Positions 1-64,000 of a DNA stretch of 64,000 bases are shown one piece after another; within the stretch, counting starts at the first letter, position 1; each line of letters begins with the position of its first letter. The notes under the pieces are model-generated. The model was not told the DNA's origin. It saw only the letters and a program-made list of their open reading frames with translations, and did not search any database. The stretch is taken from IMG/VR virus record IMGVR_UViG_3300047476_001426, positions 1-64,000 of that record, one strand, 5' to 3'. The translations under genes and the position numbers were made by a program. This DNA comes from a virus.

Positions 1-316
1 CCATAATATAGGTTATACAATTCTACACTTCTTTTATAATCTTGTAAAGACGTTACCAATGGAAATGGAATTCTAATAACAAAATTATCGGGTATTTCAA
101 ATTCAATACTTCCCGCTGTTGGATTAGCTTGTAATATCAACCAACCAAAAACTGGTGAACCATAATAATCTTGTGATAGTTTATCTAACCTATCTTTACC
201 TCTTTTAAAGAACATATATCTGTCGGATGGTTTTATGGGTATCTCAATACCGGGTACAATTCTAAATTTACCATCTTCCACAAAAAACTGATACCTATCA
301 AAATATTGTCTACTCA
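1..316 (-). CDS. 53: Baseplate wedge gp53-like protein (LysM-like), 3' part outside window
   Basis: The first 105 codons of a minus-strand gene; the remainder lies beyond the left edge. The start ATG is 4 bases after the stop of the upstream baseplate gene. The readable protein contains a LysM/gpX-like stretch (residues about 34-66) with the pattern DRLDKLSQDYYGSPVFGWLI followed by QANP, as in tail proteins that bracket baseplates and in T4 gp53. T4 gp53 is a baseplate wedge subunit; the position next to a large baseplate protein and the tape measure supports that role. It could be another LysM-type tail protein such as P2 gpX. Confidence 0.6.
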
Positions 317-320
317 TTTG

Positions 321-3300
321 TTATTCTGCTCTATAAAAATTTAATTTATCATCAACACTATTTGACGTTGAAAATGTTTGATTCACTTCACTAATTATGG
401 TTGAGTTCGTTTCATCTACTGTAGATGAAATACCAAATTCTATTGTTTTACCACTTTTTCTACTTTTGAATTTCGTCAATTTAAAATTCTTCTCTTTTGG
501 TTTCTCAACAAATTTTTCTAGTCTCCTTTTTAATTGGTTCTTTAATGGAGTTTTATATAAACTAGGGTCTTTAAATTCAGACATTAGACTATCTACACTA
601 TCTGACAATAATTCTTTCATTATAAAATCAAAATCCGAAGATGTAATAGTTGGATTTAAAAAAGTAATATTTGTTGATAAATCTTCAAATAATTTTGGTG
701 TATTTGTCTCAATGTAACTAATACATGTTTCGTATTCATTGTATAATAAATCAGATGTAAAACCGCTCATGGTTATGGACTTTACAACCCCATCAGTAAC
801 TGTCGCGTCTTTAGCGTTTTTAACTACAAAATTTACTTTATCCAATGATGTAATTAATTGGTTTCTTGAATTCTCTAAATCTGATAAAAGAGCTGTAGAA
901 TCTGTTAGTTCATTTATTTTGTTTTCTATAATTTTTTCTGTTATAAATTTTTGAACTATTTTATTGGCTTCTATTAATGATGATGAGTTCGCAGGTATTT
1001 CTTTATCGAATCCTAACATGGTAGCCAAATATGTTGGAGATGAATTATTTACAAATGTCGCCAAAGCAGTTTTTAAACCAGAGGCATAAACAGTTAATTC
1101 TTGTGTTTTTTTGTGTAGTCCAAACAATGTCAATGTTTTACCAGGTGTTGGTAATGGTAATGTATACACATCGTATTTGTTTATTGGTCTATAATCACCT
1201 TTTAATAACATGGTAGTTATATCCTTACCATATTTAGTATAAACTTTATTGTATGTGGATGTAAATTTGGTGAAATAGTTCTCGGTTGAAGTAAAAACAG
1301 AACCAATTAATTCTGTATAATTCATGGTATTTCCGTTTTTAAAGGAGCCCATGTACTTACCATTTTTTATATTATTTGTGTTCTCAGTTTGTGAATTTTT
1401 ATTTATTGAGTTATTGTAAGTTTTATTCAAGTCTTCTAAAAATTCTCTCGTAAATTCTTCGGCTTTTTTACCACCAATAGTTTCGTTTGTTGCAATAGAC
1501 CTTTCATCATACATTTCAGTATTAGCAAAGAAATTAGATGAAAGTGCGTTTTGCAATCTTTCCACTGGTTTTGACAAACCTTGTCCACCGATAAAGTTTA
1601 TCGATAACGATACAGACGCAATCATAGGTTGTACACCTATTCCTTCAGGATTTAAATCCCATAGTATTTGACCACCATCATCAAAAGAAATGTTTACATC
1701 TCTAATAACAATTTTTGAGTGGTAAAAGTCTCCAACCCTCAATACACAGACAGGTGGTGGTCCAAATGATGTGTTTCGAGCCCTAACGTCTGAATCTTCA
1801 GATATTCCCTTTATTGGAATAGTATCACCCGGTCTAATACATTGTTGTAAGAAGGTTAATCGAGCGTTCAATCCTTCAGGGGTTGTTGAGTGGAAACCAG
1901 GATGAAAATATTTTAATTTTTCTTTTAAAGATGAGAAAACTATTGGGTCTGTTTCTTCCAACTTTTTAAAGTAAAAACATTCTGATAATGTTTTTGCGAT
2001 GATTCTTTTTAAAGGGTCAATAGCGGGTCTACGTGTTGGTGGGTTAACAACAACTTCACCGTTTTCTTCAATTTTTGTAACAGGTGGGGGTGGTGGTGGT
2101 GTGGTTGGTTTTGGTTTTTCCGATTTTTTATTGTACTTCAAAGAAAACGCGGTTTGTCTACAATAAAAAGCAATTGGTGAGTACACTTTTAAATCGGGTA
2201 CTTTAACGAAATCTTTATTTAAACAATCAACATCAGGATTTGGTCCTGTTAGTGATTCACCATAGTTTACTGATTCAATAACTATTTTAGTATCATGTTC
2301 AAAACCAAAATCTTTGGTACTATATTCTTTAACAACCACTATAGGTTGTCCCCTTTGTATAACTTCCTTATCATTTTCGGAATTATTTTTATTTACTAAA
2401 TTCAAATTTGTTGGCCATTTAATTTGCCATTCTTTTTTTCCACCACTAGCAGTCAATCTATCAAAAATATCTTGGATAACTGAGTGACTTCTTCTTAAGG
2501 CCAATCTTTCATTATAATCAGTTGTAGCAACTGAGGAACAAGAAGATAGAATCTGAAATTTAATAGTGTCGGCAGTCTTACCCGAAATATCCGTAATTAA
2601 ATTATTTAGTGTGGTTTCATATGTATTGAATGAAGTCTGAGCATCATCAAAATATTGACCAATTTTTGTAACTTGGAAGTTAATATCATCTTGAGTTACA
2701 ACCTTATTTTCGTCACCAAAAATAAATGATTTTTCTTTCTTTACTTGTGGGTCTGTCTGTGTTAAACCAGTTAAAGTATTTAAAGCGGAACCCAATTTTG
2801 TAATATAATCTTGTTTTCTAACTTTATATGTGTTGTAAAGTTCTGTGTAGTTTTTGGTCGTATCAAGGTCTAAACTTGGACCCGGTCTATCGTTTTCGTA
2901 TTTTAATTTAATCACAACCTCATCAACTGGTTTTGAATCGGCATCATTACCTTGAGGTGTTGTATTTGTTGGTGTTGATTCTACAGGGTACTCTGTGGTA
3001 ACTTTATATTGTTTTATAATCTCAGGATTTTGTCCTTTATTTAAAAACGATTGAATCAACTTAATGTCGTTTGTATCTAATTGTGCATATCTTCTAATTA
3101 ATGAGTAGAAATCTAATTCTTCACATCCCGCAAAAAATGCATTAATGTAGTTTTCAGATTCTTCATCTGACATTCCTTTGAAGTATTCTCTAACTAATAG
3201 GTTTAAAATACTTGGGTGGTCAACAACTACTTTAAATGAAAGTTGTCCGCTTCTTGATGTATCCTGATATGTGTATATCGGTTCGGGTCTACCTAAGAAA

Positions 3301-5165
3301 GTATTGTCTTGCCATCTTGCTTGGTTGTTTTCACTAACTTTTAAATCATATGGTGGGAACCACATAACTCTACCACCATTAGGTCCTCTTTCACAGAATG
3401 GTAAGTCATTGTACGTAAAACCAGGTGTGTTTGATGTTCTCCAAGCCAAGTTTTCAATTGAGAACATATATTTTTTAGCATAGAATCCGTCACCTGTTGG
3501 TGATTCAAATATGTTTGTTGAGTTTTTAGCACCGAATGAATTTTTGAAACTATTTTTTGCGTCATAGTTTCCACTTGACATCGGAGCAATATTAATGTTC
3601 CAAGGTCTACTGTCACCACCTAATATACTGTCATCAAATTTTCTGATGTTAGCAGTTCTTTTCATGGTGTCAGAATAATTCATATAAGACCTATCTTTTG
3701 TCCAAACTCTACAATATTCTGCACCTGTTTCTTGTTTGTATTTATCAACAAACTTAATTGCAGAACCTCTTGACAACATTGATTCACCCTCTTTGAAGAT
3801 TCTACTTGTTTGGTCAATAACGTTACCTACGTGTGTTCTCGTCGCTTGACCATCCTTAGGCATTGAGTCCAATATTTCTTGGGTTTTACCTAAAATAGAA
3901 TCTTCTCTAAATCCATATTTTGTTGAAATTGAATTATTGTAAGCATCACTTTCTCTTGATTGAAACTCTTGGTTCCATAATCCGATTTTGTTTTGTGAAT
4001 TTTTACTAATCCAAGTTAACTTACTACTTATTGGTCCGCCTTGAGATATGTTTCTTTGTCTTTCAAATAAAGCGGCTTGCGTTGGGTCAAACATCACACT
4101 CAAGAAATAACTACTCTTGACCATATTGTCATTAAAGTCGGACATTGTATATTTAACGTCTTCGCTTCTATCGTCCCCAATGTATGCAACACCTTTTGGT
4201 GCTTCTAAACCTAAAACATTTTTAATTCCACCCGCAACGTTGTTTGCGAAATTGAATAATTTTGATGATTGTTGAGACCTTGCGGTTGTTGTGTAATTTG
4301 GTGCATATGTTGAATAACTTAATTGGTCAAATAATATTTGTTTTTGACCCTCGCCCATATACTCAATCATCAAATCAGAAGGTTTTCTTCCTAATTTTGG
4401 TCTTCTTTGTATTCCGACTAAACTACCTAAAACACCTGTAACATCTTGTAATATTGCACCAGCTTCAGTTTTAGGTGATGGTCTGTTAATGATTGGGTTT
4501 TTAGGGTTACTTAAATAATCACCCGGTATTTCACTAAATGGTGACTCGATACCCGCAACTGTTTGAATAAAATCAACACCCTTTCCTAATAAACTTTTGG
4601 CAACGGTGATTTTATAATTTTTTTCAACTAAAGGTTCTCTACCTGTTACAATATTGATTGCGGTTGCGACGTTACCACCCAAAGCATCAAGAGCCCTAAC
4701 TCTACCTAAGGTAGCAGATTCTAAGTTTTGTTGTAATCTAGCAAAAACGGGACCTAATCTATTTTCTCTAATATTAGTTGTTGCAAATTTCATTAACCTC
4801 GAATCGTCATCGAAGTTTTGTCCTGCCATAATACTAACTAAATTAGTTGTTTGTGGTTCAAATGAATTAAAATACCCGTCATATAAAATACCACCATTTA
4901 ACAATGCCAAATTTGGTAATGATGTATCGGTATATTCTTCAATTGTACTGTTTGGTGGTAAATATAAATTAATAAAATTTTGACCAAAATAAACTGCCCA
5001 GTTTGTTTTAACATCACCTGGGTCAACATTTGCATAATTACTCAGACTTTGAACAGCATAATTCGCGTTAGTGAACGTTTGAGGTCCATTAGGTCTGTTT
5101 AGAGTTTTTGATATTAAAAAATCTCTAAAAGTTTTCGTACTGTTAAAATCTAAATATGTTGGCAT
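321..5165 (-). CDS. Giant baseplate protein with divergent OmpA-like domain (1614 aa)
   Basis: The largest gene in the window, between the tape measure and a gp53-like gene, so a baseplate or tail-tip component is likely. Residues about 750-1012 look like a divergent OmpA-like peptidoglycan-binding domain: a YNERLALRRSHSV motif (about 884-896), a YGES motif near 968 and a YCRQTAFSL segment near 1001-1009 occur in the usual order, with insertions. A proline run (about 1022-1028) follows. The next part (about 1055-1250) contains PPVCVLRVGDFYHS and NPEGIGVQPMIASVSL, a pattern I associate with contractile-injection baseplate proteins. The C-terminal 350 residues are Asn/Thr-rich and not recognised. 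A late-type motif lies 6 bases before the ATG. The baseplate role is inferred from context; the exact T4 equivalent is unknown. Confidence 0.6.
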   Translation of the reverse strand: MPTYLDFNSTKTFRDFLISKTLNRPNGPQTFTNANYAVQSLSNYANVDPGDVKTNWAVYFGQNFINLYLPPNSTIEEYTDTSLPNLALLNGGILYDGYFNSFEPQTTNLVSIMAGQNFDDDSRLMKFATTNIRENRLGPVFARLQQNLESATLGRVRALDALGGNVATAINIVTGREPLVEKNYKITVAKSLLGKGVDFIQTVAGIESPFSEIPGDYLSNPKNPIINRPSPKTEAGAILQDVTGVLGSLVGIQRRPKLGRKPSDLMIEYMGEGQKQILFDQLSYSTYAPNYTTTARSQQSSKLFNFANNVAGGIKNVLGLEAPKGVAYIGDDRSEDVKYTMSDFNDNMVKSSYFLSVMFDPTQAALFERQRNISQGGPISSKLTWISKNSQNKIGLWNQEFQSRESDAYNNSISTKYGFREDSILGKTQEILDSMPKDGQATRTHVGNVIDQTSRIFKEGESMLSRGSAIKFVDKYKQETGAEYCRVWTKDRSYMNYSDTMKRTANIRKFDDSILGGDSRPWNINIAPMSSGNYDAKNSFKNSFGAKNSTNIFESPTGDGFYAKKYMFSIENLAWRTSNTPGFTYNDLPFCERGPNGGRVMWFPPYDLKVSENNQARWQDNTFLGRPEPIYTYQDTSRSGQLSFKVVVDHPSILNLLVREYFKGMSDEESENYINAFFAGCEELDFYSLIRRYAQLDTNDIKLIQSFLNKGQNPEIIKQYKVTTEYPVESTPTNTTPQGNDADSKPVDEVVIKLKYENDRPGPSLDLDTTKNYTELYNTYKVRKQDYITKLGSALNTLTGLTQTDPQVKKEKSFIFGDENKVVTQDDINFQVTKIGQYFDDAQTSFNTYETTLNNLITDISGKTADTIKFQILSSCSSVATTDYNERLALRRSHSVIQDIFDRLTASGGKKEWQIKWPTNLNLVNKNNSENDKEVIQRGQPIVVVKEYSTKDFGFEHDTKIVIESVNYGESLTGPNPDVDCLNKDFVKVPDLKVYSPIAFYCRQTAFSLKYNKKSEKPKPTTPPPPPPVTKIEENGEVVVNPPTRRPAIDPLKRIIAKTLSECFYFKKLEETDPIVFSSLKEKLKYFHPGFHSTTPEGLNARLTFLQQCIRPGDTIPIKGISEDSDVRARNTSFGPPPVCVLRVGDFYHSKIVIRDVNISFDDGGQILWDLNPEGIGVQPMIASVSLSINFIGGQGLSKPVERLQNALSSNFFANTEMYDERSIATNETIGGKKAEEFTREFLEDLNKTYNNSINKNSQTENTNNIKNGKYMGSFKNGNTMNYTELIGSVFTSTENYFTKFTSTYNKVYTKYGKDITTMLLKGDYRPINKYDVYTLPLPTPGKTLTLFGLHKKTQELTVYASGLKTALATFVNNSSPTYLATMLGFDKEIPANSSSLIEANKIVQKFITEKIIENKINELTDSTALLSDLENSRNQLITSLDKVNFVVKNAKDATVTDGVVKSITMSGFTSDLLYNEYETCISYIETNTPKLFEDLSTNITFLNPTITSSDFDFIMKELLSDSVDSLMSEFKDPSLYKTPLKNQLKRRLEKFVEKPKEKNFKLTKFKSRKSGKTIEFGISSTVDETNSTIISEVNQTFSTSNSVDDKLNFYRAE

Positions 5166-5171
5166 TTATAT

Positions 5172-5179
5172 TATAAATA
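5172..5179 (-). promoter_or_regulatory. Late-type promoter motif TATTTATA for the giant baseplate gene
   Basis: Exact TATTTATA in the sense direction, 6 bases before the ATG at 5165. It belongs to a recurring motif upstream of structural genes in this window. Confidence 0.55.
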
Positions 5180-5193
5180 GAAACTTTTTATTT

Positions 5194-7140
5194 TTAATAG
5201 AATTTTGTTGGTAATGTAGTTGAGGTGTAATCAAGTTCATTTGGCAAAACAGTATTTGCAATATCATTAGCGATTGAAGGGTTATTAACTATTGCTCGTG
5301 TTGTTGCGTCAACGACCGCATCGTTTGATTTAATATTTAGGTTAATGTTTTTTGTGGTCACCTGTTGTTCACCTCCCCCAATACTTTTTACACCCTTTAA
5401 TGCATCTTGACTAATCATTCCACTTTTTTGTAGTTCTTCAAATGATTTAACCATAGGTCCTTGTGCATTTTTACCAACCTCTTTCCAAAACGCACCAAGT
5501 TCTTCTTTTCCTTGTAGTTCGGCTGTTGTTGTCTTTTTTAAATTACTTCCAAGTTTTTCTTCTAAATATTTATCAACTTGAGATAAGGGTTCTCTTAATC
5601 CACCCGCAACTCTAACCTTTGCTAAAGTCAATAATGCACTAACATCTTTTTGTATATTTTGTGTGGTTGTGTATTGGTCTCTTGCAATATCCTCAACACT
5701 CATTTTTTCAAATGCTTGTTGATTTTCTATTAAACCTTTAGCAATAGCGGGACTTAATTCATCAAGGGCAACTTTTGTGTCTTCTAAACCTAATTCTTTT
5801 GCTAAAGATTTTGGTACATCAATTACCATTTGACCCCCTTCCATTTTAGAAATGTTGGTAAGGAATTCTTTTTCTTTTTCGTCGATTTGTAAACCTGAAG
5901 ATAAAAGAGCAGTAGCCGCTGAAGACCTTTCAGATGCCTTTATTGCAGTATTAGCTAATTCTTCATAGTTCATACCGAGTTCACTGGCCAACGCTTTAGC
6001 TTTTCTCAAATTGGCACCTGAGATTTCAAATTTCCCTAACTCACTATTATATGTCGTTAAAGAACCTGCAACACCAATTAACGCGTCTTGTAATCCACCG
6101 GCATCATTTGTAGCCATATACATCAATTTAAGTGGGTCATTAAAATCTCCAATTGCACCACCTATTGCTTGTAATTCGGCAGATAACGCAATTGCTTTAT
6201 CAGGGTCCATAGCGTCATCAGCAAGTTTTAATACTGTTGACATATTCAAGTTAAACTCAATAGATTTTTGAACCATTCTTGTTAAACCTTCCACACCATT
6301 TTTAAATCCGTATGAATTTAATTTAGACATATTTTGGTCTAACTCAGATACGACTTTTCTTGCATTTAAACCTAAAGCTAATGAACTTTTACCCGCTTTA
6401 TCAATTTCTTTTATTGCGTCCTTCGCACCAATACCAACTTTTTCAAAACCATCGATAGCACCGGCTAACTTGTCCAAATCACCATAGAAAGCTCTTGCCG
6501 TTTTTTGGGATTCCTGTAAAACATCCGCACCAAATGTGGTCATTTTACCTGTATTTTCTACTAATGAAACAGCATAATTACTAACGTCCTCAAAACCAAA
6601 CGCCATTGCGGTTGCTGCGGGTAAGGTCTCAATTATGTTATTTCGAGCTTCCCTTGATAATTCACCCGTTAAACCAAGTTGTGAATTTATTTTATTTCGT
6701 AAATTAACTTCTTGTGTTAATATCTGTTGGACTCCTGTCATTACTTCCGATATACCAGCACCGGCTAAATTCATAACCACATCACCAACATTTTTTGATT
6801 GATTCATTACATCAAATAAACCCTTAGAAATTGAACTTAATTGAAATATAGTATCTTGACCACTTTCCAATGATGACATCTGATATCCAGCACCCGACCT
6901 ACTAATATCTTGGGTGCCGAGTAATCCTGTAACTGTTGATTGTGTGGCTGATGTGACCTTACCAGTACCTCCCGTTGTTTGTGTTCTAGATTGTTCTGTC
7001 GCACTATAGGCGGTCCAATAGTTATCGATTTGACCTAATAGACTGGGATTATTTTTTACCTCATCACAATCCATGAACTCTTTCTTAAAATTACTATAAG
7101 AAAGTCCTTGTTTAATATCACTAATTCTTGGTGCTGCCAT
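5194..7140 (-). CDS. 29: Tail tape measure protein (gp29-like)
   Basis: 648 aa, close to the size of T4 gp29 (590 aa). The sequence is mostly helical and Ala/Gly/Lys rich, with repeated amphipathic stretches such as LAGAIDGFEKVGIGAKDAI, VEGLTRMVQKSIEFNLN and AKALASELGMNYEELANTAI, typical of tape measure proteins of Bacteroidota phages. It would set tail length and be ejected with the DNA. The gene directly follows the gp26/gp51-type chaperone pair, the position expected of a tape measure gene. The late motif ends only 3 bases before the ATG. The function is assigned from composition, length and context. Confidence 0.75.
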   Translation of the reverse strand: MAAPRISDIKQGLSYSNFKKEFMDCDEVKNNPSLLGQIDNYWTAYSATEQSRTQTTGGTGKVTSATQSTVTGLLGTQDISRSGAGYQMSSLESGQDTIFQLSSISKGLFDVMNQSKNVGDVVMNLAGAGISEVMTGVQQILTQEVNLRNKINSQLGLTGELSREARNNIIETLPAATAMAFGFEDVSNYAVSLVENTGKMTTFGADVLQESQKTARAFYGDLDKLAGAIDGFEKVGIGAKDAIKEIDKAGKSSLALGLNARKVVSELDQNMSKLNSYGFKNGVEGLTRMVQKSIEFNLNMSTVLKLADDAMDPDKAIALSAELQAIGGAIGDFNDPLKLMYMATNDAGGLQDALIGVAGSLTTYNSELGKFEISGANLRKAKALASELGMNYEELANTAIKASERSSAATALLSSGLQIDEKEKEFLTNISKMEGGQMVIDVPKSLAKELGLEDTKVALDELSPAIAKGLIENQQAFEKMSVEDIARDQYTTTQNIQKDVSALLTLAKVRVAGGLREPLSQVDKYLEEKLGSNLKKTTTAELQGKEELGAFWKEVGKNAQGPMVKSFEELQKSGMISQDALKGVKSIGGGEQQVTTKNINLNIKSNDAVVDATTRAIVNNPSIANDIANTVLPNELDYTSTTLPTKFY

Positions 7141-7143
7141 ACT

Positions 7144-7151
7144 TATAAATA
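7144..7151 (-). promoter_or_regulatory. Late-type promoter motif TATTTATA for the tape measure gene
   Basis: Exact TATTTATA in sense, 3 bases before the ATG at 7140, directly after the stop of the small chaperone gene. If this is a promoter, the transcript would be essentially leaderless. Confidence 0.55.
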
Positions 7152-7295
7152 CTATTTAGGACTGTTTTCCAATTCAAGAATATATTCCACATAATATCTA
7201 CGTATAAAAATTGGCATCGTCAAAATATCACCATAACTAAAACCTTTTTTGATTAAAAATAAAATTTCGTCTAATTGACCTTTCTTATAATCCAT
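7152..7295 (-). CDS. Small tail assembly chaperone, gp51-like; possibly made by frameshift from gp26
   Basis: A 47-aa frame beginning MDYKKGQLDEILFLIKKG. Its ATG at 7293-7295 overlaps the end of the gp26-like gene by 11 bases; the frame is open further upstream, with another ATG at 7343. In T4 the order is 26-51 and both proteins assist hub assembly without entering the virion. Here the pair sits directly upstream of the tape measure gene, the classic place for chaperones joined by programmed frameshifting. A T6C run (TTTTTTC) lies within the overlap (see findings). It is either a separate small protein or the C-terminal extension of a fusion. Confidence 0.55.
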   Translation of the reverse strand: MDYKKGQLDEILFLIKKGFSYGDILTMPIFIRRYYVEYILELENSPK

Positions 7296-8034
7296 AGAAA
7301 GGACGAAAAAACTCCACCCCGAAGCCGATTTCAACATCGACATCTTCTCCTGACGGGGTTTTTACTTTTTTTACTAAATCTAATCCTGGTTTATTTTCTT
7401 TGACAAATTTTTTGAAATCCTGTGAATCTTTTATTGGAAGTCTTTCTACAAAGTTGTGAATATTCATCATATCCCTATTACCCTCAACAGATTTAATCAT
7501 CATTTCCAATTGTTTGGTAACAACAGGTGCAACACCTTGTCCATTCCAACTTCGTTTTAAATCCTCCAAATCTTTTTCTTGTTTTGGTGTTAAAAACTTG
7601 AAAGTAATGTGAACTTTAGATTTTTCCATAAAATATGGGTATTCACCATTTGCATCTGATTCTAAATTAAAATCTTTGAATTTTAATTCACTCATATCAA
7701 CACTTGCCGTGTATTCTTTTTCTGTTTTCGGGTCTTGTAGATATAATTTATATTCTGGACCGAAAGCGGTATTTCTTAAAAAAATTAAAATCGCTTGTCT
7801 ATCTTCTTCAACAATATCATCAATTTGGATATCCTTATCTAAAACTTTTCTTTTTAATAGTTCTTCAATCACACCATTGGTTGCAATTAAGTTTTGTGCT
7901 GATAAGATATTTTCATCTGCAGCGGTTAGATACGCAACTTTTAATGATTTCTTTTTATTTTGATAGTGTATACCTCTTGAAGGTAATTCAACAACATCAT
8001 ACGCAATTGTTGGGTCTACTCTAAATTCATCCAT
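7285..8034 (-). CDS. 26: Baseplate hub assembly protein gp26-like (T4_baseplate family)
   Basis: 249 aa. The N-terminus VELPSRGIHY, followed by LTAADENILSAQNLI, VIEELLKRKVLD and a RQAILIFLRNTAFGPEYKL segment, matches the T4 gp26/T4_baseplate family. Gp26 is required for hub assembly in T4 but is not found in the finished baseplate, so it probably acts as a chaperone. A terminator separates it from the tail tube gene upstream and no clear late motif is visible before its ATG. The 3' end overlaps a small frame and may be the site of a frameshift. Confidence 0.8.
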   Translation of the reverse strand: MDEFRVDPTIAYDVVELPSRGIHYQNKKKSLKVAYLTAADENILSAQNLIATNGVIEELLKRKVLDKDIQIDDIVEEDRQAILIFLRNTAFGPEYKLYLQDPKTEKEYTASVDMSELKFKDFNLESDANGEYPYFMEKSKVHITFKFLTPKQEKDLEDLKRSWNGQGVAPVVTKQLEMMIKSVEGNRDMMNIHNFVERLPIKDSQDFKKFVKENKPGLDLVKKVKTPSGEDVDVEIGFGVEFFRPFYGL

Positions 8035-8073
8035 ATTTTTTTATTTTATAACTAGTATAATTTACAAAAACTT

Positions 8074-8109
8074 ATAAAAAAAGTAAAGGTCTCCTTTTGA
8101 GAGACCTTT
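8074..8109 (-). terminator. Rho-independent terminator after tail tube gene
   Basis: In the minus direction the RNA reads a 9-bp stem AAAGGTCTC/GAGACCTTT with a 7-base loop, followed by ACTTTTTTT. It lies just after the tail tube stop codon. Confidence 0.8.
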
Positions 8110-8134
8110 TATTGACAGATTTTTTATTATTTGA

Positions 8135-8623
8135 TTAGTAAACTAATATACATCTATCCATTCTTAATGAACAAGTAATAGATGCAATATCATCTCTTGA
8201 ATAATCTAGTTCATTGAAGTTTAAGTCGGTAATAAAGGTACCTTGAAGTATCCATTTTTCAACCACAACCCCCGTTGGGTCTAACATTTCCAATTCAATA
8301 TCTTTTTTATAGCCAGCCGCGTAACCCATACGACCTGTAACTGATTCTGCGTGTAAACGGAACCATTCCATTAACGCCTGCGCGGCTGAAGGTCCAATTG
8401 GGTCTTTGAAAGTTACTCTTATTTCGTTCCATTCAAATCTACCTGCAACATATGTTGATGTGTTGATGAACGGAATCGCAACTGAATTAATTTTTGCACT
8501 TGGTCTAGCACTTGAGGTTACATACCATTCATTGATACCTAATGATGAAGGAAATCTTAGTATGAATCGGTTAACTCTCTTCGGTTCGTAAGGAACCGGC
8601 ATTTTCATTAATAAATCTGCCAT
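8135..8623 (-). CDS. 19: Tail tube protein gp19-like
   Basis: 162 aa, the same size as T4 gp19 (163 aa). It begins MADLLMKMPVPYEPKRVNRF and contains PFINTSTYVAGRFEWNEI, VTFKDPIGPSAAQALMEW and LNFNELDYSRDDIASI, the conserved pattern of the T4 gp19 tail tube family. It polymerises into the inner tail tube surrounded by the sheath. The sheath gene lies upstream on the same strand across a long noncoding region. A late motif lies 41 bases before the ATG, and a strong terminator follows, so it is probably a single-gene late transcript. Confidence 0.9.
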   Translation of the reverse strand: MADLLMKMPVPYEPKRVNRFILRFPSSLGINEWYVTSSARPSAKINSVAIPFINTSTYVAGRFEWNEIRVTFKDPIGPSAAQALMEWFRLHAESVTGRMGYAAGYKKDIELEMLDPTGVVVEKWILQGTFITDLNFNELDYSRDDIASITCSLRMDRCILVY

Positions 8624-8664
8624 GTCAATATTTGTTTTTTATTTTTTTTATTGTTAATCTTTCT

Positions 8665-8672
8665 TATAAATA
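8665..8672 (-). promoter_or_regulatory. Late-type promoter motif TATTTATA for tail tube gene
   Basis: Exact TATTTATA in sense, 41 bases before the tail tube ATG, giving a longer leader than most late genes here. Confidence 0.5.
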
Positions 8673-8747
8673 TCCTGTATCTGAAAAAACAAAAAAAATC
8701 TTGTTCATCCCTTGATTATGTCAAAATTATTTCGTATTTTTTCCATA

Positions 8748-8823
8748 CTAGTACTAGATGCTAGTAAATAAAGAACTAGATAAAAGAAACTAGAATAACT
8801 AGAAGCAAATAAACTAGAACTAG
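8748..8823. repeat. Array of eight CTAG-containing repeats (consensus AACTAGA)
   Basis: CTAG begins at 8748, 8754, 8761, 8776, 8790, 8799, 8814 and 8820. The last five share the core AACTAGA. Start-to-start spacings are 6, 7, 15, 14, 9, 15 and 6 bases. The array is noncoding and 80 bp from the parS-like palindrome. Confidence 0.75.
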
Positions 8824-8903
8824 AATACTGGTGCATATACTGGGTAATTTATAATTTTATTTTTTTTATATTTAGTATTTCTGTGTGGAACAACTAATAT
8901 CAA

Positions 8904-8919
8904 CGTTTCACGTGAAACA
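8904..8919. promoter_or_regulatory. parS-like ParB-binding site
   Basis: Contains the perfect 14-bp palindrome GTTTCACGTGAAAC (8905-8918). With one flanking base on each side it reads CGTTTCACGTGAAACA, 15 of 16 matches to the broadly conserved bacterial parS consensus TGTTTCACGTGAAACA. A DNA palindrome without a loop is a poor RNA hairpin, so a protein-binding site is more likely. No ParB gene is visible in the window. Confidence 0.6.
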
Positions 8920-8924
8920 TAAAA

Positions 8925-8950
8925 TAGGGAGGGTTTCCCCTCCCCTTTTT
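8925..8950 (-). terminator. Rho-independent terminator after tail sheath gene
   Basis: Minus-strand stem GGGAGGG/CCCTCCC with GAAA loop followed by TATTTT, starting about 8 bases after the sheath stop codon. Confidence 0.8.
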
Positions 8951-8951
8951 A

Positions 8952-11807
8952 TTAGATATTGTCAAATGATGCTCCTGTTGGTGTGATTATGAATTCAACA
9001 TCAATGAATTCAAGAGCTCTTGTTGGTTTAATATAAATTTTACCTCTCAAAGTATTAGCATCAATGTCCTCAGGGTCATTTGAAACCGTTACACGGAATT
9101 CATATAGACCTCTTTCTCTCTTGATTGCGTCTAATATTGGGTTTACCAATCTCAAGAACTCATTACGAACTTGTTCATCGTTTTGTTCAAATAGTAATCT
9201 AACTGCTACCGCTGAAATTAACTTTCTTGCTCTTAATAACAATCTTCTTACGTTAATTCTATCCAATGCTGATTCACGAACTTGAAGAGTTTTGTTACCC
9301 CAAATTATTGTTCCTGTATCTGCGAATGTTGCGATAGGGTTGATTCTAGCTTTGTATAGGTCATCTCTTTCATCCAAAGTCAATTTCTTGTAAGCTTTGA
9401 TTGAGTTAACCAAACCTCTTGAATAACCCGCTACTGCGAACCAAGGGAAGGATACGTTATCAGTTAACGCGATATTTCTTAATACTTCACCTGTTGGTGG
9501 AAGATATAGTTGTACTGCGTTGTCTACGTCTCTAACTTGAATCCAAGGCCAGTAGGTTGCTGAATAGTTACTATCAATTGCAACCCCATCTAACGCGTCG
9601 ATAATTTCATCAGATGTACCATAGTTTGGTGGTGATATCACATAAAGTGAATCCGCTCTATCTTCTTCAATCATATCGATTGCGTATGATGTTAAAGAAC
9701 TATGGTCGTAGAAGTTAATACCCGGTGTTGCGAATATATTAATGTCAACAGCTTCAGGGTTTGCGAAGGTGTCTATACCTTGAGTATATGCGTAGTAGTC
9801 AGAGTTTCCTGATACTGTACTAAACACACCACTATTTGTGGTATTACCACTCGTATAGGTAGGTTTACCAAAGATATAACCATCACCATAAGTTCTTACG
9901 TTTCTGTAGATATCCCATCCATCAAATCCACCACCTGCGGCGAATGTGAATTTACGGTAATTGATATTTGTCATAACGTTAGTTGCTCCACCTGTTTGAC
10001 CTTCTAAATCATATGATGTAGTTAAGAAGGTAGTACCTGTAATAGTAGATGCGTTTGTTGATAAGTGGAAACCTTTAGTTGTTCCCGCTGCTCCTGTTCC
10101 TTTGAATTTAAATAAATCTCTATCGTAAGTTGATTTATTTGTTGGACTTGATAAACCAAAGTAAACTTTTCTCACTTTATCTCCTGAAGATAAAATAGGT
10201 GTTCCGTCCGCTTCGTATCCTGTTGTATCACCAGCGTCGTAGAATTCTGTTTTATACATTACAGAACCTAAAGTTTTAGTTCCAAAGGAAGTGTTATTTA
10301 CAAATCCTTTGAAACCGCCAGGGTAAGCGTCCACAGGGTGGTCGTTAGCCATTGCTAACATGATGTATCTTGAACGTAATTCGTATTCACCATCAGATGT
10401 ACCAACTTTTTTAGCCACATAACCTGGTAGGTCAGGATTCATATTACATCTTGAATATTTTTCAAGAACCACAATATTGTCGTCAGTATCGTTAAAGTCA
10501 CGAACAATTAAATCGAAATCACCAGTGTTTACATCTATGTTGATGATTGAAACTTTTACCTCAAAGTTTGCGCTTTCACCATCAGATACGGTGATAACAT
10601 CAAATAAATCATCAACTTCACCACCTCTTACTTCAGAAACAACAGTTGGTGTCATTGGTGTATCCCATGCGGTTAAGAAGTTATTACCTTCAGTTTCGTA
10701 TACCTCGGTTAAACTCAAACCTCTAATATATCCTTGTTCGAATGCTCTTACAAGATAATTTGGATATGCTTCGTATACATAAATTGGAACCTCACTCTTT
10801 AATTTATCGTATACATCAACTCCAAATACTTTAGTTACATATTTTGAAGATGTGGTATCCATACTACAAGTGAATGATTTAGCACCACTTGTTGAACCCG
10901 TCACACCTACCGTAAATTCCGCTAATGGATTTGTTGTGATACCTGTACCAGTAATTTGGAAATTAACGTCTGTGGTTGTTTCTAAATTCAATGTTTGACC
11001 ATTATATGAACCTCTTGACCTGAAGGCCAATACCACTTGTCCATCATACGCGGTGTTTAATGTACCATTGTATGTGTATTTCGTTACATCAAATACACTT
11101 GTACCACTATTGTAAACAAATAAGTAAGAATAAACTTCTGAACCACTTGTGTTACAAAGTACGTTGTACCATTCTTTATTATTGTTGTTACTTGCGTTAT
11201 CTAAACCTGTCAAAGGTGAAACTTCTTCAATTGAAGCCGTTTGACCACTTGTTCCCGATGTCGGTACTTCACCCATAACAAACCATTGACCATGGTTTGC
11301 AGAAGTGTTACCACTGAAATTTGAAACAATGTATTCAGTAATATAGTTACCATCAACCGATATCTTATTAGATAATTCACTATAAATTGTACTAGCGGTA
11401 ATTGTTGTGGTTGTTGCAGACATTGTCAATCCAGTTGTTGTTCCACTGAATGTTCCCAAAGTCACACCACCTAATGTTTGTACACCAAATGTCTTAACAG
11501 GTTTGTAACCCGTTAAACCTAAAATTCTAGTGACGAATAATTGGTTGGATTCTTCTAAATAAGATTTTGCGAAATATGGTAACTCATATCTTGGGTTGTT
11601 ATTGTTGTCCTTTAGTGGACTTGTTCCCCCAAAATATGACTTGAATTCGTCAAAATTTGTTATTAATACAGGTTCAAAAGCGGGACCTTTTAAGGTTTCA
11701 CCCACCAAACCTAACGTGCTCACCCCAACACTTTGTGCTACGAATGTTAAGTCTTTTTCAGATGTATACACACCCGGAGATACAAAAACTCTATTTGAAT
11801 TTGCCAT
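8952..11807 (-). CDS. 18: Tail sheath protein gp18-like (951 aa)
   Basis: Begins MANSNRVFVSPGVYTSEKD, and the C-terminal 250 residues carry conserved sheath features (GTIIWGNKTL, INVRRLLLRARKLI, a long helix with LVNPILDAIKRERGL, then GKIYIKPTRALEFIDVEFII). It forms the contractile sheath around the tail tube. It is much longer than T4 gp18 (659 aa). The extra length lies in the Gly/Ser/Thr-rich middle (about residues 110-690) with repeated TSGTS/TGTT stretches, likely extra beta domains exposed on the tail surface. A late motif variant lies 38 bases upstream and a terminator follows the stop. Confidence 0.92.
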   Translation of the reverse strand: MANSNRVFVSPGVYTSEKDLTFVAQSVGVSTLGLVGETLKGPAFEPVLITNFDEFKSYFGGTSPLKDNNNNPRYELPYFAKSYLEESNQLFVTRILGLTGYKPVKTFGVQTLGGVTLGTFSGTTTGLTMSATTTTITASTIYSELSNKISVDGNYITEYIVSNFSGNTSANHGQWFVMGEVPTSGTSGQTASIEEVSPLTGLDNASNNNNKEWYNVLCNTSGSEVYSYLFVYNSGTSVFDVTKYTYNGTLNTAYDGQVVLAFRSRGSYNGQTLNLETTTDVNFQITGTGITTNPLAEFTVGVTGSTSGAKSFTCSMDTTSSKYVTKVFGVDVYDKLKSEVPIYVYEAYPNYLVRAFEQGYIRGLSLTEVYETEGNNFLTAWDTPMTPTVVSEVRGGEVDDLFDVITVSDGESANFEVKVSIINIDVNTGDFDLIVRDFNDTDDNIVVLEKYSRCNMNPDLPGYVAKKVGTSDGEYELRSRYIMLAMANDHPVDAYPGGFKGFVNNTSFGTKTLGSVMYKTEFYDAGDTTGYEADGTPILSSGDKVRKVYFGLSSPTNKSTYDRDLFKFKGTGAAGTTKGFHLSTNASTITGTTFLTTSYDLEGQTGGATNVMTNINYRKFTFAAGGGFDGWDIYRNVRTYGDGYIFGKPTYTSGNTTNSGVFSTVSGNSDYYAYTQGIDTFANPEAVDINIFATPGINFYDHSSLTSYAIDMIEEDRADSLYVISPPNYGTSDEIIDALDGVAIDSNYSATYWPWIQVRDVDNAVQLYLPPTGEVLRNIALTDNVSFPWFAVAGYSRGLVNSIKAYKKLTLDERDDLYKARINPIATFADTGTIIWGNKTLQVRESALDRINVRRLLLRARKLISAVAVRLLFEQNDEQVRNEFLRLVNPILDAIKRERGLYEFRVTVSNDPEDIDANTLRGKIYIKPTRALEFIDVEFIITPTGASFDNI

Positions 11808-11845
11808 TTTTAATTTGTTTGGTTAATTAATTTTATTTCTTTATC

Positions 11846-11853
11846 AATAAATA
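11846..11853 (-). promoter_or_regulatory. Late-type promoter motif TATTTATT for tail sheath gene
   Basis: Sense TATTTATT, 38 bases before the sheath ATG. It differs from the commonest form only in the last base. Confidence 0.45.
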
Positions 11854-11930
11854 TCTTTGTTTTTGGGAAAGATTTCCTTGATTTTTTTAAAAATGATACT
11901 TATAGATACTAATTTATCTTTTAGTATCAA

Positions 11931-11938
11931 TATTTATC
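11931..11938 (+). promoter_or_regulatory. Late-type motif TATTTATC before small RHH-like gene
   Basis: TATTTATC, 6 bases before the ATG at 11945, on the plus strand. Confidence 0.35.
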
Positions 11939-11944
11939 TTTATC

Positions 11945-12121
11945 ATGGAAAAACCCTTCAAAAACATTAAGGTAGGTGAAAAACACCACGAAATTTTAAA
12001 AGAGTATTGTGATAAAAATGGATTGAAGATTTATAAATTAATTCATAAGTGGATTGATGAGAATTGTAAATCCCCAAAACAAAATGATGGTACAAAAAAA
12101 AAGGATATCTACGGGGATTAA
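11945..12121 (+). CDS. Small ribbon-helix-helix-like protein (58 aa)
   Basis: A short plus-strand frame between two minus-strand tail genes. It reads MEKPFKNIKVGEKHHEIL, then KEYCDKNGLKIYKLIHKWI, and has a lysine-rich tail. A beta strand followed by two helices joined by a KNG turn resembles ribbon-helix-helix DNA-binding proteins seen in other T4-like phages. Its stop codon (12119-12121) overlaps the stop of the convergent neck gene. A motif like the late promoter lies 6 bases upstream. It could be a small transcription regulator; DNA binding is inferred only from the pattern. Confidence 0.6.
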   Translation: MEKPFKNIKVGEKHHEILKEYCDKNGLKIYKLIHKWIDENCKSPKQNDGTKKKDIYGD

Positions 12122-13224
12122 TTAAAAGTCGAACCCGTTGTAAAAGTGTATTCGTATTTTGACCTACCTATCGTGTCAATATTTACATCTTTAAATGATG
12201 TTGTACCCGACAACTGATTGTAATTTTCAGTAATCGTATATTCAGTTGTTCCCGACAACTGATTTCTCTCAATGAATAATCTTACAGATTGTGTAATCGG
12301 AGTTCCTGTTGTAACCAAAGAATCGGTAAAAGTAATTTCCACAGTCTTGTCGACTTTATACTGAGATGTTGCGGTGTAGTTTGCAATAATCGACCCATTA
12401 GTGTATTCACTTTGTATTGTGATGTTATTGGTTTTTCTTTTAATAGGATAAATTGTTCTTAAATCAGGTTCAACCATGGTGATACTTCTATTAATTGCCG
12501 GCGAAACTTCAAATTCCTCGTCATCAATTAAAAATCCCAACATGGTAAATCCATAATTTTGAATATAAAACCTTCTACCATCAAGGGTATCCATTGGTGT
12601 GTTGTCCTCTATTCTATCCATTACAATAGGAATGTAATGACCTTTAACTCGGGTATATGCTTGTCTTGATGAGAATTTTTGTAAGACTCTTTGGTTGAAT
12701 TTATTTATATCTCTAAATTTTGTACACACAATTGTCACATCAAAACTAATATCCACTGCAATGGGTTGTGGTATTTTATAAATGTCAGCACCCATTTGAT
12801 TCCCATCCCAAGTAGGTACCGATGCGTAAAAAAAGTCTCTTCTATCGGGTATGGTTCTTTGTATTGACGGGTTTGTGCCTAATTGCACATCAGGTTTTCT
12901 AACAACCGCAATAAAGGGTAATTTTAAATTACCATCGTCATCACTAAAAGACCAATTATTGGTATATTCCGCCCATCTTTGGATTGTTAATATTTTTGGA
13001 ATTGTGGGAATTTGTTCTCCATCGGAAATCACTTTAAAGTTTTCTTTAACAAATTCTAACATACCCAAGTCAAGGTCATCATGTAATATTGAGTCAGGAA
13101 GAAAGGTGTCAGATTTTATAATTTCTTCCAACAATTCTTTTCTCCTACCTGTTATTGCAGGACCATCGGTGTTTTGGTTAACACCGTATACTTTGATATC
13201 ATTTTTTCTTTTAGGTAATCCCAT
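12118..13224 (-). CDS. Neck or tail-sheath-stabiliser-like protein (gp15-like, tentative)
   Basis: 368 aa. The central part (about 110-230) has a pattern seen in phage tail terminator/stabiliser proteins: RRDFFYASVPTW, IYKIPQPIAVDISFDVTIVC, then FNQRVLQKFSSRQAY and GHYIPIVMDRI. T4 gp15 joins tail to neck and contacts the sheath. The C-terminal 90 residues are Thr-rich with a doubled NQLSGTT motif. The ATG lies 2 bases beyond the stop of the gp14-like gene, so the two form one late transcript just upstream of the sheath gene. The gp15 assignment is tentative. Confidence 0.5.
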   Translation of the reverse strand: MGLPKRKNDIKVYGVNQNTDGPAITGRRKELLEEIIKSDTFLPDSILHDDLDLGMLEFVKENFKVISDGEQIPTIPKILTIQRWAEYTNNWSFSDDDGNLKLPFIAVVRKPDVQLGTNPSIQRTIPDRRDFFYASVPTWDGNQMGADIYKIPQPIAVDISFDVTIVCTKFRDINKFNQRVLQKFSSRQAYTRVKGHYIPIVMDRIEDNTPMDTLDGRRFYIQNYGFTMLGFLIDDEEFEVSPAINRSITMVEPDLRTIYPIKRKTNNITIQSEYTNGSIIANYTATSQYKVDKTVEITFTDSLVTTGTPITQSVRLFIERNQLSGTTEYTITENYNQLSGTTSFKDVNIDTIGRSKYEYTFTTGSTFN

Positions 13225-13226
13225 AA

Positions 13227-13739
13227 TTAAATTCCTCTAAATTCGGATTCTTGAGCAATGGCACAAGTAATTGTTCTGTAATGAGGTCTAAATCCAAACA
13301 TATTGTGTTTATTATCTGATGTTATTTTACCATCGTTTACAACCGTATAGTATCTAACTTTATCTTCAGATTCAGGATAACCGATAAAATCACCATATCT
13401 TATATCAATATCCATTTCTTCTAAATGTTTGATGTAGACAGAAATAGTCATATTACCAGGTTCCAAATACCTATTCACACCTTTTGTATATGAAGTATTC
13501 TTCGGTTCATCAATTTTAACCAAACCGAAAAATTCGGTAGGAGGTAAAAATTTAATTTGGTCCTTACCTACCTCACCATATACATCGTCAGTATCGGTTC
13601 TTTGTCTATCGACCCTGAACAGAACTAATTTCATACCTAAATCACCATGTAAGTATTCTTCCCCCAACTGAACATTTAAATCAAAATCAGTTTGAGAGAA
13701 AAATTTACTTAATCTTGTTATCGGTAGTTTGTTACTCAT
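13227..13739 (-). CDS. Neck/head-completion protein (gp14-like, tentative)
   Basis: 170 aa, containing EEYLHGDLGMKLVLFRVDR, FLPPTEFFGLVKIDEP and DIDIRYGDFIGYPESEDKV, and ending in an aromatic HMFGFRPHYRTITC-like region. The D-x-RYGDF-x-GY pattern is common in head-closure or neck proteins of T4-like phages. It is first in a two-gene late unit with the gp15-like gene, with the late motif 4 bases before the ATG. A neck role is inferred from this pairing and from the nearby sheath and gp13 genes. Confidence 0.5.
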   Translation of the reverse strand: MSNKLPITRLSKFFSQTDFDLNVQLGEEYLHGDLGMKLVLFRVDRQRTDTDDVYGEVGKDQIKFLPPTEFFGLVKIDEPKNTSYTKGVNRYLEPGNMTISVYIKHLEEMDIDIRYGDFIGYPESEDKVRYYTVVNDGKITSDNKHNMFGFRPHYRTITCAIAQESEFRGI

Positions 13740-13743
13740 TTAT

Positions 13744-13751
13744 TATAAATA
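13744..13751 (-). promoter_or_regulatory. Late-type promoter motif TATTTATA for neck genes
   Basis: Exact TATTTATA in sense, 4 bases before the ATG at 13739. Confidence 0.55.
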
Positions 13752-13752
13752 G

Positions 13753-13783
13753 TTCATTTATTGATTCTATTTTGATATATTTA
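13753..13783 (+). promoter_or_regulatory. Weak early-type promoter before SNF2 helicase
   Basis: TTCA (13753-13756), 19-base spacer, TATATTTA (13776-13783), 9 bases before the ATG at 13793. It matches the spacing and most bases of the Bacteroidota promoter but has a poor -33 box. Confidence 0.35.
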
Positions 13784-13792
13784 AGTTATTGT

Positions 13793-15547
13793 ATGCAGAG
13801 TAAGATTCCTGAAATAGATGCGAGGAATATTCTTTCCACTTATGAGGGGTTTAATAACCAACTAATTGAGTGGAAAAGAAAATTAATTGAACTTAAAGGT
13901 TTTCAATTAACAAGACCTCAAGCCGAGTATGTTTTAAAGTACCACGAAGTAGTTCCTCGTGTTGCTAAAAAGTATATTCACATTGTTGAAGGATTTGGTG
14001 ATAAACTCATGGAATCTAAACACCTAACAAAACCACCTGAAAAAATTTGGTGTGAAAAGTTGTTGTGTGAAAGTGAGATGGCTTATCATATATGGGGTAA
14101 AGTATTTGAGTCAGAAAAGAACTATTCAATGTGGGTCCCAAAATCTGCGATTATTCAAGAAGAAAAGAAATTGAATAGAGAGGTTGATTATTCTCCTTAT
14201 GACAAACGACCACCATTACCACATCAAAAAACCGCAATTGAAAAATTATTGGCTAACGATAAGTTTATCCTGGCGGATGATATGGGATTAGGTAAGACCA
14301 CATCCGCAATTATTGCTTCTTTGGAAAGTGGTGCAAAAAAGATTTTAATAATTTGTCCTGCGTCATTGAAAATAAATTGGCAAAGAGAAATTGAAAATTA
14401 CTCAAATAGAAAAACATTAATAGTTGAAGGTCGTAAGTGGGGTTCCACTTTTGATTATTACATTATTAACTATGATATCGTAAAAAACTATCATTCAACA
14501 GAAACACCTGAAATTGGACAGGAAAATAATAATTCAATTGTTAATGAAAAATTTGATTTAGCCATTGTCGATGAAGCACATTATATTTCAAATACGACCG
14601 CTCAAAGAACTAAACTAATTAACGATATTTTAAAGAACATACCAAAAGTTTGGTTACTTACTGGCACCCCAATGACTTCAAAACCAATTAACTATTATAA
14701 CCTACTAAGAATAGTTAATTCAAACGTTACTTTAAATTGGCAGGGTTACGTCAGAAGATATTGTGGTGGATATCAGTTTACCGTAAATAAGAAGAAGATT
14801 TGGAATACGGGTGGTGCAACTAATTTAGATGAACTTAGGTTGAGAACTAAAAATCTTGTACTGAGACGTATGAAGACTGATATATTGGATTTACCTGATA
14901 AAATTATCACCCCAATATTTTTGGATTTAAAAAGTACATATTACGATGAAGAATTGGAAGATTTTTTAAGAATCACAAGTGAGGCAAAAAATAAAGAATC
15001 TTTAAGTATCACCATAAATCGTTTGATGAAAGTGAGACAAATTATTTCACAAGAAAAAATTAGTTATACCTGTGAACTAATTGATAAGTGTTTGGAACAA
15101 GGAAAGAAGATAATTGTGTTTACAAATTTTACAATGTCCTTAGACATGTTACATGAAAAATATAAGAAAAATTCTGTGGTGTTAGATGGTAGAATGTCCA
15201 AAGAAAAAAGACAACAATCTGTAGACCGTTTTCAAAATGAAGACAAGGTGAAGATATTCATATCAAACATCGTAGCGGGTGGAGTGGGAATCACATTAAC
15301 CGCGGCCGAAGTTGTAATTATGAACGATTTATCATTTGTACCCGCTCACCACAGTCAAGCTGAGGATAGAGCTTTTAGATATGGTCAAAAGAAAAATGTG
15401 TTGGTTTATTACCCAATATTCGAAAACACTATTGAGAAAATAGTGTACAATATGTTACAAAAGAAAAAGAATATTATTGACCAAGTTATGGGTGACGGAG
15501 ATTTCTCAGAAAGTTTTGCTCAATCACTTCTCAAAGAGATTCTCTAA
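13793..15547 (+). CDS. SNF2-family DNA helicase/translocase
   Basis: 584 aa from MQSKIPEIDA. Although the frame is open 26 codons upstream, this start leaves room for the promoter and avoids overlapping the neck gene. Residues about 140-320 hold helicase motifs Q/I (PPLPHQKTAIE, LADDMGLGKT), DEAH (260-263) and LTGTP (289-293). The C-terminal RecA lobe has IIVFTNF, FISNIVAGGVGITLTAAE and RAFRYGQ. This is the SNF2/SMARCAL1-like architecture, probably a branch-migration or fork-remodelling ATPase in phage replication and recombination, a role filled by UvsW in T4. The 3' end overlaps the convergent gene by 24 bases. Confidence 0.9.
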   Translation: MQSKIPEIDARNILSTYEGFNNQLIEWKRKLIELKGFQLTRPQAEYVLKYHEVVPRVAKKYIHIVEGFGDKLMESKHLTKPPEKIWCEKLLCESEMAYHIWGKVFESEKNYSMWVPKSAIIQEEKKLNREVDYSPYDKRPPLPHQKTAIEKLLANDKFILADDMGLGKTTSAIIASLESGAKKILIICPASLKINWQREIENYSNRKTLIVEGRKWGSTFDYYIINYDIVKNYHSTETPEIGQENNNSIVNEKFDLAIVDEAHYISNTTAQRTKLINDILKNIPKVWLLTGTPMTSKPINYYNLLRIVNSNVTLNWQGYVRRYCGGYQFTVNKKKIWNTGGATNLDELRLRTKNLVLRRMKTDILDLPDKIITPIFLDLKSTYYDEELEDFLRITSEAKNKESLSITINRLMKVRQIISQEKISYTCELIDKCLEQGKKIIVFTNFTMSLDMLHEKYKKNSVVLDGRMSKEKRQQSVDRFQNEDKVKIFISNIVAGGVGITLTAAEVVIMNDLSFVPAHHSQAEDRAFRYGQKKNVLVYYPIFENTIEKIVYNMLQKKKNIIDQVMGDGDFSESFAQSLLKEIL

Positions 15548-16678
15548 AAAATTCATCATAAAATCAATATCTTCTTGTTTTTTAGAAATAGATTTAATTA
15601 TCTCCACCCAAACTTCACGAATCTTTTCAATATCAAAATCTTCACTATTTGATGGTAGATTAACAATAACCTTATTTTCATCTCTATTAAAGATAAGATT
15701 GGTTTCTTCAGAAACTTCGAGAGCAAATTCAATTTCATTTTTTGAACAATACATAAAAAATTCAAAGAATACTTTTGAATTAAACATGTCGTCAATTTTT
15801 TCTTGCATAAGTATGTTATTTTTATTGTAGGTGTACCAACCATTGGATTGGGGTACTATGGTGTTATCTTTTAAATATAGAAAAATCATTTTATCGGGAT
15901 TAACCGTGTTGGAATTGAAATTGTAGTTTAATGATACTAAAACCAAAAAGTCAATACCCTTACCGATATAATCTCTTACATCTATAATATTTTTAAAACT
16001 TTCCCCTTGAAACTTTACAACTTTACTTTGGATTTTTTTTATTTTACTTTCATCGTCATTATTGACCGTAAATAAATCACAACCATTAATCATATCAATC
16101 GATGAACCTCTAATTAAAGAGGTTCTGAATATTTTGGCGGTCTTAATGTTTTTCTTAAAATGGTATTCAATACAAAGTTCACCATACGTCCCTGAACCAA
16201 TTGTTCTGGATGCAACATGAAAAAGTTCATATAGAAAATCACTTGGACCTAATAATCCATGGTCAACAAATATTCTATCTTTATAATGTCTTAACCATTT
16301 GAAATAATTTTTTATTTCCTTTTCAATATAGTCAGGTGAGTTATTTTCAAAAACTATTTCAGTTAATGGTTGACCATTGAAATCATTAATACCCCTTAAA
16401 AAATAATCTTGAAAAATCCATTCATTTAATTTTTCTACGATTTTAATATTAACAAAATAGTTGGTATTGAATTGATTTATTGGTGACCATGAACCATTCG
16501 ATGTGAGGACACCATATGTTCTATTCTTTTCACAAAATCCATACTGATTAAATGGGCGATAACATTCTCTAAAAACGTCTCTCCACTCATCCATAAAAAG
16601 GTTTTTTATTGTGCCTTTTAAAGTACAAATCCTTTTTATATGATTCTCAATGTTTAATTGGTTAGCGGTAGAATACAT
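15524..16678 (-). CDS. Unknown protein, possible PD-(D/E)XK-like nuclease
   Basis: 384 aa from MYSTANQLNIEN. The frame is open to 16750, but that start would overlap the divergent gp13 gene, and a good early promoter sits just before 16678. The middle contains SRTIGSGTYGELCIEYHFKK, then GCDLFTVN and, after about 10 residues, KIQSKVVKF. The order E, D and Q-x-K resembles restriction-type PD-(D/E)XK folds, but this is a weak match. It is convergent with the SNF2 gene. The function is unknown; its early promoter suggests host takeover or DNA metabolism rather than structure. Confidence 0.7.
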   Translation of the reverse strand: MYSTANQLNIENHIKRICTLKGTIKNLFMDEWRDVFRECYRPFNQYGFCEKNRTYGVLTSNGSWSPINQFNTNYFVNIKIVEKLNEWIFQDYFLRGINDFNGQPLTEIVFENNSPDYIEKEIKNYFKWLRHYKDRIFVDHGLLGPSDFLYELFHVASRTIGSGTYGELCIEYHFKKNIKTAKIFRTSLIRGSSIDMINGCDLFTVNNDDESKIKKIQSKVVKFQGESFKNIIDVRDYIGKGIDFLVLVSLNYNFNSNTVNPDKMIFLYLKDNTIVPQSNGWYTYNKNNILMQEKIDDMFNSKVFFEFFMYCSKNEIEFALEVSEETNLIFNRDENKVIVNLPSNSEDFDIEKIREVWVEIIKSISKKQEDIDFMMNFLENLFEK

Positions 16679-16698
16679 CAATATTTGGAATATTAAAA

Positions 16699-16729
16699 CA
16701 AATATAGTGATATTTATTATAAAATCAAA
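16699..16729 (-). promoter_or_regulatory. Canonical Bacteroidota-type early promoter
   Basis: Minus strand TTTG, 19-base spacer, TATATTTG (TAnnTTTG), 20 bases before the ATG at 16678. It fully matches the Bacteroidota housekeeping promoter pattern and overlaps the plus-strand late motif of gp13. Confidence 0.7.
16711..16718 (+). promoter_or_regulatory. Late-type promoter motif TATTTATT for gp13 gene
   Basis: TATTTATT, 15 bases before the ATG at 16734, lying inside the spacer of the opposing early promoter. Confidence 0.45.
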
Positions 16730-16733
16730 GTTA

Positions 16734-17852
16734 ATGTCCACAACAGTCATTTCAAATTCGGAAAAACAAAAACTGTATACACAGGTATTTCATTTGTTGG
16801 GTTTACCCGTAAGAGGTGTTGAACTTACTGAAGAACAAATGGACACATTTTTAGAACTTTCAGTATCTGAATATGAACAATATGTTAGTGATTGGTTAAT
16901 AGAATCCCAATGGTCGGCTTTAGCTGGTTTAAATGTGGATACTCAATCGTTAACAAGGGCGTTTACAACGAGAAGTTTAGATTATGAAACTCAATATACA
17001 CATTCATATTCTAAAATTGTTGGTCTACAAACAGGTGGTAATAGTGAACTAAAAAAAGATTACATTACGTTATCTGCAAACACTCAAACATATACAATAC
17101 CAGCCGGTAGAGAAATAAACGAATTATTATGGTTTACGAGAGCGGAACTAACCGATTCAATAGTTGACCCATTTTTGGGTGGATTTGGTGGATTAGGTGG
17201 TGTTGGATTCGGGGGTGTTGGTGGATTTGCTCAACAAGGTTCATCAGGTTCGTATTTTATGTTACCAGCTTACGACTTACTATTAAGAATGGGTGATAGA
17301 AATATTAAAAACCGATTAATAGGTGGAGATTTGACTTATAGAATAACCGCAGGCCCAAATGAAACTAAAATAGTTCATTTATATAACGTTCCTGGCGGTA
17401 GATTTGATTTTGGTTCAATACAAAACAACAATGCGAAAGTTTGGTATTGGTATTATGATACCACGTCTCTTGATACTTGTTTAGATAAAAATAGTGGTAT
17501 TGTTAAATTACCATCTGATGTTGATACTGAGGAGTTAACATGGGACATGTTAAATAAACCCGCACAGAATTGGGTTAGAAAATATCTTATCGCATATTCA
17601 AAAGAAGGTTTAGGTAGAATATGGGGTAAGTTCTCAGGGGATTTACAAGTTCCTGATAGTTCAGTAAAACTTGATTATTCATCTTTACTACAAGAAGGAA
17701 AAGATGAAAAATTAAAGCTCATTGAAGAATTAATGGCCAGATTAGAACGTCTAAGACCTGAAAAAATATTAGAAAGAAAAGGGATGGAAGCAGAAAATCT
17801 TAATAAGGCATTAAAATATAGACCGTTCCAATCCCCATTTAACGTAATTTAA
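16734..17852 (+). CDS. 13: Neck protein gp13-like (372 aa)
   Basis: The N-terminus has the gp13 pattern: a short helix, LLGLPVRGVELTEEQMDTFL and a helix SVSEYEQYVSDWLIE. The middle carries a glycine-rich insertion (about residues 148-175, repeats of GGFGG/GGVG). The C-terminal region ends in a long charged helix (KLKLIEELMARLERLRPEK). In T4, gp13 and gp14 form the neck that closes the head. The gene is alone on the plus strand between minus-strand genes, with a late motif upstream. Its end overlaps the stop of the convergent DNA polymerase gene by 4 bases. Confidence 0.7.
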   Translation: MSTTVISNSEKQKLYTQVFHLLGLPVRGVELTEEQMDTFLELSVSEYEQYVSDWLIESQWSALAGLNVDTQSLTRAFTTRSLDYETQYTHSYSKIVGLQTGGNSELKKDYITLSANTQTYTIPAGREINELLWFTRAELTDSIVDPFLGGFGGLGGVGFGGVGGFAQQGSSGSYFMLPAYDLLLRMGDRNIKNRLIGGDLTYRITAGPNETKIVHLYNVPGGRFDFGSIQNNNAKVWYWYYDTTSLDTCLDKNSGIVKLPSDVDTEELTWDMLNKPAQNWVRKYLIAYSKEGLGRIWGKFSGDLQVPDSSVKLDYSSLLQEGKDEKLKLIEELMARLERLRPEKILERKGMEAENLNKALKYRPFQSPFNVI

Positions 17853-20746
17853 ATATTGGTTGCGTGGTAAGCGTAATCATTACCATTTGTTTGAATTATT
17901 TCATCTTCATTACTTTTAATACTTTCAGCTTGAAGGGAAACAACTTTTCTATTTAAATCAACCCAATAAGGGTCGGCCAAATTTAAACTATCCTCAACAT
18001 ACATGTAGAATGGGTCTCTATTTACCCTATTCCAAAAGAGAACCTCACTGTCTGATAAAGTCATTACCTCATCGTATTTATCTTGACCATCTTCTTTGAG
18101 AGGGAAACCGCTAACTAGCTCACATTGAGTTCTTGTAAAGTATTGTCTATCTTCAGGTTTTTCAACCAAAATATCGTGACGTATTTCAGGACTAAACACT
18201 ACCAAAAGAGGTTCAATTCTTTTATTGAAATTTGTCAGATATCTTGCAACATTATAATCCCCTGTCATATCGGGATTATTAGTTAATTCTTTTTCTGATA
18301 TCATGTAACAATTAATTTCAATATAATCAGGCGGTACTGGTTTATTGTATTTTAATAAAAATTCTTCTTGGTATTTTTTAGTTGGTTTACTTATCTTTTG
18401 AACATCACCATCTGATTTTTTTGTACCATTATTGATGTAGTAGATTGTTTCACCAAGACTTGCAGGATAATTATTTTGCATAACCAATTCCATGTGAGCT
18501 TGTCGTGACATCAAAGAACCCGCTTTTGTGGTCTTTTTAATGTGTTTCTTATAATCCTCAACAGATTGTTTCACACGAGATTTATTTGCAATCTTAGACA
18601 ATGGTATTTGTTTATCATAAATTTGTTGGACATACCTATAATAAAGTTCAACAAAAGATAACCCATCACCATTTAATAAATGTTTCAAACCCTCGTCTAA
18701 AAATTCAACAATATATTGTTGGAGTTTTTTAGATTTAATAGTATTACCGGTTAATTTAATCTTTTCTTTTCCCTTCTTCAGAAGTTTAATGATGTAGTTC
18801 TTTCTTGATACGTTAATACAAGCAGGTGCGGTATAGTCAATATCAAGACCCATTTCATTTCTCATGAAGGTATCATTAAATTCCGCAGTATCTGCTTCAA
18901 TTCCAATATATTCTTTACCCTCCTCAACTAACTCATTTAAACCTTTACCAATATAAATGTGAGTATTAATGTCATCAGGAGTTGAGAAGTTAACACCATC
19001 CGTATCCATTACCAAAGGTACATACCCTTTTTTCTCAAAGAACATAATCATCATACGAAGACATTGTCTTCCCGTACAAGTGATTGTTTCACCCATGTTC
19101 ATATCTCCCCATGGGAATACTTGAGGTGCGGAAAGTGAACCAAAATATGCGTTGATGAAAATCTTAATCGGTAACTGTTTGCGGTCGTACATTTCGGCTT
19201 CAACAGGGTTTGTTTTTGAAAGTTCACCAGCGAGTCTTTTGTATTTGATACGAATGTTTCGGAAATACTTTAACATTGATTTCTGAACACCCATAACATC
19301 ACATTCAGGGAAAACATCATACACCAATTGAATTGATGGGTATAGAGACGCGTAGTCAAATTTTACGATGTTTTTAGAATAACCAACATTTAACAATCTC
19401 GATAAACCACCTGTAATTGCTCTTTTTTCATCTTTAGCGGGTATTGCCAACCCATTTTCATAAGACCAAGCCAACATGATGATTTTCCAAAGAGTCGCGG
19501 TACCCATGGTGGCAATCCTTTCATATGTTGTTGGTACTAATTTAGAAAGTAAGAAAGTCGATTGGGAGAATGAATCGTCAACAACCATCGTTTCATACAA
19601 GTCATCGTCAAGATATTGTTCTACAATTCTTTGACCTGGCCATATCTCATATTTATTCGGGTATTTATCCAATAAATTTTCAGTACCAGGTTCACCTATT
19701 TTTTTGTATTTACCCGTTTTAGGATTCACATAGTAACTATCGTTCTCTAAATAAATTTTTGAAATAAACGCCCCATCCACATATACACGATTTGGTTTTT
19801 CTTTTTCCAAATACTGTGTAATGTATTTCAATCCCCAAGATTTAATTTCTGAATTGATTGCTTGAGCTCTCCTCACCGCGTGTGCAATGTCAACAATGTT
19901 GTGTCCCCATATCACATGTTGAGTATATGGCTCAACCTCATTAGCCAATTTAAGAACCCCTTCTTTTTGTTTGATACCATCAGATGTTAGGATTGCAGTA
20001 CACTCAACAATGTCTACACCTAATATTTCGGCTCTTTTAAGAATAAACGGAAAGTCAAATGATGCTGAGTTATACCCACCAATGATTGTTGGTTTCAATT
20101 CTTTTATTATTTCAAAAAACTGTTCAATACATTTTTTTTCACCGTCAGGACCAAAAGCGGGAATTGTTTTTTGTAAACCACGGTTGTCCTTTACCCCAAT
20201 GAGTATTATCTCGTTGGTTTCGGGTTCAAGACCCGTGGTCTCAATATCGAATACAAATCGATGAACACCTGAGTAATCATCAATACCTTTGAATAATCTT
20301 TTTTTCTTTTGAATGAGATACTGTTCAACAGGTGATAATATGGTAAACAAGTGTCTAAATTTATCACCCCAAGGGTCAATTCCTCCTTGTTTAAAAAAGT
20401 TTATTAACTCTCTATAACCTTTTAGGCTCTTGACTAAATAACATTGACCATTCTCAAGTCTATCATTCCCATGGGTCTCGAGTTTATCAATGATAATCCC
20501 GTATTCACCCATTTTTTTCTTTTGAATGGATTTACTTCCTTGATAAAAATTGCAAGAACTTAAATCACCCACCCAAAGAAATGGGGTTAATGAATCAGGT
20601 TTAATCACCTTACCCCTTACAGGGTCTTGAATAATTTTGTAGATTTTGTTGTTCGGGTAATCATATTCAACCCCAACAATGAATTCTTCGGGGTCCCAAC
20701 CATTTAAAAAGTTCTCGATTACCTCTTGAGAAATTACTTCTGACAT
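17849..20746 (-). CDS. 43: DNA polymerase, family B (gp43-like)
   Basis: 965 aa replicative polymerase with proofreading. The exonuclease domain shows FVFDIETTGL (Exo I, DIETTG 167-172) and GGYNSASFDFPF (Exo II, about 223-234). The polymerase domain shows motif A DYASLYPSI (464-472), motif B region KIFINAYFGS (528-537) and motif C MDTDGVNFS (DTDG 581-584). Most T4-like enzymes have DTDS at motif C; both catalytic Asp residues are kept here. It starts from an early-type promoter with a leader of about 50 bases that contains a hairpin. It is the only DNA replication enzyme in the window apart from the SNF2 helicase. Confidence 0.95.
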   Translation of the reverse strand: MSEVISQEVIENFLNGWDPEEFIVGVEYDYPNNKIYKIIQDPVRGKVIKPDSLTPFLWVGDLSSCNFYQGSKSIQKKKMGEYGIIIDKLETHGNDRLENGQCYLVKSLKGYRELINFFKQGGIDPWGDKFRHLFTILSPVEQYLIQKKKRLFKGIDDYSGVHRFVFDIETTGLEPETNEIILIGVKDNRGLQKTIPAFGPDGEKKCIEQFFEIIKELKPTIIGGYNSASFDFPFILKRAEILGVDIVECTAILTSDGIKQKEGVLKLANEVEPYTQHVIWGHNIVDIAHAVRRAQAINSEIKSWGLKYITQYLEKEKPNRVYVDGAFISKIYLENDSYYVNPKTGKYKKIGEPGTENLLDKYPNKYEIWPGQRIVEQYLDDDLYETMVVDDSFSQSTFLLSKLVPTTYERIATMGTATLWKIIMLAWSYENGLAIPAKDEKRAITGGLSRLLNVGYSKNIVKFDYASLYPSIQLVYDVFPECDVMGVQKSMLKYFRNIRIKYKRLAGELSKTNPVEAEMYDRKQLPIKIFINAYFGSLSAPQVFPWGDMNMGETITCTGRQCLRMMIMFFEKKGYVPLVMDTDGVNFSTPDDINTHIYIGKGLNELVEEGKEYIGIEADTAEFNDTFMRNEMGLDIDYTAPACINVSRKNYIIKLLKKGKEKIKLTGNTIKSKKLQQYIVEFLDEGLKHLLNGDGLSFVELYYRYVQQIYDKQIPLSKIANKSRVKQSVEDYKKHIKKTTKAGSLMSRQAHMELVMQNNYPASLGETIYYINNGTKKSDGDVQKISKPTKKYQEEFLLKYNKPVPPDYIEINCYMISEKELTNNPDMTGDYNVARYLTNFNKRIEPLLVVFSPEIRHDILVEKPEDRQYFTRTQCELVSGFPLKEDGQDKYDEVMTLSDSEVLFWNRVNRDPFYMYVEDSLNLADPYWVDLNRKVVSLQAESIKSNEDEIIQTNGNDYAYHATNI

Positions 20747-20772
20747 ATCGTATATTTTGTTTTGACATATTA

Positions 20773-20789
20773 GCTTACAACACCTTGTT
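20773..20789 (-). promoter_or_regulatory. Hairpin in the leader of the DNA polymerase mRNA
   Basis: Minus-strand TACAACA-AGG-TGTTGTA, a 7-bp stem with a 3-base loop, about 27 bases before the polymerase ATG. No T-run follows, so it is not a terminator. T4 gp43 represses its own translation by binding a hairpin operator in its mRNA, so a similar operator is possible. Confidence 0.4.
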
Positions 20790-20804
20790 GTAGTTCGCCT
20801 TACA

Positions 20805-20836
20805 CAAAGTATACGAAATACTTATCACAAATCAAA
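20805..20836 (-). promoter_or_regulatory. Early-type promoter for DNA polymerase
   Basis: Minus strand TTTG, 19-base spacer, TATACTTTG, about 58 bases before the ATG at 20746. It shares the 19-base spacing and box form with the other early promoters. It overlaps the stop codon of the upstream gene. Confidence 0.55.
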
Positions 20837-21200
20837 ATACAGTGATAAATAATTTTTCTTTTACGGGAAGAATCAGTTTTGTTGTGGGATTTAGATTGGT
20901 ATCAAGGAATTGAATAGTTATCTTACCTTCATATTTACCAATTTTTGATGTTTGAGATTCTGTAAATCTGTGAGTTATATAATACTCGTCAGTGGTTTGA
21001 TTGTATTTCTTATCTCTCGTTGTTATTAAACAATCTGAATTCAATATTTCAGGTTCACCTGTTTTTGAATCGTACATGTCAAATGTAATGTCACAACTTT
21101 CTAATAAATCGTTAAATCCCGATTTATCATTTTTACCATCATCAATTAACCTCATTTTAAGTATTGGGTCAGATGCTCCTTGTCGTATAAAAAATTCCAT
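20832..21200 (-). CDS. Predicted beta-sandwich virion protein (122 aa)
   Basis: Not recognised with certainty. The order MEFFIRQGASDPILKMRLI, DITFDMYDSKTGEPEILN, YYITHRFTESQTSKIGKYEG, ITIQFL and a final LILPVKEKLFITVF is typical of short Ig-like or BppU-type beta domains found in tail accessory proteins. It starts 5 bases after the stop of the 211-aa gene, so both belong to the late surface-protein unit. A role as fibre connector or decoration protein is inferred. Confidence 0.6.
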   Translation of the reverse strand: MEFFIRQGASDPILKMRLIDDGKNDKSGFNDLLESCDITFDMYDSKTGEPEILNSDCLITTRDKKYNQTTDEYYITHRFTESQTSKIGKYEGKITIQFLDTNLNPTTKLILPVKEKLFITVF

Positions 21201-21205
21201 ATTGA

Positions 21206-21841
21206 TTAATAAATTTTATTTAACACAAAAATATCACTCATGATACTATTCAAAGGACTATTAGAACTAAATTCCGCAGTAACATCCAGTACATTATTAA
21301 TGGTTGTATCAAACGTTGTGTTATTAACTGTGTTAAACGCGAATCCTGTTTGAGAACCGTTTGATTGTTTTGTTGTATGAAAAACACCAAGAGCAACAAT
21401 ACTTGCCACACCCGCAACACCAATTTGTCTAACTGTAAAGTTAACAGACAATTGAAATACATCATCAACCGAAGTTGTCATAGTTTGGGCACCACTATCC
21501 GCCAATATAACAGAACCTGTTTTAATTCTAATTCTTATGGTATCATTATTTTTTGCCGATAGTAAACCACCAAAATCGGCTCTAAAAGAATCACCAATAG
21601 AAAAACCATTAGCGGGTACAGTAATCGTACCTTTTCCCCCATTTATTATTGTGGTTTCCAAAGTAGTACCACTAACTGTGATACTATTTCCTGTTTGAGC
21701 AAATAAACCATAAACCGTTGGGAACGGTGCTAAATTACCATTTTTAATTTTATATGTTGTTCCACCTTGAGAAACAGCGAATTCCGCGTTTGCGGTTAAA
21801 CCCGTTATTTCTGGTAATTGTGATATTGGTAGATTCGCCAT
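21206..21841 (-). CDS. Virion surface or tail fibre protein (211 aa)
   Basis: The N-terminus MANLPISQLPEITGLTANAE, followed by FAVSQGGTTYKI, is a short attachment-type motif common at the start of phage fibre and appendage proteins. The rest is a Thr/Gly-rich all-beta sequence (for example SITVSGTTLETTIINGG and RQIGVAGVASIVALGVF), suggesting a jelly-roll-like trimeric domain. The late motif lies 4 bases before the ATG. Neighbouring genes on this strand are also surface type. A tail fibre or head decoration function is inferred from composition and context. Confidence 0.6.
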   Translation of the reverse strand: MANLPISQLPEITGLTANAEFAVSQGGTTYKIKNGNLAPFPTVYGLFAQTGNSITVSGTTLETTIINGGKGTITVPANGFSIGDSFRADFGGLLSAKNNDTIRIRIKTGSVILADSGAQTMTTSVDDVFQLSVNFTVRQIGVAGVASIVALGVFHTTKQSNGSQTGFAFNTVNNTTFDTTINNVLDVTAEFSSNSPLNSIMSDIFVLNKIY

Positions 21842-21845
21842 ATTC

Positions 21846-21853
21846 TATAAATA
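21846..21853 (-). promoter_or_regulatory. Late-type promoter motif TATTTATA for the 211-aa gene
   Basis: Exact TATTTATA in sense, 4 bases before the ATG at 21841. Confidence 0.55.
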
Positions 21854-21869
21854 CTTCATTATTTAATTA

Positions 21870-22910
21870 TTAATAAGTCTGTGATGTTTGCCATGTGTTT
21901 CTCGCAACAGTCGCACTAAAACCGGACACCGTATGTAATGTTGTCCATGTCGTACCATTGTTACTTCCAGCTATTGTCCAAGATTTTGGGTCCCTACCTT
22001 CTTCATCATTAGCGGTAGCCCATCTATATCCCGTAAACGCCCTTGCAGTTGAAAATTGGAATATAAAGTTGGTTACATTTCCATTTGACACAAAATTTAA
22101 ATCTAGAGCTTTCAGTGATAAACTACCATCAACTAATTTTGATGGTTCCTCACCCACGGGATTATTACCACCTGGATTTGTCACAGTTACAGTACCCCAA
22201 GATTGGTCCACACCACCTATTTGAAATGCAAATTCGGATGATTGAACCGCGTTAGCGTTAGGTGGCATTATCTTGGTTTCTGTGATTTGCCATCTATAAT
22301 ACGTAAATGCGGGTCTTGATGGTGTTGGAGTAATTGATGGAGTTACTGATGATGTTGGTGTAACCGATGGTGTCCTACTTGGAGTGACCGATGGGGTTAG
22401 AGATGGTGTTCTACTTGGTGTTACTGATGGTGTTGGTGTTACAGAAGGAGTTACACTTGGCGTTACAGATGGAGTTACTGATGGGGTAACAGAGCTAGTA
22501 ACAGATGGTGTAACACTCGATGTTGGTGTTACGGAAGGTGTTTTACTTGGTGTAAGTGATGGTGTGATAGATGGAGTTGACGTTAATGAAGGTGTTACCG
22601 ACATAGTTGGTGTAACAGTCGGTGTCGGTGAAGGTCCCGTTTCAATTATTATTTTAGAATAATTTTCTTGGAAAATATAATCACCATTTTCTTGTAATAA
22701 GAAATTACCCGAAAGGTCCTCAACATATAAAGTACATGTACTACCAAAAGCCGGAAAAAACAATGAATATGTCCCATAAAAATAAGGCGCAACATAATCG
22801 TATGGTAAAACTTGTGTACCCAAATTAATAGTCCCACCCGTATCGGGATAGTATGTAATAACCGCCGATTGACCAGTATAATTTGTTGAGACTATTTTTA
22901 AAGTATCCAT
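21870..22910 (-). CDS. Adhesin with TPSV-repeat stalk and discoidin-like C-terminal domain
   Basis: 346 aa in three parts: an N-terminal beta domain (1-90), a low-complexity stalk of SVTP/TPS repeats (92-199), and a C-terminal domain (202-346) with [36 protein letters not shown] and [20 protein letters not shown]. The last part resembles F5/8 type C (discoidin) or CBM32 carbohydrate-binding folds. The layout of attachment head, rigid stalk and lectin tip fits a virion fibre that binds host surface sugars. Thr/Ser/Pro stalks can be glycosylated, and three glycosyltransferase genes are present nearby. No typical late motif is visible directly upstream. Confidence 0.7.
22314..22637 (-). repeat. 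In-frame low-complexity repeats coding TPSV/TPS
   Basis: About 320 bp of degenerate 9- to 12-bp repeats coding for SVTPSVTPS-type sequence. Synonymous codon differences between copies show that the amino-acid repeat, not the DNA, is being conserved. Such tracts can gain or lose units by recombination. Confidence 0.8.
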
Positions 22911-22942
22911 TTATTTAAAATATAATATTTTGTTTAGTATTT

Positions 22943-24313
22943 TTAAAGTCCTACCATACTATCTACACAATCTTCAACACATTCAATTATATCGTAATTT
23001 GGTTTAATATCAACCAAATAATGATGTCTTACCCTTACGTAGTTTAATGGTTCTTGATAATATTGGACTCTTTTAAAATTAAAACAAGAAGTACCCATAT
23101 TATGAATACCACCCGAATATTGAGTACCACCAGCCCATGATTGTATAAATGGTTGGTCACCTCGTGTTGATGGTATGACTTCTTCCCATCCTTTTAATTT
23201 ATAGATTGTTCTACCATTTAAATAAATTTTTAAAGTACCCAATCTTCTATTTCTTTCCGATGCCCATTTTTTATTTAATTCTTCCGCGGTCGTGTAAATA
23301 GTTGTTTGTGTTGAGGTTACCGCGGTGACGACAGTATCGGTATATGGTATCGTTTTTATTCCCGGTATTAAATCATTCCACCCACCATCATTTTCTAAAT
23401 TACAATCTGTATAATACTTATCTCGTTCAAAAGTAATTGTAACATTAAAATCTCTTGACGTACCACTAACACACAATACTGGTGTTTGACCTGATGAGGT
23501 GTAATATGATTCTGTATAACCACTATCGGTCACACAAACACCTGAATATCGAATTGCTCTCCATTGTATTCTACCATCATTTGTAAATGAAAATGATAGA
23601 TTATTATCGGCGTAATTTGATATTGAACTCTCATTTCTAACACCTAAATAATAAATTGTTCTACCACTTGTCCAATCAGAACCATCTTTATTAAGTACTA
23701 AATCAATTGTCCAACCCTTTTCATTTCTTCTCTGTACTTTGTAAGAACAATTATCGGTTCCAGCACCATGATTTATTTGATACGCCCACGGCTTTGCGGT
23801 TGGAATTGGGTCTTGTGGGCAACAATTATCACTGATGATTTCTGTGACACAAGGATACTTGGCACCAATCCCATTAAAATTTGCAACATTTAAAGAATAA
23901 GGATTGGACGTGGGGTCATTATAAATGTTCCCATTATGAACAAAATAATGTTTATAACCACTTCCATCGATGTATTCATAAACATCATTCTCTAAAATTA
24001 AATCTGAATTTTGTAGTTGAGTCGTGAATCCACTGTAGGGTAAAATCCAAGACCAACCTGAGAACAGTGAACCTGTTATATAAGTAGTTAAATTCACTTC
24101 AATTAAAGATATAGTATCTCTTACACAATCAGTCCCAGTCATACCTGTTGTGTTAATAGTCAATCCGGTATATGGTATACTATTATCTAAATCCAAAACC
24201 AAACTGTCATAATCTAATTCAGTTTTAGAAATTTCGTAATCGTAATATTCCGAAGAATCGAGTTGTAAATCTAATTTACTTCCCCAAAATTTAAGTATGT
24301 TTTGACTATTCAT
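22943..24313 (-). CDS. Virion surface protein, possible lectin-like domain (456 aa)
   Basis: Not firmly recognised. It is rich in Tyr, Asn, Ser and Thr and has many cysteines (including a CC pair in DNCCPQDP and CVEDCVD near the C-terminus), unusual for a cytoplasmic phage protein. Residues about 190-420 contain WTIDLVLNKDG, FTNDGRIQWRAIRY, GTLKIYLNGRTIYKLKGWEE and GTSCFNFKRVQYY, a pattern like concanavalin/LamG-type beta sandwiches. The late motif is 7 bases before the ATG, and the gene heads the minus-strand surface-protein block. A receptor-binding or head-decoration role is inferred. Confidence 0.6.
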   Translation of the reverse strand: MNSQNILKFWGSKLDLQLDSSEYYDYEISKTELDYDSLVLDLDNSIPYTGLTINTTGMTGTDCVRDTISLIEVNLTTYITGSLFSGWSWILPYSGFTTQLQNSDLILENDVYEYIDGSGYKHYFVHNGNIYNDPTSNPYSLNVANFNGIGAKYPCVTEIISDNCCPQDPIPTAKPWAYQINHGAGTDNCSYKVQRRNEKGWTIDLVLNKDGSDWTSGRTIYYLGVRNESSISNYADNNLSFSFTNDGRIQWRAIRYSGVCVTDSGYTESYYTSSGQTPVLCVSGTSRDFNVTITFERDKYYTDCNLENDGGWNDLIPGIKTIPYTDTVVTAVTSTQTTIYTTAEELNKKWASERNRRLGTLKIYLNGRTIYKLKGWEEVIPSTRGDQPFIQSWAGGTQYSGGIHNMGTSCFNFKRVQYYQEPLNYVRVRHHYLVDIKPNYDIIECVEDCVDSMVGL

Positions 24314-24320
24314 GCTATTC

Positions 24321-24328
24321 TATAAATA
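24321..24328 (-). promoter_or_regulatory. Late-type promoter motif TATTTATA for the 456-aa gene
   Basis: Exact TATTTATA in sense, 7 bases before the ATG at 24313. It is divergent from the plus-strand motif at 24346. Confidence 0.55.
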
Positions 24329-24345
24329 TCTTTCCTTTCTTTTGA

Positions 24346-24353
24346 TATTTATA
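24346..24353 (+). promoter_or_regulatory. Late-type promoter motif TATTTATA for the 24371-27743 block
   Basis: Exact TATTTATA, 17 bases before the ATG at 24371. It heads a run of closely spaced plus-strand genes. Confidence 0.5.
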
Positions 24354-24370
24354 TTTAAAAAGATAATTGC

Positions 24371-25129
24371 ATGGATAAATACATTAAAAATATAATTGAG
24401 GAAACTTTTGCGTCTAAAAAACAACAGAGATACTTCTATGCAAAAGCAAATGACAAGTCAATTTCAAAAAAAGAAAGAAATAAATGGTCTAAATGGGCTA
24501 AAGAGTATTCGGATGATACTGATTTTGAAAAAATACCAGAAAAGGTTGAAACTGAAGTAGATGAGATAGTTGACGAAAAAGGTAATATTGCTAGAAAAAA
24601 GACCCCTGAAACAAAATCAAGTAAGGGAGCGTCAAAGTCAATGACAGATAAGGTGGTTAAGACGGGTGCGGGTTCAATGGGTATACATGGTGTTCATGGT
24701 ACTCACACATCTTTAAGATATTGGGCTGAATCAGATTTGAGTAAAGCTTTAGGTTATGAAAAAACTTTAGGTCAGGACGAGGATATCGAAAATGCTTATG
24801 AATATTTTGAAGATGACCTTGGTATGGATGATGATGAAAGTAAAGAAAGATTATCATCTTATGGATATGATGAGAATTTAAAGGGTGATAAAGTTAGATT
24901 AATTGAAAACCCTAAAAAATTCGTAAAAGACTACGTTGAAAGTGTAATTAAAAAGAAATCGTCATCAGAAGATTTGGTAAAAAAAGACCAAACTGAAGAT
25001 ATTAAAACCGAATTAAACCCAATTATTAAAAGACAGGTAATGTCTCTAAAAAATACGTTGGTAAAAAATAATTTATCAGTTGAGGATGTAATTAACATTC
25101 TTAAATCAGAGGACGAAACCGATGAATAA
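24371..25129 (+). CDS. Conserved-type phage protein of unknown function (252 aa)
   Basis: The N-terminus contains FASKKQQRYFYAKAND and KKERNKWSKWAKEYSDDTDF, a SKxQQR motif with a basic helix that recurs in virion-associated small proteins of many phages. The middle has a GAGSMGIHGVHGTHTSLRYW stretch and a strongly acidic region (GQDEDIENAYEYFEDDLG). The C-terminus is a charged helix. It is first in a late plus-strand block and overlaps the next gene by 8 bases. A head-internal or virion-associated role is possible; the function is unknown. Confidence 0.65.
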   Translation: MDKYIKNIIEETFASKKQQRYFYAKANDKSISKKERNKWSKWAKEYSDDTDFEKIPEKVETEVDEIVDEKGNIARKKTPETKSSKGASKSMTDKVVKTGAGSMGIHGVHGTHTSLRYWAESDLSKALGYEKTLGQDEDIENAYEYFEDDLGMDDDESKERLSSYGYDENLKGDKVRLIENPKKFVKDYVESVIKKKSSSEDLVKKDQTEDIKTELNPIIKRQVMSLKNTLVKNNLSVEDVINILKSEDETDE

Positions 25130-25619
25130 AGAATTAAAAGGAAGGATTTTTGATATCCCACAAGACATTTTAGACAAAATAAATCATACAGTCGTTGGTT
25201 TAAATGGTGAAAATGTGCGTGGTATTCAAAGAGCTAAAAAACTTTTAATTGATAAAAAAGTAAAATACGGTCAACTTAAAAGGATAATTCACGATATCCA
25301 AAACATGGATAAAATGAATGAAAAAGTTAAATATGACTTATGTGGTGGAGATTTGATGGAAAAATGGGCTAAACAATTTTTACAGGGTGAAAGAGATTTG
25401 ATAAGTAATAGAAAAGATTCCAAAAAAAGAGCTGACGATATTACATCAATGACCGGAGAAAGAAAAAATAGTCACCTCAAATCACATAAAAAAAATTTTA
25501 GTTTCAAAATTCCAACAAATTTAGTTAAAAGTAATTCACACAAAACCAGTATTTCACCTTTAACTTCCATGAAATTATTTGAAGAAATGGACAAAATAAA
25601 AAAATTAATTAATTATTAA
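25122..25619 (+). CDS. Unknown protein (165 aa)
   Basis: A basic, helical protein: KELKGRIFDIPQDILDKI at the N-terminus, a Lys-rich central helix region with RAKKLLIDKKVKYGQLKRI and KYDLCGGDLMEKWAKQFL, and a C-terminal tail with DITSMTGERKNSHLKSHKKN. No known family was recognised. It overlaps the end of the preceding gene and is followed after one base by the repeat protein gene, so all are translated from the same late transcript. Confidence 0.65.
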   Translation: MNKELKGRIFDIPQDILDKINHTVVGLNGENVRGIQRAKKLLIDKKVKYGQLKRIIHDIQNMDKMNEKVKYDLCGGDLMEKWAKQFLQGERDLISNRKDSKKRADDITSMTGERKNSHLKSHKKNFSFKIPTNLVKSNSHKTSISPLTSMKLFEEMDKIKKLINY

Positions 25620-25620
25620 T

Positions 25621-26286
25621 ATGCCAACACAATTAGAAATAATCGGAGACAGAGAAAGAAACCTTCTTGTATCAAGAAATGAATACAACTACGGGGACTT
25701 ATATAGTTCAAGTAACACAGGTGCGTTATCAGACGGTGACGAAAGAGGTAAGGGTGAGTTAAGTGGTAATATTGGTTCAAAAACCGATATCGGTGAAAGA
25801 ACCTCATTACAAGCTAAAAACATTTATGGACCAACTAATCAGTATGGAAGTGGTAATGCCAACGCACTTTCAGACGGTGATGAAAAAGGTAAAGGAGAGT
25901 TAAGTGGTAACGTAGGTTCTAAGACTGATATCACAGAAAGAAACACTTTGATGGCGAAAAACGTCTACAATAATTCGTTTCAGTACTCTTCAGGTAACCC
26001 TAACGCATTATCAGACGGTGACGAAAGAGGAAGAGGTGAAAACAACTCTGGCGGTATTGGTACTTTAACTGATATCAATGAAAGAACAACTCTTATCGCT
26101 AAAAATATTTACAATAATAATTTTGCGTATTCATCAGTAAATCCTAACGCACTATCAGATGGTGATGAAAGAGGTCGAGGTGAAAACAATTCCGGTGGAG
26201 TTGGTACCGTAACCGATATAAACGAAAGAACTGTTTTGAGTGCAAAAAATAAATACGGTAGCACAAAAACTTATCCCGATTTTTAA
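25621..26286 (+). CDS. Repeat protein with four ALSDGDE-type repeats (221 aa)
   Basis: Made almost entirely of four repeats of 47-48 residues with ALSDGDE starting at residues 35, 82, 129 and 177. Each repeat runs ALSDGDE(R/K)G(K/R)GE, an Asn/Gly-rich turn, TDI-x-ER-x-x-L-x-AKN and a Tyr/Phe-rich end. The N-terminal 30 residues look like a partial copy. Regular polar repeats of this type suggest an extended or solenoid structural protein, perhaps metal binding through the DGDE turns. The function is unknown. It overlaps the stop/start of the next gene by 1 base. Confidence 0.7.
   Translation: MPTQLEIIGDRERNLLVSRNEYNYGDLYSSSNTGALSDGDERGKGELSGNIGSKTDIGERTSLQAKNIYGPTNQYGSGNANALSDGDEKGKGELSGNVGSKTDITERNTLMAKNVYNNSFQYSSGNPNALSDGDERGRGENNSGGIGTLTDINERTTLIAKNIYNNNFAYSSVNPNALSDGDERGRGENNSGGVGTVTDINERTVLSAKNKYGSTKTYPDF
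25723..26250 (+). repeat. Four in-frame 141-144 bp repeats within the repeat protein gene
   Basis: Units begin at about 25723, 25864, 26005 and 26149. Copies three and four are most similar (SDGDERGRGENNSGG in both), so the last duplication looks most recent. Confidence 0.7.
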
Positions 26287-27137
26287 TGATTAATTTCGAG
26301 TCAATATTAATAAACATTTTATCTGAAGCACCTTCAAGGGGAACTCAAAAAACTCTTGAATACGCTATTAAAAATAGAATGCCAGTTTCTTTTGACTACA
26401 GAGGTCCAAGAGGTGAAGTATTACCGGGAAGAAGAATTAAAACAGAATTAGTCGCATCAGGTCTAACAAAAAAAGGAAACTTAGCATTTAGAGGATGGGT
26501 CCAACCACCGTCGGTATCCAAAAAAGGATTTACCGAACATGGATGGAGAACCTTTTTATTAGATAGAATATCCTCAGGTTCAATTCAAGTCTATGAAGAT
26601 GAACAATTTGATAATAAAAGACCTGGTTACAAAGAAGGTGACGATAGTAGTTTTTCAACAACTTATGTGACAAGTGATTGGGGTACAACATTACCAACAC
26701 CACAAGAGAAAAAACCAAGTAAAACGCCAACACCAAAACAAGAACCCGAAAAACAAAAATTACCTGAACCGAAACCAAAGGAAAAACCATCAGCATCCCC
26801 TGTTGAAGTACCAAAAAGAGAAATTGAGGTTTTCAATGATTTAAAAACTAAAATCAAAGTTGTTGATAATATTAAACAAATTAGTCCCGAGGATTTTAAA
26901 AATGCGATTGACGATTTGTATAAAAGGAAGATGGATGATTGGAAAAAATCACAAGTCGATATTGGGGGTAACACCAATGCTGGTGAGGGGACAAGAAGAA
27001 GAATTGAAAAAGATTCTGAATCTGATTTAGATAGATTATTAAAACAAGACAATATCAAGATAATTGAACCATCTTCAGAAGAAACGGTGGAATTACAAGA
27101 ACAATTAAACAGAATCAAGACTTTAATTTTCTTTTAA
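26286..27137 (+). CDS. Protein with WYL-like N-terminal domain (283 aa)
   Basis: Residues about 20-105 resemble a WYL-type SH3-like ligand-binding domain: TLEYAIKNRMPVSFDYRG, a strand with VLPGRRIKTELVASGLT, LAFRGWVQPP and GWRTFLLDRISSGSIQVY, ending in the FxLDRI motif of the family. A Pro/Lys-rich linker (about 135-180, PKQEPEKQK type) and a charged helical C-terminus follow. WYL domains usually sense nucleic-acid-like ligands in regulators and in anti-phage or phage proteins. No helix-turn-helix is attached here. It lies in a late block, so a virion or late regulatory role is possible. Confidence 0.6.
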   Translation: MINFESILINILSEAPSRGTQKTLEYAIKNRMPVSFDYRGPRGEVLPGRRIKTELVASGLTKKGNLAFRGWVQPPSVSKKGFTEHGWRTFLLDRISSGSIQVYEDEQFDNKRPGYKEGDDSSFSTTYVTSDWGTTLPTPQEKKPSKTPTPKQEPEKQKLPEPKPKEKPSASPVEVPKREIEVFNDLKTKIKVVDNIKQISPEDFKNAIDDLYKRKMDDWKKSQVDIGGNTNAGEGTRRRIEKDSESDLDRLLKQDNIKIIEPSSEETVELQEQLNRIKTLIFF

Positions 27138-27164
27138 AAATACTTATTTTATAAAAAAATCAAT

Positions 27165-27743
27165 ATGGAAAACACAGGAACTGGAGTACTATCACAAAAT
27201 GACTTAATGCAAAGATTGGTACAAGCAAAAAAAGTTTTAAACAAAGTAGAAAACGGTAATTACGAAAAAGGTAATGTTAATGAAGAAATATTAAGGTCTA
27301 ATCCTGAAGAACTCATGTCAACCGAAAATTCCGCACCAATCAGACAACCACAACAACCAAATCTTCAAAAAATACAGGAATCTAAATTACCTGAAGCGAT
27401 TAAAAGAGCGATGATTGAAAATCCAATACCTCAAATTAGTTTATCAGATTCCTTAGATTTAAATTTTGTTGAGAAAACAAAGAAACTAATGGAGAATGAA
27501 GGTGTTGCAACTAAAAAATCGTCGACACAAAGAAGTTCTTCAGTTGATAGTTCTGATTTAGTAAAACAATTAACTCCAATAATTGAGAACATTGTAAGAA
27601 AGACTGTTGTTGAAATTATGGATAGTAAACTGAATCAAATATTAACCGCACAACAAACCATGTCCATCAATGAAAACTTGGTTTTAAAAGTGGGTGACTC
27701 TGTCTTCAAAGGAAAAATTACAGGTGTAAATAAATCAAAGTAA
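27165..27743 (+). CDS. Unknown protein, possible head-associated (192 aa)
   Basis: It has a helical N-terminus (LMQRLVQAKKVLNKVENGNY), a Gln/Pro-rich linker, a central helix IENIVRKTVVEIMDSKLNQI and a compact end ENLVLKVGDSVFKGKITGVN that looks like a small beta hairpin. No family was recognised. It is last in the late block that starts at 24371, separated by 27 bases from the WYL-like gene. A weak TACTTATT sequence precedes it. It could be a small structural or scaffold-type protein; this is a guess from composition. Confidence 0.6.
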   Translation: MENTGTGVLSQNDLMQRLVQAKKVLNKVENGNYEKGNVNEEILRSNPEELMSTENSAPIRQPQQPNLQKIQESKLPEAIKRAMIENPIPQISLSDSLDLNFVEKTKKLMENEGVATKKSSTQRSSSVDSSDLVKQLTPIIENIVRKTVVEIMDSKLNQILTAQQTMSINENLVLKVGDSVFKGKITGVNKSK

Positions 27744-27744
27744 G

Positions 27745-27776
27745 TTTGACTTTTCGAATTTTTTTCTTATACTTTA
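27745..27776 (+). promoter_or_regulatory. Early-type promoter for the 27796-31162 operon
   Basis: TTTG (27745-27748), 19-base spacer, TATACTTTA (27768-27776), 19 bases before the ATG at 27796. Same spacing and form as the polymerase promoter. Confidence 0.6.
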
Positions 27777-27795
27777 TAAAAAGGAAAGAATTTGA

Positions 27796-29016
27796 ATGTC
27801 AAAGATTAGAATTTTAGCAATACCACCCGATACACATGGTGTAGGTAAATATAGAATATTAGACCCATATAAATTTATTGGTGACCATTACTCAGATGAG
27901 TTCCATATTGATATCGCACTATCAGTTGAGAACAATGATAACTTCTTTAAAAACTATGACATCGTTGTTTTCCATAGTTTTATCCATCAAACAACCCACG
28001 AAGAAAATATTTCAAGAATCAAATGGTTAAAATCTCAAGGGATTAAGACCGTTATGGATATTGATGACCATTGGTCTCCCGACCATAGACACCCAATGTA
28101 TTTCCATATTAAGGAAAACGAGTTACCAAAAAAGAAGGTGGATATGATGAAGGAATCCGATTATGTCTCATGTACCACTGAACATTTTGCAAATGGTCTT
28201 AGAAAAAAACTCAATTTAAAAAATGTCGTGGTGTTTCCAAATGCAATTGACCCAAACGAAAGTCAATTTCAACCAAAACCAACACTATCTGATAGACTTA
28301 GATTCGGATGGTTAGGTGGTTCAACACACTTACATGACTTAGAACAAATTAGAGGTGGAGTCTCAATGATTGCTAATCAATACAATAACGTTCAATTTGT
28401 TCTTTGTGGTTATGACTTAAGAGGTTCAATTACCGAAGTGAATCCACAAACGAATGAGAGAAAAACAAGACCAATTCAACCAATGGAAACGGTTTGGTAC
28501 AAGTATGAACAAATTTTCACCGATAATTACAAAACTGTTGATGAGGATTATAAATCATATTTGATGAATTTCTCGCCAACACCTGAAATTGATGTAAGTA
28601 ATAAAAAATATAGAAGAGTATGGACTCAACCAATTGGTAGATATGGTGCAAATTACAACTTATTTGATGTATCTTTAGCACCCGTGATACCTTCAGAATT
28701 CAACTCGTATAAGTCACAATTAAAAATAATTGAGTCGGGTTTCCACAAAAAACCAATTATCGCGAGTGAAACGATGCCGTATACTATTGATTTAAAAAAT
28801 GCCTACAAAGAGGGTAAACTATTAGATGATGGTAACGCATTGTTAGTACATGAAAACAAAAATCATAAACTTTGGGCGAAGTACATGAAATTACTCATCG
28901 AAAACCCCAACATGGTTGAAGATTTAGGTAATAAACTTTATGAAACCGTGAAAGACAAATATTCGTTAGTTACGGTATCAGAAAACAGAACACAATTTTT
29001 CAAATCAATAATTTAA
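27796..29016 (+). CDS. Glycosyltransferase, GT-B fold (GT4-like)
   Basis: 406 aa. The N-terminal lobe starts IRILAIPPDTHGVGKYRILDP and includes KTVMDIDDHWSPDHRHPMYF and VVVFPNAIDP. The C-terminal lobe has RFGWLGGSTHLHDLEQI and VQFVLCGYDLRG, then YKSQLKIIESGFHKKPIIAS, the sugar-nucleotide-binding E-x7-P pattern of GT4-type enzymes. It would transfer a sugar from an activated donor to an unknown acceptor (DNA, virion protein or host polysaccharide). It is first in an early/middle operon with nucleotide-metabolism genes. Two more glycosyltransferases lie downstream. Confidence 0.8.
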   Translation: MSKIRILAIPPDTHGVGKYRILDPYKFIGDHYSDEFHIDIALSVENNDNFFKNYDIVVFHSFIHQTTHEENISRIKWLKSQGIKTVMDIDDHWSPDHRHPMYFHIKENELPKKKVDMMKESDYVSCTTEHFANGLRKKLNLKNVVVFPNAIDPNESQFQPKPTLSDRLRFGWLGGSTHLHDLEQIRGGVSMIANQYNNVQFVLCGYDLRGSITEVNPQTNERKTRPIQPMETVWYKYEQIFTDNYKTVDEDYKSYLMNFSPTPEIDVSNKKYRRVWTQPIGRYGANYNLFDVSLAPVIPSEFNSYKSQLKIIESGFHKKPIIASETMPYTIDLKNAYKEGKLLDDGNALLVHENKNHKLWAKYMKLLIENPNMVEDLGNKLYETVKDKYSLVTVSENRTQFFKSII

Positions 29017-29028
29017 AACAAAAAAAAC

Positions 29029-29265
29029 ATGCATTACTTAGTTACAGTAGGTTATGAAACCGAAAATTTAGACAGAAATGGTAATCCAAGATTACAAAAA
29101 GTTAAGTACATCGTAGAAGCTGAGTCAGTTGAAGAGGCGACATTAGTTGTTTCAAAATACCGAGCAGGTGATATGCGTTCATCAGAAAGTTTGGCTATTG
29201 TTAAAATGCCAATCGAATGTATCATTGACCCACAAAACACTCCTGAGTACTTTAAAAACAAATAA
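29029..29265 (+). CDS. DUF4494-like small protein (78 aa)
   Basis: Reads MHYLVTVGYETENLDRNGNP, then KVKYIVEAESVEEATLVVSK and SLAIVKMPIECII. The pattern (N-terminal strand, acidic helix with a VEAESVEEA core, final strand) resembles DUF4494, a small-protein family found mainly in Bacteroidota and their phages. The function is unknown. It lies between the glycosyltransferase and HD-like genes with 12-base and 2-base gaps, so it belongs to the same operon. Confidence 0.65.
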   Translation: MHYLVTVGYETENLDRNGNPRLQKVKYIVEAESVEEATLVVSKYRAGDMRSSESLAIVKMPIECIIDPQNTPEYFKNK

Positions 29266-29267
29266 TC

Positions 29268-29834
29268 ATGATAACCGCCGAACAAATAGAATCTAACAAG
29301 AAAAAGTTTCTTGAAACAAATTCAAAATACAAAATCTTTACGGATGAATTGTTAGATTTTTTAGGTGATGATTTTTTCATCGCCCCCGCATCTACATCTT
29401 TAGACATGTACGGATGTTATCCGGGTGGATTACTTAGTCATTGTTTTAAAGCTGCAAAGTATTCCGTTAAAACGAATGAATTGTTACCTGAGACGATGAG
29501 AGTTCAAACATCATCAATTCTCAAATGTATCTTCCTTTCACAAATTGGTAAGACCTTTATGTTCAAACCTAACCCAAGTGAATGGCATAGAAAAAATTTG
29601 GGTAAGTTGTATGAATTCACCGAACAAGAGGTTTCAATGAAAGCTGGTGAAAGAGCTGTCTACTACGCAACCACAAATGGTGTTAAACTTTCTGAAGATG
29701 AATTCCAATCTATCATGAATTCAGATAAAGAATCGGATGACAAAATGGTTAAGTATCGTTCAGGAACGTTATCTAATGTAATAAGAGTCGGTTTTGAACT
29801 ATCAATATTAGAAGAAAAAAATGGACAAAAATGA
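29268..29834 (+). CDS. Degenerate HD-domain-like protein (188 aa)
   Basis: Residues about 35-100 resemble the start of an HD-domain hydrolase: FIAPASTSLDMYGCYPGGLL, then SHCFKAAKYSV, where an H in a PGGLLxH motif normally binds metal. The later His-Asp pair expected in the helix after it reads LSQIGK here, so one metal site appears lost. The C-terminal half (AGERAVYYATTNGVKLSEDE) is helical. It overlaps the dUTPase gene by 14 bases. A role linked to nucleotide metabolism is possible, but catalysis is doubtful. Confidence 0.6.
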   Translation: MITAEQIESNKKKFLETNSKYKIFTDELLDFLGDDFFIAPASTSLDMYGCYPGGLLSHCFKAAKYSVKTNELLPETMRVQTSSILKCIFLSQIGKTFMFKPNPSEWHRKNLGKLYEFTEQEVSMKAGERAVYYATTNGVKLSEDEFQSIMNSDKESDDKMVKYRSGTLSNVIRVGFELSILEEKNGQK

Positions 29835-30420
29835 AATTGAGTCGTACATTAAACGACTTCAAGAATTAGAAAAAGAAATCCTAAATGATGATTCTAATGA
29901 CGAATCAATTATGGGGGACTTAAATAAATTATTATTTAGTCTCGGGGATGATATTAAAAATCAAGTCGAAGAACAAGTTAATCGATTTGAAGTAAAGATA
30001 AAAAAATTAAACCCAAATGCGGTCATCCCCTCATATTCAAAAGAGGGTGATGCCGCTATGGATTTAACCGCGGTAGATGTTGAATTTACTGACGATTATA
30101 TTTCATACAAGACAGGCATTGCAATCGAAATACCCAAAGGTTATGTTGGTTTAGTTTTCCCAAGAAGTAGTAATTCTAAAAAGGATTTACTATTAACAAA
30201 TAGCGTTGGGGTTATCGATAGTGGGTATAGGGGAGAAATTGAAATTAGGTATAAAAGAATTTTAAATGATAGAAAAGGAGGAACCACTTCAATTTATAAT
30301 ATCTCAGATAGAGTAGGGCAGATTATGATTATCCCATACCCTTCAATCACATTTGTTGAGGTAGATGAATTATCAGAAACAGAAAGAGGTGATGGTGGAT
30401 TTGGTTCTACCGGAAAATAA
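29821..30420 (+). CDS. dut: dUTPase (dUTP diphosphatase), trimeric type
   Basis: 199 aa. A helical N-terminal extension of about 58 residues precedes a dUTPase domain with all five motifs: GDAAMDLTA (I), PRSSNSKKDL (II), GVIDSGYRGEI (III), DRVGQIMI (IV) and RGDGGFGSTGK (V). It converts dUTP to dUMP, preventing uracil incorporation and feeding dTMP synthesis. It fits functionally with the dCMP deaminase at 41822, the other supplier of dUMP. The N-terminal acidic helix is not part of typical dUTPases and may aid oligomerisation. Part of the operon from 27796. Confidence 0.93.
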   Translation: MDKNEIESYIKRLQELEKEILNDDSNDESIMGDLNKLLFSLGDDIKNQVEEQVNRFEVKIKKLNPNAVIPSYSKEGDAAMDLTAVDVEFTDDYISYKTGIAIEIPKGYVGLVFPRSSNSKKDLLLTNSVGVIDSGYRGEIEIRYKRILNDRKGGTTSIYNISDRVGQIMIIPYPSITFVEVDELSETERGDGGFGSTGK

Positions 30421-31162
30421 TAATTATATTAATAAAAATACATACTTGAGAAAGTCAACAACAAAAACCGCCAATCTTATAGAAGATAAGAAAATCGCTA
30501 AAAAACAAAGAATTAGAGAAATTATAAAACAACCAAAAGAAAAATTTCTCACCAAAAATCAAGAAGAGTATTGGAGAATATTGGGCGATAATGAAATAAC
30601 ACTTTGTTTTGGTCCAGCTGGTGTTGGTAAATCATACATCGCAATGAAAAGAGCGATAGATTTACTATGGGATGACAATAACAAATATGAAAAAATTATT
30701 ATTGTTAGACCTGCGGTGGAAGCTGAAGAAAAATTAGGTTCATTACCGGGAGGTTTAGAAGAAAAGCTCGACCCATACATTTACCCATCATATTATCTTT
30801 TGAATAAGATAATTGGTAAAGAGTCTAGAGAAAAATTAAAAGAGGAGGGTTTTATTGAAATTGCCGCACTGGCTTACATGAGAGGTTGGAATGTTGACAA
30901 TACGATATTGGTATTTGAGGAAGCTCAAAATACTACACCATCTCAAATGAAGTTATTACTCACACGTATCGGATTTAATTCTAAATTCTTTATTTCGGGA
31001 GACTTAGAACAATCAGACAAATTTAAAGATAAGACAAAAACAGGTTTATACGACGCTAAAGTAAGACTTGGTGATTTAAAGAATGTCGGTGTTTTTGAAT
31101 TTGGTAGTGAGGATATTGTCAGAAATCCTATAATTACACAAATCCTAAAAAGATACGATTAA
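30365..31162 (+). CDS. phoH: PhoH-like ATPase
   Basis: 265 aa from the first ATG; a second ATG at 30392 would shorten the 56-base overlap with dUTPase. The core has Walker A CFGPAGVGKSYIA, then IIIVRPAVEAEEKLGSLPGG, Walker B ILVFEEAQNTTPSQMK and FFISGDLEQSD, which together define the PhoH/RNA helicase-like ATPase family. PhoH-like proteins are common in phages. Their exact role is unsettled; RNA metabolism or phosphate stress has been suggested. Last gene of the 27796 operon. Confidence 0.9.
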   Translation: MNYQKQKEVMVDLVLPENNNYINKNTYLRKSTTKTANLIEDKKIAKKQRIREIIKQPKEKFLTKNQEEYWRILGDNEITLCFGPAGVGKSYIAMKRAIDLLWDDNNKYEKIIIVRPAVEAEEKLGSLPGGLEEKLDPYIYPSYYLLNKIIGKESREKLKEEGFIEIAALAYMRGWNVDNTILVFEEAQNTTPSQMKLLLTRIGFNSKFFISGDLEQSDKFKDKTKTGLYDAKVRLGDLKNVGVFEFGSEDIVRNPIITQILKRYD

Positions 31163-31164
31163 AC

Positions 31165-31195
31165 TTTACTTATAAAGTATTATAAGTTATATTTC
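31165..31195 (+). promoter_or_regulatory. Early-type promoter for the 31200-34599 operon
   Basis: TTTA (31165-31168), 19-base spacer, TATATTTC (31188-31195), ending 4 bases before the ATG at 31200. Confidence 0.5.
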
Positions 31196-31199
31196 CTTT

Positions 31200-31880
31200 A
31201 TGGAAATATTTGTAAGTATAGATGGTGTTTTACGAAACACGATTCAAAAATTTGACTACCATTATAAAGATTACTTCCTCAACACCGAATCGGATGAAGA
31301 GGAGAAATTTGAATACGGTGTTAATGGTACCCCTATTTCTATTGAAAATTTATTAAGTACGTATAATTTTCAATCAATCGATGAATTTAATAAATTTCTA
31401 TATTTTGATTTCCCAATCGAAATATATGGTCACGCAGGATTAAGTTATAGTCATGCTGCAACTGAATTGAACAGCTTTATTTTCGAGAATAAGGATGTGA
31501 AAGTTACATTGGTTGGTCTTAGTGAAAAGGGTAAAGCCAAACCCGCAACACTCTTCTTCTTATCCAAGAACGGTATTATGGCGGATAATGTGATTTTTTC
31601 ATCGCCAAATGACATCAAAAAATTATGGAAGAAATGTGATGTTTGGATTACAGACGATATTAATGTTGTATCCCAATGTCCATTTTACAAAAAAGTTATA
31701 AAGTTTAATACGTTTTACAATAATAACTTTACAAATAAACTACAAATAAATAAATTATCAGAAATAGATAAAACATGGTTGAAATTTTCGGTAAAAACTA
31801 CTATATCGATGTTGATGGAATCAGTCAAAAATGTCAAACAGGGAATCAAATCCAAAATGAAGACGGGACCACAACACTAG
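31200..31880 (+). CDS. HAD-like protein lacking the nucleophile Asp (226 aa)
   Basis: Begins MEIFVSIDGVLRNTI, which matches HAD motif I (hhhDxDG) except that the first Asp, the nucleophile, is Ser. A later KPATLFFLSKNG supplies a possible Lys (motif II/III) and CDVWITDDINVV a DD motif IV. HAD hydrolases use the first Asp to form a phospho-enzyme, so this protein is probably not a phosphatase but may still bind phosphorylated ligands. First gene of an operon with two glycosyltransferases and the late sigma factor. It overlaps the next small gene by 106 bases. Confidence 0.65.
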   Translation: MEIFVSIDGVLRNTIQKFDYHYKDYFLNTESDEEEKFEYGVNGTPISIENLLSTYNFQSIDEFNKFLYFDFPIEIYGHAGLSYSHAATELNSFIFENKDVKVTLVGLSEKGKAKPATLFFLSKNGIMADNVIFSSPNDIKKLWKKCDVWITDDINVVSQCPFYKKVIKFNTFYNNNFTNKLQINKLSEIDKTWLKFSVKTTISMLMESVKNVKQGIKSKMKTGPQH

Positions 31881-32056
31881 AGATAAACATATTCAAATAT
31901 GAAATAATAAAAACTTGCATTGAGAGGGTATTAAATGAATTTGAAGAATCAGATGAAACATTGGGTGAATTTGGTGATTCAAACCTATCAATATCATTTA
32001 AAATAGCATATAACACATTAATAAAATACGAAATATTAATATCAGAAGATGAATAA
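31775..32056 (+). CDS. Small unknown protein (93 aa)
   Basis: Reads MVEIFGKNYYIDVDGISQKC, then EINIFKYEIIKTCIERVLNEF and an acidic middle. It is in a different frame from the HAD-like gene it overlaps. Its composition is normal for the genome, unlike a shadow frame, and it overlaps the following gene by 8 bases, as coupled genes do. No family was recognised. The start could be later than given. Confidence 0.6.
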   Translation: MVEIFGKNYYIDVDGISQKCQTGNQIQNEDGTTTLEINIFKYEIIKTCIERVLNEFEESDETLGEFGDSNLSISFKIAYNTLIKYEILISEDE

Positions 32057-33122
32057 CAAAGAAAACATAGAAAAACTGTCAGTGGCTTTAGAAAACCTAA
32101 CCACTAAGACTAATAACATATACTTTTTGGTATATGACACAAAAAACAATCCAAGAGCTTCGGTTAAACATATCTATGATATGGCATTAACATTGAAACA
32201 AAATGGGTATAACGCTAAATTACTTGTTGAGGACAAAACTTACACCGGAGTAAATTCTTGGTTAGGTGATACATACACTGAATTAGAAGTTGTCACCATT
32301 AAGGATGACCGTGTTGAAATTAAAATTGAGGACGTAATTGTTGTTCCTGAATATTATTCAAATGTTTTGGAATCCATGGCAAACATAAGATGTGTGAAAG
32401 TCATGTTAGTTCAACAAAAAGAATATATATTTGAGACCTTACCAATTGGAAGTAGATGGTCTGATTATGGATTTGATAGAGTAATCACAACTACTGAGTT
32501 TTCAAAGAAATACATAGGTGAAATTTTTAACGAATCTTTAGTTCATATAATTCCACCAATCATTAGCGACGAGTTTAAGGTAACTGAAAAAAATACAAAA
32601 CCTATTATTGCTATTCTGTGTAAAGATAGGTCAACAAATAAAAGAATTATCTCAGAATTTTATGTTCGTTATCCACATTTAAGATGGTTAACATTTAGAG
32701 ACATGGTTAATATGTCCTATCAAGAATTTGCGGATAATTTGAGAGAATGTGTTGTTTCAGTTTGGGTAGATGATGACTCAACCTTTGGTACGTTCCCATT
32801 AGAATCCATGAAATCGGGTGTACCTGTTATTGGAAAGATTCCTAAAAACGAACCTGATTGGTTAAGTGAAAATGGTATGTGGACATACGACGATTCAAAA
32901 ATTGTTGAAATTCTTGGTACATACATCAATGCATGGTTAGAAGGTGTGGAGATTAATGATGAAGTAAAACAGAAAATGAAAGATACCCTTTTACCATACG
33001 AAACGGAAATCACAAAAAATAACATTTTGAATATTTTCGACTCATTCATTAATAAAAGAATTGAGGCAATCGAAAAGGCATTAAATAAAATAAAAGAAGA
33101 AACAAAAGAAGAAATCGCATGA
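32049..33122 (+). CDS. Glycosyltransferase-like protein, GT-B fold (357 aa)
   Basis: The N-terminal lobe starts NIYFLVYDTKNNPRASVKHI and has the DMALTLKQNGYNAKLLVED pattern of sugar-transferase Rossmann folds. The C-terminal lobe has IIAILCKDRSTNKRIISEF, VSVWVDDDSTFGTFPLESMK and a following SGVPVIGKIPKNEPDWL, where FPLE-x-MKSGVPV is the usual donor-binding region of GT4-type enzymes. A charged coiled-coil tail closes it. It is linked by a 4-base overlap to the next glycosyltransferase gene, so the two probably act in one pathway. The acceptor is unknown. Confidence 0.75.
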   Translation: MNNKENIEKLSVALENLTTKTNNIYFLVYDTKNNPRASVKHIYDMALTLKQNGYNAKLLVEDKTYTGVNSWLGDTYTELEVVTIKDDRVEIKIEDVIVVPEYYSNVLESMANIRCVKVMLVQQKEYIFETLPIGSRWSDYGFDRVITTTEFSKKYIGEIFNESLVHIIPPIISDEFKVTEKNTKPIIAILCKDRSTNKRIISEFYVRYPHLRWLTFRDMVNMSYQEFADNLRECVVSVWVDDDSTFGTFPLESMKSGVPVIGKIPKNEPDWLSENGMWTYDDSKIVEILGTYINAWLEGVEINDEVKQKMKDTLLPYETEITKNNILNIFDSFINKRIEAIEKALNKIKEETKEEIA

Positions 33123-33898
33123 AAGACATATCAATAATTTTACCAATCCATAAATGGGATGAGGAATATGAAACAATGTTTAAGAACGCATTTAGTTCGG
33201 TAGAGCAATTTTATAATGACGTTAAATTATTAATTGTTGGACCATCTAATATCGTTTCCAAAATAAAAATAGACGAAACCAATTTAGAATACCACATTAT
33301 CGAAAACACAGGTAATCATGATTTTTGTTCACAAGTAAATTTGGGAATTGAAAAATGTGAAACAGAATGGTTTTCAATTTTGGAGGTTGATGATGAATAT
33401 CACAAAAACTGGTTGACGTTAGTAAATTCATATAGAAAAGAAAACCCAGAAGTTAGTGCGTTTTTGAGTTTAGTTAAAGACATTAACGTCGAGGGTAATT
33501 TCTTAAGTTATACCAACGAAGCAACTTGGGCATACGGATTTACAGATAAACAAGGGTTTTTAGATAATGAAGCTCTTTTAGAATATCAAAATTTCCAAAT
33601 CAATGGTGGTCTTTATAAAACATCGGTTATTACCGAATATGGTAAGTTAAAATCAAACATTAAGTTAACTTTTGGGTATGAATTCTTACTGAGATTAACC
33701 CACAATAATGTTATCGTAATGACTATCCCAAGATTAGGATACCAACACGTCAATTTCAGAGAAGACTCGTTATTTTGGAGTTACAAAAATTCCGATAGTA
33801 TGAAACTATCTCCTGAAGAGGTTAAATTTTGGTTGGATACAGCAAAAAAAGAATTTTTCTTTAAAAATAATAGAGACATAAACTATGTAGAAAATTAA
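33119..33898 (+). CDS. Glycosyltransferase family 2-like (GT-A fold, 259 aa)
   Basis: Begins MKDISIILPIHKWDEEYETM, a typical GT2 start. ENTGNHDFCSQVNLGIEKC and WFSILEVDDEYHKNWL follow, with EVDDE as the metal-binding DxD-type motif (about residue 92). INGGLYKTSVITEYG and FGYEFLLRLTH lie in the acceptor half. Catalytic residues look intact. Its ATG overlaps the stop of the upstream GT-B gene (ATGA) and it is followed by the sigma factor gene after 2 bases. Confidence 0.8.
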   Translation: MKDISIILPIHKWDEEYETMFKNAFSSVEQFYNDVKLLIVGPSNIVSKIKIDETNLEYHIIENTGNHDFCSQVNLGIEKCETEWFSILEVDDEYHKNWLTLVNSYRKENPEVSAFLSLVKDINVEGNFLSYTNEATWAYGFTDKQGFLDNEALLEYQNFQINGGLYKTSVITEYGKLKSNIKLTFGYEFLLRLTHNNVIVMTIPRLGYQHVNFREDSLFWSYKNSDSMKLSPEEVKFWLDTAKKEFFFKNNRDINYVEN

Positions 33899-33900
33899 AT

Positions 33901-34599
33901 ATGCCGCGTAAACGAACCCAAAAAATTTATTTTGGGGAGGAACAAGAACAAGCGGTTGTAAGATATTTAGAATCCGACTCCGATAGCGAAAAGAATAAGA
34001 TATTCAATGAATATTTAAGAGAACCTCTCACAATAATGGTCGAAAGTATTATTCGACGTTATAAATTATATAGAAAAGACTTTGAATTCGTAGATATACA
34101 TGCGGATACGATGTCTTTTCTTATGACTAAGATTAACAAATTCGACCATACAAAAAACCATAAAGCTTATTCTTATTTCGGAACCATTTGTAAAAATTAC
34201 TTAATGGGTGCGATTCAAAAGGATGCTAAGGAAATGAACAGAAATGTGTCCTATGACGACATTTCATCCGATTTAGAAGAGAGTACGGAACATTCTTATT
34301 CTATAGACGAATATCATATTGATTATAAAGATGTGATAATAAAATTCATTATTGAGTTGGAGACGTTTATGGAGGAGGAAGAACTAAACGAAAATGAACA
34401 AAAATTAGGATATGCGTTAATTGAGATTTTTAGCAACTTTGAAAAAATCTTCCAAGTTGGTGAAGGTAATAAATTTAATAAGAACCTGATTTTATTGTCA
34501 TTACGTGAAATGACATCACTTTCAACTAAAGAAATAAGAATATCATTGAAAAGATATAAAAAAGTTTATGAAGGTATCATGATTGGATTCATAAATTAA
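33901..34599 (+). CDS. 55: Late-transcription sigma factor (gp55-like)
   Basis: 232 aa. Residues about 35-115 resemble sigma-70 region 2: FNEYLREPLTIMVESIIRRY, FVDIHADTMSFLMTKINKFD and NHKAYSYFGTICKNYLMGAI, the last being the usual YF-x-x-IxKNYL core-binding/-10 recognition helix. No clear region 4 is visible, as in T4 gp55, which needs only the -10-like TATAAATA box. The protein would direct host RNA polymerase to the TATTTATA-type late motifs found throughout the window. It is last in an early operon, so its product accumulates before late genes turn on. Confidence 0.82.
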   Translation: MPRKRTQKIYFGEEQEQAVVRYLESDSDSEKNKIFNEYLREPLTIMVESIIRRYKLYRKDFEFVDIHADTMSFLMTKINKFDHTKNHKAYSYFGTICKNYLMGAIQKDAKEMNRNVSYDDISSDLEESTEHSYSIDEYHIDYKDVIIKFIIELETFMEEEELNENEQKLGYALIEIFSNFEKIFQVGEGNKFNKNLILLSLREMTSLSTKEIRISLKRYKKVYEGIMIGFIN

Positions 34600-34608
34600 T
34601 AATTTCTC

Positions 34609-34616
34609 TATTTATA
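34609..34616 (+). promoter_or_regulatory. Late-type promoter motif TATTTATA for 34621 structural block
   Basis: Exact TATTTATA, 4 bases before the ATG at 34621 and directly after the sigma factor gene. Confidence 0.55.
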
Positions 34617-34620
34617 TATT

Positions 34621-34995
34621 ATGAGGGAAAAGAAAAACATTATCTCGTTAGATACTGATTCTGCATTAGCATTAATGCAAGAGATTTATAACGATATCGT
34701 TGAACAAAAAAACACCGCATCCATGATAACAAAAAAAATGTTAACATTCATGAAGGATGCTGAGGATATGAGTGTAATTGGTCCCGTCATTAAAGAACAA
34801 CAAAAAATACTAAACGATTGTACTGAAAAAAAGATTTCGTTAGTTAAGTTACAAAGTGCTCTATTAAAACAAACTCAAGGAAGTGGTCCTAACTCAGCTG
34901 GTGGTAAACTACAACTTACAGATGAAGATAGAGTCTTGTTAGAAAAACTGATGAATGATTCAGAAGGTGAATCGTCAGGAATATATAGAGACTAA
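34621..34995 (+). CDS. Small coiled-coil protein of unknown function (124 aa)
   Basis: Reads IISLDTDSALALMQEIYNDI, then a heptad-type helix ending LNDCTEKKISLVKLQSALLK, and an acidic tail (LTDEDRVLLEKLMNDSEGE). The size and coiled-coil core are compatible with a small terminase subunit (gp16) or a transcription co-activator (gp33), but neither can be claimed from sequence. It heads a late block that continues into the hub genes; its stop overlaps the next start by 1 base. Confidence 0.6.
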   Translation: MREKKNIISLDTDSALALMQEIYNDIVEQKNTASMITKKMLTFMKDAEDMSVIGPVIKEQQKILNDCTEKKISLVKLQSALLKQTQGSGPNSAGGKLQLTDEDRVLLEKLMNDSEGESSGIYRD

Positions 34996-36953
34996 TGAGT
35001 AATTCAAAAGAAACGAAAAAAAAACTTCAGGCACAGATTGAGTCAATCAAAAAAATTAACGATGACCCAAAAGGTGCCTCGAACTCTATTGCCGATTTAT
35101 ATCAAAATAATATACCTGACCCAAACGAATTATTTTCTAAAAAAAGTGATGATTTAAAAAATAAATTAAAATCTAAAGTAGAAAATAACAAAGACATCTT
35201 TAAAGATTTATTGGATGTTGCTGAGCAATTTATTACAAGCAACAAAAAGACAAAATCTGATACAACCTCAACTCAAAAAGAAAGTGTTCCTGTAAACGTA
35301 GATAAAAATCTTGTAAAGGGAAAAATAAAAAGATATGCGGTATCTTCTGCTAAGACCACTTTAAAATCAGCAAAACAAATTGCGGTAAAACATTTTTCCG
35401 AAGCTCTTTTTATGGGTGACGGTATTTGTGGTAGTCAATCCGTATTCAACATCGATTCTATTGCTTTAAAACCAGATGAATTTGATTTTTTAGATATATT
35501 CACACTTGACCCCGACTCTGATTGTGGTAATTTGGTTTATGAGAAAAAATCACCTGACAAGAACAAACAAAAAACAAATAGAAAACTCTACGATTTAATG
35601 TCGTCAGGTGGGTTATACACCTACTCATCTAATAATGGTAAAAATCTATTCACATCCCAATGGAGCGCATCAACACAACAATTCCTAATCACAGGTTTGA
35701 CTCAAGGAACCACAGGTGTGACAAAAGTTCAAGATTTTATTCAAGACTATTATGAATCTTTAGAATTCCCCGATATTGAAGAAATCATAAAGACATCCAT
35801 GATGTTAACAATACAAGGTGGGTCAAGTTGTAGTGATTCAAGTAAATTCACAATTTCACTGAATAAATCATTAAGACTTATTGATAAATTATTCAAAGTT
35901 TGTGGTTCAAGCACTCAAAAAGATGAATTAAAAAATCAAACTCCGGTTGATATGTTCAGTGAAAACGACCAAGATATTGAGTTTTATTTTGATTTCGACG
36001 ACGTGGAGGGTATTGATTTAGATGACGAACAAAACAGATTTAGAAGAGTATTAAAATTCAAAGATTGTTACAATTTTGAGGTTCCTGTTGATGATATGCA
36101 CATTGAAGATTTTATTTATTTAACTAACAATAAAAATATCGAACAGGCGGTTGATGATACTTTAGAAAATGTATCTAAAGATGCCTTATCAAAATCAGAT
36201 TCCTCATTTGATATTAGTGCGTTTTTAAATAATTTATTAAACAACTTCATTTTAAATCTACCGAAAGCTTTGGTAATGTCCATACTATCAGCCAAAATAT
36301 TTTTACCAATAATAATTTTATATAAAATATTTAAAACAGGTTTAACTAATGTCTATTTGAATAGTAAAGAACTGGCTAAGAAATTCTATAAAGCTTTGGG
36401 TAATATTATAAAAGATTTATTTTGGTTATTCATCAGAGAATTTTGGAAATTAATTAAAATTGATGTTTTATCATTTGTACAAACAATTGTACAAAGAATT
36501 ATTAAAAACAAATACAAAAGATACCTCCTAATCATAACATCATTAATAGTCTTATTAAAGAAATTATTACAAAATGAGATAAACAATTGTTACGATTTAT
36601 TCCAAACAATTTTATCGACTATAAACGCGGCACTTTCTCAAAGGGCACCAATAACAGTCCCTTCTATATTACTATTGTTTTCAGAATCCCTTCCAGGTTT
36701 TAGTCAAGATAGGGCGTTTATGAATGTGATGAATAAATTAGAAGCTTCAGGAGTACCAACAGGTCCACTTTATGGTGAATCAAATGACATTGGTAATTTG
36801 GTAAAATCCGTAATCGATGGATATACAGAAGAAAAAGATGCAAATGCGTTTGTAAAAATTGTATTAAAAGGTGGGGTTTTACCGGGACCACCATTAGCGG
36901 GAGGTGCGGTAATTCCACCGGGTTTAATATCAGGTGTAGGTAAAGAATTTTAA
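34995..36953 (+). CDS. Large virion protein with hydrophobic segments, possible hub component (652 aa)
   Basis: It has a charged helical N-terminus (1-135), then a Cys-containing beta-rich region (136-380). Strongly hydrophobic helices follow at about 409-448 (FLNNLLNNFILNLPKALVMS, IFLPIIILYKIF) and 510-524 (YLLIITSLIVLLKKL). The end (about 550-652) is rich in Pro and Gly, with PGPPLAGGAVIPPGLISG. It lies two genes upstream of the gp5-like hub/spike gene, which suggests a baseplate hub or ejected protein. Membrane-type helices in a virion protein could act in DNA entry. The function is not established. Confidence 0.6.
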   Translation: MSNSKETKKKLQAQIESIKKINDDPKGASNSIADLYQNNIPDPNELFSKKSDDLKNKLKSKVENNKDIFKDLLDVAEQFITSNKKTKSDTTSTQKESVPVNVDKNLVKGKIKRYAVSSAKTTLKSAKQIAVKHFSEALFMGDGICGSQSVFNIDSIALKPDEFDFLDIFTLDPDSDCGNLVYEKKSPDKNKQKTNRKLYDLMSSGGLYTYSSNNGKNLFTSQWSASTQQFLITGLTQGTTGVTKVQDFIQDYYESLEFPDIEEIIKTSMMLTIQGGSSCSDSSKFTISLNKSLRLIDKLFKVCGSSTQKDELKNQTPVDMFSENDQDIEFYFDFDDVEGIDLDDEQNRFRRVLKFKDCYNFEVPVDDMHIEDFIYLTNNKNIEQAVDDTLENVSKDALSKSDSSFDISAFLNNLLNNFILNLPKALVMSILSAKIFLPIIILYKIFKTGLTNVYLNSKELAKKFYKALGNIIKDLFWLFIREFWKLIKIDVLSFVQTIVQRIIKNKYKRYLLIITSLIVLLKKLLQNEINNCYDLFQTILSTINAALSQRAPITVPSILLLFSESLPGFSQDRAFMNVMNKLEASGVPTGPLYGESNDIGNLVKSVIDGYTEEKDANAFVKIVLKGGVLPGPPLAGGAVIPPGLISGVGKEF

Positions 36954-36954
36954 A

Positions 36955-37152
36955 ATGGAATCAAATAGACTTAAAAATATTATAGAGAACGCTAAAGACA
37001 AATCAAATAAAGATTTATTTGAGGCGGAAGAATTTTTGTTTAAACAACACGAAGAACTTAAAACACACATAATTGATTTGACTCGTAAATTGGAATCTAT
37101 TGAAAATTTACATCAAGTAATAATTACTGAAATTGAAAATAGGAAAGTATAA
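36955..37152 (+). CDS. Small coiled-coil protein (65 aa)
   Basis: Entirely helical and charged: KNIIENAKDKSNKDLFEAEE, FLFKQHEELKTHIIDLTRKL and a final ENLHQVIITEIENRKV. It is placed between the 652-aa protein and the gp5-like hub gene, with a 1-base gap upstream and a 1-base overlap downstream. A small assembly chaperone or hub accessory protein is possible; no family was recognised. Confidence 0.6.
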   Translation: MESNRLKNIIENAKDKSNKDLFEAEEFLFKQHEELKTHIIDLTRKLESIENLHQVIITEIENRKV

Positions 37153-38711
37153 TGAAAATAATTGATTTAGGTGTTTGTATTGATAATAATGACCCAAAAG
37201 GATTAGGTAGAATTCGTGTGGTTGATTATGATGATTATATTGGTGGTAAATCTAATATAAAAGAAAACATACAACACTGGAGTAAAGATGACCCCTTTTT
37301 AGCTTCCCCATTTTTACCAAATAACATAAACTTTATTCCCGAACTTAAACAGGCGGTAAAAATAATCCGTTATGATACCGAAAAAACTACGGTAAACCAA
37401 GAATATATTGCGGGCCCGTTTTCAACTAGATATGATTTTAATTCTCAAGAATTTAACACACAAATATCTCAAACATCTTATGGGGTTTCGGTTGAAGATA
37501 AGGTTGATATAATAAAAAATGAACAAGGAAATTTACCCGAAAATTGTAAAGATGCCTTGTCAAAATATAAAGACTATTCTGTTGGAGGTAAATATGGGTC
37601 AGATGCTATTTTTACTCAGGACGGTTTAGTATTGAGGGGTGGTAAACTCGTTCAAAAAGATGTCACAAGTAATCAAAATAGAGAACTATTAACCAAAGGG
37701 TTCCCAATTGCTTCCGATAAAGTTGCTAAACTTCATTTGAAAAAATTTGGTCCTAAACAGTTTATTTCTGAAGAAACAAAAACAGAAGACATAACAGAAA
37801 ACTCAAATCTTAAATTTATCATTGAGTATGATATTAATGATTTAAGTAATCCTAATTATGTCAATTTTTATGTTTACCAAATAAAACCAAATGTTTCTAA
37901 AAAATATAACTCAAGTAATTTCACTGAATCAACACAAACCGTATCAGGGGAAACAATTTTTTTAACCGAATCGGGTAACACATATACTTTTAGAAGTGAC
38001 TTAAACTCAATTACAGATTATAGTGGTTCTACATTAACAAAGAAAGTTCAATTAATCTATCAAGAAATTAGAAATAAATTAAGTACAATTCAGAGTAATG
38101 GGTTCACAGGTATAGTATCGTTTAAAATTTTAACCGACCTAATAGTCACACAAAGTGATTCAAACGTGTATCCATTCTTCTTTAGACCCACAGATGAGTT
38201 TCAAAATCGAACTGTAACAACAACAGAAAGTGATAATAGATTAAAAATATTTAATAACGTTAAACTACCTGGCTCCACTTCAAAATCTAGCTTAGTCTAT
38301 AGTAAAGATAAGGTGAACCCCAACACAAGACGGGTTGAGAAATCTGTAAAAGTTTTAAAAAATGACAGTACATCGGTGGAACAAACTTTTGGGAATGTTA
38401 CCGCGGATAAAATTTTCCTTTTGTCAACAGATACAAATTTCACAGACAAAAAGATAGATTTCCCAACACTTAATTCATATGAATATGAACAATCTGATTA
38501 CATCGAAAAAATAGACCCAAATACCTATTCATTAGTTAGGGGGGAAATTTTATTGGATTTTATAGATGCCATGTACAATGTGCTCACAACACATGTACAC
38601 AATATCAACAAACCATATGTTAAATCGGATTACGACGCTCACACCAAATTGGATTTATTATACAACAAATTAAGAGATGAATTGATAAATAAATCAATTA
38701 AAATCAACTAA
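37152..38711 (+). CDS. 5: Baseplate hub/spike protein with gp5-like OB domain (519 aa)
   Basis: Begins MKIIDLGVCIDNNDPKGLGR, then IRVVDYDDYIGGK and a long stretch with PFLPNNINFIPELKQAVKII. The V-x-DN-x-DP-x-GLGR-IRV pattern is the N-terminal OB fold of T4 gp5 and related hub spikes. No lysozyme catalytic domain is visible. The middle is Ser/Thr-rich beta sequence, and the C-terminus has THVHNINKPYV, a His-rich pattern frequent in spikes. It probably forms the central trimeric spike or joins it to the hub. It overlaps the upstream small gene by one base. Confidence 0.7.
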   Translation: MKIIDLGVCIDNNDPKGLGRIRVVDYDDYIGGKSNIKENIQHWSKDDPFLASPFLPNNINFIPELKQAVKIIRYDTEKTTVNQEYIAGPFSTRYDFNSQEFNTQISQTSYGVSVEDKVDIIKNEQGNLPENCKDALSKYKDYSVGGKYGSDAIFTQDGLVLRGGKLVQKDVTSNQNRELLTKGFPIASDKVAKLHLKKFGPKQFISEETKTEDITENSNLKFIIEYDINDLSNPNYVNFYVYQIKPNVSKKYNSSNFTESTQTVSGETIFLTESGNTYTFRSDLNSITDYSGSTLTKKVQLIYQEIRNKLSTIQSNGFTGIVSFKILTDLIVTQSDSNVYPFFFRPTDEFQNRTVTTTESDNRLKIFNNVKLPGSTSKSSLVYSKDKVNPNTRRVEKSVKVLKNDSTSVEQTFGNVTADKIFLLSTDTNFTDKKIDFPTLNSYEYEQSDYIEKIDPNTYSLVRGEILLDFIDAMYNVLTTHVHNINKPYVKSDYDAHTKLDLLYNKLRDELINKSIKIN

Positions 38712-38716
38712 AATGA

Positions 38717-38724
38717 TATTTATA
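38717..38724 (+). promoter_or_regulatory. Late-type promoter motif TATTTATA for the 457-aa structural gene
   Basis: Exact TATTTATA, 11 bases before the ATG at 38736. An AAAAGGA sequence directly precedes this ATG, one of the few places with a Shine-Dalgarno-like purine run. Confidence 0.5.
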
Positions 38725-38735
38725 CTATAAAAGGA

Positions 38736-40109
38736 ATGTCATACTATCGCTCATATTTTTCTAAAAACAATACTATAATTGAAAATAGTAGGGTCAACAC
38801 CGCAAAAAATCCAACAACTGAGATTTATTATGGCGATGGATATTCAAGATATATTTTTAAAGTTGATTTTACTGATTTACAATCCAAAGTGACTAATGGT
38901 GATTTAGTAATCACATCAGGAACGACACACTACCTGAAAATGACTAATACGGTAACCGGTGACCCTAAATTGGTAGGAGACGGTAAATCTAACGGAAAAT
39001 ACCGTGCCACGTCATTTGATTTAATTCTTTTTACGATACCACAATCATGGGATGAGGGTGTTGGTTATGATTATGAGTTCACCACTTATGATGATAATTT
39101 GGGTAATAAATTATACGATACCCGAGCGTCAAATTGGTATGATAGAACAACAACATCAGGTTGGACATATCCGGGAATTTACACAGGCGCAACAATACTA
39201 CAAACAATACATTTTGATAATGGTAATGAAGACATCAATGTAAACATCACCAACTATGTTAATGGTATTATTGTTTCAGGTAACACAGACCATGGATTAG
39301 GTTTAGCATTTACATCTGCTTTTGAAACAATTACCACGGGAGAGACTCAACAATCAGTTGCGTTTTTCTCAAAATACACACAAACTTTTTTTGAACCATT
39401 CGTTGAATCTGTATTTGATGATAGAATAGACGATAATAGACATAATTTCATTGAAGAAAGATATAATAATTTATACCTGTATGTCACTAAGGGTTCCAAT
39501 TTTTATAATTTAGATAGTAACCCTACGGTTGATATTTTAAACTCAAGTAGTGTTGCAATTTCGGGTTTGACAGGTCTGACTACCACAAGGATTAAAAAAG
39601 GTGTCTATAAAGTTAGATTTGGTTTGACAGGTCAGTTATGTGACGGTAAAAGATTCTTTTATGATAAATGGAAAGGATTATCTTTAGATGGTATATCAAT
39701 AAGTAATGTGACTCAGAAATTTGTACCCAAACCGTTCACATCGGGATACAGTATTGGTGCAAATCCAACAGAAACACAAAACTATAAAATTCAATTCTCT
39801 GGCATAAAACAAAATGAAAAAATTATCAGAGGTGAATTGAAAAAGATTGTACTTTATTTAAAATCAATTGAACAATCACGAACCATATTATTTGATGATG
39901 TTTACTATAGAATTTTCATAAAGGAAGGAAAAACAAATGTAATAATCTATGATTGGACTAAGACCGATGTCACCAATGAAAATTCATTTTATTTGGACAC
40001 ATCTTATTTGATACCGAGAGAATATTTTATTGAATTTAAAGCTAAAACATACACAGAAGAAATATTTTATAATGACTATATAAAGTTTGAAATATTATCT
40101 GAAATATAA
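38736..40109 (+). CDS. Virion structural protein, all-beta (457 aa)
   Basis: Contains SRYIFKVDFTDLQSKV, ATSFDLILFTIPQSWDEGVG and, at about 230-260, EPFVESVFDDRIDDNRHNF followed by LYLYVTKGSNFYNLDSNP. This order, a DNRF-like carbohydrate-binding-type domain then Ig-like modules, is one I associate with tail or neck appendage proteins of Bacteroidota T4-like phages. The remainder is beta-rich and ends in YFIEFKAKTYTEEIFYNDYI. It is a single late gene between hub and head-associated genes. Exact role unknown. Confidence 0.6.
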   Translation: MSYYRSYFSKNNTIIENSRVNTAKNPTTEIYYGDGYSRYIFKVDFTDLQSKVTNGDLVITSGTTHYLKMTNTVTGDPKLVGDGKSNGKYRATSFDLILFTIPQSWDEGVGYDYEFTTYDDNLGNKLYDTRASNWYDRTTTSGWTYPGIYTGATILQTIHFDNGNEDINVNITNYVNGIIVSGNTDHGLGLAFTSAFETITTGETQQSVAFFSKYTQTFFEPFVESVFDDRIDDNRHNFIEERYNNLYLYVTKGSNFYNLDSNPTVDILNSSSVAISGLTGLTTTRIKKGVYKVRFGLTGQLCDGKRFFYDKWKGLSLDGISISNVTQKFVPKPFTSGYSIGANPTETQNYKIQFSGIKQNEKIIRGELKKIVLYLKSIEQSRTILFDDVYYRIFIKEGKTNVIIYDWTKTDVTNENSFYLDTSYLIPREYFIEFKAKTYTEEIFYNDYIKFEILSEI

Positions 40110-40112
40110 AAA

Positions 40113-40120
40113 TATTTATT
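40113..40120 (+). promoter_or_regulatory. Late-type promoter motif TATTTATT for 40124 gene
   Basis: TATTTATT, 3 bases before the ATG at 40124. Confidence 0.45.
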
Positions 40121-40123
40121 ATT

Positions 40124-40585
40124 ATGAATAATTTAGATGGAATCATCAAAAAACACCTGAAGACACTAACTGAGGGTCAAATGCCACAAGAAAACTACAT
40201 GTTCTTTGGTAATATCGAACAAATGAAGAGACAATGTGAGTTGTTGATGCAAGAAGATAAAAATCAAATCGATTCAATTCTTAAACAACACGATTGGGCG
40301 CAAGACCACATTGCTGAAGCTAAGAGTTTATTGGACCAAGTATTTGATTTTCTGATGAATCAAACCAAAGGTGATGACCAAGAAAATAATGTCGATGATG
40401 ACCTTTTGAATGAAGAATATCAAATAGACGAAAGTAAAAATTGTCCTACTGACCCCGCTAAATGGTCAGCATCAAAATCAGCTGCTAAAGCTAAATTTGA
40501 TGTATACCCAAGTGCATATGCAAATGGTTGGGCGGCAAAGAATTATAAATCTAAAGGCGGTAGATGGAAAAAATGTAAAAAATAA
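40124..40585 (+). CDS. Virion-associated protein with DUF5872-like C-terminus (153 aa)
   Basis: The N-terminal 100 residues are acidic and helical (DDQENNVDDDLLNEEYQI). The C-terminal 45 residues, WSASKSAAKAKFDVYPSAYA followed by NGWAAKNYKSKGGRWKKC, match a short basic motif (K-x-x-AKxKFDVYPSAYANxWA) shared by many phage proteins and related to DUF5872. It is often found in head or internal proteins and may bind DNA. The next gene carries a partner motif of the same class, 3 bases away. Confidence 0.65.
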   Translation: MNNLDGIIKKHLKTLTEGQMPQENYMFFGNIEQMKRQCELLMQEDKNQIDSILKQHDWAQDHIAEAKSLLDQVFDFLMNQTKGDDQENNVDDDLLNEEYQIDESKNCPTDPAKWSASKSAAKAKFDVYPSAYANGWAAKNYKSKGGRWKKCKK

Positions 40586-40588
40586 CCC

Positions 40589-41560
40589 ATGAAAATTACA
40601 GTCAACGAAGAGGATAAAAAATACATCCAAGAATGTCTTGAATCAGGTGAGGTTTTAAAAGAAGACCTTAGAAGATGGTTCAAAGAAAAATGGGTGGACG
40701 TAAGTCGTAAGGTTGACGGTAAACACCCACCTTGTGGTAGAAAAGATGCTGATGGTAAGGCATATCCAAAATGTAGGCCATCTAAAAAAGTTTCCAAAGA
40801 AACACCCAAAGTCGCTTCTTCATATGATAAAAAAGAAAAGAAAGCAATGACACAACAAAAAAGGAGGGCTGAAAAGAAAGACCCAAAAATTGGTAAGGGT
40901 AACGCCCCGACATTTACAAGATTTGATGAAAATATGATTAAGAACATAACAATAAACGTAGATGAAATAATTGATACATACAATCCACCTAAATTATGGT
41001 TAGTATCTGAATCAACCAACTTATTAAGTGAAGGTTTAAAGTATCATATTGAAAAAGAAAAACCGTTAATTGAAAATATATACAGAATTTATTCTGAAAA
41101 CTTTTTTAGTTTATTTAACGAATCAAGAGATTTATATAACAAAGGTGTTCTCGTACTTGACGGTGATGACTTAGAATTAGTCAAGACTGATATTGGTTTA
41201 ACGGGTATCTATGAAGGTGAGGAGGTTTATTTAGATATTCCTTTCATCTTAAATGAAGAAGAATATCTTGTTGAGGCTAAACATAGAGGTAAAAACGTAA
41301 AATTAAATAGACCATTTAGAACTTCGGGTGGACCTAAAAAATTCGCGGTATACGTTAAAAACAACAGTGGTAATATTGTTAAAGTAACTTTCGGTGACCC
41401 AAATCTTAGAGTCAGAAACAATAATAGAGCAGCGGCAAAATCTTTTAGAGCACGTCACAAATGTGACCAAAAGAAAGATAGAACAACGGCTGGATATTGG
41501 AGTTGTAACATCTCAAGATATAGAAAGGCTCTCGGTATCAAATCATCAAACCCTTGGTAA
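40589..41560 (+). CDS. Phage head-associated protein with two conserved basic motifs (323 aa)
   Basis: Residues about 28-70 (RRWFKEKWVDVSRKVDGKHP, then PCGRKDADGKAYPKCRPSKK) and the C-terminal 85 (LNRPFRTSGGPKKFAVYVKN, VTFGDPNLRVRNNN, SFRARHKCDQKKDRTTAGYW) match two short modules widespread in T4-like and marine phages. The second is sometimes fused to the prohead protease. Conserved Cys and His residues suggest zinc binding. Its function is unknown; a capsid-associated or DNA-binding role is likely. Its stop codon overlaps the ATG of the cupin-like gene. Confidence 0.7.
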   Translation: MKITVNEEDKKYIQECLESGEVLKEDLRRWFKEKWVDVSRKVDGKHPPCGRKDADGKAYPKCRPSKKVSKETPKVASSYDKKEKKAMTQQKRRAEKKDPKIGKGNAPTFTRFDENMIKNITINVDEIIDTYNPPKLWLVSESTNLLSEGLKYHIEKEKPLIENIYRIYSENFFSLFNESRDLYNKGVLVLDGDDLELVKTDIGLTGIYEGEEVYLDIPFILNEEEYLVEAKHRGKNVKLNRPFRTSGGPKKFAVYVKNNSGNIVKVTFGDPNLRVRNNNRAAAKSFRARHKCDQKKDRTTAGYWSCNISRYRKALGIKSSNPW

Positions 41561-41856
41561 TGGATTTCCCATTCAAAGAAGAATTAAAAGAAGGATTTCA
41601 TGTTAGAACATTCACCTCAGATTTAACTGAGATGGAATTGAAGTGGCATTTTGACGAAGAAGATAGGATTGTTATTTGTGAACATGAAACTGATTGGATG
41701 TTTCAAATGGATGATGAATTACCCACACAAATTAAAAAAAATACCCCCATTTTTATACATGAGGGTACTTATCATAGACTTATTAAAGGAACGGGTAACT
41801 TAATTATTAAAGTTAAAAAACTTAATAATAATACACCTGAACACCACACTCATTGA
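41560..41856 (+). CDS. Small cupin-like protein (98 aa)
   Basis: Starts MDFPFKEELKEGFHVRTFTS at a TAATG stop/start overlap. It contains ELKWHFDEEDRIVICEHETD, WMFQMDDELPTQIKKNTPIF and IHEGTYHRLIKGTGNLIIKV. The H-x-DxED and EGTYHRLIKG motifs fit a small single-domain cupin seen in T4-like phages. The enzyme function, if any, is unknown. Its 3' end overlaps the convergent dCMP deaminase gene by 35 bases. Confidence 0.7.
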   Translation: MDFPFKEELKEGFHVRTFTSDLTEMELKWHFDEEDRIVICEHETDWMFQMDDELPTQIKKNTPIFIHEGTYHRLIKGTGNLIIKVKKLNNNTPEHHTH

Positions 41857-42262
41857 GAAGTTGTTGACTTTTCATCTGTGATTCCACCCATTTCTCTTTG
41901 TTTTTAGTGGTACACTCTGTTTTACACCAAACCACTTTAATTCCCGAATTAACAATACCTCTAGCACAATCCATACACGGTAATCCCGAAGTAAGGTATA
42001 TTGTGGAATTTTTCAGAGAAACACCAATACGTGCGGCGTTATAGATTGCATTACGTTCAGCGTGTTCAAACCAAAAGTATTTCTCAGGTCTTTCCTGACG
42101 TTCTTCTTTAGTATCGTCTAATCCCCTCGGGAATGAATTATAACCCGTAGAAAGTACCTCATTATCAATACCAACGATTACCGCACCAATCTGTGTAGAT
42201 TTATCTTTTGATTTAAGTTTTACTTGTTCTGCAATGTTTAAAAAATATTCTGTCCAGTTCAT
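41822..42262 (-). CDS. cd: dCMP deaminase (zinc-dependent)
   Basis: 146 aa. The cytidine-deaminase fold is clear: QIGAVIVGIDNEVLSTGYNS, the zinc-binding HAERNAIYNAARIG (HAE, with His as ligand and Glu as proton shuttle) and SGLPCMDCARGIVNSGI (PCxxC). It converts dCMP to dUMP for dTTP synthesis and works with the dUTPase at 29821. Its ATG overlaps the stop of the SAP-like gene (ATGA), forming a two-gene late-type unit, unlike the early placement in T4. The 3' ends of this gene and the cupin gene overlap. Confidence 0.92.
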   Translation of the reverse strand: MNWTEYFLNIAEQVKLKSKDKSTQIGAVIVGIDNEVLSTGYNSFPRGLDDTKEERQERPEKYFWFEHAERNAIYNAARIGVSLKNSTIYLTSGLPCMDCARGIVNSGIKVVWCKTECTTKNKEKWVESQMKSQQLLNECGVQVYYY

Positions 42263-42612
42263 ATTAGTTTTTGATTTGAAATATAATGAATTCTATTGTT
42301 AGAGTAAATTGACATACTTTGAGCAATACCTTTTTCAACCAATTTACCCATTTCCCTACAACTATTTGAATCTCTTGTATCAATACCAACAATAAACTTA
42401 CCATCTGATTGTTTTTGATATGTTACAGGTCTGATATATTTTTCATTATCATCCATGATAAGATATTTTATCATTTCTTCTTTGGTTTGTTTACATTCAA
42501 TATTTCTAGTATCAACCAAATTCTTTAAAACATCTAACCGTAATTTATTATAGTCAATTGGTTCATCGGATTTTAAACTATTTGCAATTTGTTTTTTAGT
42601 CATTTTACCCAT
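42259..42612 (-). CDS. SAP-domain-like small protein (117 aa)
   Basis: Residues about 17-55 (PIDYNKLRLDVLKNLVDTRN, then IECKQTKEEMIKYLIMD) resemble a SAP motif: two helices joined by a turn that bind DNA. The C-terminal half is a small beta domain (GKFIVGIDTRDSNSCREMGK, then IHYISNQKLI). It could bind DNA or target a partner to it. A second ATG lies 3 codons in. The late motif is 4 bases before the first ATG, which supports that start. Confidence 0.55.
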   Translation of the reverse strand: MGKMTKKQIANSLKSDEPIDYNKLRLDVLKNLVDTRNIECKQTKEEMIKYLIMDDNEKYIRPVTYQKQSDGKFIVGIDTRDSNSCREMGKLVEKGIAQSMSIYSNNRIHYISNQKLI

Positions 42613-42616
42613 AGAA

Positions 42617-42624
42617 TATAAATA
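42617..42624 (-). promoter_or_regulatory. Late-type promoter motif TATTTATA for SAP-like/dCMP deaminase unit
   Basis: Exact TATTTATA in sense, 4 bases before the ATG at 42612. Confidence 0.55.
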
Positions 42625-42644
42625 TAATTAAAATATTTGGCAAT

Positions 42645-42670
42645 AAAAAAGGGGGACTAATGTCCCCCTT
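42645..42670 (-). terminator. Rho-independent terminator after major capsid gene
   Basis: Minus-strand stem AAGGGGGAC/GTCCCCCTT with a 4-base loop followed by TTTT, about 22 bases after the capsid stop codon. Confidence 0.85.
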
Positions 42671-42691
42671 TCTATTATGAGATTGAAATGA

Positions 42692-44449
42692 TTATCTCAA
42701 GGTGTCAAGACTGAATGTAGTCAAACCACCAACGTTAATCACACCAAAGTAACGGTTGTTAACCATTTTCTTAGCGTATCTTGTCATGATACCTTTGATT
42801 GGTGTAAAGTTGAATGGGTTGTACATTGTAGGTGTCAATTGTAATGGAACGTATGGTGCGTAAATGTAACCAGCGTCCAACAATGATTTACCTTTGTGAC
42901 CGATGATGATTTTACCTGATGGTAAATAAGGGTCACGGTAAACTTGGTAACGACCTGCTAATGAACCGATTTTCTCGATACCCATGTTGTATTGGTCTTG
43001 CTCAGGGTTTGCGTTTGATACGTGGAAGTATTCCAAGTCATCAAATACTGCAGATACCTCAGAAGATACAACAATCCAGTTAGCTCCACCTCTTAAGGTA
43101 GTTTTGTGGATTTGAGCTGAGATTTGGTTAATCTTGGTAACCAAAGTTTGGTTCCAGTCTTTTTGAGTGTAACCAGCGAATGATGAACCACCATTACCGT
43201 ATCTCCACTCATTGTAGTCCCATTTAGCTGACCAAGCGGCACCTTTACGGATGTCACGAAGGATTTCACGGTCGATTTCTGCTGCGATTTGCTCAGACAA
43301 TAAAGCTGTCAATTCTGCTTCAGCATCGATGTTGTGGAATGCACTTACGTCTTGAGCCAATTCAGGAGACCAGCTAGCTCTTAACTTTCTTTCAGTTACA
43401 GAAACTGTTACTGATTGAAGGTCGAAAGATACTTCACCGATTTCTTCTTCGAATTCAAGTGAACTGTATTCTCTCCAAGAAACTTTAAGGTCAGTTGCTG
43501 CCAATGTAGAACCTGCAACTACGTAGTCTGTGTAACCAGTTGTTACACCGTTATATTTTTGTAAGTCAACTTGAAGGTAGATAACACCTTCAGCGTCACA
43601 AATGTTGTCATATTTACCTGTTCTACCAGTACCTTTGCTTCCGTATTCAACAATACCTTTACCGTATTTTTGAGTTACAACGTTGAAAGGGATGTTAGCG
43701 GCTACAGTTGCACCTAAGTGACTATATAGACCACTATCAATTCCTGATTGAGTAAATACTGTTAATGAAGCCAAGAATTCTTCAGTGTCCATAACTTGAC
43801 CGTTAGGACCTGCAAGTTTAGCCGCACCATCGTAAGTTGTGAAACCTGAAAGTTTTAAGATTACACTTGAAACTGAAGTACCTGAAGCGATTGCTGATTG
43901 TGTACTAGCAACACCGTTACTGAATGTTACGAATTCAATAGAAGTACCTGTGATAGTTGAATAGGTACCTTTTGAATAATCGAACAAACCTGAATCTACT
44001 GAATCACTTGACTCATAGAAACGGTCGTACAAGTTATTACCTGTGTAACCAGCAGCTGGGTCAGTCTCAGCACTTGGGAATCCGTAAGGTTGACGGTGAG
44101 CGTTGTCGCTTCTGTCTTGGATTTTAGGTACGAAGTAGAACAATTTACCGATAGGTAAGTTCATTGCTTGTACTGAAACGATGTCATTCGCTAATAATTT
44201 AGAGAATACACGACGGATGATAGGGAATACTACAGTTTCGAAAGAACCTGAAGCATCGGCTACAGCCGCTTCGTTGATTAGGTATGAAGCTTGGTTTTCA
44301 TACAATTGTGCGATGTTGTCTTTTTGGTGACCGTTAAGACCCTCAAGGAATCCTAAGTCGTCCCATTTTTTGATGGTATCTTCTTTGATAACACGAAGGT
44401 GCTTAAGACCGATGTTACCAACCATACCTGATTCTAATAATGCTCCCAT
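42692..44449 (-). CDS. 23: Major capsid protein gp23-like
   Basis: 585 aa. Its N-terminus has LKHLRVIKEDTIKKWDDLGF, NIAQLYENQASYLINEAAVA and FPIIRRVFSKLLANDIVSVQ, characteristic of gp23. The rest shows conserved capsid segments such as VTERKLRASWSPELAQDVSA, TALLSEQIAAEIDREIL, GANWIVVSSEVSAVFDDLEY and APYVPLQLTPTMYNPFNF. It forms the head shell after proteolytic maturation by the gp21-type protease. No late motif is visible in the 34-base gap upstream, so it is probably transcribed with the scaffold gene. A strong terminator follows. Confidence 0.96.
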   Translation of the reverse strand: MGALLESGMVGNIGLKHLRVIKEDTIKKWDDLGFLEGLNGHQKDNIAQLYENQASYLINEAAVADASGSFETVVFPIIRRVFSKLLANDIVSVQAMNLPIGKLFYFVPKIQDRSDNAHRQPYGFPSAETDPAAGYTGNNLYDRFYESSDSVDSGLFDYSKGTYSTITGTSIEFVTFSNGVASTQSAIASGTSVSSVILKLSGFTTYDGAAKLAGPNGQVMDTEEFLASLTVFTQSGIDSGLYSHLGATVAANIPFNVVTQKYGKGIVEYGSKGTGRTGKYDNICDAEGVIYLQVDLQKYNGVTTGYTDYVVAGSTLAATDLKVSWREYSSLEFEEEIGEVSFDLQSVTVSVTERKLRASWSPELAQDVSAFHNIDAEAELTALLSEQIAAEIDREILRDIRKGAAWSAKWDYNEWRYGNGGSSFAGYTQKDWNQTLVTKINQISAQIHKTTLRGGANWIVVSSEVSAVFDDLEYFHVSNANPEQDQYNMGIEKIGSLAGRYQVYRDPYLPSGKIIIGHKGKSLLDAGYIYAPYVPLQLTPTMYNPFNFTPIKGIMTRYAKKMVNNRYFGVINVGGLTTFSLDTLR

Positions 44450-44483
44450 TTTAGTATTGATTTTTAATTTTTAAGTTTATTGT

Positions 44484-45749
44484 TTATTTTAATTTCGACA
44501 TCAAATCTTTCATTCTCTTGAATTGTGGATTCTCATATGCTTTAGATTCCGACAATACTTTTTGAGATGAAGAAGAAGTTGGTGCCGTAGTTATTTTATC
44601 AACCACTGATTCAGTCACAGGTTTTTTAGTGTCTAATTCAGTTTTTATAGAACTATATAAGTTCTTAGACTCTTTCAAGGTTGAAATTGAATCGAATCTC
44701 TTTAAGATGTTTAACTTCTCTTGTTTGGTGGTTGAGTGTTCAGTAAACAAACGAGTGGCGTAAGCTAAGTTGGCGTTAAAGACAGCAACTTCATTCAACT
44801 TTTCTTTGAATAATACAAGAGCTTTCTTGTACTCATCATTTTGTTTTTTAAGTTTGCTAACTTCTTCGTTGATTTCTTCTCTCTTATTACCAGCTTGGAA
44901 TTTCTTTTTGGATTTAATTCCTCCATGATATCCATTACCCATAGTACGAGCAGATTCCTCAACATCACCTTCGATAGAATCATCACCTTCTTCGTAAGTT
45001 TCATCAACATATTCTTCTAATGATTCACCTCCTAAGGTTTCATCATCATCTTCATATGACATGTCTTCGTTTGTATCATCAAGTTCGATTTCGTAAACAG
45101 TTTCTTCAGTGTCATCCATCATTTCTTCTAAAGATTCATCTGAATATTCTGATTCATCACCTTCTCCCAAATTTTCATCGGAATATTCTGATTCATCACC
45201 TTCTTCTAAATCTTCTTCAGACATCATAGTTTCATCTAAGTCTTCTTCACCTAACTTAATGATATACTCATCATCACCGTCAGACAATTCAATGTGGTCA
45301 TCATCTTTTTTCACGATTACACCATCTTCAGGACTCATTGCTTTGAAAACTTTTAAAATTTCGTCTTCATCAGCACCTGTCATATCAACAACATCATCAT
45401 CATCGTTTCCGAATCCACCCATGTCAAGCATGTTGTCATCGTCTTCTTCAGATGAATCTTTGTCCTCAATACCTTTAGCTGGCTCATCAGATGAATCGTC
45501 ATCATCTTCGTCTGAGTTATCGTCCCCTATTTCATCATCAGCAACGGCTGACACATCATCTGTGGGGTCTTCGTCAGGAGTAGGTTGTTCTTTAACTTCC
45601 TTCTCCTCATCTTCCATTGATTCTTTCAACAAATCACCTAGTTCTTGCTTCATGGTAGATGCAAGTATACCTTTTGCGTTTGCCTTAACTGCCTCTTCAA
45701 GAGTCTGTACTTGAAGTAATGCTTGTTCTAGAATGGATTTTTCGCTCAT
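44484..45749 (-). CDS. 22: Prohead core scaffold protein gp22-like (421 aa)
   Basis: A highly acidic Asp/Glu/Ser-rich scaffold with long DDD/EEE tracts (about residues 50-275). A basic helical part (KSKKKFQAGNKREEINEEVS and following coiled coil) and a C-terminus ending FKRMKDLMSKLK follow. Acidic central cores that are removed by the head protease are typical of T4-like scaffolds. Gene order 21-22-23 is as in T4. The last 11 residues closely match a segment near the C-terminus of the protease encoded upstream. The late motif is 19 bases before the ATG. Confidence 0.85.
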   Translation of the reverse strand: MSEKSILEQALLQVQTLEEAVKANAKGILASTMKQELGDLLKESMEDEEKEVKEQPTPDEDPTDDVSAVADDEIGDDNSDEDDDDSSDEPAKGIEDKDSSEEDDDNMLDMGGFGNDDDDVVDMTGADEDEILKVFKAMSPEDGVIVKKDDDHIELSDGDDEYIIKLGEEDLDETMMSEEDLEEGDESEYSDENLGEGDESEYSDESLEEMMDDTEETVYEIELDDTNEDMSYEDDDETLGGESLEEYVDETYEEGDDSIEGDVEESARTMGNGYHGGIKSKKKFQAGNKREEINEEVSKLKKQNDEYKKALVLFKEKLNEVAVFNANLAYATRLFTEHSTTKQEKLNILKRFDSISTLKESKNLYSSIKTELDTKKPVTESVVDKITTAPTSSSSQKVLSESKAYENPQFKRMKDLMSKLK

Positions 45750-45768
45750 TTTATTAAATATATTTTCC

Positions 45769-45776
45769 TATAAATA
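45769..45776 (-). promoter_or_regulatory. Late-type promoter motif TATTTATA for scaffold and capsid genes
   Basis: Exact TATTTATA in sense, 19 bases before the ATG at 45749. Confidence 0.5.
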
Positions 45777-45788
45777 TGTCGATAATGT

Positions 45789-45820
45789 AAAAAAATACGG
45801 TTTATAGCGTGATAAACTAT
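45789..45820 (-). terminator. Weak terminator-like hairpin between protease and scaffold genes
   Basis: Minus-strand GTTTAT-CACGCT-ATAAAC (6 bp stem, A/T-rich) followed by CGTATTTTTTT, 13 bases after the protease stop. The stem is short, so termination may be partial. Confidence 0.45.
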
Positions 45821-45829
45821 AATAAATTA

Positions 45830-46513
45830 TTATTTACCCAAATAAGTATCTAACTTGGACATTAGATTTTTCATCCTATCCGAGTCTACGGGTTTTTCTT
45901 GAATTGATTCTTGATATTGGTCTCTGTCCTTTAAATCGGCAAAAACATACGCACCTGGCGTACTTGGGGATGATACTAAGTCAAAACAAACTAATTCAAA
46001 ATCTTCTTGAACTATGTTTTGACCTTTGATGTTTTTTAATGAACCCACACCTCTTGAAGAAATACCAAGAGTTGCACCATTCATTAATAACATTGCAGCT
46101 TGGTCCCCTTTGGTACTAACTATACCCATTTTCTTCCAAGCGGGAGAAGTAAATAATTTAATCTTACCCATCAAGATTTTTCCATCCCACCATGTTTCTA
46201 ATATGGAATGTGAAACTCTATCTAAATCGATAAGGGAAGATGTTGGGTGATTTAATTCATTTAACGCACTACCTTTTTTAATTAAGGTTTGATATTTTTC
46301 GTTTTCTCTTTTTAAAATGCTTTCAGGATATATTCTACCGTTTTTATTTGGGGTATCATATTTTTGCAAAACTGCGTAAAGGATTATATCTTGTGAATAA
46401 TCCACATCCTTCATTTCAGAAATTATTTTCTGATTCTCTAATGGTGATATATAACCGGCATCGTATTCTATTAGTATACCTTTACCGGTTTCGTTTGGGC
46501 CGAGTATTTTCAT
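45830..46513 (-). CDS. 21: Prohead maturation protease gp21-like
   Basis: 227 aa, serine protease of the herpes/T4 prohead class. The catalytic His is in GSALNELNHPTSSLIDLDRV (about residue 89) and the Ser in GATLGISSRGVGSLKNI (about 154). It cleaves scaffold and capsid precursors during head maturation and then itself. The start MKILGPNETGKGILIEYDAG is typical of these proteases. Near its C-terminus it carries DRMKNLMSKL, nearly identical to the scaffold end. A late motif variant lies 13 bases upstream of the ATG. Confidence 0.93.
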   Translation of the reverse strand: MKILGPNETGKGILIEYDAGYISPLENQKIISEMKDVDYSQDIILYAVLQKYDTPNKNGRIYPESILKRENEKYQTLIKKGSALNELNHPTSSLIDLDRVSHSILETWWDGKILMGKIKLFTSPAWKKMGIVSTKGDQAAMLLMNGATLGISSRGVGSLKNIKGQNIVQEDFELVCFDLVSSPSTPGAYVFADLKDRDQYQESIQEKPVDSDRMKNLMSKLDTYLGK

Positions 46514-46526
46514 CCAACTTTTTTAT

Positions 46527-46534
46527 AATAAATA
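46527..46534 (-). promoter_or_regulatory. Late-type promoter motif TATTTATT for prohead protease
   Basis: Sense TATTTATT, 13 bases before the ATG at 46513; it lies in the gap after the 141-aa gene. Confidence 0.4.
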
Positions 46535-46548
46535 CCCCGAATACTGAA

Positions 46549-46974
46549 TTAATTCTTCTTTTCAAAGAAATTAAATAAAGTTTCGTCCGTTAAAACGGTA
46601 TCTACTATAGATTCTGATAAGTTGGATATAATGTTTCTAACCTCTTTTGACCTTACATCAAAAAATTTTTCTACATATAAAGTTATTTCAAGGTCCATGA
46701 ATGACCTTTTGTTTTCTTTTATACCATTGGTTTTAATATCTAAATCGACTATTGATTCTCTCTTGAATAGTTCAGAATTTAGAGAATAGATTTTCTCCTT
46801 AATCTGTCTTCTGGTTTTTGATATTAGTTTATCAAAGTCATGGTCGATTATTGTGGGTTGGGTCCATGAGTTTAGTTGAATGTAGACCGTTTTTAAGTTC
46901 TTGTAATCAACAGTGCCGTACCCAATCTTTACATTATTGTGTACACCGATTGAAATAAACTTTCCTTTTTTCAT
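46549..46974 (-). CDS. Unknown protein in head gene cluster (141 aa)
   Basis: Reads MKKGKFISIGVHNNVKIGYG, VDYKNLKTVYIQLNSWTQPT and a C-terminal helical part with FDVRSKEVRNIISNLSESIV. No family was recognised. It lies between the prohead protease and the bS21/246-aa gene pair on the same strand as the head genes, which suggests a head-related role. No exact late motif was seen upstream. Confidence 0.6.
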   Translation of the reverse strand: MKKGKFISIGVHNNVKIGYGTVDYKNLKTVYIQLNSWTQPTIIDHDFDKLISKTRRQIKEKIYSLNSELFKRESIVDLDIKTNGIKENKRSFMDLEITLYVEKFFDVRSKEVRNIISNLSESIVDTVLTDETLFNFFEKKN

Positions 46975-47070
46975 TTAAATTTATCATACTTATATATTTT
47001 ATGGTGTATTTAAAATATACAGAATAAACTTAACAAATCAAAATATTTCAATTATATTTAAAAAAAACTT

Positions 47071-47271
47071 ATGATAATCGTAAACGTCAGTAAAGAGAAG
47101 AACCTTGAATCTGCATTAAAAAAATACAAATACAAGGTTCAAAAGACTAAACAAAATGATAAATTGAGGGAGAAACAGGAATATACCAAACCCTCAGTTG
47201 CTAAAAGAAGTAAAAAGTTAAAAGCCATCTACAAACAACAATTATTCACGAATCAAGAAAAATCAAATTAG
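47071..47271 (+). CDS. rpsU: Ribosomal protein bS21-like
   Basis: 66 aa: MIIVNVSKEKNLESALKKYK, then YKVQKTKQNDKLREKQEYTK and PSVAKRSKKLKAIYKQQ. This is the whole bS21 fold pattern (short strand, ALxxYK helix, basic helix with EYxKPSVAxR) and the KPSVAxR form is the one found in Bacteroidota bS21. bS21 binds the 30S platform near the anti-Shine-Dalgarno end of 16S rRNA. It is a lone plus-strand gene inside the minus-strand head cluster and overlaps the convergent 246-aa gene by 9 bases. A TATATTTA box lies 10 bases upstream but its -33 element is poor. Confidence 0.82.
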   Translation: MIIVNVSKEKNLESALKKYKYKVQKTKQNDKLREKQEYTKPSVAKRSKKLKAIYKQQLFTNQEKSN

Positions 47272-48003
47272 ACCGTTTTTCAATTCAATCAATTTGTAGT
47301 AATTGTATTTAGTATTCTCTGATTTATCTACTTCAGATTTTACATTATTAAGTTTACTTACCACCGAATCCTCGGTCGATTCTTTTAAAAGTGAATCAAG
47401 TTTATTATTCAATTCTTTTTTAATACTTTCCATTTCAAGAACCAGTTCTTCATTTGTCATGGAAACAATCTTATTAAAAATTCCTTTTTGCTCTTCATTT
47501 AAAAAATCTGCGTATTTGATATTGAAATTATTTACCAAGACGGCATTTAATAAAGAATGGTTTTCAATTTGAATTGGGGAAGGTTCAACAACTTCTTGTT
47601 TCTTTTCAGAAACTAAGTGATTTATTAAGTTTTCTCTCGCGTCAATTTTAGATGCAATGTTATGCATGTTTGATTCTTCAGATAAAACATCTAAATCATT
47701 GTAAACCGAACTATTCTCCACAACAACATCTTTGAGAGATTTACCGAACTCTTTCATTTCTTTTTTCAAAGATTTCATCTTATCAATCAAAATAGGTTCA
47801 ATAGATTCCACATACAATTTTGCTTTATCCTTACTTTTAATATTGAGATTTTCTATGTTTTCATAAAACATATACATCTCAACCAAAGATTTATTTGATT
47901 TTAATTTTTTTACCAAATCTTTAATTTCACCTTTATTATTAGAGGTGTACGATTCGGTTAATTTTGTTAACAGTTTTGTTTTTAATTCACCAAAGTTTGT
48001 CAT
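47263..48003 (-). CDS. Unknown helical protein next to portal (246 aa)
   Basis: Almost entirely charged helix: FGELKTKLLTKLTESYTSNN, DLVKKLKSNKSLVEMYMFYE, IEPILIDKMKSLKKEMKEFG and MTNEELVLEMESIKKELNNK. It directly follows the portal gene (5-base gap), so it is a likely head assembly protein or scaffold accessory. No family was recognised. Its 3' end overlaps the bS21 gene. Confidence 0.6.
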   Translation of the reverse strand: MTNFGELKTKLLTKLTESYTSNNKGEIKDLVKKLKSNKSLVEMYMFYENIENLNIKSKDKAKLYVESIEPILIDKMKSLKKEMKEFGKSLKDVVVENSSVYNDLDVLSEESNMHNIASKIDARENLINHLVSEKKQEVVEPSPIQIENHSLLNAVLVNNFNIKYADFLNEEQKGIFNKIVSMTNEELVLEMESIKKELNNKLDSLLKESTEDSVVSKLNNVKSEVDKSENTKYNYYKLIELKNGLI

Positions 48004-48008
48004 TTTAG

Positions 48009-49817
48009 TTATTCGTTTAAGAAGTCTTTTAGTTTATTTTCTATTTCATAAATATTCTGTTGAGCTTTATCCATGTTAAATAAATCTTTTAAATTTTCAT
48101 CTTCACCTAACATGCTCAATATATTATGTTTTTTTGTTTCATTTTCACTCAATGGCGCTTCACCTCCAGCTGGTGGTGGCGGTGGTGGTGCGGATGCTCC
48201 CATGTCTCCACCCATTTCTCCTCCTCCTTCAGGTGCTTCACCACCTTCTTGTCTCTCTTCTTCAGGTACACCATACTTAGAATCTACATCATCAAATACT
48301 CCTGAACGTTTAATTACATTTTGGGTATTTGTTAATTCAAATCCTATCGCCCTTTCAAGTCTTTGTTGTTGTAAATCCAACACAACTTCACTATCACTCA
48401 TACCAAGAATGTTTTTCTTAGCCCATGTGTGAGAAACAGGGAGGATACCTATTTGAGATTGGTCTGATGTTGCATCTTTATATAGAGTAATTTTCTCTTT
48501 CCACTGTTCAATTCTTAATAAATCAGATTGTGCTGATGGATTGGTTAACGATAATGTGAAGTTATCCAATTCATCTTCTAAACCAAGTAAATAAAGATGG
48601 ATTAATGCAATCTTATTTAATTCTTGAATTATAGATTTTTGAATTCTATTGATTGTTCTCGCAAAACGTATATCCATTAATGCAAGAGTCTTACCATCAC
48701 CAACGACCTCTTCAAATCCTAAGAATGCTTTTGGGATACGAAGGGCCGCTAACATTTTCTTTTGGATGTACTCAATATCTGCGATTTCACCTAAGTTTTG
48801 TGCTCCCGCTAAAGTCTCGATTGGGTTTGTTTGTGCTGGGTCACGAACAGGTATGAAATAATCTTGGTCTACCGCCATTTGATTATATCTCATATCGACT
48901 TGACCGTTTCTCGAGTCCACTATTTGGTCTCTCTTGAATTTGTTTGCAACACGTTGTACATACGCTTCAATATCTTTGTCATCCATGTTACCAACAAAGA
49001 TTTTAAACACTCTTCTTTCAGGTGCTCTCGTTGTTCTATAAATCAACATCGCATCCTCCGCCAAAAGTAATTGTTTCCAAATCCTTCTTATTTTATCTAA
49101 CATAGAAGTACCGTAAGGTAATTTTCTATCATCCCCCAACAATCTAAAGTGTGCAATTTCCCAAGCTTGAAATTCCAAATCTTTATTCTTCCATTGAAAT
49201 CTTAATTCTCTGGTTGGTAATTGCATTGCATTTTGTTGGTTGGGTGTTTTACTTTCTTTACCCTCGTGTCTTTCTATTTCAATATTTGGTAATTGTTGAC
49301 AACCAATAATACCTCTCTCAGGGTCGATTTTTAAATAAACAAAGTTGTCTCCGTATTTACACACACCTCTTGTCCACATTTGTAGATTAGTGTTTAAATC
49401 TAATCTATTAATGAATAAATCTTCAAGAATACTTTTAATTCTTGTAGATTCTGAGAATATAGTTAAAATTTCACCCTTTTCTGATAGAGTTGTTGATTCT
49501 TCAGCATAAATGTCTAACGCCGCTGAAATCTCAGGAGTAAACTCCATTGATTCATAATCATAATACGCCGATAACCTGTTAGGTTCGTAGTATACTGATT
49601 GGTTATAAAGAGATTGGTCGAGTTTTGTCCATTTATCTGCGATGTATTGACTTTGTTGAGCTTGCAACATCGCTTTCTCATATTCTTCTCGACTATTTGT
49701 TTTTAAAATTTGCTCTTTATCAAAATTGAAAGACGGTGCTTCTTCAGGAGTCACCTTACCGGGAAACCCAAATACTTTTGTTAACCTCTGAAAAACCGTC
49801 AAATTACTTTCTGCCAT
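48009..49817 (-). CDS. 20: Portal protein gp20-like
   Basis: 602 aa. Conserved portal segments: MEFTPEISAALDIYAEESTT, LQMWTRGVCKYGDNFVYLKI, LPYGTSMLDKIRRIWKQLLL, YRTTRAPERRVFKIFVGNM and GDGKTLALMDIRFARTINRI. It forms the dodecameric DNA channel at the head vertex and docks the terminase. The C-terminal 90 residues are a Gly/Pro/Glu-rich linker plus a short helix, longer than in T4. The late motif ends 3 bases before the ATG. The terminase gene lies directly upstream on the same strand. Confidence 0.95.
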   Translation of the reverse strand: MAESNLTVFQRLTKVFGFPGKVTPEEAPSFNFDKEQILKTNSREEYEKAMLQAQQSQYIADKWTKLDQSLYNQSVYYEPNRLSAYYDYESMEFTPEISAALDIYAEESTTLSEKGEILTIFSESTRIKSILEDLFINRLDLNTNLQMWTRGVCKYGDNFVYLKIDPERGIIGCQQLPNIEIERHEGKESKTPNQQNAMQLPTRELRFQWKNKDLEFQAWEIAHFRLLGDDRKLPYGTSMLDKIRRIWKQLLLAEDAMLIYRTTRAPERRVFKIFVGNMDDKDIEAYVQRVANKFKRDQIVDSRNGQVDMRYNQMAVDQDYFIPVRDPAQTNPIETLAGAQNLGEIADIEYIQKKMLAALRIPKAFLGFEEVVGDGKTLALMDIRFARTINRIQKSIIQELNKIALIHLYLLGLEDELDNFTLSLTNPSAQSDLLRIEQWKEKITLYKDATSDQSQIGILPVSHTWAKKNILGMSDSEVVLDLQQQRLERAIGFELTNTQNVIKRSGVFDDVDSKYGVPEEERQEGGEAPEGGGEMGGDMGASAPPPPPPAGGEAPLSENETKKHNILSMLGEDENLKDLFNMDKAQQNIYEIENKLKDFLNE

Positions 49818-49820
49818 GTA

Positions 49821-49828
49821 TATAAATA
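49821..49828 (-). promoter_or_regulatory. Late-type promoter motif TATTTATA for portal gene
   Basis: Exact TATTTATA in sense, 3 bases before the ATG at 49817. Confidence 0.55.
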
Positions 49829-49869
49829 GTTTATGAGAATATAATTAATTCTATTATGATAATAAAGGT

Positions 49870-51645
49870 TTATCTTTTTTTACCGAACAACCACGCGTAC
49901 TGTTGATAGTTTTCTTTTGTTGCATTGTTATTGTGTCTTGGGATACTTGGGTCATTATCCATAGACATCGAACCTATTTGGTCAAACGCGGTCCCATATG
50001 AATAAAATGATTTATTTGGTTCGTATGTTCTTTCAGATAGTGTCCATGACTCTAACATCGCTTTATTTGCGTTTTCATTTTTAGTCAATTGACTAAAGGA
50101 AATATCCCCAACATATAAAGCCATCGACATACTCATAATAGCATCATCATGAGCCCCTTTCATGTGGTCAGGTCTACCATTTATATAGACAAACGTATTT
50201 AATTCGTTCATCAATCTAGCGGACCTAACCTGAAAACCTTTCCTCAATTGTTCCTCAAATGCTGCAACGATTTGTGTTCGTTTATTATTGAAATTTAATC
50301 CAGGAATTTTTTCCATTGCTTTAGAATTATATTCCCAAATATTCTTGGTATTAATACCATCAATGTATAAATTCTTGTAGTTTAATTCTTGAAGTTTTCT
50401 TGATGTTGCAACACCCATACCTCCCGTAATATCGACAACAATAAACGCTTCATATAGAATACCCCATTTATATGCAATGGATGCTAAATCATCTGGTGGT
50501 ATTTTTCCAATATATTCCGCAACTTGTTCTCTCTCGTCGAAATCGATAATATTAATTGATGAGAAATCCTCACTATCACCACGGGATACGTCAACACCCA
50601 TAATATATTTGTGACCTTGTATTGGTTCTTTCCATTGCCAAAAGGTCCCCTGCATATATTTTTCCTTTGGGTCCCTCAACATATTTTTTACAATATTATC
50701 TTGAACCTCACTTGGGATTACACCATCACCTGAACCTAAGAAGTCACATTCTAACTCTTGTGCGATTTTACGTCTATCAAATTTGAATTTTTTAGACATT
50801 GCTTCAAACCATGAAGAAAGTGGTTTATAACCGTCTTCTTCATATTGTTTATAGTTGGCGATATCAAAATCGTACATAACAACTTCATCATCATCATATT
50901 GTTCCCTGTTCAACATATAGTGAACAATATCTGAACATTTAACCCATCTTAAATCTTTTGTATATCGAGGGTCTTTAAACCATCTTAAATCGGTAATGTG
51001 AAAATCGTTAACACCTCTGATTGCTTGGTCATATACACCATAATAAATTGGGTCAAATCCATTAGGTGTAGAAATCAAAATAATTTTACCACCCGTTGAT
51101 AATGACGCCATTGATGCTGCCCAAAAATCCTCACCAGCTTCAATATATGCAGCCTCGTCAAATACAAGTATTGTAGGGGTGTAACCACGTAAAGCATCCG
51201 CAGATGTTGCGACCGCTTTCACCTCACACCCATTGTTTAATCTAAATCTACTTTCAGAGTTTTTATCGGGAGAAAACCCAACATTTAACCAATCAGGCCA
51301 TTGGTCTAAAAAATGTCTAATTTTGTTAGCCATCTCCACCGCGGTATCCTTTTTGTTTGCGATGACAAGAACCCTTTCAGGGTTTTCGGGTTTTGCTAAT
51401 TGTAACTTTTTAGAAATCCAAGCAGCAGTTACTGTTGTAACACCGGCCTGTCTATATTTTCTAGTTATATTTTCGTTATAATGTTCGTAATCTTTGAGTA
51501 ACTGAATTTGGTCAGGAAACAACTCTAACGGCACATATCTTTTTTGAGTATTGTCATATGTTTGAAGATACGTTTTTAATGCGTAGGTAGTATCTTTCAT
51601 TATACGAGCATACTCTTTTAATTGTTCAATTTTTTGATTACTCAT
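49870..51645 (-). CDS. 17: Terminase large subunit gp17-like
   Basis: 591 aa packaging motor. The ATPase part has a deviant Walker A RKYRQAGVTTVTA (Val where Lys is usual), Walker B ILVFDEAAYI and coupling motif LISTPNG. The RNase H-like nuclease part has GVDVSRGDSEDFSSI, AFIVVDITGGMGVATSR and HDDAIMSMSMAL, supplying the acidic metal-binding residues. It cuts concatemeric DNA and pumps it through the portal. The late motif is 3 bases before the ATG, and a terminator separates it from the upstream operon. Confidence 0.95.
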   Translation of the reverse strand: MSNQKIEQLKEYARIMKDTTYALKTYLQTYDNTQKRYVPLELFPDQIQLLKDYEHYNENITRKYRQAGVTTVTAAWISKKLQLAKPENPERVLVIANKKDTAVEMANKIRHFLDQWPDWLNVGFSPDKNSESRFRLNNGCEVKAVATSADALRGYTPTILVFDEAAYIEAGEDFWAASMASLSTGGKIILISTPNGFDPIYYGVYDQAIRGVNDFHITDLRWFKDPRYTKDLRWVKCSDIVHYMLNREQYDDDEVVMYDFDIANYKQYEEDGYKPLSSWFEAMSKKFKFDRRKIAQELECDFLGSGDGVIPSEVQDNIVKNMLRDPKEKYMQGTFWQWKEPIQGHKYIMGVDVSRGDSEDFSSINIIDFDEREQVAEYIGKIPPDDLASIAYKWGILYEAFIVVDITGGMGVATSRKLQELNYKNLYIDGINTKNIWEYNSKAMEKIPGLNFNNKRTQIVAAFEEQLRKGFQVRSARLMNELNTFVYINGRPDHMKGAHDDAIMSMSMALYVGDISFSQLTKNENANKAMLESWTLSERTYEPNKSFYSYGTAFDQIGSMSMDNDPSIPRHNNNATKENYQQYAWLFGKKR

Positions 51646-51648
51646 ATA

Positions 51649-51656
51649 TATAAATA
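51649..51656 (-). promoter_or_regulatory. Late-type promoter motif TATTTATA for terminase gene
   Basis: Exact TATTTATA in sense, 3 bases before the ATG at 51645, directly after the upstream terminator. Confidence 0.55.
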
Positions 51657-51657
51657 T

Positions 51658-51684
51658 GAAAAAGGGTGGTTAAAACCACCCTTC
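51658..51684 (-). terminator. Rho-independent terminator before terminase gene
   Basis: Minus-strand stem AAGGGTGG/CCACCCTT with a short T/A-rich loop followed by TTT, 10 bases after the stop of the 449-aa gene. Confidence 0.8.
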
Positions 51685-51693
51685 AGTATTATT

Positions 51694-53043
51694 TTAAGAA
51701 GTAGGACCCTCTGGGTCGTCGTCATCATCTGAGAACCTAATCCCGATGTCTCCTAAGAAATCTCTTAAATCATCATCATCGGTTTCGTCACTTACTTGCT
51801 CCAAATCTTCGTTAAATCTCGACATTGCATCTTGATAATCTTGATTTTTTAACATTTGGTCAATCCCTTGTAATAATTCACCCATAAATCTTTTTCCATT
51901 TTCAGAACCTGATAAAACCTCCTTGGTGAAAACCAAAAATTCTTTAGCTGGTAATCTAAAAATACTCACCAAAAGATAGTTTTGTAATTCAAATTTAGTT
52001 TCATCAACCAAAATTTCTTCAGGGAACTGTCTTCTCATTCTTTCCCAAATCGCTGGACCTAATCTCAAATCCCATACTTCTTTTTCTAAAGTATCTTCAG
52101 ATTGTTCAACTTCGGACCATCTTGGGTCTTCATTACCTTCTTCATCTTTAGGTCTACCTTGAATTGCGAACAATTCTAAAACCCCTTTTATTAATTCATG
52201 AACTAATATTGGGAAATTAATTCCTCTAGCAACAATAGTTGGGGGTGTGGTGTTTCTTCTAACTTCTTGTTTACCACCTACACTTCCACCTCCACCGGCT
52301 CCACCCATCATCATTTTCATGGTGTCATCACTCAATTGCCAATACAGTGTGTCATTTACTGACATTAATATTCCATATTGATTAAGTAACGTTTCTGAAC
52401 CAGTAATTTCTCTAATTTTATCCGCAACAAAATGATACATGTAGTGACCTTTTTTAGATGCCCCCTGTATCATACTATTGATTAATCTTCTTTTTGCTTT
52501 TTCCAAATTCAAAGTACTCAAGTCATCAGATAAATCTTGTTCAATGTCAACAGGTTCCATGTTAGGTTCTTCCTCCATTTCTCTATTGAAATTTGATGTA
52601 TCTATTTGACCCATACCAACAATCTTAGCATCAAACTGTAATCTACCCTCAGGTATAGACATTTCTTTTTTTACTAATTCGATTGCTAATTGTTCGAGAG
52701 CTTCTTTGTGTTCTGATTCAGTTTGAATAATTTCATTGTGGGCATTCATCATCATTTGAGCAAGTGGCATTACACCAGCTTCACCCGTCATAGGGGTTTG
52801 TATACCAGTGTATTCTCTTACTTTAGCAACAACTTGTCTATATCTTTCCGAAGCCAATAATTCTTGGAAATTTTTATTCGGTTCGTCACCTGTCTGAGGT
52901 AAAGGTACTTTTTTTAAAGGTGTGTCACCTTGAGATAACTTATCTTGTATTCCTTGATAAGGTCTATCTTCTGTATCAAAATCCATTGGCATTTCATTAA
53001 TATCTTCCATTAAAGATAATAAATCTTTTTTTGTAAATCTCAT
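51694..53043 (-). CDS. Unknown late protein with HELxKG motif (449 aa)
   Basis: It begins RFTKKDLLSLMEDINEMPMD, has acidic patches and a Met/Gly-rich stretch (MKMMMGGAGGGGSVGG). The second half holds NFPILVHELIKGVLELFAIQ, which resembles a zincin-type HExxx motif with the second His replaced, then YLLVSIFRLPAKEFLVFTKE and a very acidic end (DDDDLRDF, SDDDDD). It is last in the operon that starts at 55081 and overlaps the 206-aa gene by 4 bases. A structural or head-assembly role is likely; protease activity is doubtful. Confidence 0.65.
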   Translation of the reverse strand: MRFTKKDLLSLMEDINEMPMDFDTEDRPYQGIQDKLSQGDTPLKKVPLPQTGDEPNKNFQELLASERYRQVVAKVREYTGIQTPMTGEAGVMPLAQMMMNAHNEIIQTESEHKEALEQLAIELVKKEMSIPEGRLQFDAKIVGMGQIDTSNFNREMEEEPNMEPVDIEQDLSDDLSTLNLEKAKRRLINSMIQGASKKGHYMYHFVADKIREITGSETLLNQYGILMSVNDTLYWQLSDDTMKMMMGGAGGGGSVGGKQEVRRNTTPPTIVARGINFPILVHELIKGVLELFAIQGRPKDEEGNEDPRWSEVEQSEDTLEKEVWDLRLGPAIWERMRRQFPEEILVDETKFELQNYLLVSIFRLPAKEFLVFTKEVLSGSENGKRFMGELLQGIDQMLKNQDYQDAMSRFNEDLEQVSDETDDDDLRDFLGDIGIRFSDDDDDPEGPTS

Positions 53044-53660
53044 TTTGATATTTTTTTCTTTTCTGCTAATGCCTTTGGTTTTGGGTCAGTACCCGGTCCT
53101 GGCTCATACGGGTCAATAGTTGGTTTCTCAGGTGTCTTCGGTTTAGTTGGGGTATCAACATCAGGTTTTGTTGGTGCCGGTGCTGGTTGTGATGCTACGA
53201 TTGCATCATATGACATAAACTCAGGAACACCATTGTGACCTTTACGGGCTTTACTCTTTGGCATTGGTTGGAACGTTTCACCAACCTTCTCATTTATAAC
53301 ACCCATGATGTCTTTTTTTGATGTAAAATGAGAATATTTTGATTCTGCCAAATCTAAAACCCACTCCTCAATTTCTTGAGATTTGTTTTCTTTGTGTTTT
53401 TTGTCATCACACTTACAATCTTTCATTCCACAAACGGAACAAACTTTAGTCTTATTTTTTTCTGTTAATTGAACATTAAATCCGGCGTCCGTATATTTTT
53501 TAACTTCAGCTGGAGACGTTGTCTTTTTCATCATAACAGAACCCGCCTCTTTTAAAACGGTGTTTGAAAGTGTTATAAGCTCATTATCACTTAAACGAGA
53601 AAGAGTTTTATCCGAAAACCCTTCCATAACTAATTTTTCGATGATTAATTTTCTATTCAT
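53040..53660 (-). CDS. Small protein with CxxC-type zinc-binding motif (206 aa)
   Basis: The N-terminal part is helical (RKLIIEKLVMEGFSDKTLSR). Residues about 73-86 read VCSVCGMKDCKCDD, four closely spaced Cys likely to bind zinc. The C-terminal 60 residues are a Pro/Thr/Lys-rich tail (PAPTKPDVDTPTKPKTPEKP), probably disordered. Function unknown. It overlaps the neighbouring genes by 4 bases on both sides, so it is translationally coupled in the 55081-51694 operon. Confidence 0.6.
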   Translation of the reverse strand: MNRKLIIEKLVMEGFSDKTLSRLSDNELITLSNTVLKEAGSVMMKKTTSPAEVKKYTDAGFNVQLTEKNKTKVCSVCGMKDCKCDDKKHKENKSQEIEEWVLDLAESKYSHFTSKKDIMGVINEKVGETFQPMPKSKARKGHNGVPEFMSYDAIVASQPAPAPTKPDVDTPTKPKTPEKPTIDPYEPGPGTDPKPKALAEKKKISK

Positions 53661-54058
53661 GATTCTTTGAATTTAATTGATTTTTTTTCAAGGGTGAAAT
53701 TTCTTTCTTTTAATTTTTTTGAAACATTTTCATATGATTCACCGAAACGGAAAAATAACCTATCCTCTTCCAAATCAAAATTTGATTTTTCCCAAGCCAT
53801 GGCGATTATTCCGTCCACAGCATCAATAACACCGAAATAGTCAGAATTTTGTATTAATTCAAAAACTATGTCGGTGTCTTTTAGGAGACCTACTTGGTCT
53901 ATATATTCTATGTTTGGTGATTTTGGTGTAGATGTTGAAGATGCTGGTACGTCAAACCATTCGTCCATGTCTATCTCAGTAGATTCACTAAAAATGAATT
54001 CATACTGTTTTTGACCCTTATAATCGGTTCCGATTTCGTTGACATATATCAGTCTCAT
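53657..54058 (-). CDS. Conserved-type phage protein of unknown function (133 aa)
   Basis: Begins MRLIYVNEIGTDYKGQKQYE, FIFSESTEIDMDEWFDVPA, a start I associate with a small conserved protein of T4-like phages. The middle has GVIDAVDGIIAMAWEKSNFD and the end RLFFRFGESYENVSKKLKER. The function is unknown. It overlaps the 206-aa gene by 4 bases and starts directly after the 340-aa gene, in the same operon. Confidence 0.65.
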   Translation of the reverse strand: MRLIYVNEIGTDYKGQKQYEFIFSESTEIDMDEWFDVPASSTSTPKSPNIEYIDQVGLLKDTDIVFELIQNSDYFGVIDAVDGIIAMAWEKSNFDLEEDRLFFRFGESYENVSKKLKERNFTLEKKSIKFKES

Positions 54059-55081
54059 TTACTTAAAGTATTTACCTAATGTTTCAGATATACTTTTGTG
54101 GATTTCATTTTTTATTTCGTCCAAATCAATTTCTTTAACATCATCATTACCTAAATCGGCATATTTTGATAAATCAATTTCTTCTTCAGTTGACATTGGG
54201 GTATTGATGAATGACTCAAGTTTATCCATTACATCCATCTCACCTAAATCTCCCTCGTCACCTGTCGGTTCCGCTGGTGTGGTGTCATCATCAGCTGGTA
54301 CGTCTGGCATATCATCAGACATTGCAGCGTCGTCTTCAATTTCTCTATCGAATTTTTTACCTATTTCTTCAATGTCCTCATCATCAAGTTTATCCAAGTC
54401 AACGGCGGAAATAATCATATTCAAAACATATTTGATATCATCACTTTCCATTTTTTCTTTTTGGTCTCTTAATTCTTGACCAAGTTTACCTGAATATTTT
54501 TGAATTTCAGACATGTAATCAGATGGTTTAGCACCACCCATATCTCCTTCATCACCCATATCTGTTTCATCTGATGGTGGAACATCACCACCCATTTCGG
54601 GAGCAGGAGGAACATCACCACCCATTTCGGGAGCAGGAGGAACATCACCACCCATTTCAGGTGCGGGAGGAACATCACCACCCATATCAGGTGCTGGTAC
54701 AGGAGCTTCATTTGCTTGTCCTGAATTTTGTTTTAAAACATATTTTGTTGCTTCATTAAGTTCACCACCAGATAATAGTTGTAATCTTTTTAATGCCTCA
54801 GCATATGAATTAAATCTATTTTTATTTTTCATAAAAAGACCACCAATGTAGTCTAATGAACTTTCATTTAATCCTTTTTTTACGTAATAACCATCTTTCT
54901 CTTTAACAATACCAAATACGGAACCATTTACTGATTCAGATAGATATTCGGTTTTTGATGTTAATGATTGATTTGATGTAGTTGATTTTTTATCACTACC
55001 GTAATAGGTTAACTCAAGGATACGCTTCAATTTGTCGTCTCCGTTAAGTTTTTCGCTTCCTAGTGGTTTTAAATCTGCCAT
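54059..55081 (-). CDS. Acidic repeat-containing late protein (340 aa)
   Basis: The N-terminal domain (1-115) contains SVFGIVKEKDGYYVKKGLNE and FNSYAEALKRLQLLSGGELN. A ten-residue repeat, PAPEMGGDVP, follows in about four tandem copies (residues about 130-168), then an acidic helical C-terminus ending KNEIHKSISETLGKYFK. The acidic, low-complexity make-up is like a head scaffold or internal protein, and it heads an operon upstream of terminase. A late motif lies 37 bases before the ATG. No family was recognised. Confidence 0.6.
   Translation of the reverse strand: MADLKPLGSEKLNGDDKLKRILELTYYGSDKKSTTSNQSLTSKTEYLSESVNGSVFGIVKEKDGYYVKKGLNESSLDYIGGLFMKNKNRFNSYAEALKRLQLLSGGELNEATKYVLKQNSGQANEAPVPAPDMGGDVPPAPEMGGDVPPAPEMGGDVPPAPEMGGDVPPSDETDMGDEGDMGGAKPSDYMSEIQKYSGKLGQELRDQKEKMESDDIKYVLNMIISAVDLDKLDDEDIEEIGKKFDREIEDDAAMSDDMPDVPADDDTTPAEPTGDEGDLGEMDVMDKLESFINTPMSTEEEIDLSKYADLGNDDVKEIDLDEIKNEIHKSISETLGKYFK
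54579..54698 (-). repeat. Four tandem 30-bp repeats coding PAPEMGGDVP
   Basis: Units start at about 54579, 54609, 54639 and 54669. The first two are identical at the DNA level and the others differ by a few bases, so the expansion is recent and may vary in copy number. Confidence 0.85.
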
Positions 55082-55118
55082 TTGTTTAAATGTTGATAAT
55101 TATATTATTCTTGTATCC

Positions 55119-55126
55119 TATAAATA
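55119..55126 (-). promoter_or_regulatory. Late-type promoter motif TATTTATA for the 55081-51694 operon
   Basis: Exact TATTTATA in sense, 37 bases before the ATG at 55081. Confidence 0.5.
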
Positions 55127-55155
55127 CATGCATATAACAAAAAAAATTATTCTGT

Positions 55156-55941
55156 TTACTGCGGTAGGGACAATTTTTTATTTCTGACCTTGGTTTTTAT
55201 ATCAAATAACTTCTCGATATAACCATTTCTTCTTAATAACTTGAAAGTTAAGTTTTCGTAGGAGTATTCACCTCCCACCTCTAATCCTGTTTGTCTGAAC
55301 TTTTTTAACTTATTCTTTAGTTCATCAACTTGTTTAATAACATCCTTACCTTCTTCTGCTTCCTTATCCAATTTATCAATTAACTTACCATACTCCTCAC
55401 TCTTTTCGATTATTTTCTTATCGTCTAAGTCAAACGCAGATTCCACTTTTTTAGGTTCAACAACCCAATCATTATTTAATATGGAATAAACACCGGTGGA
55501 TATACCGGGTGAGTCAATATCTTGTACATAAAATTCCACCTCAAAACCTTTAACCCTAATGTCATTCGATGAAGACCATGCTTTTTTCTTTAATTCGAAA
55601 AATTCTTGGATTATTTCATGAAAAACAATAGAATTGGATTTAGCGGAATCAAATTCATCAATATCAATGATGATATGAATATCTAAATCAGAGTATTTCG
55701 ACCAATTGTAATTTGCTAAAGAACCTGTAAAATGGATGTCGTAAATAAAAAAATCAATACCAAGAAAATCAAGAAACGCGTTTGTGTTTTCTAAAAGTTT
55801 CTCTCTAATTTCTTCTTTTAAGATGTAAGAATTTTTTGTCTTATCAAAAATTTCCAATGAAAGAGAATCCTTAGGAATAAAGGATTTCATTATTTCTTTG
55901 TCTTTTTCAACGTCTTCAATAAATTCTCTATAATGTTTCAT
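55156..55941 (-). CDS. Nucleotidyltransferase-like protein (Pol-beta superfamily)
   Basis: 261 aa. Residues about 70-95 read IHFTGSLANYNWSKYSDLDI, matching the GSxA-x-YxW-SDxDxH motif of minimal nucleotidyltransferases, with a third acidic residue supplied by FEVEFYVQD downstream. Both metal-binding Asp residues are present, so it could transfer a nucleotide to an unknown acceptor. The C-terminal half is helical and charged. It overlaps the KTSC gene by 4 bases. Similar genes are common in T4-like phages, without known function. Confidence 0.75.
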   Translation of the reverse strand: MKHYREFIEDVEKDKEIMKSFIPKDSLSLEIFDKTKNSYILKEEIREKLLENTNAFLDFLGIDFFIYDIHFTGSLANYNWSKYSDLDIHIIIDIDEFDSAKSNSIVFHEIIQEFFELKKKAWSSSNDIRVKGFEVEFYVQDIDSPGISTGVYSILNNDWVVEPKKVESAFDLDDKKIIEKSEEYGKLIDKLDKEAEEGKDVIKQVDELKNKLKKFRQTGLEVGGEYSYENLTFKLLRRNGYIEKLFDIKTKVRNKKLSLPQ

Positions 55942-56183
55942 TTTATTTTTTTGTATTTGAAAGTTTTTGAAATGTTTGCATTAAAATGTTTTCCTTGAGA
56001 TTCCGCTTTTTTAAAATCTGTAAACGTTTCTAATGGAACTTTCTCATACTCATAAATAGAGCCATTATTAAATTCAATCATAAGATTGTTATCGTCAGTA
56101 TTGAAAATTGCTCTACTGATGTTTGAAGATGTTACCACCACCTCAATTAAGTTACCTTCTGTCTTTTCTAAAATAATTGCCAT
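55938..56183 (-). CDS. KTSC-domain protein (81 aa)
   Basis: Contains VTSSNISRAIFNTDDNNLMI, EFNNGSIYEYEKVPLETFTD and GKHFNANISKTFKYKKI. This is the complete KTSC domain: S-x-x-I-x-x-x-x-Y pattern, GSxYxYxxVP core and GxxFNxxI. The domain is small and of unknown function, often found in phages next to RNA-related or nucleotidyltransferase genes, as here. A late motif variant lies 24 bases upstream. Confidence 0.85.
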   Translation of the reverse strand: MAIILEKTEGNLIEVVVTSSNISRAIFNTDDNNLMIEFNNGSIYEYEKVPLETFTDFKKAESQGKHFNANISKTFKYKKIK

Positions 56184-56207
56184 AATTTTTTAGATGTTAT
56201 TATACAT

Positions 56208-56215
56208 AATAAATA
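56208..56215 (-). promoter_or_regulatory. Late-type promoter motif TATTTATT for KTSC/nucleotidyltransferase unit
   Basis: Sense TATTTATT, 24 bases before the ATG at 56183. Confidence 0.4.
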
Positions 56216-56336
56216 TCAAATAAAAAACCCGAGACGAATAAGTGGTATTTTTTGATTATGTTTGTAATGACCATATTCCGTGAATGCGTTTTAGACAATA
56301 TATCATTTTTATTTTTATACATTGAAAATGTCATTG

Positions 56337-56368
56337 TTTGTTTTTACGGGATATATTTTGTATACTTA
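56337..56368 (+). promoter_or_regulatory. Early-type promoter for the ClpC-like gene
   Basis: TTTG (56337-56340), 20-base spacer, TATACTTA (56361-56368), 16 bases before the ATG at 56385. Confidence 0.5.
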
Positions 56369-56384
56369 AAGAAAAATAATTCAG

Positions 56385-58403
56385 ATGTCAGTAGATTTTT
56401 TCGAAGAAGGAAATGTTTCCAACCCCAAAAAGACGAGAAAGGGTTCTACCACCCCTATCCTTGATAATTTTTCAAGGGATTTAAACAAAATGGTTGAAGA
56501 AGGTAAAATTGACCCCGTCATCGGTAGAGATGGTGAGGTTAAGAGAATCGCTCAAATTTTATCTCGTAAAAAGAAAAACAACGTAGTAATTGTTGGTGAC
56601 GCAGGTGTTGGTAAATCTGCTTTGGTTGAAAAGTTGGCCCAACTAATTGTTAAGGGTGACTGCCCTTCAAATCTTTTAGATAAAAGGATTGTGTCACTTG
56701 ATTTGACATCATTAGTTGCTGGTACCAAATATAGAGGTCAATTTGAAGAAAGGATTAAGGCCATACTAAATGAATTACAAAACGAACCCAATGTAATTGT
56801 GTTTATTGATGAAATACATACGATGGTTGGTGCGGGTAATGCTAGTGGTTCCATGGATGCTGCTAATATCATGAAACCAGCTTTGGCGAGAGGTGAAATC
56901 CAATGTATCGGTGCAACCACCTTTGATGAATTTAAGAAACACATTGAGAAGGACGGTGCGTTGGTAAGAAGATTCCAAAAAATAATTTTAAAGGAACCGA
57001 CTAAAGAAGAAACGGTACAAATTTTAAATAACTTGAAGGAGTCATATCAAAACTTCCATAAAGTATTTTATGAACCGAATGTGTTTGAAACGATTGTTAA
57101 TCTTTCATCTAGATTTATCACAGATAGACAATTTCCTGATAAGGCGATTGATGTTATGGATGAACTTGGTTCAGACAAAAAAATCAACACCAAAATCCCT
57201 GAAGTGTTGGAAAAACTCAAAAAAGATTCTGACGAGCTAAAGGAAAGAAAAATACAGGTTGTTAAAAGTCAAAATTATGAACAAGCAGCAAAATTGAGGG
57301 ATGAAGAAAGGAAGATATTGAGTAGGTTAGATGAAGAGAAGAAAAAATGGTTGGAAAAACAAAAGGACAATAAAACACCCGTAACTATAGACGATGTATA
57401 TGATATTATCTCGCAAATGACAGGTGTGCCACTCTCTAAAATTGACGAGAGGGAGACAACAAACTTATTAAGTTTAGAAGAAAAATTAAAATCAAAAGTG
57501 ATTGGACAAGATGAGGCCATCTCAATCATATCAAAATCTATCAGAAGAAATAGAGTTGGTATTAAAGATACCAACAAACCTATTGGTTCGTTTATATTCT
57601 TAGGTTCAACAGGTGTTGGTAAAACCTACTTAGCTAAATCAATTGCAGAAATTTTATTTGGTGACCCTGATAAAGTTATACGAGTTGATATGAGTGAGTA
57701 CATGGAAAAACACAATGTTGCTAAACTAATAGGTTCTCCTCCGGGTTATGTTGGGTATGATGAAGGTGGTCAATTGACTGAAAAAATAAAAAACAATCCA
57801 TTTTCAGTTGTCCTATTTGATGAGGTTGAAAAGGCACATAAAGATGTCTTCAATATCCTACTTCAAATTTTGGACGAAGGTCACCTAACAGACTCCTTTG
57901 GTAGGAAGGTAAACTTCACAAATACAATTGTGATTATGACATCAAACATTGGTGCAAAAAAGGTTTCCGAATTTGGTAGAGGAGTTGGTTTTGACTCATC
58001 ATCATCAAACACACAGAATTTTGAAGTTAAAAAATCAATTGTTCAAAAATCTTTGAAACAACATTTTAACCCCGAGTTTTTAAATAGGGTTGATGACATT
58101 ATCAGTTTCAATTCGTTAGATAAAGACGTTATTAAACAAATTATTGGAATTGAACTGAATAAATTGGTTGTGAGATTGAAAGACAAAAACTTCAAAATTT
58201 CATTTGATAAAACAATCATTGAAAGAATTTCAGAACTCAACACACAAGAAGATTATGGTGCTAGACCTATTAAAAGAATCATTCAAAACCTTTGTGAAGA
58301 CTTCTTAAGTGATTCAATTTTGAAAGGTGATATTAAAGAAAATGAAAACATTACTTTGAAATTTAAAGATGGTGAAATAAAAATTTTTAAAAAAAAGGTC
58401 TAA
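56385..58403 (+). CDS. ClpC-like AAA+ unfoldase lacking the N-domain (672 aa)
   Basis: It has two AAA+ modules. D1: GDAGVGKS (71-78), VIVFIDEIH (137-145), LVRRFQKI. A UVR-type motif, QNYEQAAKLRDEER (296-309), lies between the modules and marks ClpC rather than ClpA or ClpB. D2: GSTGVGKT (407-414), SVVLFDEVEKAH, FLNRVDD. After the TSNIGA segment it keeps GVGFD (VGF at 534-536), the kind of loop that docks ClpC onto ClpP. Host ClpC (about 840 aa) begins with two Clp-N repeats that receive adaptors; these are absent and replaced by about 20 residues. The gene is alone, early-type and probably host-derived. Confidence 0.92.
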   Translation: MSVDFFEEGNVSNPKKTRKGSTTPILDNFSRDLNKMVEEGKIDPVIGRDGEVKRIAQILSRKKKNNVVIVGDAGVGKSALVEKLAQLIVKGDCPSNLLDKRIVSLDLTSLVAGTKYRGQFEERIKAILNELQNEPNVIVFIDEIHTMVGAGNASGSMDAANIMKPALARGEIQCIGATTFDEFKKHIEKDGALVRRFQKIILKEPTKEETVQILNNLKESYQNFHKVFYEPNVFETIVNLSSRFITDRQFPDKAIDVMDELGSDKKINTKIPEVLEKLKKDSDELKERKIQVVKSQNYEQAAKLRDEERKILSRLDEEKKKWLEKQKDNKTPVTIDDVYDIISQMTGVPLSKIDERETTNLLSLEEKLKSKVIGQDEAISIISKSIRRNRVGIKDTNKPIGSFIFLGSTGVGKTYLAKSIAEILFGDPDKVIRVDMSEYMEKHNVAKLIGSPPGYVGYDEGGQLTEKIKNNPFSVVLFDEVEKAHKDVFNILLQILDEGHLTDSFGRKVNFTNTIVIMTSNIGAKKVSEFGRGVGFDSSSSNTQNFEVKKSIVQKSLKQHFNPEFLNRVDDIISFNSLDKDVIKQIIGIELNKLVVRLKDKNFKISFDKTIIERISELNTQEDYGARPIKRIIQNLCEDFLSDSILKGDIKENENITLKFKDGEIKIFKKKV

Positions 58404-58431
58404 ATATTCAAGCTTTTTAAAAAAACATATA

Positions 58432-58439
58432 TATTTATA
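58432..58439 (+). promoter_or_regulatory. Late-type promoter motif TATTTATA for candidate ncRNA
   Basis: Exact TATTTATA in the gap after the ClpC-like gene, with no credible open frame downstream before the terminator. Confidence 0.45.
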
Positions 58440-58445
58440 TTCACA

Positions 58446-58545
58446 CAGGACATCTTTGCCGATTTCCTCTCGTTTTTATAGTCTGTGGTGTTGAAACCAC
58501 AAAATGACCACAAACCCCCGACTCACCGTTGGGGGTTTTTTATTT
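58446..58545 (+). ncRNA. Candidate late small RNA ending in a terminator
   Basis: About 100 bases between a late-type motif and a terminator with no credible coding frame. It contains hairpin TGTGGT-GTTGAA-ACCACA (58484-58501) and a second ACCACA at 58507-58512 that could pair with the same TGTGGT instead. It could alternatively be the long 3' end of the ClpC-like mRNA. Confidence 0.4.
58512..58543 (+). terminator. Rho-independent terminator downstream of ClpC-like gene
   Basis: Stem AAACCCCC/GGGGGTTT with an 11-base loop, followed by a T-run. It separates the ClpC-like gene from the RNA repair cassette. Confidence 0.85.
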
Positions 58546-58576
58546 TTGGTATTCTAAAAATAATTCATTATATTTG
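58545..58576 (+). promoter_or_regulatory. Canonical early promoter for the RNA repair cassette
   Basis: TTTG (58545-58548), 20-base spacer, TATATTTG (58569-58576), followed by TGATAAAG. It lies 18 bases before the ATG at 58595 and fully matches the Bacteroidota pattern. Confidence 0.7.
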
Positions 58577-58594
58577 TGATAAAGTAACTTTAAC

Positions 58595-59008
58595 ATGGAA
58601 TATACAAAAGATTTGATACTTGTTCGTGGTATCCCGGGTTCTGGTAAATCGACTTTGGGTGAGGTAATATTATACACCCCAAATAATCCAATGAAACCTT
58701 TATCTGCGGATGATTACTTCATGGATAAAGAAGGTAATTACAACTTTGACCCCTCAAAAATAAGGGAGGCCCATAACGACTGCCAACAAAGATGTGCAAA
58801 CCTGATGATGAATTCAGTTGTCAGAGTTGTGGTTTCAAATACATTCACTCAAGAATGGGAAATGGAACCATATTTTGAAATGGGTCGTCGATATGGTTAT
58901 AGAGTCCATACAATCATTGTTGAAAATAGACACGGTGGTGAGAATGTTCATGGGGTCCCTGAAGACAAAATAGACATAATGAAAAACCGATTTGAAGTTA
59001 AGTTGTGA
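58595..59008 (+). CDS. Polynucleotide kinase-like P-loop kinase (137 aa)
   Basis: Reads KDLILVRGIPGSGKSTLGEV with Walker A GIPGSGKST (about 12-20), SADDYFMDKEGNYNFDPSKI, then REAHNDCQQRC, VVVSNTFTQEWEMEPYF and ENRHGGENVHGVPEDKI. This is the AAA_33-type kinase related to the 5' kinase domain of T4 Pnkp. T4 Pnkp also has a C-terminal 3' phosphatase domain, which is absent. It would phosphorylate 5'-OH ends of RNA or DNA. The stop overlaps the GTG start of the RNA ligase gene, so the two are coupled. Confidence 0.85.
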   Translation: MEYTKDLILVRGIPGSGKSTLGEVILYTPNNPMKPLSADDYFMDKEGNYNFDPSKIREAHNDCQQRCANLMMNSVVRVVVSNTFTQEWEMEPYFEMGRRYGYRVHTIIVENRHGGENVHGVPEDKIDIMKNRFEVKL

Positions 59009-60075
59009 TAGATAGACTGAAAAAATATCATGAAGATGGGTTGTTAATGAGACAAACACACCCAACTAAAGATTTGTACATATGGAATTATACCCCAAGA
59101 GTACAGTATGAATCTTTATGGGATGATATTACTACGCAATGTCGTGGACTCATTACAACTCATTCAGGTGAAGTCATATCAAGACCATTCGGTAAGTTTT
59201 TTAACTATGAAGAGGTTATTGATAAGGATTTAATTCCATGGGACAGTGAGTATGCTCACGTTCAAACAAAAATGGATGGTTCTCTTGGTATATTGTTTTT
59301 TTATGATGGTGAATGGATTATGGCAACAAGAGGTTCATTTACATCTGAACAATCAATTCGAGGATTAGAGATTATAAAATCAAAATACGATTTGAGTAAG
59401 TTTTCTGAGAAATTCACTTATCTATGTGAAATAATTTATCCTGAGAATAGAATCGTGGTAAATTACGGTGAGGATAAAATCACATTCTTATCTATAACCA
59501 CTCCTGAATCAGAATTAAATTGGGCAACATCAATAGCAATATTCCATTCATCAGATATCAAAGAAGAGGACATTGTTGATAGTACTATGGTGACCTTCAA
59601 TAAAGAAACTTTTGAAACTTACAAAAATCTAAACATACCAAATGAAGAGGGATTTGTTATTAGGTTCTACCCTTCTAATTTTAGAATGAAAATAAAGTTT
59701 GAGGAGTATGTTCGTTTACATAGAATATTAACGAATGTGTCTAATAGAGATATATGGGAAGTGCTCCGTACCAATGGTGATATGAAGGAAATACTTGATG
59801 GTGTACCAGATGAATTTTACGATTGGGTTCGCAAAACTAAAGAAGATTTATTATTTCAATACAAACACTTGGAACGTGAATATCAATGGATTTTTAAAAT
59901 CATTAATAGAGCACCCAACATAGAAAATCGAGCGGTTTTCGCGGAATACGCAAAAAGATATAAACACCCTTCAATATTGTTTAATATGTTGGATAATAAG
60001 GATTACTCTCAACAAATTTGGAAGTTAATCTATCCTTCGTATTCGAAACCATTTAATACAAATGAAGATAATTAG
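59005..60075 (+). CDS. T4 Rnl1-like RNA ligase (356 aa)
   Basis: Starts with GTG overlapping the kinase stop (GTGA). The nucleotidyltransferase motif I is HVQTKMDGSLGILFF, with the AMP-accepting Lys at about residue 89. Motif IIIa/IV is NEEGFVIRF and motif V is RMKIKF. An all-helical C-terminal domain follows (DEFYDWVRKTKEDLLFQYK), as in Rnl1 enzymes that repair tRNA. It seals 5'-phosphate and 3'-OH RNA ends, typically after kinase and cyclic-phosphate removal. Direct coupling with the kinase and cREC genes supports an RNA repair role. Confidence 0.9.
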   Translation: MIDRLKKYHEDGLLMRQTHPTKDLYIWNYTPRVQYESLWDDITTQCRGLITTHSGEVISRPFGKFFNYEEVIDKDLIPWDSEYAHVQTKMDGSLGILFFYDGEWIMATRGSFTSEQSIRGLEIIKSKYDLSKFSEKFTYLCEIIYPENRIVVNYGEDKITFLSITTPESELNWATSIAIFHSSDIKEEDIVDSTMVTFNKETFETYKNLNIPNEEGFVIRFYPSNFRMKIKFEEYVRLHRILTNVSNRDIWEVLRTNGDMKEILDGVPDEFYDWVRKTKEDLLFQYKHLEREYQWIFKIINRAPNIENRAVFAEYAKRYKHPSILFNMLDNKDYSQQIWKLIYPSYSKPFNTNEDN

Positions 60076-60502
60076 TAAGAAAAATTATTCAATGAAAACA
60101 AGAATTTATTTGGACGATGTGAGAACACCTGTTGAAAAAGACCAATGGGTTGTTGTTAGGAATTACGAGGAGTTCGTAAATAAAGTTAGTGAGATTGGTT
60201 TGGAGAACATCTCCTTAATATCGTTAGACCATGATTTAGGGGAAACCGCAATGGCGGAATGGCATCGTAATGTTTATCACAACTACGAGTTAGATTACGA
60301 TAATATCCTTGAGAAAACAGGAATGGATTGCACCAAATGGTTGGTTGAACAATGGATGGACGGTAAACCTGTTGTTGACGTTGTTGTCCACTCCGCGAAT
60401 GCGATTGGTAGTGGTAACATGATGGGTTATATTAACAATTATCGACATATTAATAGACTACCTCAGAATTGTATTAGGGTTCAGATTGAACACACTGTCT
60501 AA
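60062..60502 (+). CDS. Cyclic-phosphate processing receiver-like protein (cREC)
   Basis: 146 aa from the first ATG, which overlaps the ligase gene by 14 bases; an ATG at 60092 (MKTRIYLDDVRTP) is an alternative start. Motifs: RIYLDDVRTP, SLISLDHDLGETAMAE, and VDVVVHSANAIGSGNMMGYI. These match the cREC family, a receiver-like fold predicted to process 2',3'-cyclic phosphate ends in RNA repair systems. Here it could replace the missing phosphatase domain of T4 Pnkp and generate the 3'-OH needed by the ligase. The conserved Asp, His and HSAN residues are intact. Confidence 0.78.
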   Translation: MKIISKKNYSMKTRIYLDDVRTPVEKDQWVVVRNYEEFVNKVSEIGLENISLISLDHDLGETAMAEWHRNVYHNYELDYDNILEKTGMDCTKWLVEQWMDGKPVVDVVVHSANAIGSGNMMGYINNYRHINRLPQNCIRVQIEHTV

Positions 60503-60529
60503 AATTTCTCCGAACTTTTTGGTTAAAAG

Positions 60530-60561
60530 TTTGTTTGTGTCGGTTTTTATTGTCATATTTG
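60530..60561 (+). promoter_or_regulatory. Early-type promoter for the 114-aa gene
   Basis: TTTG (60530-60533), 20-base spacer, CATATTTG (60554-60561) followed by TGATG, similar to the kinase promoter with one mismatch in the -7 box. It lies 25 bases before the ATG at 60587. Confidence 0.55.
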
Positions 60562-60586
60562 TGATGAACCAAAAATTAAATCGACA

Positions 60587-60931
60587 ATGTCAACAAAAGA
60601 ACCGAACAAACCAAAAGACACGGTAATTAAAAAGCTAATACTAAAACAAGATTATAAAAACTTCAGTGATTTTTATAACATCAACAAAGAATCCATTTAC
60701 AGAACCTTAGCTAATCTTTTTAAAAGTTTGAAGAGAAAGGATAAACAAGTGGTTATTTTAGTTTTGGGAGCTAAAATTAATGGACTACAATGGGAGACCG
60801 AGCTAAAGTTTAAAAGACAAGAATCGGTTGTTTTAGTCAGAGATATTTTACCTTTCTTCGAACAAAATGAAGATTACGAAACTTGCGGTGAAATAACGGA
60901 AACCTACAATAAGATTTTAGAGATTCAATAA
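60587..60931 (+). CDS. Small early protein of unknown function (114 aa)
   Basis: A basic N-terminus with KDTVIKKLILKQDYKNFSDF, NINKESIYRTLANLFKSLKR and KQVVILVLGAKINGLQWETE, then an acidic C-terminal helix. It has its own early promoter, which suggests a host-takeover or regulatory protein expressed soon after infection. No family was recognised. Its 3' end overlaps the convergent exported lectin gene by 7 bases. Confidence 0.65.
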   Translation: MSTKEPNKPKDTVIKKLILKQDYKNFSDFYNINKESIYRTLANLFKSLKRKDKQVVILVLGAKINGLQWETELKFKRQESVVLVRDILPFFEQNEDYETCGEITETYNKILEIQ

Positions 60932-63219
60932 GACGAAGAGGATAAATTAGCATCTCCTTTTACAATATACTTAATATTGAAAATTATTGAGGTATTGGTA
61001 AAATTAATTGTGAAATTAGATACTGGTTGCACATTGTTGAAATTCGATAAAGTTATAGAATTAAAATCTGAAGATGTGTACCAATACACTTCGTTAAATG
61101 GTATCATTCCACTAATATTTGCACCCAATAGATAAGCATCAGAAATATTAATTTTACCGTCTTTATTTATATCACCCGCTTTCATTTTAGGACCATTGTT
61201 AAGAACTAAACCTGGTTGAAGTTGGGTTGGAGTATTTTCGTTTTGTGACTCATTAAAAACTTCATTAAAGTCACTCGATGTCAAAGATGGTGTGTACGTT
61301 GGTACTATCTTATAAGTTGAGTTGTATTTGGTTGGGTTAAATGTAAATGAACCTGTTGCACCAACTATTGCGGTCTGTAATAGAGTCTCGACCCCATTTT
61401 CAACCAAATAAAATTTTAATTCAGGTCTTACAGATAAACCTGAAGGGATAGTAACTGTTCCTGATATTGTTTCTGTTATTATTGTAACAGAACCTGAAGA
61501 ACTAAATGCAAATCCACACGTCCCACTCTGTAATTGTGCTCTGAATAGGGTTTTTACGGATATATTTGAATAAGACTGTGATGTGGTTGTATTGACAATA
61601 TCGGTCCACGTAACACCATCATTTGTCGACCTTTGCCATTTAACAATACTACCACTATAACCACTTAAAGTTACTGTTCCTGAGTTTGTTGTTGTGGTAT
61701 GAATCGATGATGATACCGAACCACCAACAGGAGGTGTACCTGATGTCACGGTAATCGTTTTTGAGTCTGAATTAACCGCACTACCACAGTTTGGTGTTTG
61801 TACTTGAACTCGATAATAATAAGTTCCAGCAGAGTTTAACGTTTCTATTAAACTTGTAGTTGTATTAGAAATATCAGTCCAATTTACATTGTCTGTTGAA
61901 CGTTGCCATTTATTGACATTACCTTGTTGACCCGATAATGTTAGTTCTACTTGACCACCGGCACATATTGAATTATTAACTGCAAATATTGTACCCGATT
62001 TTGTTGGTTTAACTGACAAGAACACACTTGATGTTGGTAAACTTGAGCAAGTTGTTGGACTGGTTGAATTTACAATTGCTCTATAGTATGTTGTTTTAGT
62101 TAGATTAGTTAAGGTAATAGTTGATGATGTGCTTGATATTGTTGTACCAGCGGTAAAAAAGTTATCAAATGAAGATTCCCATCTCACAATACTACCTGTA
62201 TATCCATTAAGTGTTAGTGTTGTACTATTACTACCTGAACAAACATTAATATCACCACCACTAATATACCCACTTGATGCCCCACTAATTTCTACGTTTC
62301 TTGTTAATATGGTTGTACTTGTGGTGATGTCACCTGGCATGTCACCATATTCACAAATATATCCGGGTAGAGATGTGTTTGGTAAATCATTCCATTGACC
62401 TAAATTACCTGAATAAAATTGACCGTAATGTTCTCCACCAGCATTATTAGGTTCCCCACCCGCCCATTTTGCATATTGACCTGTAACAGCAGTACTACCA
62501 TTGGAAAATTGAGTTCCCTTCTCAGGTCCTGTAACCCAATGCCACTTTTGTTCAACGGCTGCTTGTGATGCGAACGTAGTGGTACCTTTAGCGGTATTGA
62601 CCACACCCATTTCATCTGAAGCACCAAACCAACCATCTGATGACATTAATTTCCAAATAAAATTATTTTCCGCCTCAGATGACATTGTTGCCAAATAACC
62701 CGCTCTACCAAAATATGAACGATTTTCTGCGGATGTTTTTGAATTTGTCCATGTTGTTGAACCAGAAACATATTCATAAAAATGTTCAGTTAATGGGTTG
62801 TAAAATACAATTCCCGCAACAAATGTTACTCTTCTTTGTAGTGCATAACAGGTAGAGGTTGTTGACCTAAATTCAACTCCTCTTAAAACCGTTTCCCAAT
62901 TTGAAGCTGTTGTTGTTCCATTAAAAACTAACACCCCTGTGGTTGTATTGAATGCGGAAACAGTAATACCAGACGGTAAAGTTGCTGTTGACCTTAATTG
63001 GTCACCACTTACGCCACTTATGTAACTTTGAGATATTTGAACTCTAAACCCATTAATCGTACCATTCGCAGTCAAAGTAAGATTCGGGTCAACCTTTGTC
63101 CAAGTATTAAAACTTGCGGAAAGTGTACCCGTACTCGATGTACCTAAAGAAACTGATGTTGCTTGTGAGTAACCGAGAATCGGTAAAATTAAAAGTAATA
63201 TAAAAATTAAATTTCTCAT
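60925..63219 (-). CDS. Exported multidomain lectin with Ig-like repeats and dockerin-like end (764 aa)
   Basis: It starts with a signal peptide (MRNLIFILLLILPILGYSQA, cut near residue 19) of the form typical for Bacteroidota. A C-type-lectin-like domain (about 138-293) has YAKWAGGEPNN and QWNDLPNT, including the sugar-binding EPN and WND motifs. Three Ig-like modules follow at about 305-403, 405-494 and 496-582, with repeats such as VNKWQRSTDNVNWTDI and IVKWQRSTNDGVTWTD. A transthyretin-like segment (585-645) and a dockerin-type calcium repeat, GDINKDGKINISDAYLLGA (about 683-701), complete it. It overlaps the upstream barrel gene by 4 bases. It is exported to the host envelope rather than being a usual virion protein. 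Confidence 0.85.
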   Translation of the reverse strand: MRNLIFILLLILPILGYSQATSVSLGTSSTGTLSASFNTWTKVDPNLTLTANGTINGFRVQISQSYISGVSGDQLRSTATLPSGITVSAFNTTTGVLVFNGTTTASNWETVLRGVEFRSTTSTCYALQRRVTFVAGIVFYNPLTEHFYEYVSGSTTWTNSKTSAENRSYFGRAGYLATMSSEAENNFIWKLMSSDGWFGASDEMGVVNTAKGTTTFASQAAVEQKWHWVTGPEKGTQFSNGSTAVTGQYAKWAGGEPNNAGGEHYGQFYSGNLGQWNDLPNTSLPGYICEYGDMPGDITTSTTILTRNVEISGASSGYISGGDINVCSGSNSTTLTLNGYTGSIVRWESSFDNFFTAGTTISSTSSTITLTNLTKTTYYRAIVNSTSPTTCSSLPTSSVFLSVKPTKSGTIFAVNNSICAGGQVELTLSGQQGNVNKWQRSTDNVNWTDISNTTTSLIETLNSAGTYYYRVQVQTPNCGSAVNSDSKTITVTSGTPPVGGSVSSSIHTTTTNSGTVTLSGYSGSIVKWQRSTNDGVTWTDIVNTTTSQSYSNISVKTLFRAQLQSGTCGFAFSSSGSVTIITETISGTVTIPSGLSVRPELKFYLVENGVETLLQTAIVGATGSFTFNPTKYNSTYKIVPTYTPSLTSSDFNEVFNESQNENTPTQLQPGLVLNNGPKMKAGDINKDGKINISDAYLLGANISGMIPFNEVYWYTSSDFNSITLSNFNNVQPVSNFTINFTNTSIIFNIKYIVKGDANLSSSSY

Positions 63220-64000
63220 AAATTTATCTTACTACCAACTAAGAAAAATGATAGAATTGGAAATTCAGGGTTTGTACTCATGTTCGCTTTATAGTTAACA
63301 TTTAACTTAAAACGCTTTGAGATTTGATAGTCAAAACCACTACCAATAAAACCACTCACATATCTATCAGTTATTGATACATTGTCTTTAGATGAATAAA
63401 CTAAGGGTGTTGAAATAACGTATAATTCGGGTGACACAATTAATTTTTTACCAACTTTAAATGGTCTTGTGTAAAAAGCGGTGATAGATGGTGAATAATA
63501 ACCATTCTTTTCTTCCGATATAATCGTTGCTGCTGCACTTACGTTAAAACCCGTAATACCATATTTCCCACCATTTAAAATACCACTATAACCAATAAAC
63601 CCTAAATAATTACCATAAGTGTAAACTCCTGTCAGGTTTATGTTATGAATGAACTTCAACTTTTTTGTTTTATTGTAATGTATTTTAGTATATTTTGTTG
63701 ACACAGCAAACTGTTTGAAATTTAACCAAACCATACCAGTTACACCATAACTTGATAAACCTGTCATTGACGATTTACTTGTTCCAATGTTTACTATTGG
63801 GGTGAAAGTTCTATTCAAATTTTGAGCGGAGGTAACATCAGAAGAAACAATGATAGGGTTAGACCTCGCACTACCCCCACCACCTGATTTACCTTTTCCA
63901 CCACTGTTTGAACCACCAGAACCACCGGCATTATTATCATTGTGAGCATCGTTGTTCATTTGTGTTGTTGCACCAACTTCTTCACCTTGTTGTTGGGTGT
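63216..64000 (-). CDS. Outer-membrane beta-barrel-like protein, 5' end outside window
   Basis: The frame is open to the right edge (upstream residues read QQQGEEVGATTQ), so the ATG at 63959 is probably not the start. A Gly/Ser/Asn-rich low-complexity part (SGGKGKSGGGGSARS) precedes a C-terminal stretch of alternating strands, for example MVWLNFKQFAVSTKYTKIHY, GVYTYGNYLGFIGYSGIL, SPSITAFYTRPFKVGKKLIV and FDYQISKRFKLNVNYKANMS, ending FFLVGSKINL. This is a transmembrane barrel-type pattern. It is coupled to the exported lectin gene by an ATGA overlap. A host-surface modification or receptor-type role is inferred. Confidence 0.7.
   Translation of the reverse strand, partial: TQQQGEEVGATTQMNNDAHNDNNAGGSGGSNSGGKGKSGGGGSARSNPIIVSSDVTSAQNLNRTFTPIVNIGTSKSSMTGLSSYGVTGMVWLNFKQFAVSTKYTKIHYNKTKKLKFIHNINLTGVYTYGNYLGFIGYSGILNGGKYGITGFNVSAAATIISEEKNGYYSPSITAFYTRPFKVGKKLIVSPELYVISTPLVYSSKDNVSITDRYVSGFIGSGFDYQISKRFKLNVNYKANMSTNPEFPILSFFLVGSKINL

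What the first reader, a model, noticed from the sequence alone, without database searches (positions are those of the whole stretch)
47071..47271. Phage-encoded bS21 inside the head gene cluster
The 66-aa product is a full-length Bacteroidota-type ribosomal protein bS21. In Bacteroidota, bS21 helps hide the anti-Shine-Dalgarno end of 16S rRNA, and translation starts largely without Shine-Dalgarno pairing. A phage copy could remodel host ribosomes in favour of phage mRNAs, possibly the late short-leader or leaderless ones predicted here. Phage bS21 genes have been reported before, but the link with leaderless late mRNAs is my inference.
Basis: partly seen in the sequence, partly recalled or inferred. 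Interest (0 to 1): 0.74.

Follow-up and report, generated by a model that had tools for sequence, protein, structure and literature searches.

The report
Phage ribosomal protein S21, antisense slot
A large virus of Bacteroidota bacteria carries its own copy of a small ribosomal protein, tucked backwards between its capsid genes; the arrangement was already described in 2022, but this copy lacks the self-limiting control sequence found on the gene in many likely hosts.

Summary
ORF 47071-47271 (+) is a full-length bS21 of the Bacteroidota type with Tyr54 intact, under strong purifying selection. It is not a new kind of thing. Chen et al. 2022 (PMC9723584) described Bacteroidetes phages with bS21 on the strand opposite to the TerL/portal/protease/capsid genes and proposed ribosome takeover. 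In 67 of 72 related viral loci I found the gene in the same place.

Additions, all by sequence only. (1) No phage bS21 leader has a Shine-Dalgarno; 11 of 13 Flavobacteriia rpsU genes here have an extended one (-19 kcal/mol or stronger). The phage copy should escape rpsU autoregulation and could switch off host rpsU. (2) Late genes such as TerL and portal have TATTTATA 3-7 nt before the ATG, so very short or absent leaders are plausible; bS21 lacks that motif and has a host-type -7-like element. (3) An RNA spanning bS21 and its divergent neighbour must be antisense to one of them, so published 'late expression' needs stranded data.

The proposed link between bS21 and leaderless mRNAs is unsupported; in E. 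coli, ribosomes lacking bS21 favour leaderless mRNAs.

The parts
47071..47271 (+). bS21 gene (66 aa), Bacteroidota type, Tyr54 present
   Evidence: Pfam PF01165 E 2e-10; PDB bS21 chains 9i5v, 7jil; dN/dS 0.03-0.13; all-phage clade in tree
47053..47060 (+). TATATTTA, host-type -7-like element 10 nt before the bS21 ATG; predicted leader about 5-6 nt if used (element-to-start spacing of 4-5 nt from F. johnsoniae, PMC6847099)
   Evidence: TAT[AC]TTT 9-14 nt before ATG in 17 of 18 leader variants of the near clade; absent in L056. No -33 TTG on this strand. Prediction only
47012..47042 (-). TTTG-N19-TATATTTT, host-type promoter pointing away from bS21 towards the divergent neighbour gene
   Evidence: Conserved with N19 or N20 in all 18 near-clade variants; the only TTTG-N19-TATATTTT in the window
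46549..46974 (-). Divergent conserved neighbour (141 aa), very likely Chen et al.'s 'bS21_CN'; function unknown, alpha/beta fold
   Evidence: Next to bS21 in 67 of 72 loci; AlphaFold model pLDDT 88.9; no confident solved-structure match
47263..48003 (-). Convergent hypothetical gene (246 aa) whose 3' end overlaps bS21 by 9 nt
   Evidence: Convergent overlap of 4-9 nt kept across the relatives, except L073
48009..49817 (-). T4-type portal (Gp20)
   Evidence: PF07230 E 4e-76
45830..46513 (-). Prohead protease (S77)
   Evidence: PF03420 E 1e-22
42692..44449 (-). Major capsid protein (Gp23)
   Evidence: PF07068 E 7e-76
49870..51645 (-). Terminase large subunit
   Evidence: PF03237 E 2e-8; phrog_5989 E 4e-21
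51649..51656 (-). TATTTATA late-promoter-like motif, 3 nt before the TerL ATG
   Evidence: Kept at 3 nt in 15 of 16 distinct TerL upstreams
51661..51684 (-). Terminator hairpin just upstream of TerL; any transcript starting after it has a leader of at most about 15 nt
   Evidence: Terminator scan; similar hairpin in nearly all TerL upstreams of relatives

Best explanation
The gene encodes a working phage bS21 that enters the host 30S subunit in place of host bS21. It keeps the anti-Shine-Dalgarno tail hidden (Tyr54 kept), so host ribosomes stay fit for SD-less mRNAs, which the phage mRNAs here are; its altered N-terminal half may retune mRNA binding. Its leader has no SD, unlike rpsU of most Flavobacteriia. 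Inferred consequences: phage bS21 synthesis is not throttled by the host's bS21-sensing loop, and ribosomes filled with phage bS21 would no longer translate SD-dependent host rpsU well, so host bS21 is progressively replaced. It is transcribed from its own site on the strand opposite to the head genes, not from the TATTTATA class. Shown here: identity, selection, conserved place and orientation, Tyr54, absence of SD, different upstream motif. Inferred: incorporation, exchange, promoter use and any preference for phage mRNAs.
For: bS21 identity. Purifying selection. Same slot and orientation in 67 of 72 loci, TerL identity 57-100%. Tyr54 invariant; the near clade diverges from hosts at positions 8-10, 12, 14, 23, 30 and 55, mostly N-terminal. 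Leader duplex with the 16S tail: phage median +0.7 and strongest -5.9 kcal/mol over 32 distinct leaders; 11 of 13 Flavobacteriia rpsU at -19 to -23. No window gene has an SD under -8 kcal/mol against 5.8% of random ATGs, which suits a Bacteroidota host. rpsU autoregulation by bS21-free ribosomes is shown in F. johnsoniae (PMC9976891). Another phage bS21 does enter E. coli 70S ribosomes (PMC6375957).
Against: No incorporation or expression data for this protein. Ribosomes carrying the pelagiphage bS21 were only about 5% active in vitro (PMC6375957), so a viral bS21 can also cripple translation. The host is not identified; most Bacteroidales rpsU in my set also lack an SD, in which case the autoregulation argument falls away. 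The bS21 -7-like element lacks the final G and a -33 box, and is missing in L056.
Confidence: 0.55

Rival explanations
1. Specialised late ribosomes (published model): phage bS21, made late together with the capsid genes, replaces host bS21 and makes ribosomes prefer phage late mRNAs, possibly short-leader or leaderless ones.
For: Chen et al. report co-occurring transcripts of bS21 and structural genes in lake samples (PMC9723584). TATTTATA 3 nt from the TerL and portal ATGs suggests nearly leaderless late mRNAs.
Against: bS21 lacks TATTTATA in 28 of 29 leader variants. Chen et al. do not say the reads were stranded; bS21 lies antisense to head genes with no terminator found between it and the convergent gene, and an RNA covering both bS21 and the divergent neighbour must be antisense to one of them. 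In E. coli, loss of bS21 goes with leaderless translation (PMC4929434).
Confidence: 0.25
2. Host shut-off: phage bS21 incorporates but makes ribosomes poor at host mRNAs or blocks host recovery, acting mainly as a translation inhibitor.
For: Pelagiphage bS21-bearing E. coli ribosomes had about 5% activity (PMC6375957).
Against: That was a cross-lineage pairing. Here Tyr54 and the shared core residues are kept, and a phage needs active ribosomes for capsid synthesis.
Confidence: 0.12
3. Packaged protein: a small basic protein encoded among prohead core genes is taken into the virion and injected, acting from the start of infection (suggested by Chen et al.).
For: Location between protease and portal; net charge +13.
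Against: No packaging feature was recognised by eye; orientation and upstream motif differ from the head genes.
Confidence: 0.06

Closest known systems
bS21-encoding Bacteroidetes phages of Chen et al. 2022 (PMC9723584)
   Same: Bacteroidota-type bS21 on the strand opposite to TerL, portal, protease and MCP; flanked by two hypothetical genes, one with a coupled history (bS21_CN); aromatic residue 54; divergent N-terminal region; large T4-like myoviruses.
   Different: This record is 136 kb and probably a fragment; relatives with 96% TerL identity lie on contigs of 233-288 kb. I also find the same slot in a second group with only 57-64% TerL identity. SD absence and promoter classes are not treated in the parts of that paper I read.
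bS21 of Pelagibacter phage HTVC008M (PMC6375957)
   Same: Phage-encoded bS21 in a T4-like myovirus; shown to enter 70S ribosomes in E. coli.
   Different: Alphaproteobacterial type, acquired from its own host; not detected by tblastn with this protein.
Host rpsU/bS21 of Flavobacterium johnsoniae (PMC9976891)
   Same: 40% identical protein, Tyr54, hides the anti-SD tail.
   Different: The host gene has an extended SD and is autoregulated; the phage gene has none.

Membership tests
Ribosomal protein bS21 (PF01165) | Full-length S21 domain above the curated cut-off | tested here: met
   40.6 bits against cut-off 27, profile 2-54 of 55
Ribosomal protein bS21 (PF01165) | Incorporation into the 30S subunit | not testable with these tools
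   Needs ribosome purification and mass spectrometry
Bacteroidia-type bS21 | Tyr54 (aromatic) that stacks on A1534 of the 16S tail | tested here: met
   Tyr54 in the window protein and in all 30 distinct phage and 76 distinct host proteins
Autoregulated rpsU of Flavobacteriales | Extended SD upstream of the bS21 gene | tested here: not met
   No SD in any of 32 distinct phage leaders; 11 of 13 Flavobacteriia hosts at -19 kcal/mol or stronger
bS21 phages of Chen et al. 2022 | bS21 on the strand opposite to TerL/portal/protease/MCP, between two conserved hypothetical genes | tested here: met
   Window and 67 of 72 loci
bS21 phages of Chen et al. 2022 | Genome of 293-331 kb | tested here: inconclusive
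   Record is 136,485 bases; close relatives on contigs up to 288,260 bases
bS21 phages of Chen et al. 2022 | Placement in TerL clades a-e | not tested
   Their TerL sequences were not at hand
bS21 phages of Chen et al. 2022 | bS21 expressed at the late stage | not testable with these tools
   No RNA data for this phage

The most novel reading that the evidence does not exclude
The phage exploits the host's own bS21-sensing circuit. A bS21 whose mRNA has no SD fills ribosomes without being throttled, thereby hides the anti-SD and shuts down SD-dependent host rpsU, so the ribosome population is converted to the phage form. It would be made from a host-type promoter before or apart from the TATTTATA genes, rather than late as published.
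Probability: 0.25. Interest if true: 0.7.

Novelty: new member of a known kind. Interest (0 to 1): 0.38.

Why it matters
bS21 is the most common ribosomal protein in phage genomes and its purpose there is untested. Bacteroidota ribosomes have a defined bS21-dependent switch (anti-SD hidden or free) with one dominant target, rpsU, so the purpose can be tested with existing reporters. The absence of the SD in the phage gene and its antisense position give clear predictions, and cast doubt on unstranded evidence for late expression.

Tried and rejected
The neighbour (46549-46974) as a T4 gp68 homologue: it matches gp68 in length (141 aa) and in order between portal and protease, but it matches none of the PHROG families of gp68, and tblastn found no relative in annotated phages. 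Not shown; dropped. The neighbour as a ribosome-binding fold: the model has a beta-alpha-beta-beta-alpha core, but solved-structure matches are weak and mixed. Dropped. DUF3194 appears weakly by profile (E 0.002, below cut-off) and 3ueb, an archaeal protein, leads the fold list at E 0.004; no paper was found; left open. A ClpP-type protease that could remove host bS21: no PF00574 match in this partial record. The conserved block upstream of bS21 as the bS21 promoter: most of it is better read as the divergent neighbour's promoter on the other strand. Host identification: not achieved beyond Bacteroidota; the nearest annotated isolate with a Bacteroidota host is a Flavobacterium phage at 37.5% portal identity. 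bS21 tree: 64 columns, so only the phage/host separation is usable. The paper on the F. johnsoniae ribosome structure (PMC7797042) is not held.

Full report
What is there. ORF 47071-47271 (+) encodes 66 aa, MIIVNVSKEKNLESALKKYKYKVQKTKQNDKLREKQEYTKPSVAKRSKKLKAIYKQQLFTNQEKSN. It is bS21: PF01165 at 2e-10 and Bacteroidota bS21 chains in solved ribosomes. It is the only S21 match in the 136,485-base virus record that holds the window. The neighbours are T4-type: portal, prohead protease, major capsid protein and terminase. All of them lie on the - strand; bS21 lies on the + strand between a divergent 141-aa gene and a convergent 246-aa gene, with a 9-nt overlap of the 3' ends.

Relatives. A scan of IMG/VR gave 72 loci with a bS21 relative. 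In 67 the order protease - 141-aa gene - bS21 (opposite strand) - portal - TerL is kept wherever the contig reaches. The near clade (L002-L056) has TerL identity of about 81-100%, apart from short end fragments. A second group (L060, L061, L064-L073) keeps the slot at 57-64% TerL identity. Chen et al. state that bS21 near TerL was no longer seen below about 70% similarity; their measure may differ from mine. Five loci (L057, L058, L059, L062, L063) have bS21 in other surroundings. The protein is under strong purifying selection, dN/dS 0.03-0.13. In a tree with 64 Bacteroidota host rows, the window sits in a 16-row all-phage clade (support 96/92), so it is an old phage lineage and not a recent copy from a host (only 64 columns, so finer forks are unresolved).

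Function of the protein. Tyr54 is invariant in phage and host proteins; in F. johnsoniae it contacts the 16S tail and helps hide the anti-SD (PMC9976891, PMC9723584). Positions that differ between the near phage clade and hosts are mainly N-terminal (8, 9, 10, 12, 14, 23, 30) plus 55, in line with Chen et al. Incorporation is inferred from homology and from the pelagiphage experiment (PMC6375957), where ribosomes with viral bS21 were isolated but had about 5% activity.

Control of the gene. I paired the 30 nt before each start with the 16S tail (ViennaRNA duplex). Of 13 Flavobacteriia-named host genes 11 score -19 to -23 kcal/mol; the two exceptions (L152, L155) include a Weeksellaceae member, and an alternative anti-SD is reported for Chryseobacteria and related Flavobacteriales (PMC8710568). 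Most Bacteroidales hosts in the set have none. All 32 distinct phage leaders score -5.9 or weaker, median +0.7. Window genes in general are SD-poor: 0 of 59 under -8 kcal/mol against 5.8% of random ATGs. Since rpsU autoregulation in F. johnsoniae works through that SD (PMC9976891), the phage gene is outside the loop, and phage bS21 filling vacant ribosomes would depress SD-dependent rpsU. This is my inference; I did not find it stated in the passages I read of the two papers. McNutt et al. suggest instead that autoregulation would be a host counter-defence.

Promoters and leaders. TATTTATA occurs 17 times in the window; 14 lie within 41 nt upstream of a gene start on the coding strand. It ends 3-7 nt before the ATG at 9 of 58 starts and at 0 of 2259 other ATGs. 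At TerL it is exactly 3 nt from the ATG in 15 of 16 distinct relatives, directly behind a terminator hairpin; at the portal gene it is 3 nt away in 17 of 25. If it works like a -10/-7 element these mRNAs are leaderless or nearly so. A gp55-like sigma candidate is present. The motif is the reverse complement of T4's TATAAATA (own knowledge) and no start site has been mapped. bS21 does not carry it: TATTTATA is in 1 of 29 leader variants; instead TAT[AC]TTT lies 9-14 nt before the ATG in 17 of 18 near-clade variants, resembling the F. johnsoniae -7 element TAHHTTTG without the G, with 4-5 nt to the start site (PMC6847099), which predicts a leader of about 3-9 nt. The divergent neighbour has a clear host-type promoter, TTTG-N19/20-TATATTTT, in all 18 near-clade variants, TATCTTTT in one of them. 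So bS21 and its neighbour appear to use host-type elements while TerL and portal use TATTTATA. The major capsid gene, however, also lacks TATTTATA, so absence of the motif does not by itself prove non-late expression.

On 'late expression'. Chen et al. infer it from lake metatranscriptomes mapped with Bowtie2; no strandedness is mentioned in the main text. bS21 is antisense to the portal-side transcript, for which no terminator-like site was found before bS21. They also suggest that bS21 and the neighbour are transcribed together; because these genes are divergent, one RNA covering both is antisense to one of them. Their conclusion may be right but is not secured by that evidence.

On leaderless mRNAs. 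In E. coli the ribosomes that select leaderless mRNA are those missing bS1, uS2 and bS21 (PMC4929434), and in F. johnsoniae 87% of transcripts with a probable promoter have leaders over 10 nt (PMC6847099). A role of phage bS21 in translating leaderless late mRNA is therefore possible but not favoured.

Verdict. A real and well-conserved gene, a new member of a published kind. The new points are the missing SD, the different upstream motif, the neighbour's host-type promoter and the wider spread of the slot.

Noticed in passing
window 33901-34599 (+): Candidate gp55-like late sigma factor (phrog_234 E 0.004; Sigma70_r2 E 7e-5 in the record search, below Pfam's cut-off); could read the TATTTATA motif.
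   Followed up: partly
window, 17 sites, e.g. 51649-51656 (-) and 49821-49828 (-): TATTTATA motif, 14 of 17 copies within 41 nt upstream of a gene start, often 3-7 nt from the ATG; predicts leaderless or very short-leader late mRNAs.
   Followed up: yes
window 56385-58403 (+): ClpA/ClpB-type AAA+ unfoldase (phrog_4871 'ATP-dependent protease', E 1e-243); McNutt et al. speculated that such phages might encode a protease against host bS21. No ClpP-family match in the partial record.
   Followed up: partly
window 44481 (-), 47023 (+): The leaders of the major capsid gene and of bS21 share AATAAACTTA, which occurs only three times in 64 kb on both strands; in bS21 it overlaps the neighbour's promoter. 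Unexplained.
   Followed up: no
window 46549-46974 (-): Conserved 141-aa neighbour with a confident alpha/beta model; the only strong match is an uncharacterised protein of Myoviridae sp. ctPuP5, and there is a weak archaeal DUF3194-like signal.
   Followed up: partly
L077 (contig of a Saprospiraceae MAG), L136: bS21 rows on MAG contigs with unusually long tree branches and no SD; may be phage contigs binned into bacterial genomes.
   Followed up: no

What the first reader, a model, noticed from the sequence alone, without database searches (positions are those of the whole stretch)
56385..58403. Phage ClpC without its adaptor domain but with a ClpP-docking loop
Both ATPase modules, the UVR-type middle and a VGF tripeptide in the loop region are present, while the Clp-N repeats are missing. 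Such a protein could seize host ClpP and bypass host adaptors, degrading host or defence proteins or turning over phage ones. Its early promoter fits host takeover.
Basis: partly seen in the sequence, partly recalled or inferred. Interest (0 to 1): 0.7.

Follow-up and report, generated by a model that had tools for sequence, protein, structure and literature searches.

The report
Jumbo-phage ClpC lacking its N-terminal domain
A large virus of Bacteroidota bacteria carries a stripped-down copy of a bacterial protein-unfolding motor that keeps its protease-docking tip, and its more completely sequenced relatives also carry the matching protease, so the virus probably brings its own protein shredder rather than only borrowing the host's.

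Summary
The 672-aa ORF at 56385-58403 (+) is a ClpC-type double AAA+ unfoldase with both ATPase modules, the UVR/M-domain coiled coil, and a VGF tripeptide exactly where B. subtilis ClpC has its ClpP-docking VGF. No Clp-N domain is present in the ORF or the 136-kb record. This is a family trait, not a truncation: 41 representatives (<96% identical) all lack it, and all keep [V/L/M]GF and the catalytic and pore residues.

The interpretation needs changing. The record is a fragment of a jumbo phage (bS21-encoding type). All 11 related contigs long enough to test encode both clpC and a phage ClpP, 104-127 kb apart; the ClpP triad is intact in 80/80. The likeliest partner is therefore the phage's own ClpP; host ClpP remains possible. 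Losing the NTD does not by itself give a free-running protease: NTD-deleted S. aureus ClpC binds ClpP but forms inactive rods while its M-domain aromatic is intact, and the phage keeps that aromatic (Tyr298, 41/41). In relatives a host-type promoter and often paired palindromes precede clpC; both are degenerate in this window.

Phage "Clp protease" annotations are already published; this architecture with its paired ClpP is a new variant. No function was tested.

The parts
56385..58403 (+). clpC-like gene, 672 aa, NTD-less double AAA+ unfoldase
56385..56453 (+). N-terminal tail (residues 1-23, M[S/A/P]V[D/E]F.. then Lys/Arg-rich) that takes the place of the Clp-N domain; conserved start, predicted disordered
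56586..57305 (+). first AAA+ module (D1, residues 68-307): Walker A GDAGVGKS, pore loop KYRG, Walker B IDEIH, Arg finger region VRRF
57201..57365 (+). M-domain / UVR-type coiled coil (residues 273-327) with Tyr298, the position of S. aureus ClpC F436
57576..58355 (+). second AAA+ module (D2, residues 398-657): Walker A GSTGVGKT, pore loop GYVG, Walker B FDEVEK, D2-small lid
57984..57992 (+). VGF tripeptide (residues 534-536) in the ClpP-docking loop
56337..56368 (+). promoter-like element TTTG-N20-TATACTTA, at the place where many relatives have the Bacteroidota form TTTG-N20-TAnnTTTG
56294..56304 (.). degenerate copy (GACAATATATC, one mismatch) of the GACANNNTGTC palindrome that is conserved upstream of clpC in relatives
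58512..58538 (+). terminator-like hairpin with T-tail after clpC

Best explanation
The protein is the ATPase half of a phage-encoded two-component ClpCP protease. It should form a hexameric ring, thread proteins through its two sets of pore loops, and dock by the VGF loop onto a ClpP barrel. The most likely barrel is the phage's own ClpP, encoded 104-127 kb away in related genomes and expected outside this fragment; host ClpP is a possible second partner. Because the NTD is missing, substrates are not delivered by NTD-binding adaptors or phospho-arginine marks; they probably enter by direct pore recognition of exposed tails or through phage factors not yet identified. Activity is probably restrained by M-domain head-to-head contacts (Tyr298). 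Shown here: architecture, family-wide conservation, and ClpP co-occurrence in relatives. Inferred: docking, choice of partner, regulation, substrates, and the role in infection.
For: ClpC-type architecture and exact VGF register. [V/L/M]GF 41/41 and invariant Walker, pore and Arg residues. Flexible loop in the model; top fold matches are ClpC-ClpP and MecA/ClpC/ClpP complexes. Phage clpP in 7/7 contigs reaching at least 125 kb upstream of clpC and clpC in 4/4 testable clpP contigs (distances by arithmetic on their coordinates). Catalytic triad in 80/80 phage ClpP. Most ClpP pocket positions as in host Bacteroidota ClpP. NTD-deleted S. aureus ClpC does bind ClpP (PMC12583610).
Against: No ClpP in the window's own 136-kb record, although the expected site lies outside it. 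clpC and clpP are not in one operon, so pairing rests on co-occurrence. The phage ClpP pocket tyrosine is replaced by His in the group, which could alter docking. The homologous engineered deltaN-ClpC with intact M-domain aromatic is not proteolytic.
Confidence: 0.62

Rival explanations
1. One reading: the protein works with host ClpP only, displacing host ClpC/ClpX and redirecting host proteolysis.
For: VGF identical to that of host Bacteroidota ClpC; no clpP in the 136-kb record; early-type promoter in relatives.
Against: All 11 testable related contigs carry a phage clpP; the window simply does not reach the place where it lies.
Confidence: 0.15
2. ClpP sequestration: with the M-domain aromatic intact and no NTD, the protein forms head-to-head ring dimers that chain with ClpP into inactive rods, silencing Clp proteolysis (of host ClpP, or as a store of phage ClpP).
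For: Exactly this was seen for S. aureus deltaN-ClpC (PMC12583610); Tyr298, Glu299, Arg305 and Asp306 are 41/41.
Against: Both ATPase sites and both sets of pore loops are invariant, which a passive sink would not need; the phage also encodes an active-looking ClpP.
Confidence: 0.1
3. ClpP-independent chaperone or disaggregase, ClpL-like, acting in folding or virion assembly.
For: ClpL also forms ring dimers by MD-MD contacts through a homologous aromatic (PMC12583610); jumbo-phage reviewers proposed assembly roles for phage ClpA/ClpX (PMC7824862).
Against: The ClpP-docking tripeptide is retained in every representative, within a loop whose neighbouring residues vary, and a phage ClpP co-occurs.
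Confidence: 0.09
4. The co-occurring 'ClpP' is a head-maturation protease of ClpP fold and unrelated to ClpC.
For: Its best PHROG hits are head maturation proteases.
Against: It scores about 187-191 bits on the ClpP Pfam family, aligns over residues 27-223 with ClpP structures, and the window has a separate candidate prohead protease at 45830-46513 in the published bS21-phage gene order.
Confidence: 0.04

Closest known systems
Cellular ClpC of Bacteroidota (also B. subtilis and S. aureus ClpC)
   Same: Two AAA+ modules, short M-domain with the aromatic-Glu-x-Ala-Ala-x-x-Arg-Asp pattern, VGF-type docking loop; 52-56% identity to Bacteroidota ClpC.
   Different: About 170-200 residues (Clp-N repeats and linker) are replaced by a roughly 23-residue tail; phage family on its own long branch.
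Engineered S. aureus deltaN-ClpC (PMC12583610)
   Same: Same domain content, M-domain aromatic kept.
   Different: Natural and conserved across a phage family, with a phage ClpP in relatives; activity unknown.
'Clp protease' of freshwater Bacteroidetes bS21 jumbo phages (PMC9723584)
   Same: Same kind of phage: bS21 opposite the terL/portal/prohead protease/MCP block; Clp protease mentioned among proteostasis genes.
   Different: The main text does not describe the missing NTD, the docking loop or the ClpC-ClpP pairing; its supplements could not be read.
ClpA/ClpX/ClpP/ClpS genes of RaK2-like and other jumbo phages (Muenster, Atu_ph07; PMC6102473, PMC7824862)
   Same: Phage-encoded Clp components.
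   Different: ClpA-like, longer proteins with an N-terminal region (Muenster 769 aa, 38% identity), without the ClpC-type M-domain in the alignment.
NTD-less ClpC of huge phages LR756502, LR745206, LR756508
   Same: NTD absent, [V/I]GF loop and M-domain aromatic kept, ClpP genes present.
   Different: Not in the window clade in the trees; possibly separate origins, not proven.
SPO1 Gp53 (PMC6873191)
   Same: Phage control of ClpC-dependent proteolysis.
   Different: Gp53 is an adaptor-like protein acting on host ClpC; here the phage supplies the unfoldase.

Membership tests
ClpC (canonical) | Two AAA+ modules with intact Walker A/B, pore loops and Arg fingers | tested here: met
ClpC (canonical) | Short UVR-type M-domain with the aromatic head-to-head contact (F436 of S. 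aureus ClpC) | tested here: met
   UVR 284-311; Tyr298 in 41/41
ClpC (canonical) | ClpP-docking [V/I/L]GF loop | tested here: met
ClpC (canonical) | N-terminal Clp_N repeats (adaptor and pArg binding) | tested here: not met
   so it is a ClpC-derived NTD-less unfoldase, not a canonical ClpC
ClpC (canonical) | ATP-dependent unfolding and ClpP binding | not testable with these tools
   needs biochemistry
ClpCP protease (two-component) | Cognate ClpP with Ser-His-Asp triad encoded in the same genome | tested here: inconclusive
   11/11 testable relatives yes; the window record does not reach the site
ClpB disaggregase | Lacks the ClpP-docking tripeptide; long M-domain | tested here: not met
   VGF present; short M-domain; ClpB/ClpA equivalog cut-offs not reached
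ClpL | ClpC-like M-domain without Clp_N, and no ClpP-docking loop | tested here: not met
   docking tripeptide present in 41/41; absence of the loop in ClpL is from my own knowledge
bS21 jumbo phages of Bacteroidetes (PMC9723584) | bS21 encoded opposite to the terL/portal/prohead protease/MCP block | tested here: met
   bS21 at 47071-47271 (+) in the minus-strand block; no tree with their genomes was made

The most novel reading that the evidence does not exclude
A self-sufficient viral ClpCP protease orthogonal to the host's: an adaptor-free, NTD-less ClpC paired with a phage ClpP whose conserved gate/pocket tyrosine (E. coli Tyr62, S. aureus Tyr63) is His in the sampled group. Since Tyr-to-Ala there opens the ClpP gate (PMC8182300), the phage peptidase may be pre-opened or matched only to its own unfoldase, giving a protease freed from host control during infection.
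Probability: 0.22. Interest if true: 0.75.

Novelty: new variant of a known kind. Interest (0 to 1): 0.52.

Why it matters
The gene is a natural version of the deltaN-ClpC mutants built to learn what the N-terminal domain does, and it is kept across a large phage family. It makes a concrete question testable: how can a Clp unfoldase lose its adaptor- and mark-reading domain yet stay useful, and is the M-domain still its brake? If jumbo phages carry a complete ClpC-ClpP pair, protein turnover in infected cells may be run by viral proteases and not only by hijacked host ones.

Tried and rejected
Truncation or assembly artefact: rejected; the 80 related full-length loci (74-98% identical) begin at the same short tail. 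ClpB misassignment: rejected by the short M-domain, the VGF loop and ClpC as closest solved relative. Clp-N encoded separately: none in the record or in 35 related or huge-phage records. Several independent NTD losses: the trees favour it, but AU tests do not reject one origin (p 0.25 and 0.153), so it is not claimed. Relaxed NTD-contact residues as a test: weak; only E359 (Glu 80/80 in host ClpC, Glu 24/Gln 17 in phage) looks relaxed, while D356, E435 and N462 already vary in host ClpC. A genome-wide GACANNNTGTC regulon: over whole records the exact motif is not clearly above the reversed-pattern control, so only the cluster before clpC is claimed. The strict 13-base form shows no excess in the window. 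sigma-70 scan: no excess over shuffles. ClpP pocket decay: at first the phage ClpP looked stripped of the E. coli pocket aromatics, but host Bacteroidota ClpP lacks most of the same ones, so only Tyr62-to-His, Phe30-to-Trp, Leu48-to-Met and Leu189-to-Val/Ile are phage-specific. Several 'phage' records (Staphylococcus, Listeria, faecal contigs) look like bacterial contamination and were not used as phage evidence; one of them (L174) served as S. aureus ClpC for numbering.

Full report
What is there. The ORF at 56385-58403 (+) encodes 672 aa. Pfam finds AAA (68-202), AAA_lid_9 (206-307), UVR (284-311), AAA_2 (398-572) and ClpB_D2-small (578-657), and no Clp_N. PHROG 4871 ('ATP-dependent protease') matches at E 1.4e-243; no ClpA or ClpB NCBIfam cut-off is reached. 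The nearest solved proteins are B. subtilis and S. aureus ClpC, aligned from just after their N-terminal domain, with VGF 534-536 on the B. subtilis VGF. The closest cellular proteins found are Bacteroidota ClpC at 52-56% identity. An AlphaFold model (mean pLDDT 76.2, pTM 0.51) has two AAA+ modules and a coiled-coil M-domain; residues 1-19 and 529-537, which hold the VGF, are disordered. Foldseek ranks ClpC-ClpP and MecA/ClpC/ClpP entries first.

Is it more than chance? A scan of IMG/VR gave 582 stretches that encode relatives, of which the best 80 were kept. Their ORFs all begin at the same short tail, of the type M[S/A/P]V[D/E]F. Among 41 representatives below 96% identity, Walker, pore-loop and arginine residues are essentially invariant. 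The loop reads V33/L7/M1 at 534, Gly 41/41 at 535 and Phe 41/41 at 536, whereas following residues vary. So the NTD is missing as a family trait, and the docking tripeptide is conserved.

Whose ClpP? The window's record is a 136-kb virus contig without ClpP or Clp_N. Among 31 related IMG/VR records, seven hold clpP: G003, G005, G006, G010, G011, G016 and G023. From the coordinates these are exactly the contigs that extend at least 125 kb upstream of clpC; the other 24 reach at most about 106 kb. In the seven, clpP lies 107-122 kb upstream on the opposite strand. In the reverse direction, of 15 long contigs with clpP only four extend far enough on the clpC side, and all four carry clpC at 104-127 kb. 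Thus 11 of 11 testable contigs carry both genes. The window reaches only 56 kb upstream, so the absence is expected. The closest testable kin have ClpC 92-93% identical to the window's.

The phage ClpP is about 224 aa, aligns with ClpP structures over residues 27-223 and keeps Ser, His and Asp in 80/80. Compared with 11 host Bacteroidota ClpP-family proteins, pocket positions are mostly shared. Fixed phage changes lie at E. coli Tyr62 (His 17/17; host Tyr 11/11), Phe30 (Trp), Leu48 (Met) and Leu189 (Val/Ile). The list of pocket positions is also from memory. A review states that the equivalent tyrosine (Tyr63 in S. aureus and B. subtilis) controls the gate and that Tyr-to-Ala opens it (PMC8182300). 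The effect of His is unknown.

How it most likely works. S. aureus deltaN-ClpC binds ClpP, unlike wild type, but forms head-to-head rods through the M-domain contact residue F436 and shows no proteolysis; deltaN with F436A is an active protease, more toxic, with more relaxed substrate choice (PMC12583610). The phage protein is a natural deltaN-ClpC whose F436 equivalent is Tyr in 41/41; most Bacteroidota ClpC also have Tyr there. I therefore favour a phage ClpCP that takes substrates directly through the pore or through unknown phage factors, with the M-domain as remaining brake. Docking is strongly implied by conservation; partner, substrates and regulation are inferred. The inactive-rod model is kept as a serious rival.

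Control region. Many relatives have a TTTG-N20-TAnnTTTG element shortly before the ATG, the form known for Bacteroidota promoters (own knowledge); the window keeps the first box with a weak second box. Exact GACANNNTGTC palindromes occur 30 times within 160 bp upstream of clpC, in 25 of 41 representatives (35 with one mismatch allowed), often as two sites 31-32 bp apart. Base-shuffled sets average 0.01, and the same loci have none elsewhere. Across whole records other sites are near background. A terminator-like hairpin follows the gene, so clpC may be transcribed alone.

What phage it is. A bS21 gene at 47071-47271 (+) lies within the minus-strand terL, portal, prohead-protease and MCP block (the block assigned by terminase similarity, by position and by comparison). 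This is the arrangement reported for freshwater bS21 phages of Bacteroidetes, with 293-331-kb complete genomes (PMC9723584). That paper names a Clp protease among their proteostasis genes, and other jumbo phages have annotated ClpA, ClpX, ClpP or ClpS. Phage Clp genes are therefore known. I found no text describing this NTD-less ClpC, its pairing with ClpP or the docking loop, within an open-access library and without supplements.

Gene order. The genes around clpC are conserved: the divergent KTSC-domain and 261-aa genes are next to it in 40 of 40 comparison loci, and terL lies 4.6-6.5 kb away in the 36 loci that reach it.

Origins. The window family is one well-supported clade apart from the sampled Bacteroidota ClpC. 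Huge phages LR756502 and LR745206 have another NTD-less ClpC that groups with a Flavobacteriales protein (95/81), suggesting a second origin, but AU tests leave one origin open (p 0.25 and 0.153).

Verdict. New variant of a known kind; nothing here tests function.

Noticed in passing
47071-47271 (+): Ribosomal protein bS21 gene (66 aa) encoded opposite to the surrounding structural genes, marking this as a bS21-type Bacteroidota jumbo phage.
   Followed up: partly
56294-56304; upstream of clpC in relatives such as L037, L048, L058, L073, L082: GACANNNTGTC palindromes, often two copies 31-32 bp apart, before clpC in 25 of 41 representatives and nowhere else in those loci; looks like an operator for an unknown regulator.
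   Followed up: partly
58595-60502 (+): RNA-repair-like cluster downstream: AAA_33 kinase, T4-type RNA ligase 1 and a cREC 'cyclic-phosphate processing receiver' domain protein; widely kept near clpC in relatives.
   Followed up: partly
55156-55941 (-): 261-aa protein with no Pfam match, with a nucleotidyltransferase-like GSxxxx(x)SDLD(I/L)H stretch by eye; divergent to clpC and conserved there in 40/40 loci.
   Followed up: no
13817-15544 (+): SNF2-family helicase lying among structural genes of the opposite strand.
   Followed up: no
21870-22910 (-): 346-aa protein with a long TPS/VTPS repeat tract, perhaps a fibre or surface protein.
   Followed up: no
L180:1363-2034: Phage ClpP with His in place of the gate/pocket tyrosine (17/17 sampled; host 11/11 Tyr).
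   Followed up: partly

What the first reader, a model, noticed from the sequence alone, without database searches (positions are those of the whole stretch)
58595..60502. RNA repair cassette: kinase, Rnl1-like ligase and cREC
Three overlapping genes under one canonical early promoter supply 5' phosphorylation, sealing, and a predicted 2',3'-cyclic phosphate processor. T4 uses Pnkp plus Rnl1 to undo tRNA cleavage by a host anticodon nuclease; here the Pnkp phosphatase half is missing and the cREC protein seems to take its place. This split design could counter tRNA-cutting defence in the host.
Basis: partly seen in the sequence, partly recalled or inferred. Interest (0 to 1): 0.72.

Follow-up and report, generated by a model that had tools for sequence, protein, structure and literature searches.

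The report
Phage tRNA-repair genes: kinase, ligase, cREC
A large bacteriophage carries a kinase gene, an RNA-ligase gene and a predicted RNA-end-processing gene side by side, probably to mend cut tRNAs during infection; this combination is already described in other phages, and the supposedly missing phosphatase is found in the more complete genomes of its close relatives.

Summary
The three genes are real, adjacent and co-directional: a 137-aa P-loop kinase (58595-59008), a 356-aa T4 Rnl1-family ligase (59005-60075) and a cREC (PF20274) receiver-fold protein (60092-60502). A fourth conserved gene (60587-60931) follows. The kinase-ligase-cREC block recurs in 34 other viral contigs, one lineage. 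A role in tRNA repair is the best reading: all Rnl1 catalytic motifs are kept, and 26 tRNA genes lie 10 kb downstream.

The specific claim that the phosphatase half is lost and cREC takes its place is not supported. The kinase is not a truncated Pnkp but a standalone family (phrog_2071). The window's record (136 kb) is a fragment of a ~300 kb genome. All three larger relatives (233-311 kb) with the same block encode both a calcineurin-like phosphoesterase and a HAD 'Swiss-army-knife' RNA-repair phosphatase elsewhere. In seven isolated phages with the same kinase plus Rnl1, a calcineurin-like phosphoesterase lies nearby every time. cREC also occurs without any RNA ligase (phage immuto).

Kinase, T4-like ligase, cREC and occasional calcineurin-like enzyme together were described by Iyer et al. 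2022, who with Iyer 2021 predicted the cREC function. Verdict: new member of a known kind.

The parts
58444..58541 (+). conserved 98-nt RNA element (three hairpins, the last a terminator), probable small RNA or 3' end of the upstream clp transcript
   Evidence: fold z = -4.3; alignment of 17 relatives with 6 pairs changed on both sides, most of them in the terminator; no Rfam match at gathering level; single copy, E 1.6e-24
58546..58576 (+). Bacteroidota-type promoter-like site, TTG-N20-TATATTTG
   Evidence: sequence; kept in the closer relatives; not enriched genome-wide
58595..59008 (+). standalone P-loop (AAA_33) kinase, 137 aa, predicted RNA 5'-OH kinase
   Evidence: Pfam AAA_33 4e-12, phrog_2071 2e-40; invariant K18, D39 and R112
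59005..60075 (+). T4 Rnl1-family ATP-dependent RNA ligase, 356 aa, GTG start
   Evidence: RNA_lig_T4_1 1.6e-16; T4 Rnl1 structure 2c5u E 2.7e-11; invariant K89-x-D-G, E142, E215-G, K229, K231
60092..60502 (+). cREC receiver-fold protein, 136 aa (alternative start 60062, 146 aa)
   Evidence: PF20274 9.7e-22; AlphaFold2 pLDDT 93.9; receiver domains Z 9 to 11
60587..60931 (+). fourth conserved gene of the block, 114 aa, unknown function
   Evidence: 59 homologous ORFs among the fetched loci, next to cREC in the lineage; no Pfam or NCBIfam match, only a sub-threshold PHROG hit; model pLDDT 88.6 with only weak fold matches

Best explanation
The block is part of a tRNA (RNA) repair system of a ~300 kb Bacteroidota phage. 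[quoted passage not shown] The Rnl1-like ligase then seals the nick. cREC probably opens the cyclic phosphate (or processes a related cyclic nucleotide), and a calcineurin-like phosphoesterase and/or HAD_SAK phosphatase encoded elsewhere in the same phage genome finishes the 3'-OH. Shown by sequence: the families, catalytic motifs of the ligase, P-loop of the kinase, receiver fold and acidic residues of cREC, and the phosphatase genes in three larger relatives. Inferred: all enzyme activities, the tRNA substrate, the order of steps, and that the window's own phage has these phosphatases in its unseen part.
For: Ligase keeps every Rnl1 nucleotidyltransferase motif. Kinase and Rnl1 occur as a pair, with a calcineurin-like phosphoesterase within about 5 kb, in 7 of 7 isolated phages inspected. 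Relatives place ligase, phosphoesterase and kinase directly together (L042, L058, L072), and some carry one island with Rnl1, phosphoesterase, kinase, DRB0094-type ligase, two HAD_SAK_2 phosphatases and cREC (L028). 26 tRNA genes lie at 69.8-78.5 kb of the same record. G003, G011 and G012 have the block plus phosphoesterase plus HAD_SAK_2. G000 is colinear with G012 228-311 kb and then 0-32 kb, while the G012 phosphatases lie at 89-95 kb, outside the part covered. In a cellular genome cREC sits next to an Rnl2-type ligase and a phosphoesterase (L207).
Against: No activity has been shown for any cREC. cREC occurs in complete phage genomes with no detectable RNA ligase: immuto and Cellulophaga phi17:2. 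In L113/L114, cREC and the fourth gene remain where kinase and ligase are absent, so cREC need not act with them. In Capnocytophaga and relatives it sits by WYL-type regulator-like genes (my reading by eye). The kinase lacks the counterpart of T4 Pnkp R38. Rnl1-family ligases can also have the tail-fibre attachment role known for T4 gp63.
Confidence: 0.62

Rival explanations
1. One reading: the phage has no RNA 3'-phosphatase and cREC alone heals the 3' end, either fully or by opening the cyclic phosphate to 2'-phosphate/3'-OH so that the ligase seals a 2'-phosphate junction, as fungal Trl1 does.
For: Within the 136 kb seen, no calcineurin-like phosphoesterase, HAD_SAK_2, 2H, KptA or Sir2 was found. 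cREC has invariant acidic residues plus histidines.
Against: G000 is only part of a genome, and 3 of 3 larger relatives encode a phosphoesterase and HAD_SAK_2 while 0 of 12 short ones do. cREC and the phosphoesterase co-occur in 17 of 18 records of 150 kb or more.
Confidence: 0.1
2. cREC is not an RNA-end enzyme but degrades a cyclic nucleotide or ADP-ribose signal of host defence, and lies beside the repair genes only as part of an anti-defence region.
For: cREC without RNA ligase or kinase in immuto and phi17:2 and in L113/L114; near WYL-type regulator-like genes in Capnocytophaga-type genomes; Iyer et al. 2021 allow cADPr or 2',3'-cyclic nucleotide substrates.
Against: Repeated linkage to ligases, kinases, phosphoesterase and tRNA genes, including in immuto, where four tRNA genes and a phosphoesterase precede it.
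Confidence: 0.25
3. The ligase serves mainly tail-fibre attachment, as T4 gp63 also does, and the kinase is a nucleotide or metabolic kinase, so the block is not RNA repair.
For: phrog_562 is annotated 'RNA ligase and tail fiber protein attachment catalyst'; the kinase family is named only 'ATPase'.
Against: All ligase catalytic motifs are invariant; recurrent pairing with kinase and phosphoesterase.
Confidence: 0.08

Closest known systems
V5-like phage neighbourhood: Sir2, cREC, T4-like tRNA ligase, nucleotide kinase, calcineurin-like phosphoesterase (Iyer et al. 2022, PMC9503650)
   Same: Same kinase family, Rnl1-type ligase and cREC within a few genes, with phosphoesterase and tRNA genes; reproduced in phage MiataMamis
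   Different: No Sir2 found in G000, G003, G011 or G012; here the phosphoesterase is unlinked; gene order differs; a fourth gene of unknown function is present
T4 Pnkp plus Rnl1 tRNA repair
   Same: 5' kinase and Rnl1 ligase
   Different: Kinase is a different standalone family without the HAD domain; phosphatases are separate genes in the relatives; cREC added
Jumbo-phage cRec / RNA ligase linkages (Iyer et al. 2021, PMC7824862)
   Same: cREC domain family and the proposal that it clears 2',3'-cyclic ends for ATP-dependent ligases
   Different: The window's block is one particular arrangement from a Bacteroidota phage lineage
Clostridium thermocellum-type bacterial Pnkp (kinase, calcineurin-like phosphatase, ligase; from general knowledge)
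   Same: Same three activity types if the unlinked phosphoesterase is counted
   Different: Separate proteins, Rnl1-type ligase, plus cREC
Fungal Trl1 (ligase, kinase, cyclic phosphodiesterase; from general knowledge)
   Same: Possible division into ligase, kinase and cyclic-end opener
   Different: Receiver fold instead of 2H fold; no KptA found in G000, G003, G011 or G012

Membership tests
T4-type Pnkp (kinase-phosphatase) | P-loop and general-base Asp of the kinase | tested here: met
   GxPGSGKST with K18 and T20 invariant; D39 invariant
T4-type Pnkp (kinase-phosphatase) | catalytic Arg corresponding to T4 R38 | tested here: not met
   F42 at that place, nearly invariant in 18 sequences (placement by eye against T4)
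T4-type Pnkp (kinase-phosphatase) | C-terminal HAD phosphatase domain in the same protein | tested here: not met
   protein ends at 137 aa; only AAA_33 is over its cut-off
T4 Rnl1 family (PF09511) | ligase motifs I, III, IV and V with catalytic Lys | tested here: met
   K89-M-D-G, E142, E215-G, K229/K231 invariant in 21 sequences; E 1.6e-16 over the cut-off; but below TIGR02308's equivalog cut-off
T4 Rnl1 family (PF09511) | RNA sealing, tRNA repair | not testable with these tools
   needs biochemistry
cREC (PF20274) | profile match over the curated cut-off | tested here: met
   77.9 bits against 27
cREC (PF20274) | receiver fold with conserved aspartates | tested here: met
   model pLDDT 93.9, receiver domains fill the top 50 at Z 9-11; D8, D9, D46, H47 and D48 invariant in 72 sequences
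cREC (PF20274) | hydrolysis of cyclic phosphates | not testable with these tools
   prediction only, also in the literature
Iyer 2022 V5-type repair neighbourhood | T4-like ligase, cREC and kinase together | tested here: met
Iyer 2022 V5-type repair neighbourhood | Sir2 gene | tested here: not met
   no PF02146 match in G000, G003, G011, G012 or immuto; G000 is a fragment
Iyer 2022 V5-type repair neighbourhood | calcineurin-like phosphoesterase | tested here: inconclusive
   absent from G000 (fragment), present unlinked in G003, G011 and G012

The most novel reading that the evidence does not exclude
cREC is a receiver-fold cyclic phosphodiesterase that opens RNA 2',3'-cyclic phosphates to 2'-phosphate/3'-OH, letting an Rnl1-type ligase seal without any 3'-phosphatase (a split, Trl1-like pathway with an unrelated fold); the phosphoesterase and HAD enzyme elsewhere in the relatives would then serve other ends or substrates.
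Probability: 0.1. Interest if true: 0.72.

Novelty: new member of a known kind. Interest (0 to 1): 0.3.

Why it matters
It shows how fragment genomes can suggest a missing enzyme that is really encoded elsewhere. It also extends the published kinase / T4-like ligase / cREC repair set to a lineage of ~300 kb phages with a near-full tRNA set. cREC remains a widespread phage and bacterial enzyme family without any tested activity that I could find, and this lineage, where cREC is far more conserved than the ligase beside it, would be a good place to test it.

Tried and rejected
Sequence search of solved structures with cREC and its profile: nothing meaningful. Tried to show that cREC and the phosphoesterase exclude each other: they co-occur. 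RtcB, KptA, Sir2 and 2H as alternative end processors: no RtcB, KptA or Sir2 found; 2H only sub-threshold in G011/G012. Fourth gene: best Foldseek hits are Rai1/DXO-type proteins but E > 0.03 and TM below 0.45, and four of five models were weaker, so not claimed. Rfam on the upstream element: only sub-threshold hits. Amber recoding because of a CTA-anticodon tRNA: TAG is an ordinary stop in G003 and G012, so rejected. Burroughs and Aravind 2016 is not held.

Full report
Observation. The window holds three co-directional genes as described: a kinase 58595-59008 (137 aa), a ligase 59005-60075 (356 aa, GTG start) and a cREC protein ending at 60502. Pfam and PHROG assignments are clear. Kinase and ligase overlap by four bases. 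The cREC start used by most homologues is 60092, so ligase and cREC probably do not overlap. A fourth gene, 60587-60931, belongs to the block. The window lies in a 136,485-base virus record, G000.

Conservation. Scans of viral contigs with ligase and cREC, read with my own profiles, show kinase-ligase-cREC in this order in 34 other contigs, nearly always followed by the fourth gene and mostly preceded by a ClpA/B-like gene. Many of these contigs are near-identical phages, so this is one lineage. Elsewhere the same parts are shuffled: ligase, phosphoesterase, kinase (L042, L058, L072); phosphoesterase, cREC, kinase (L080); kinase, ligase, thymidylate-synthase-like gene, cREC (L064). L028 carries a large island with Rnl1, phosphoesterase, kinase, a DRB0094-type ligase, two HAD_SAK_2 phosphatases and cREC. 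In L113 and L114 kinase and ligase are absent and cREC plus the fourth gene remain, so kinase and ligase seem to come and go as a unit.

Ligase and kinase. The ligase matches T4 Rnl1 structures at about 3e-11 and keeps its motifs I, III, IV and V in all 21 aligned relatives. It does not reach NCBI's T4 RnlA equivalog cut-off. The kinase belongs to phrog_2071, whose members have about 41-47% identity to it in phages of Pseudomonas, Vibrio and Aeromonas and about 31-42% in coliphages and others. It hits T4 Pnk only weakly (phrog_505 5e-8; structure 1ly1 E 0.5) and has Phe where T4 Pnkp has Arg38 (my placement). It is therefore best read as a separate kinase family, not as a Pnkp that lost its phosphatase half.

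cREC. The alignment of 72 phage and cellular sequences has D8, D9, I43, S44, D46, H47, D48 and L49 invariant, and L7, R11, G50, G77, H100, S101 and N103 nearly so. The AlphaFold2 model is confident (pLDDT 93.9, pTM 0.86) and resembles receiver domains (best Z 11.2, rmsd 2.7 over 97 residues; Foldseek E-values are weak, best 0.019). This agrees with Iyer et al. 2021, who named the domain, predicted cyclic-phosphate processing and noted operons with RNA ligases (PMC7824862). It was still experimentally uncharacterised according to Iyer et al. 2022.

The missing phosphatase. In the 136 kb seen there is no calcineurin-like phosphoesterase, HAD_SAK_2, 2H, KptA or Sir2. But G000 is colinear with G012 (310,691 bases) from 228 kb to the end and then from 0 to 32 kb: it covers well under half of such a genome. 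G012 has a HAD_SAK_2 phosphatase at 93,979-94,500 and a calcineurin-like phosphoesterase at 89,466-90,119, outside that part; G003 has both at 179.9-184.6 kb. Of 15 records with the block (one of them, G007, with an inserted homing-endonuclease-like gene; G000 included), the three of 233 kb or more have both enzymes and the twelve of 142 kb or less have neither. Among cREC-bearing records of 150 kb or more, 17 of 18 have the phosphoesterase. Replacement of phosphatase by cREC is therefore unlikely.

Isolated phages. In seven isolates with this kinase and an Rnl1-type ligase (NoPa, phiA009, Ceto, MiataMamis, K408, vB_AbaM_P1, BME3) a calcineurin-like phosphoesterase lies within about 5 kb. MiataMamis also has Sir2 and a cREC (PF20274 9.6e-14) beside the ligase, as Iyer et al. 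2022 described for V5-like phages: T4-like tRNA ligase, cREC, nucleotide kinase, occasional calcineurin-like phosphoesterase (PMC9503650). The combination is thus published. Flavobacterium phage immuto (complete, 160 kb) has a cREC 79% identical and a phosphoesterase next to four tRNA genes, but no kinase or RNA ligase of the kinds searched. So cREC has a use without this ligase.

Mechanism. Best reading: part of a multi-enzyme tRNA repair system whose 3'-end phosphatases are encoded elsewhere. Context: 26 tRNA genes at 69.8-78.5 kb. Activities, substrate and the presence of the phosphatases in this very phage are inferred, not shown.

Upstream RNA. Between the clp-like gene and the kinase lies a 98-nt element with three hairpins, the last a terminator. 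It is conserved in 17 aligned relatives with six pairs changed on both sides, mostly in the terminator, folds better than all 200 shuffles (z -4.3; the terminator contributes much of this), and is found once per genome at E about 1e-22 in G003 and G012 and in L113/L114, which lack kinase and ligase. It follows the clp/cREC locus rather than the kinase-ligase pair. A second, different conserved element precedes the kinase (or cREC) in other relatives. Functions unknown.

Verdict. Observation confirmed; repair interpretation plausible; the novel part of the interpretation not supported. New member of a known kind.

Noticed in passing
window 58444-58541: Conserved 98-nt structured RNA element ending in a terminator between the clp-like gene and the kinase, single copy, in all members of the lineage checked; no Rfam family reaches its gathering score. 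It stays when kinase and ligase are absent.
   Followed up: partly
L030:5521-5600, L113:5910-5990 and nine other loci: A second conserved ~80-nt element (GAGTGCTCACTACC...GTGG...CACCACAGCTC) sits directly before the kinase, or before cREC where kinase and ligase are missing, in relatives that have a small extra ORF; no Rfam match.
   Followed up: partly
G000 69,787-78,458 (L002:9788-18459): 26 tRNA genes, a near-full set, including one with a CTA anticodon (called tRNA-Pyl by ARAGORN); TAG is still used as a stop in larger relatives.
   Followed up: partly
G000 72,180-72,419: An 80-aa conserved protein inside the tRNA cluster, whose homologue in L028 lies between the Rnl1-like ligase and the phosphoesterase; possible unrecognised RNA-repair or tRNA-related gene.
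   Followed up: no
L042:5361-5978, L080:2954-3580, G003:203324-203968: About 206-aa protein family without Pfam match, often beside ligase, kinase or cREC; may resemble a prim-pol domain by eye.
   Followed up: no
L274:6451-6857 (G012): ARAGORN predicts a tmRNA gene in the 311 kb relative; none was called in the corresponding part of the window's record.
   Followed up: no
L022:7135-7905: A GIY-YIG-like homing endonuclease ORF is inserted between ligase and cREC in one relative.
   Followed up: no
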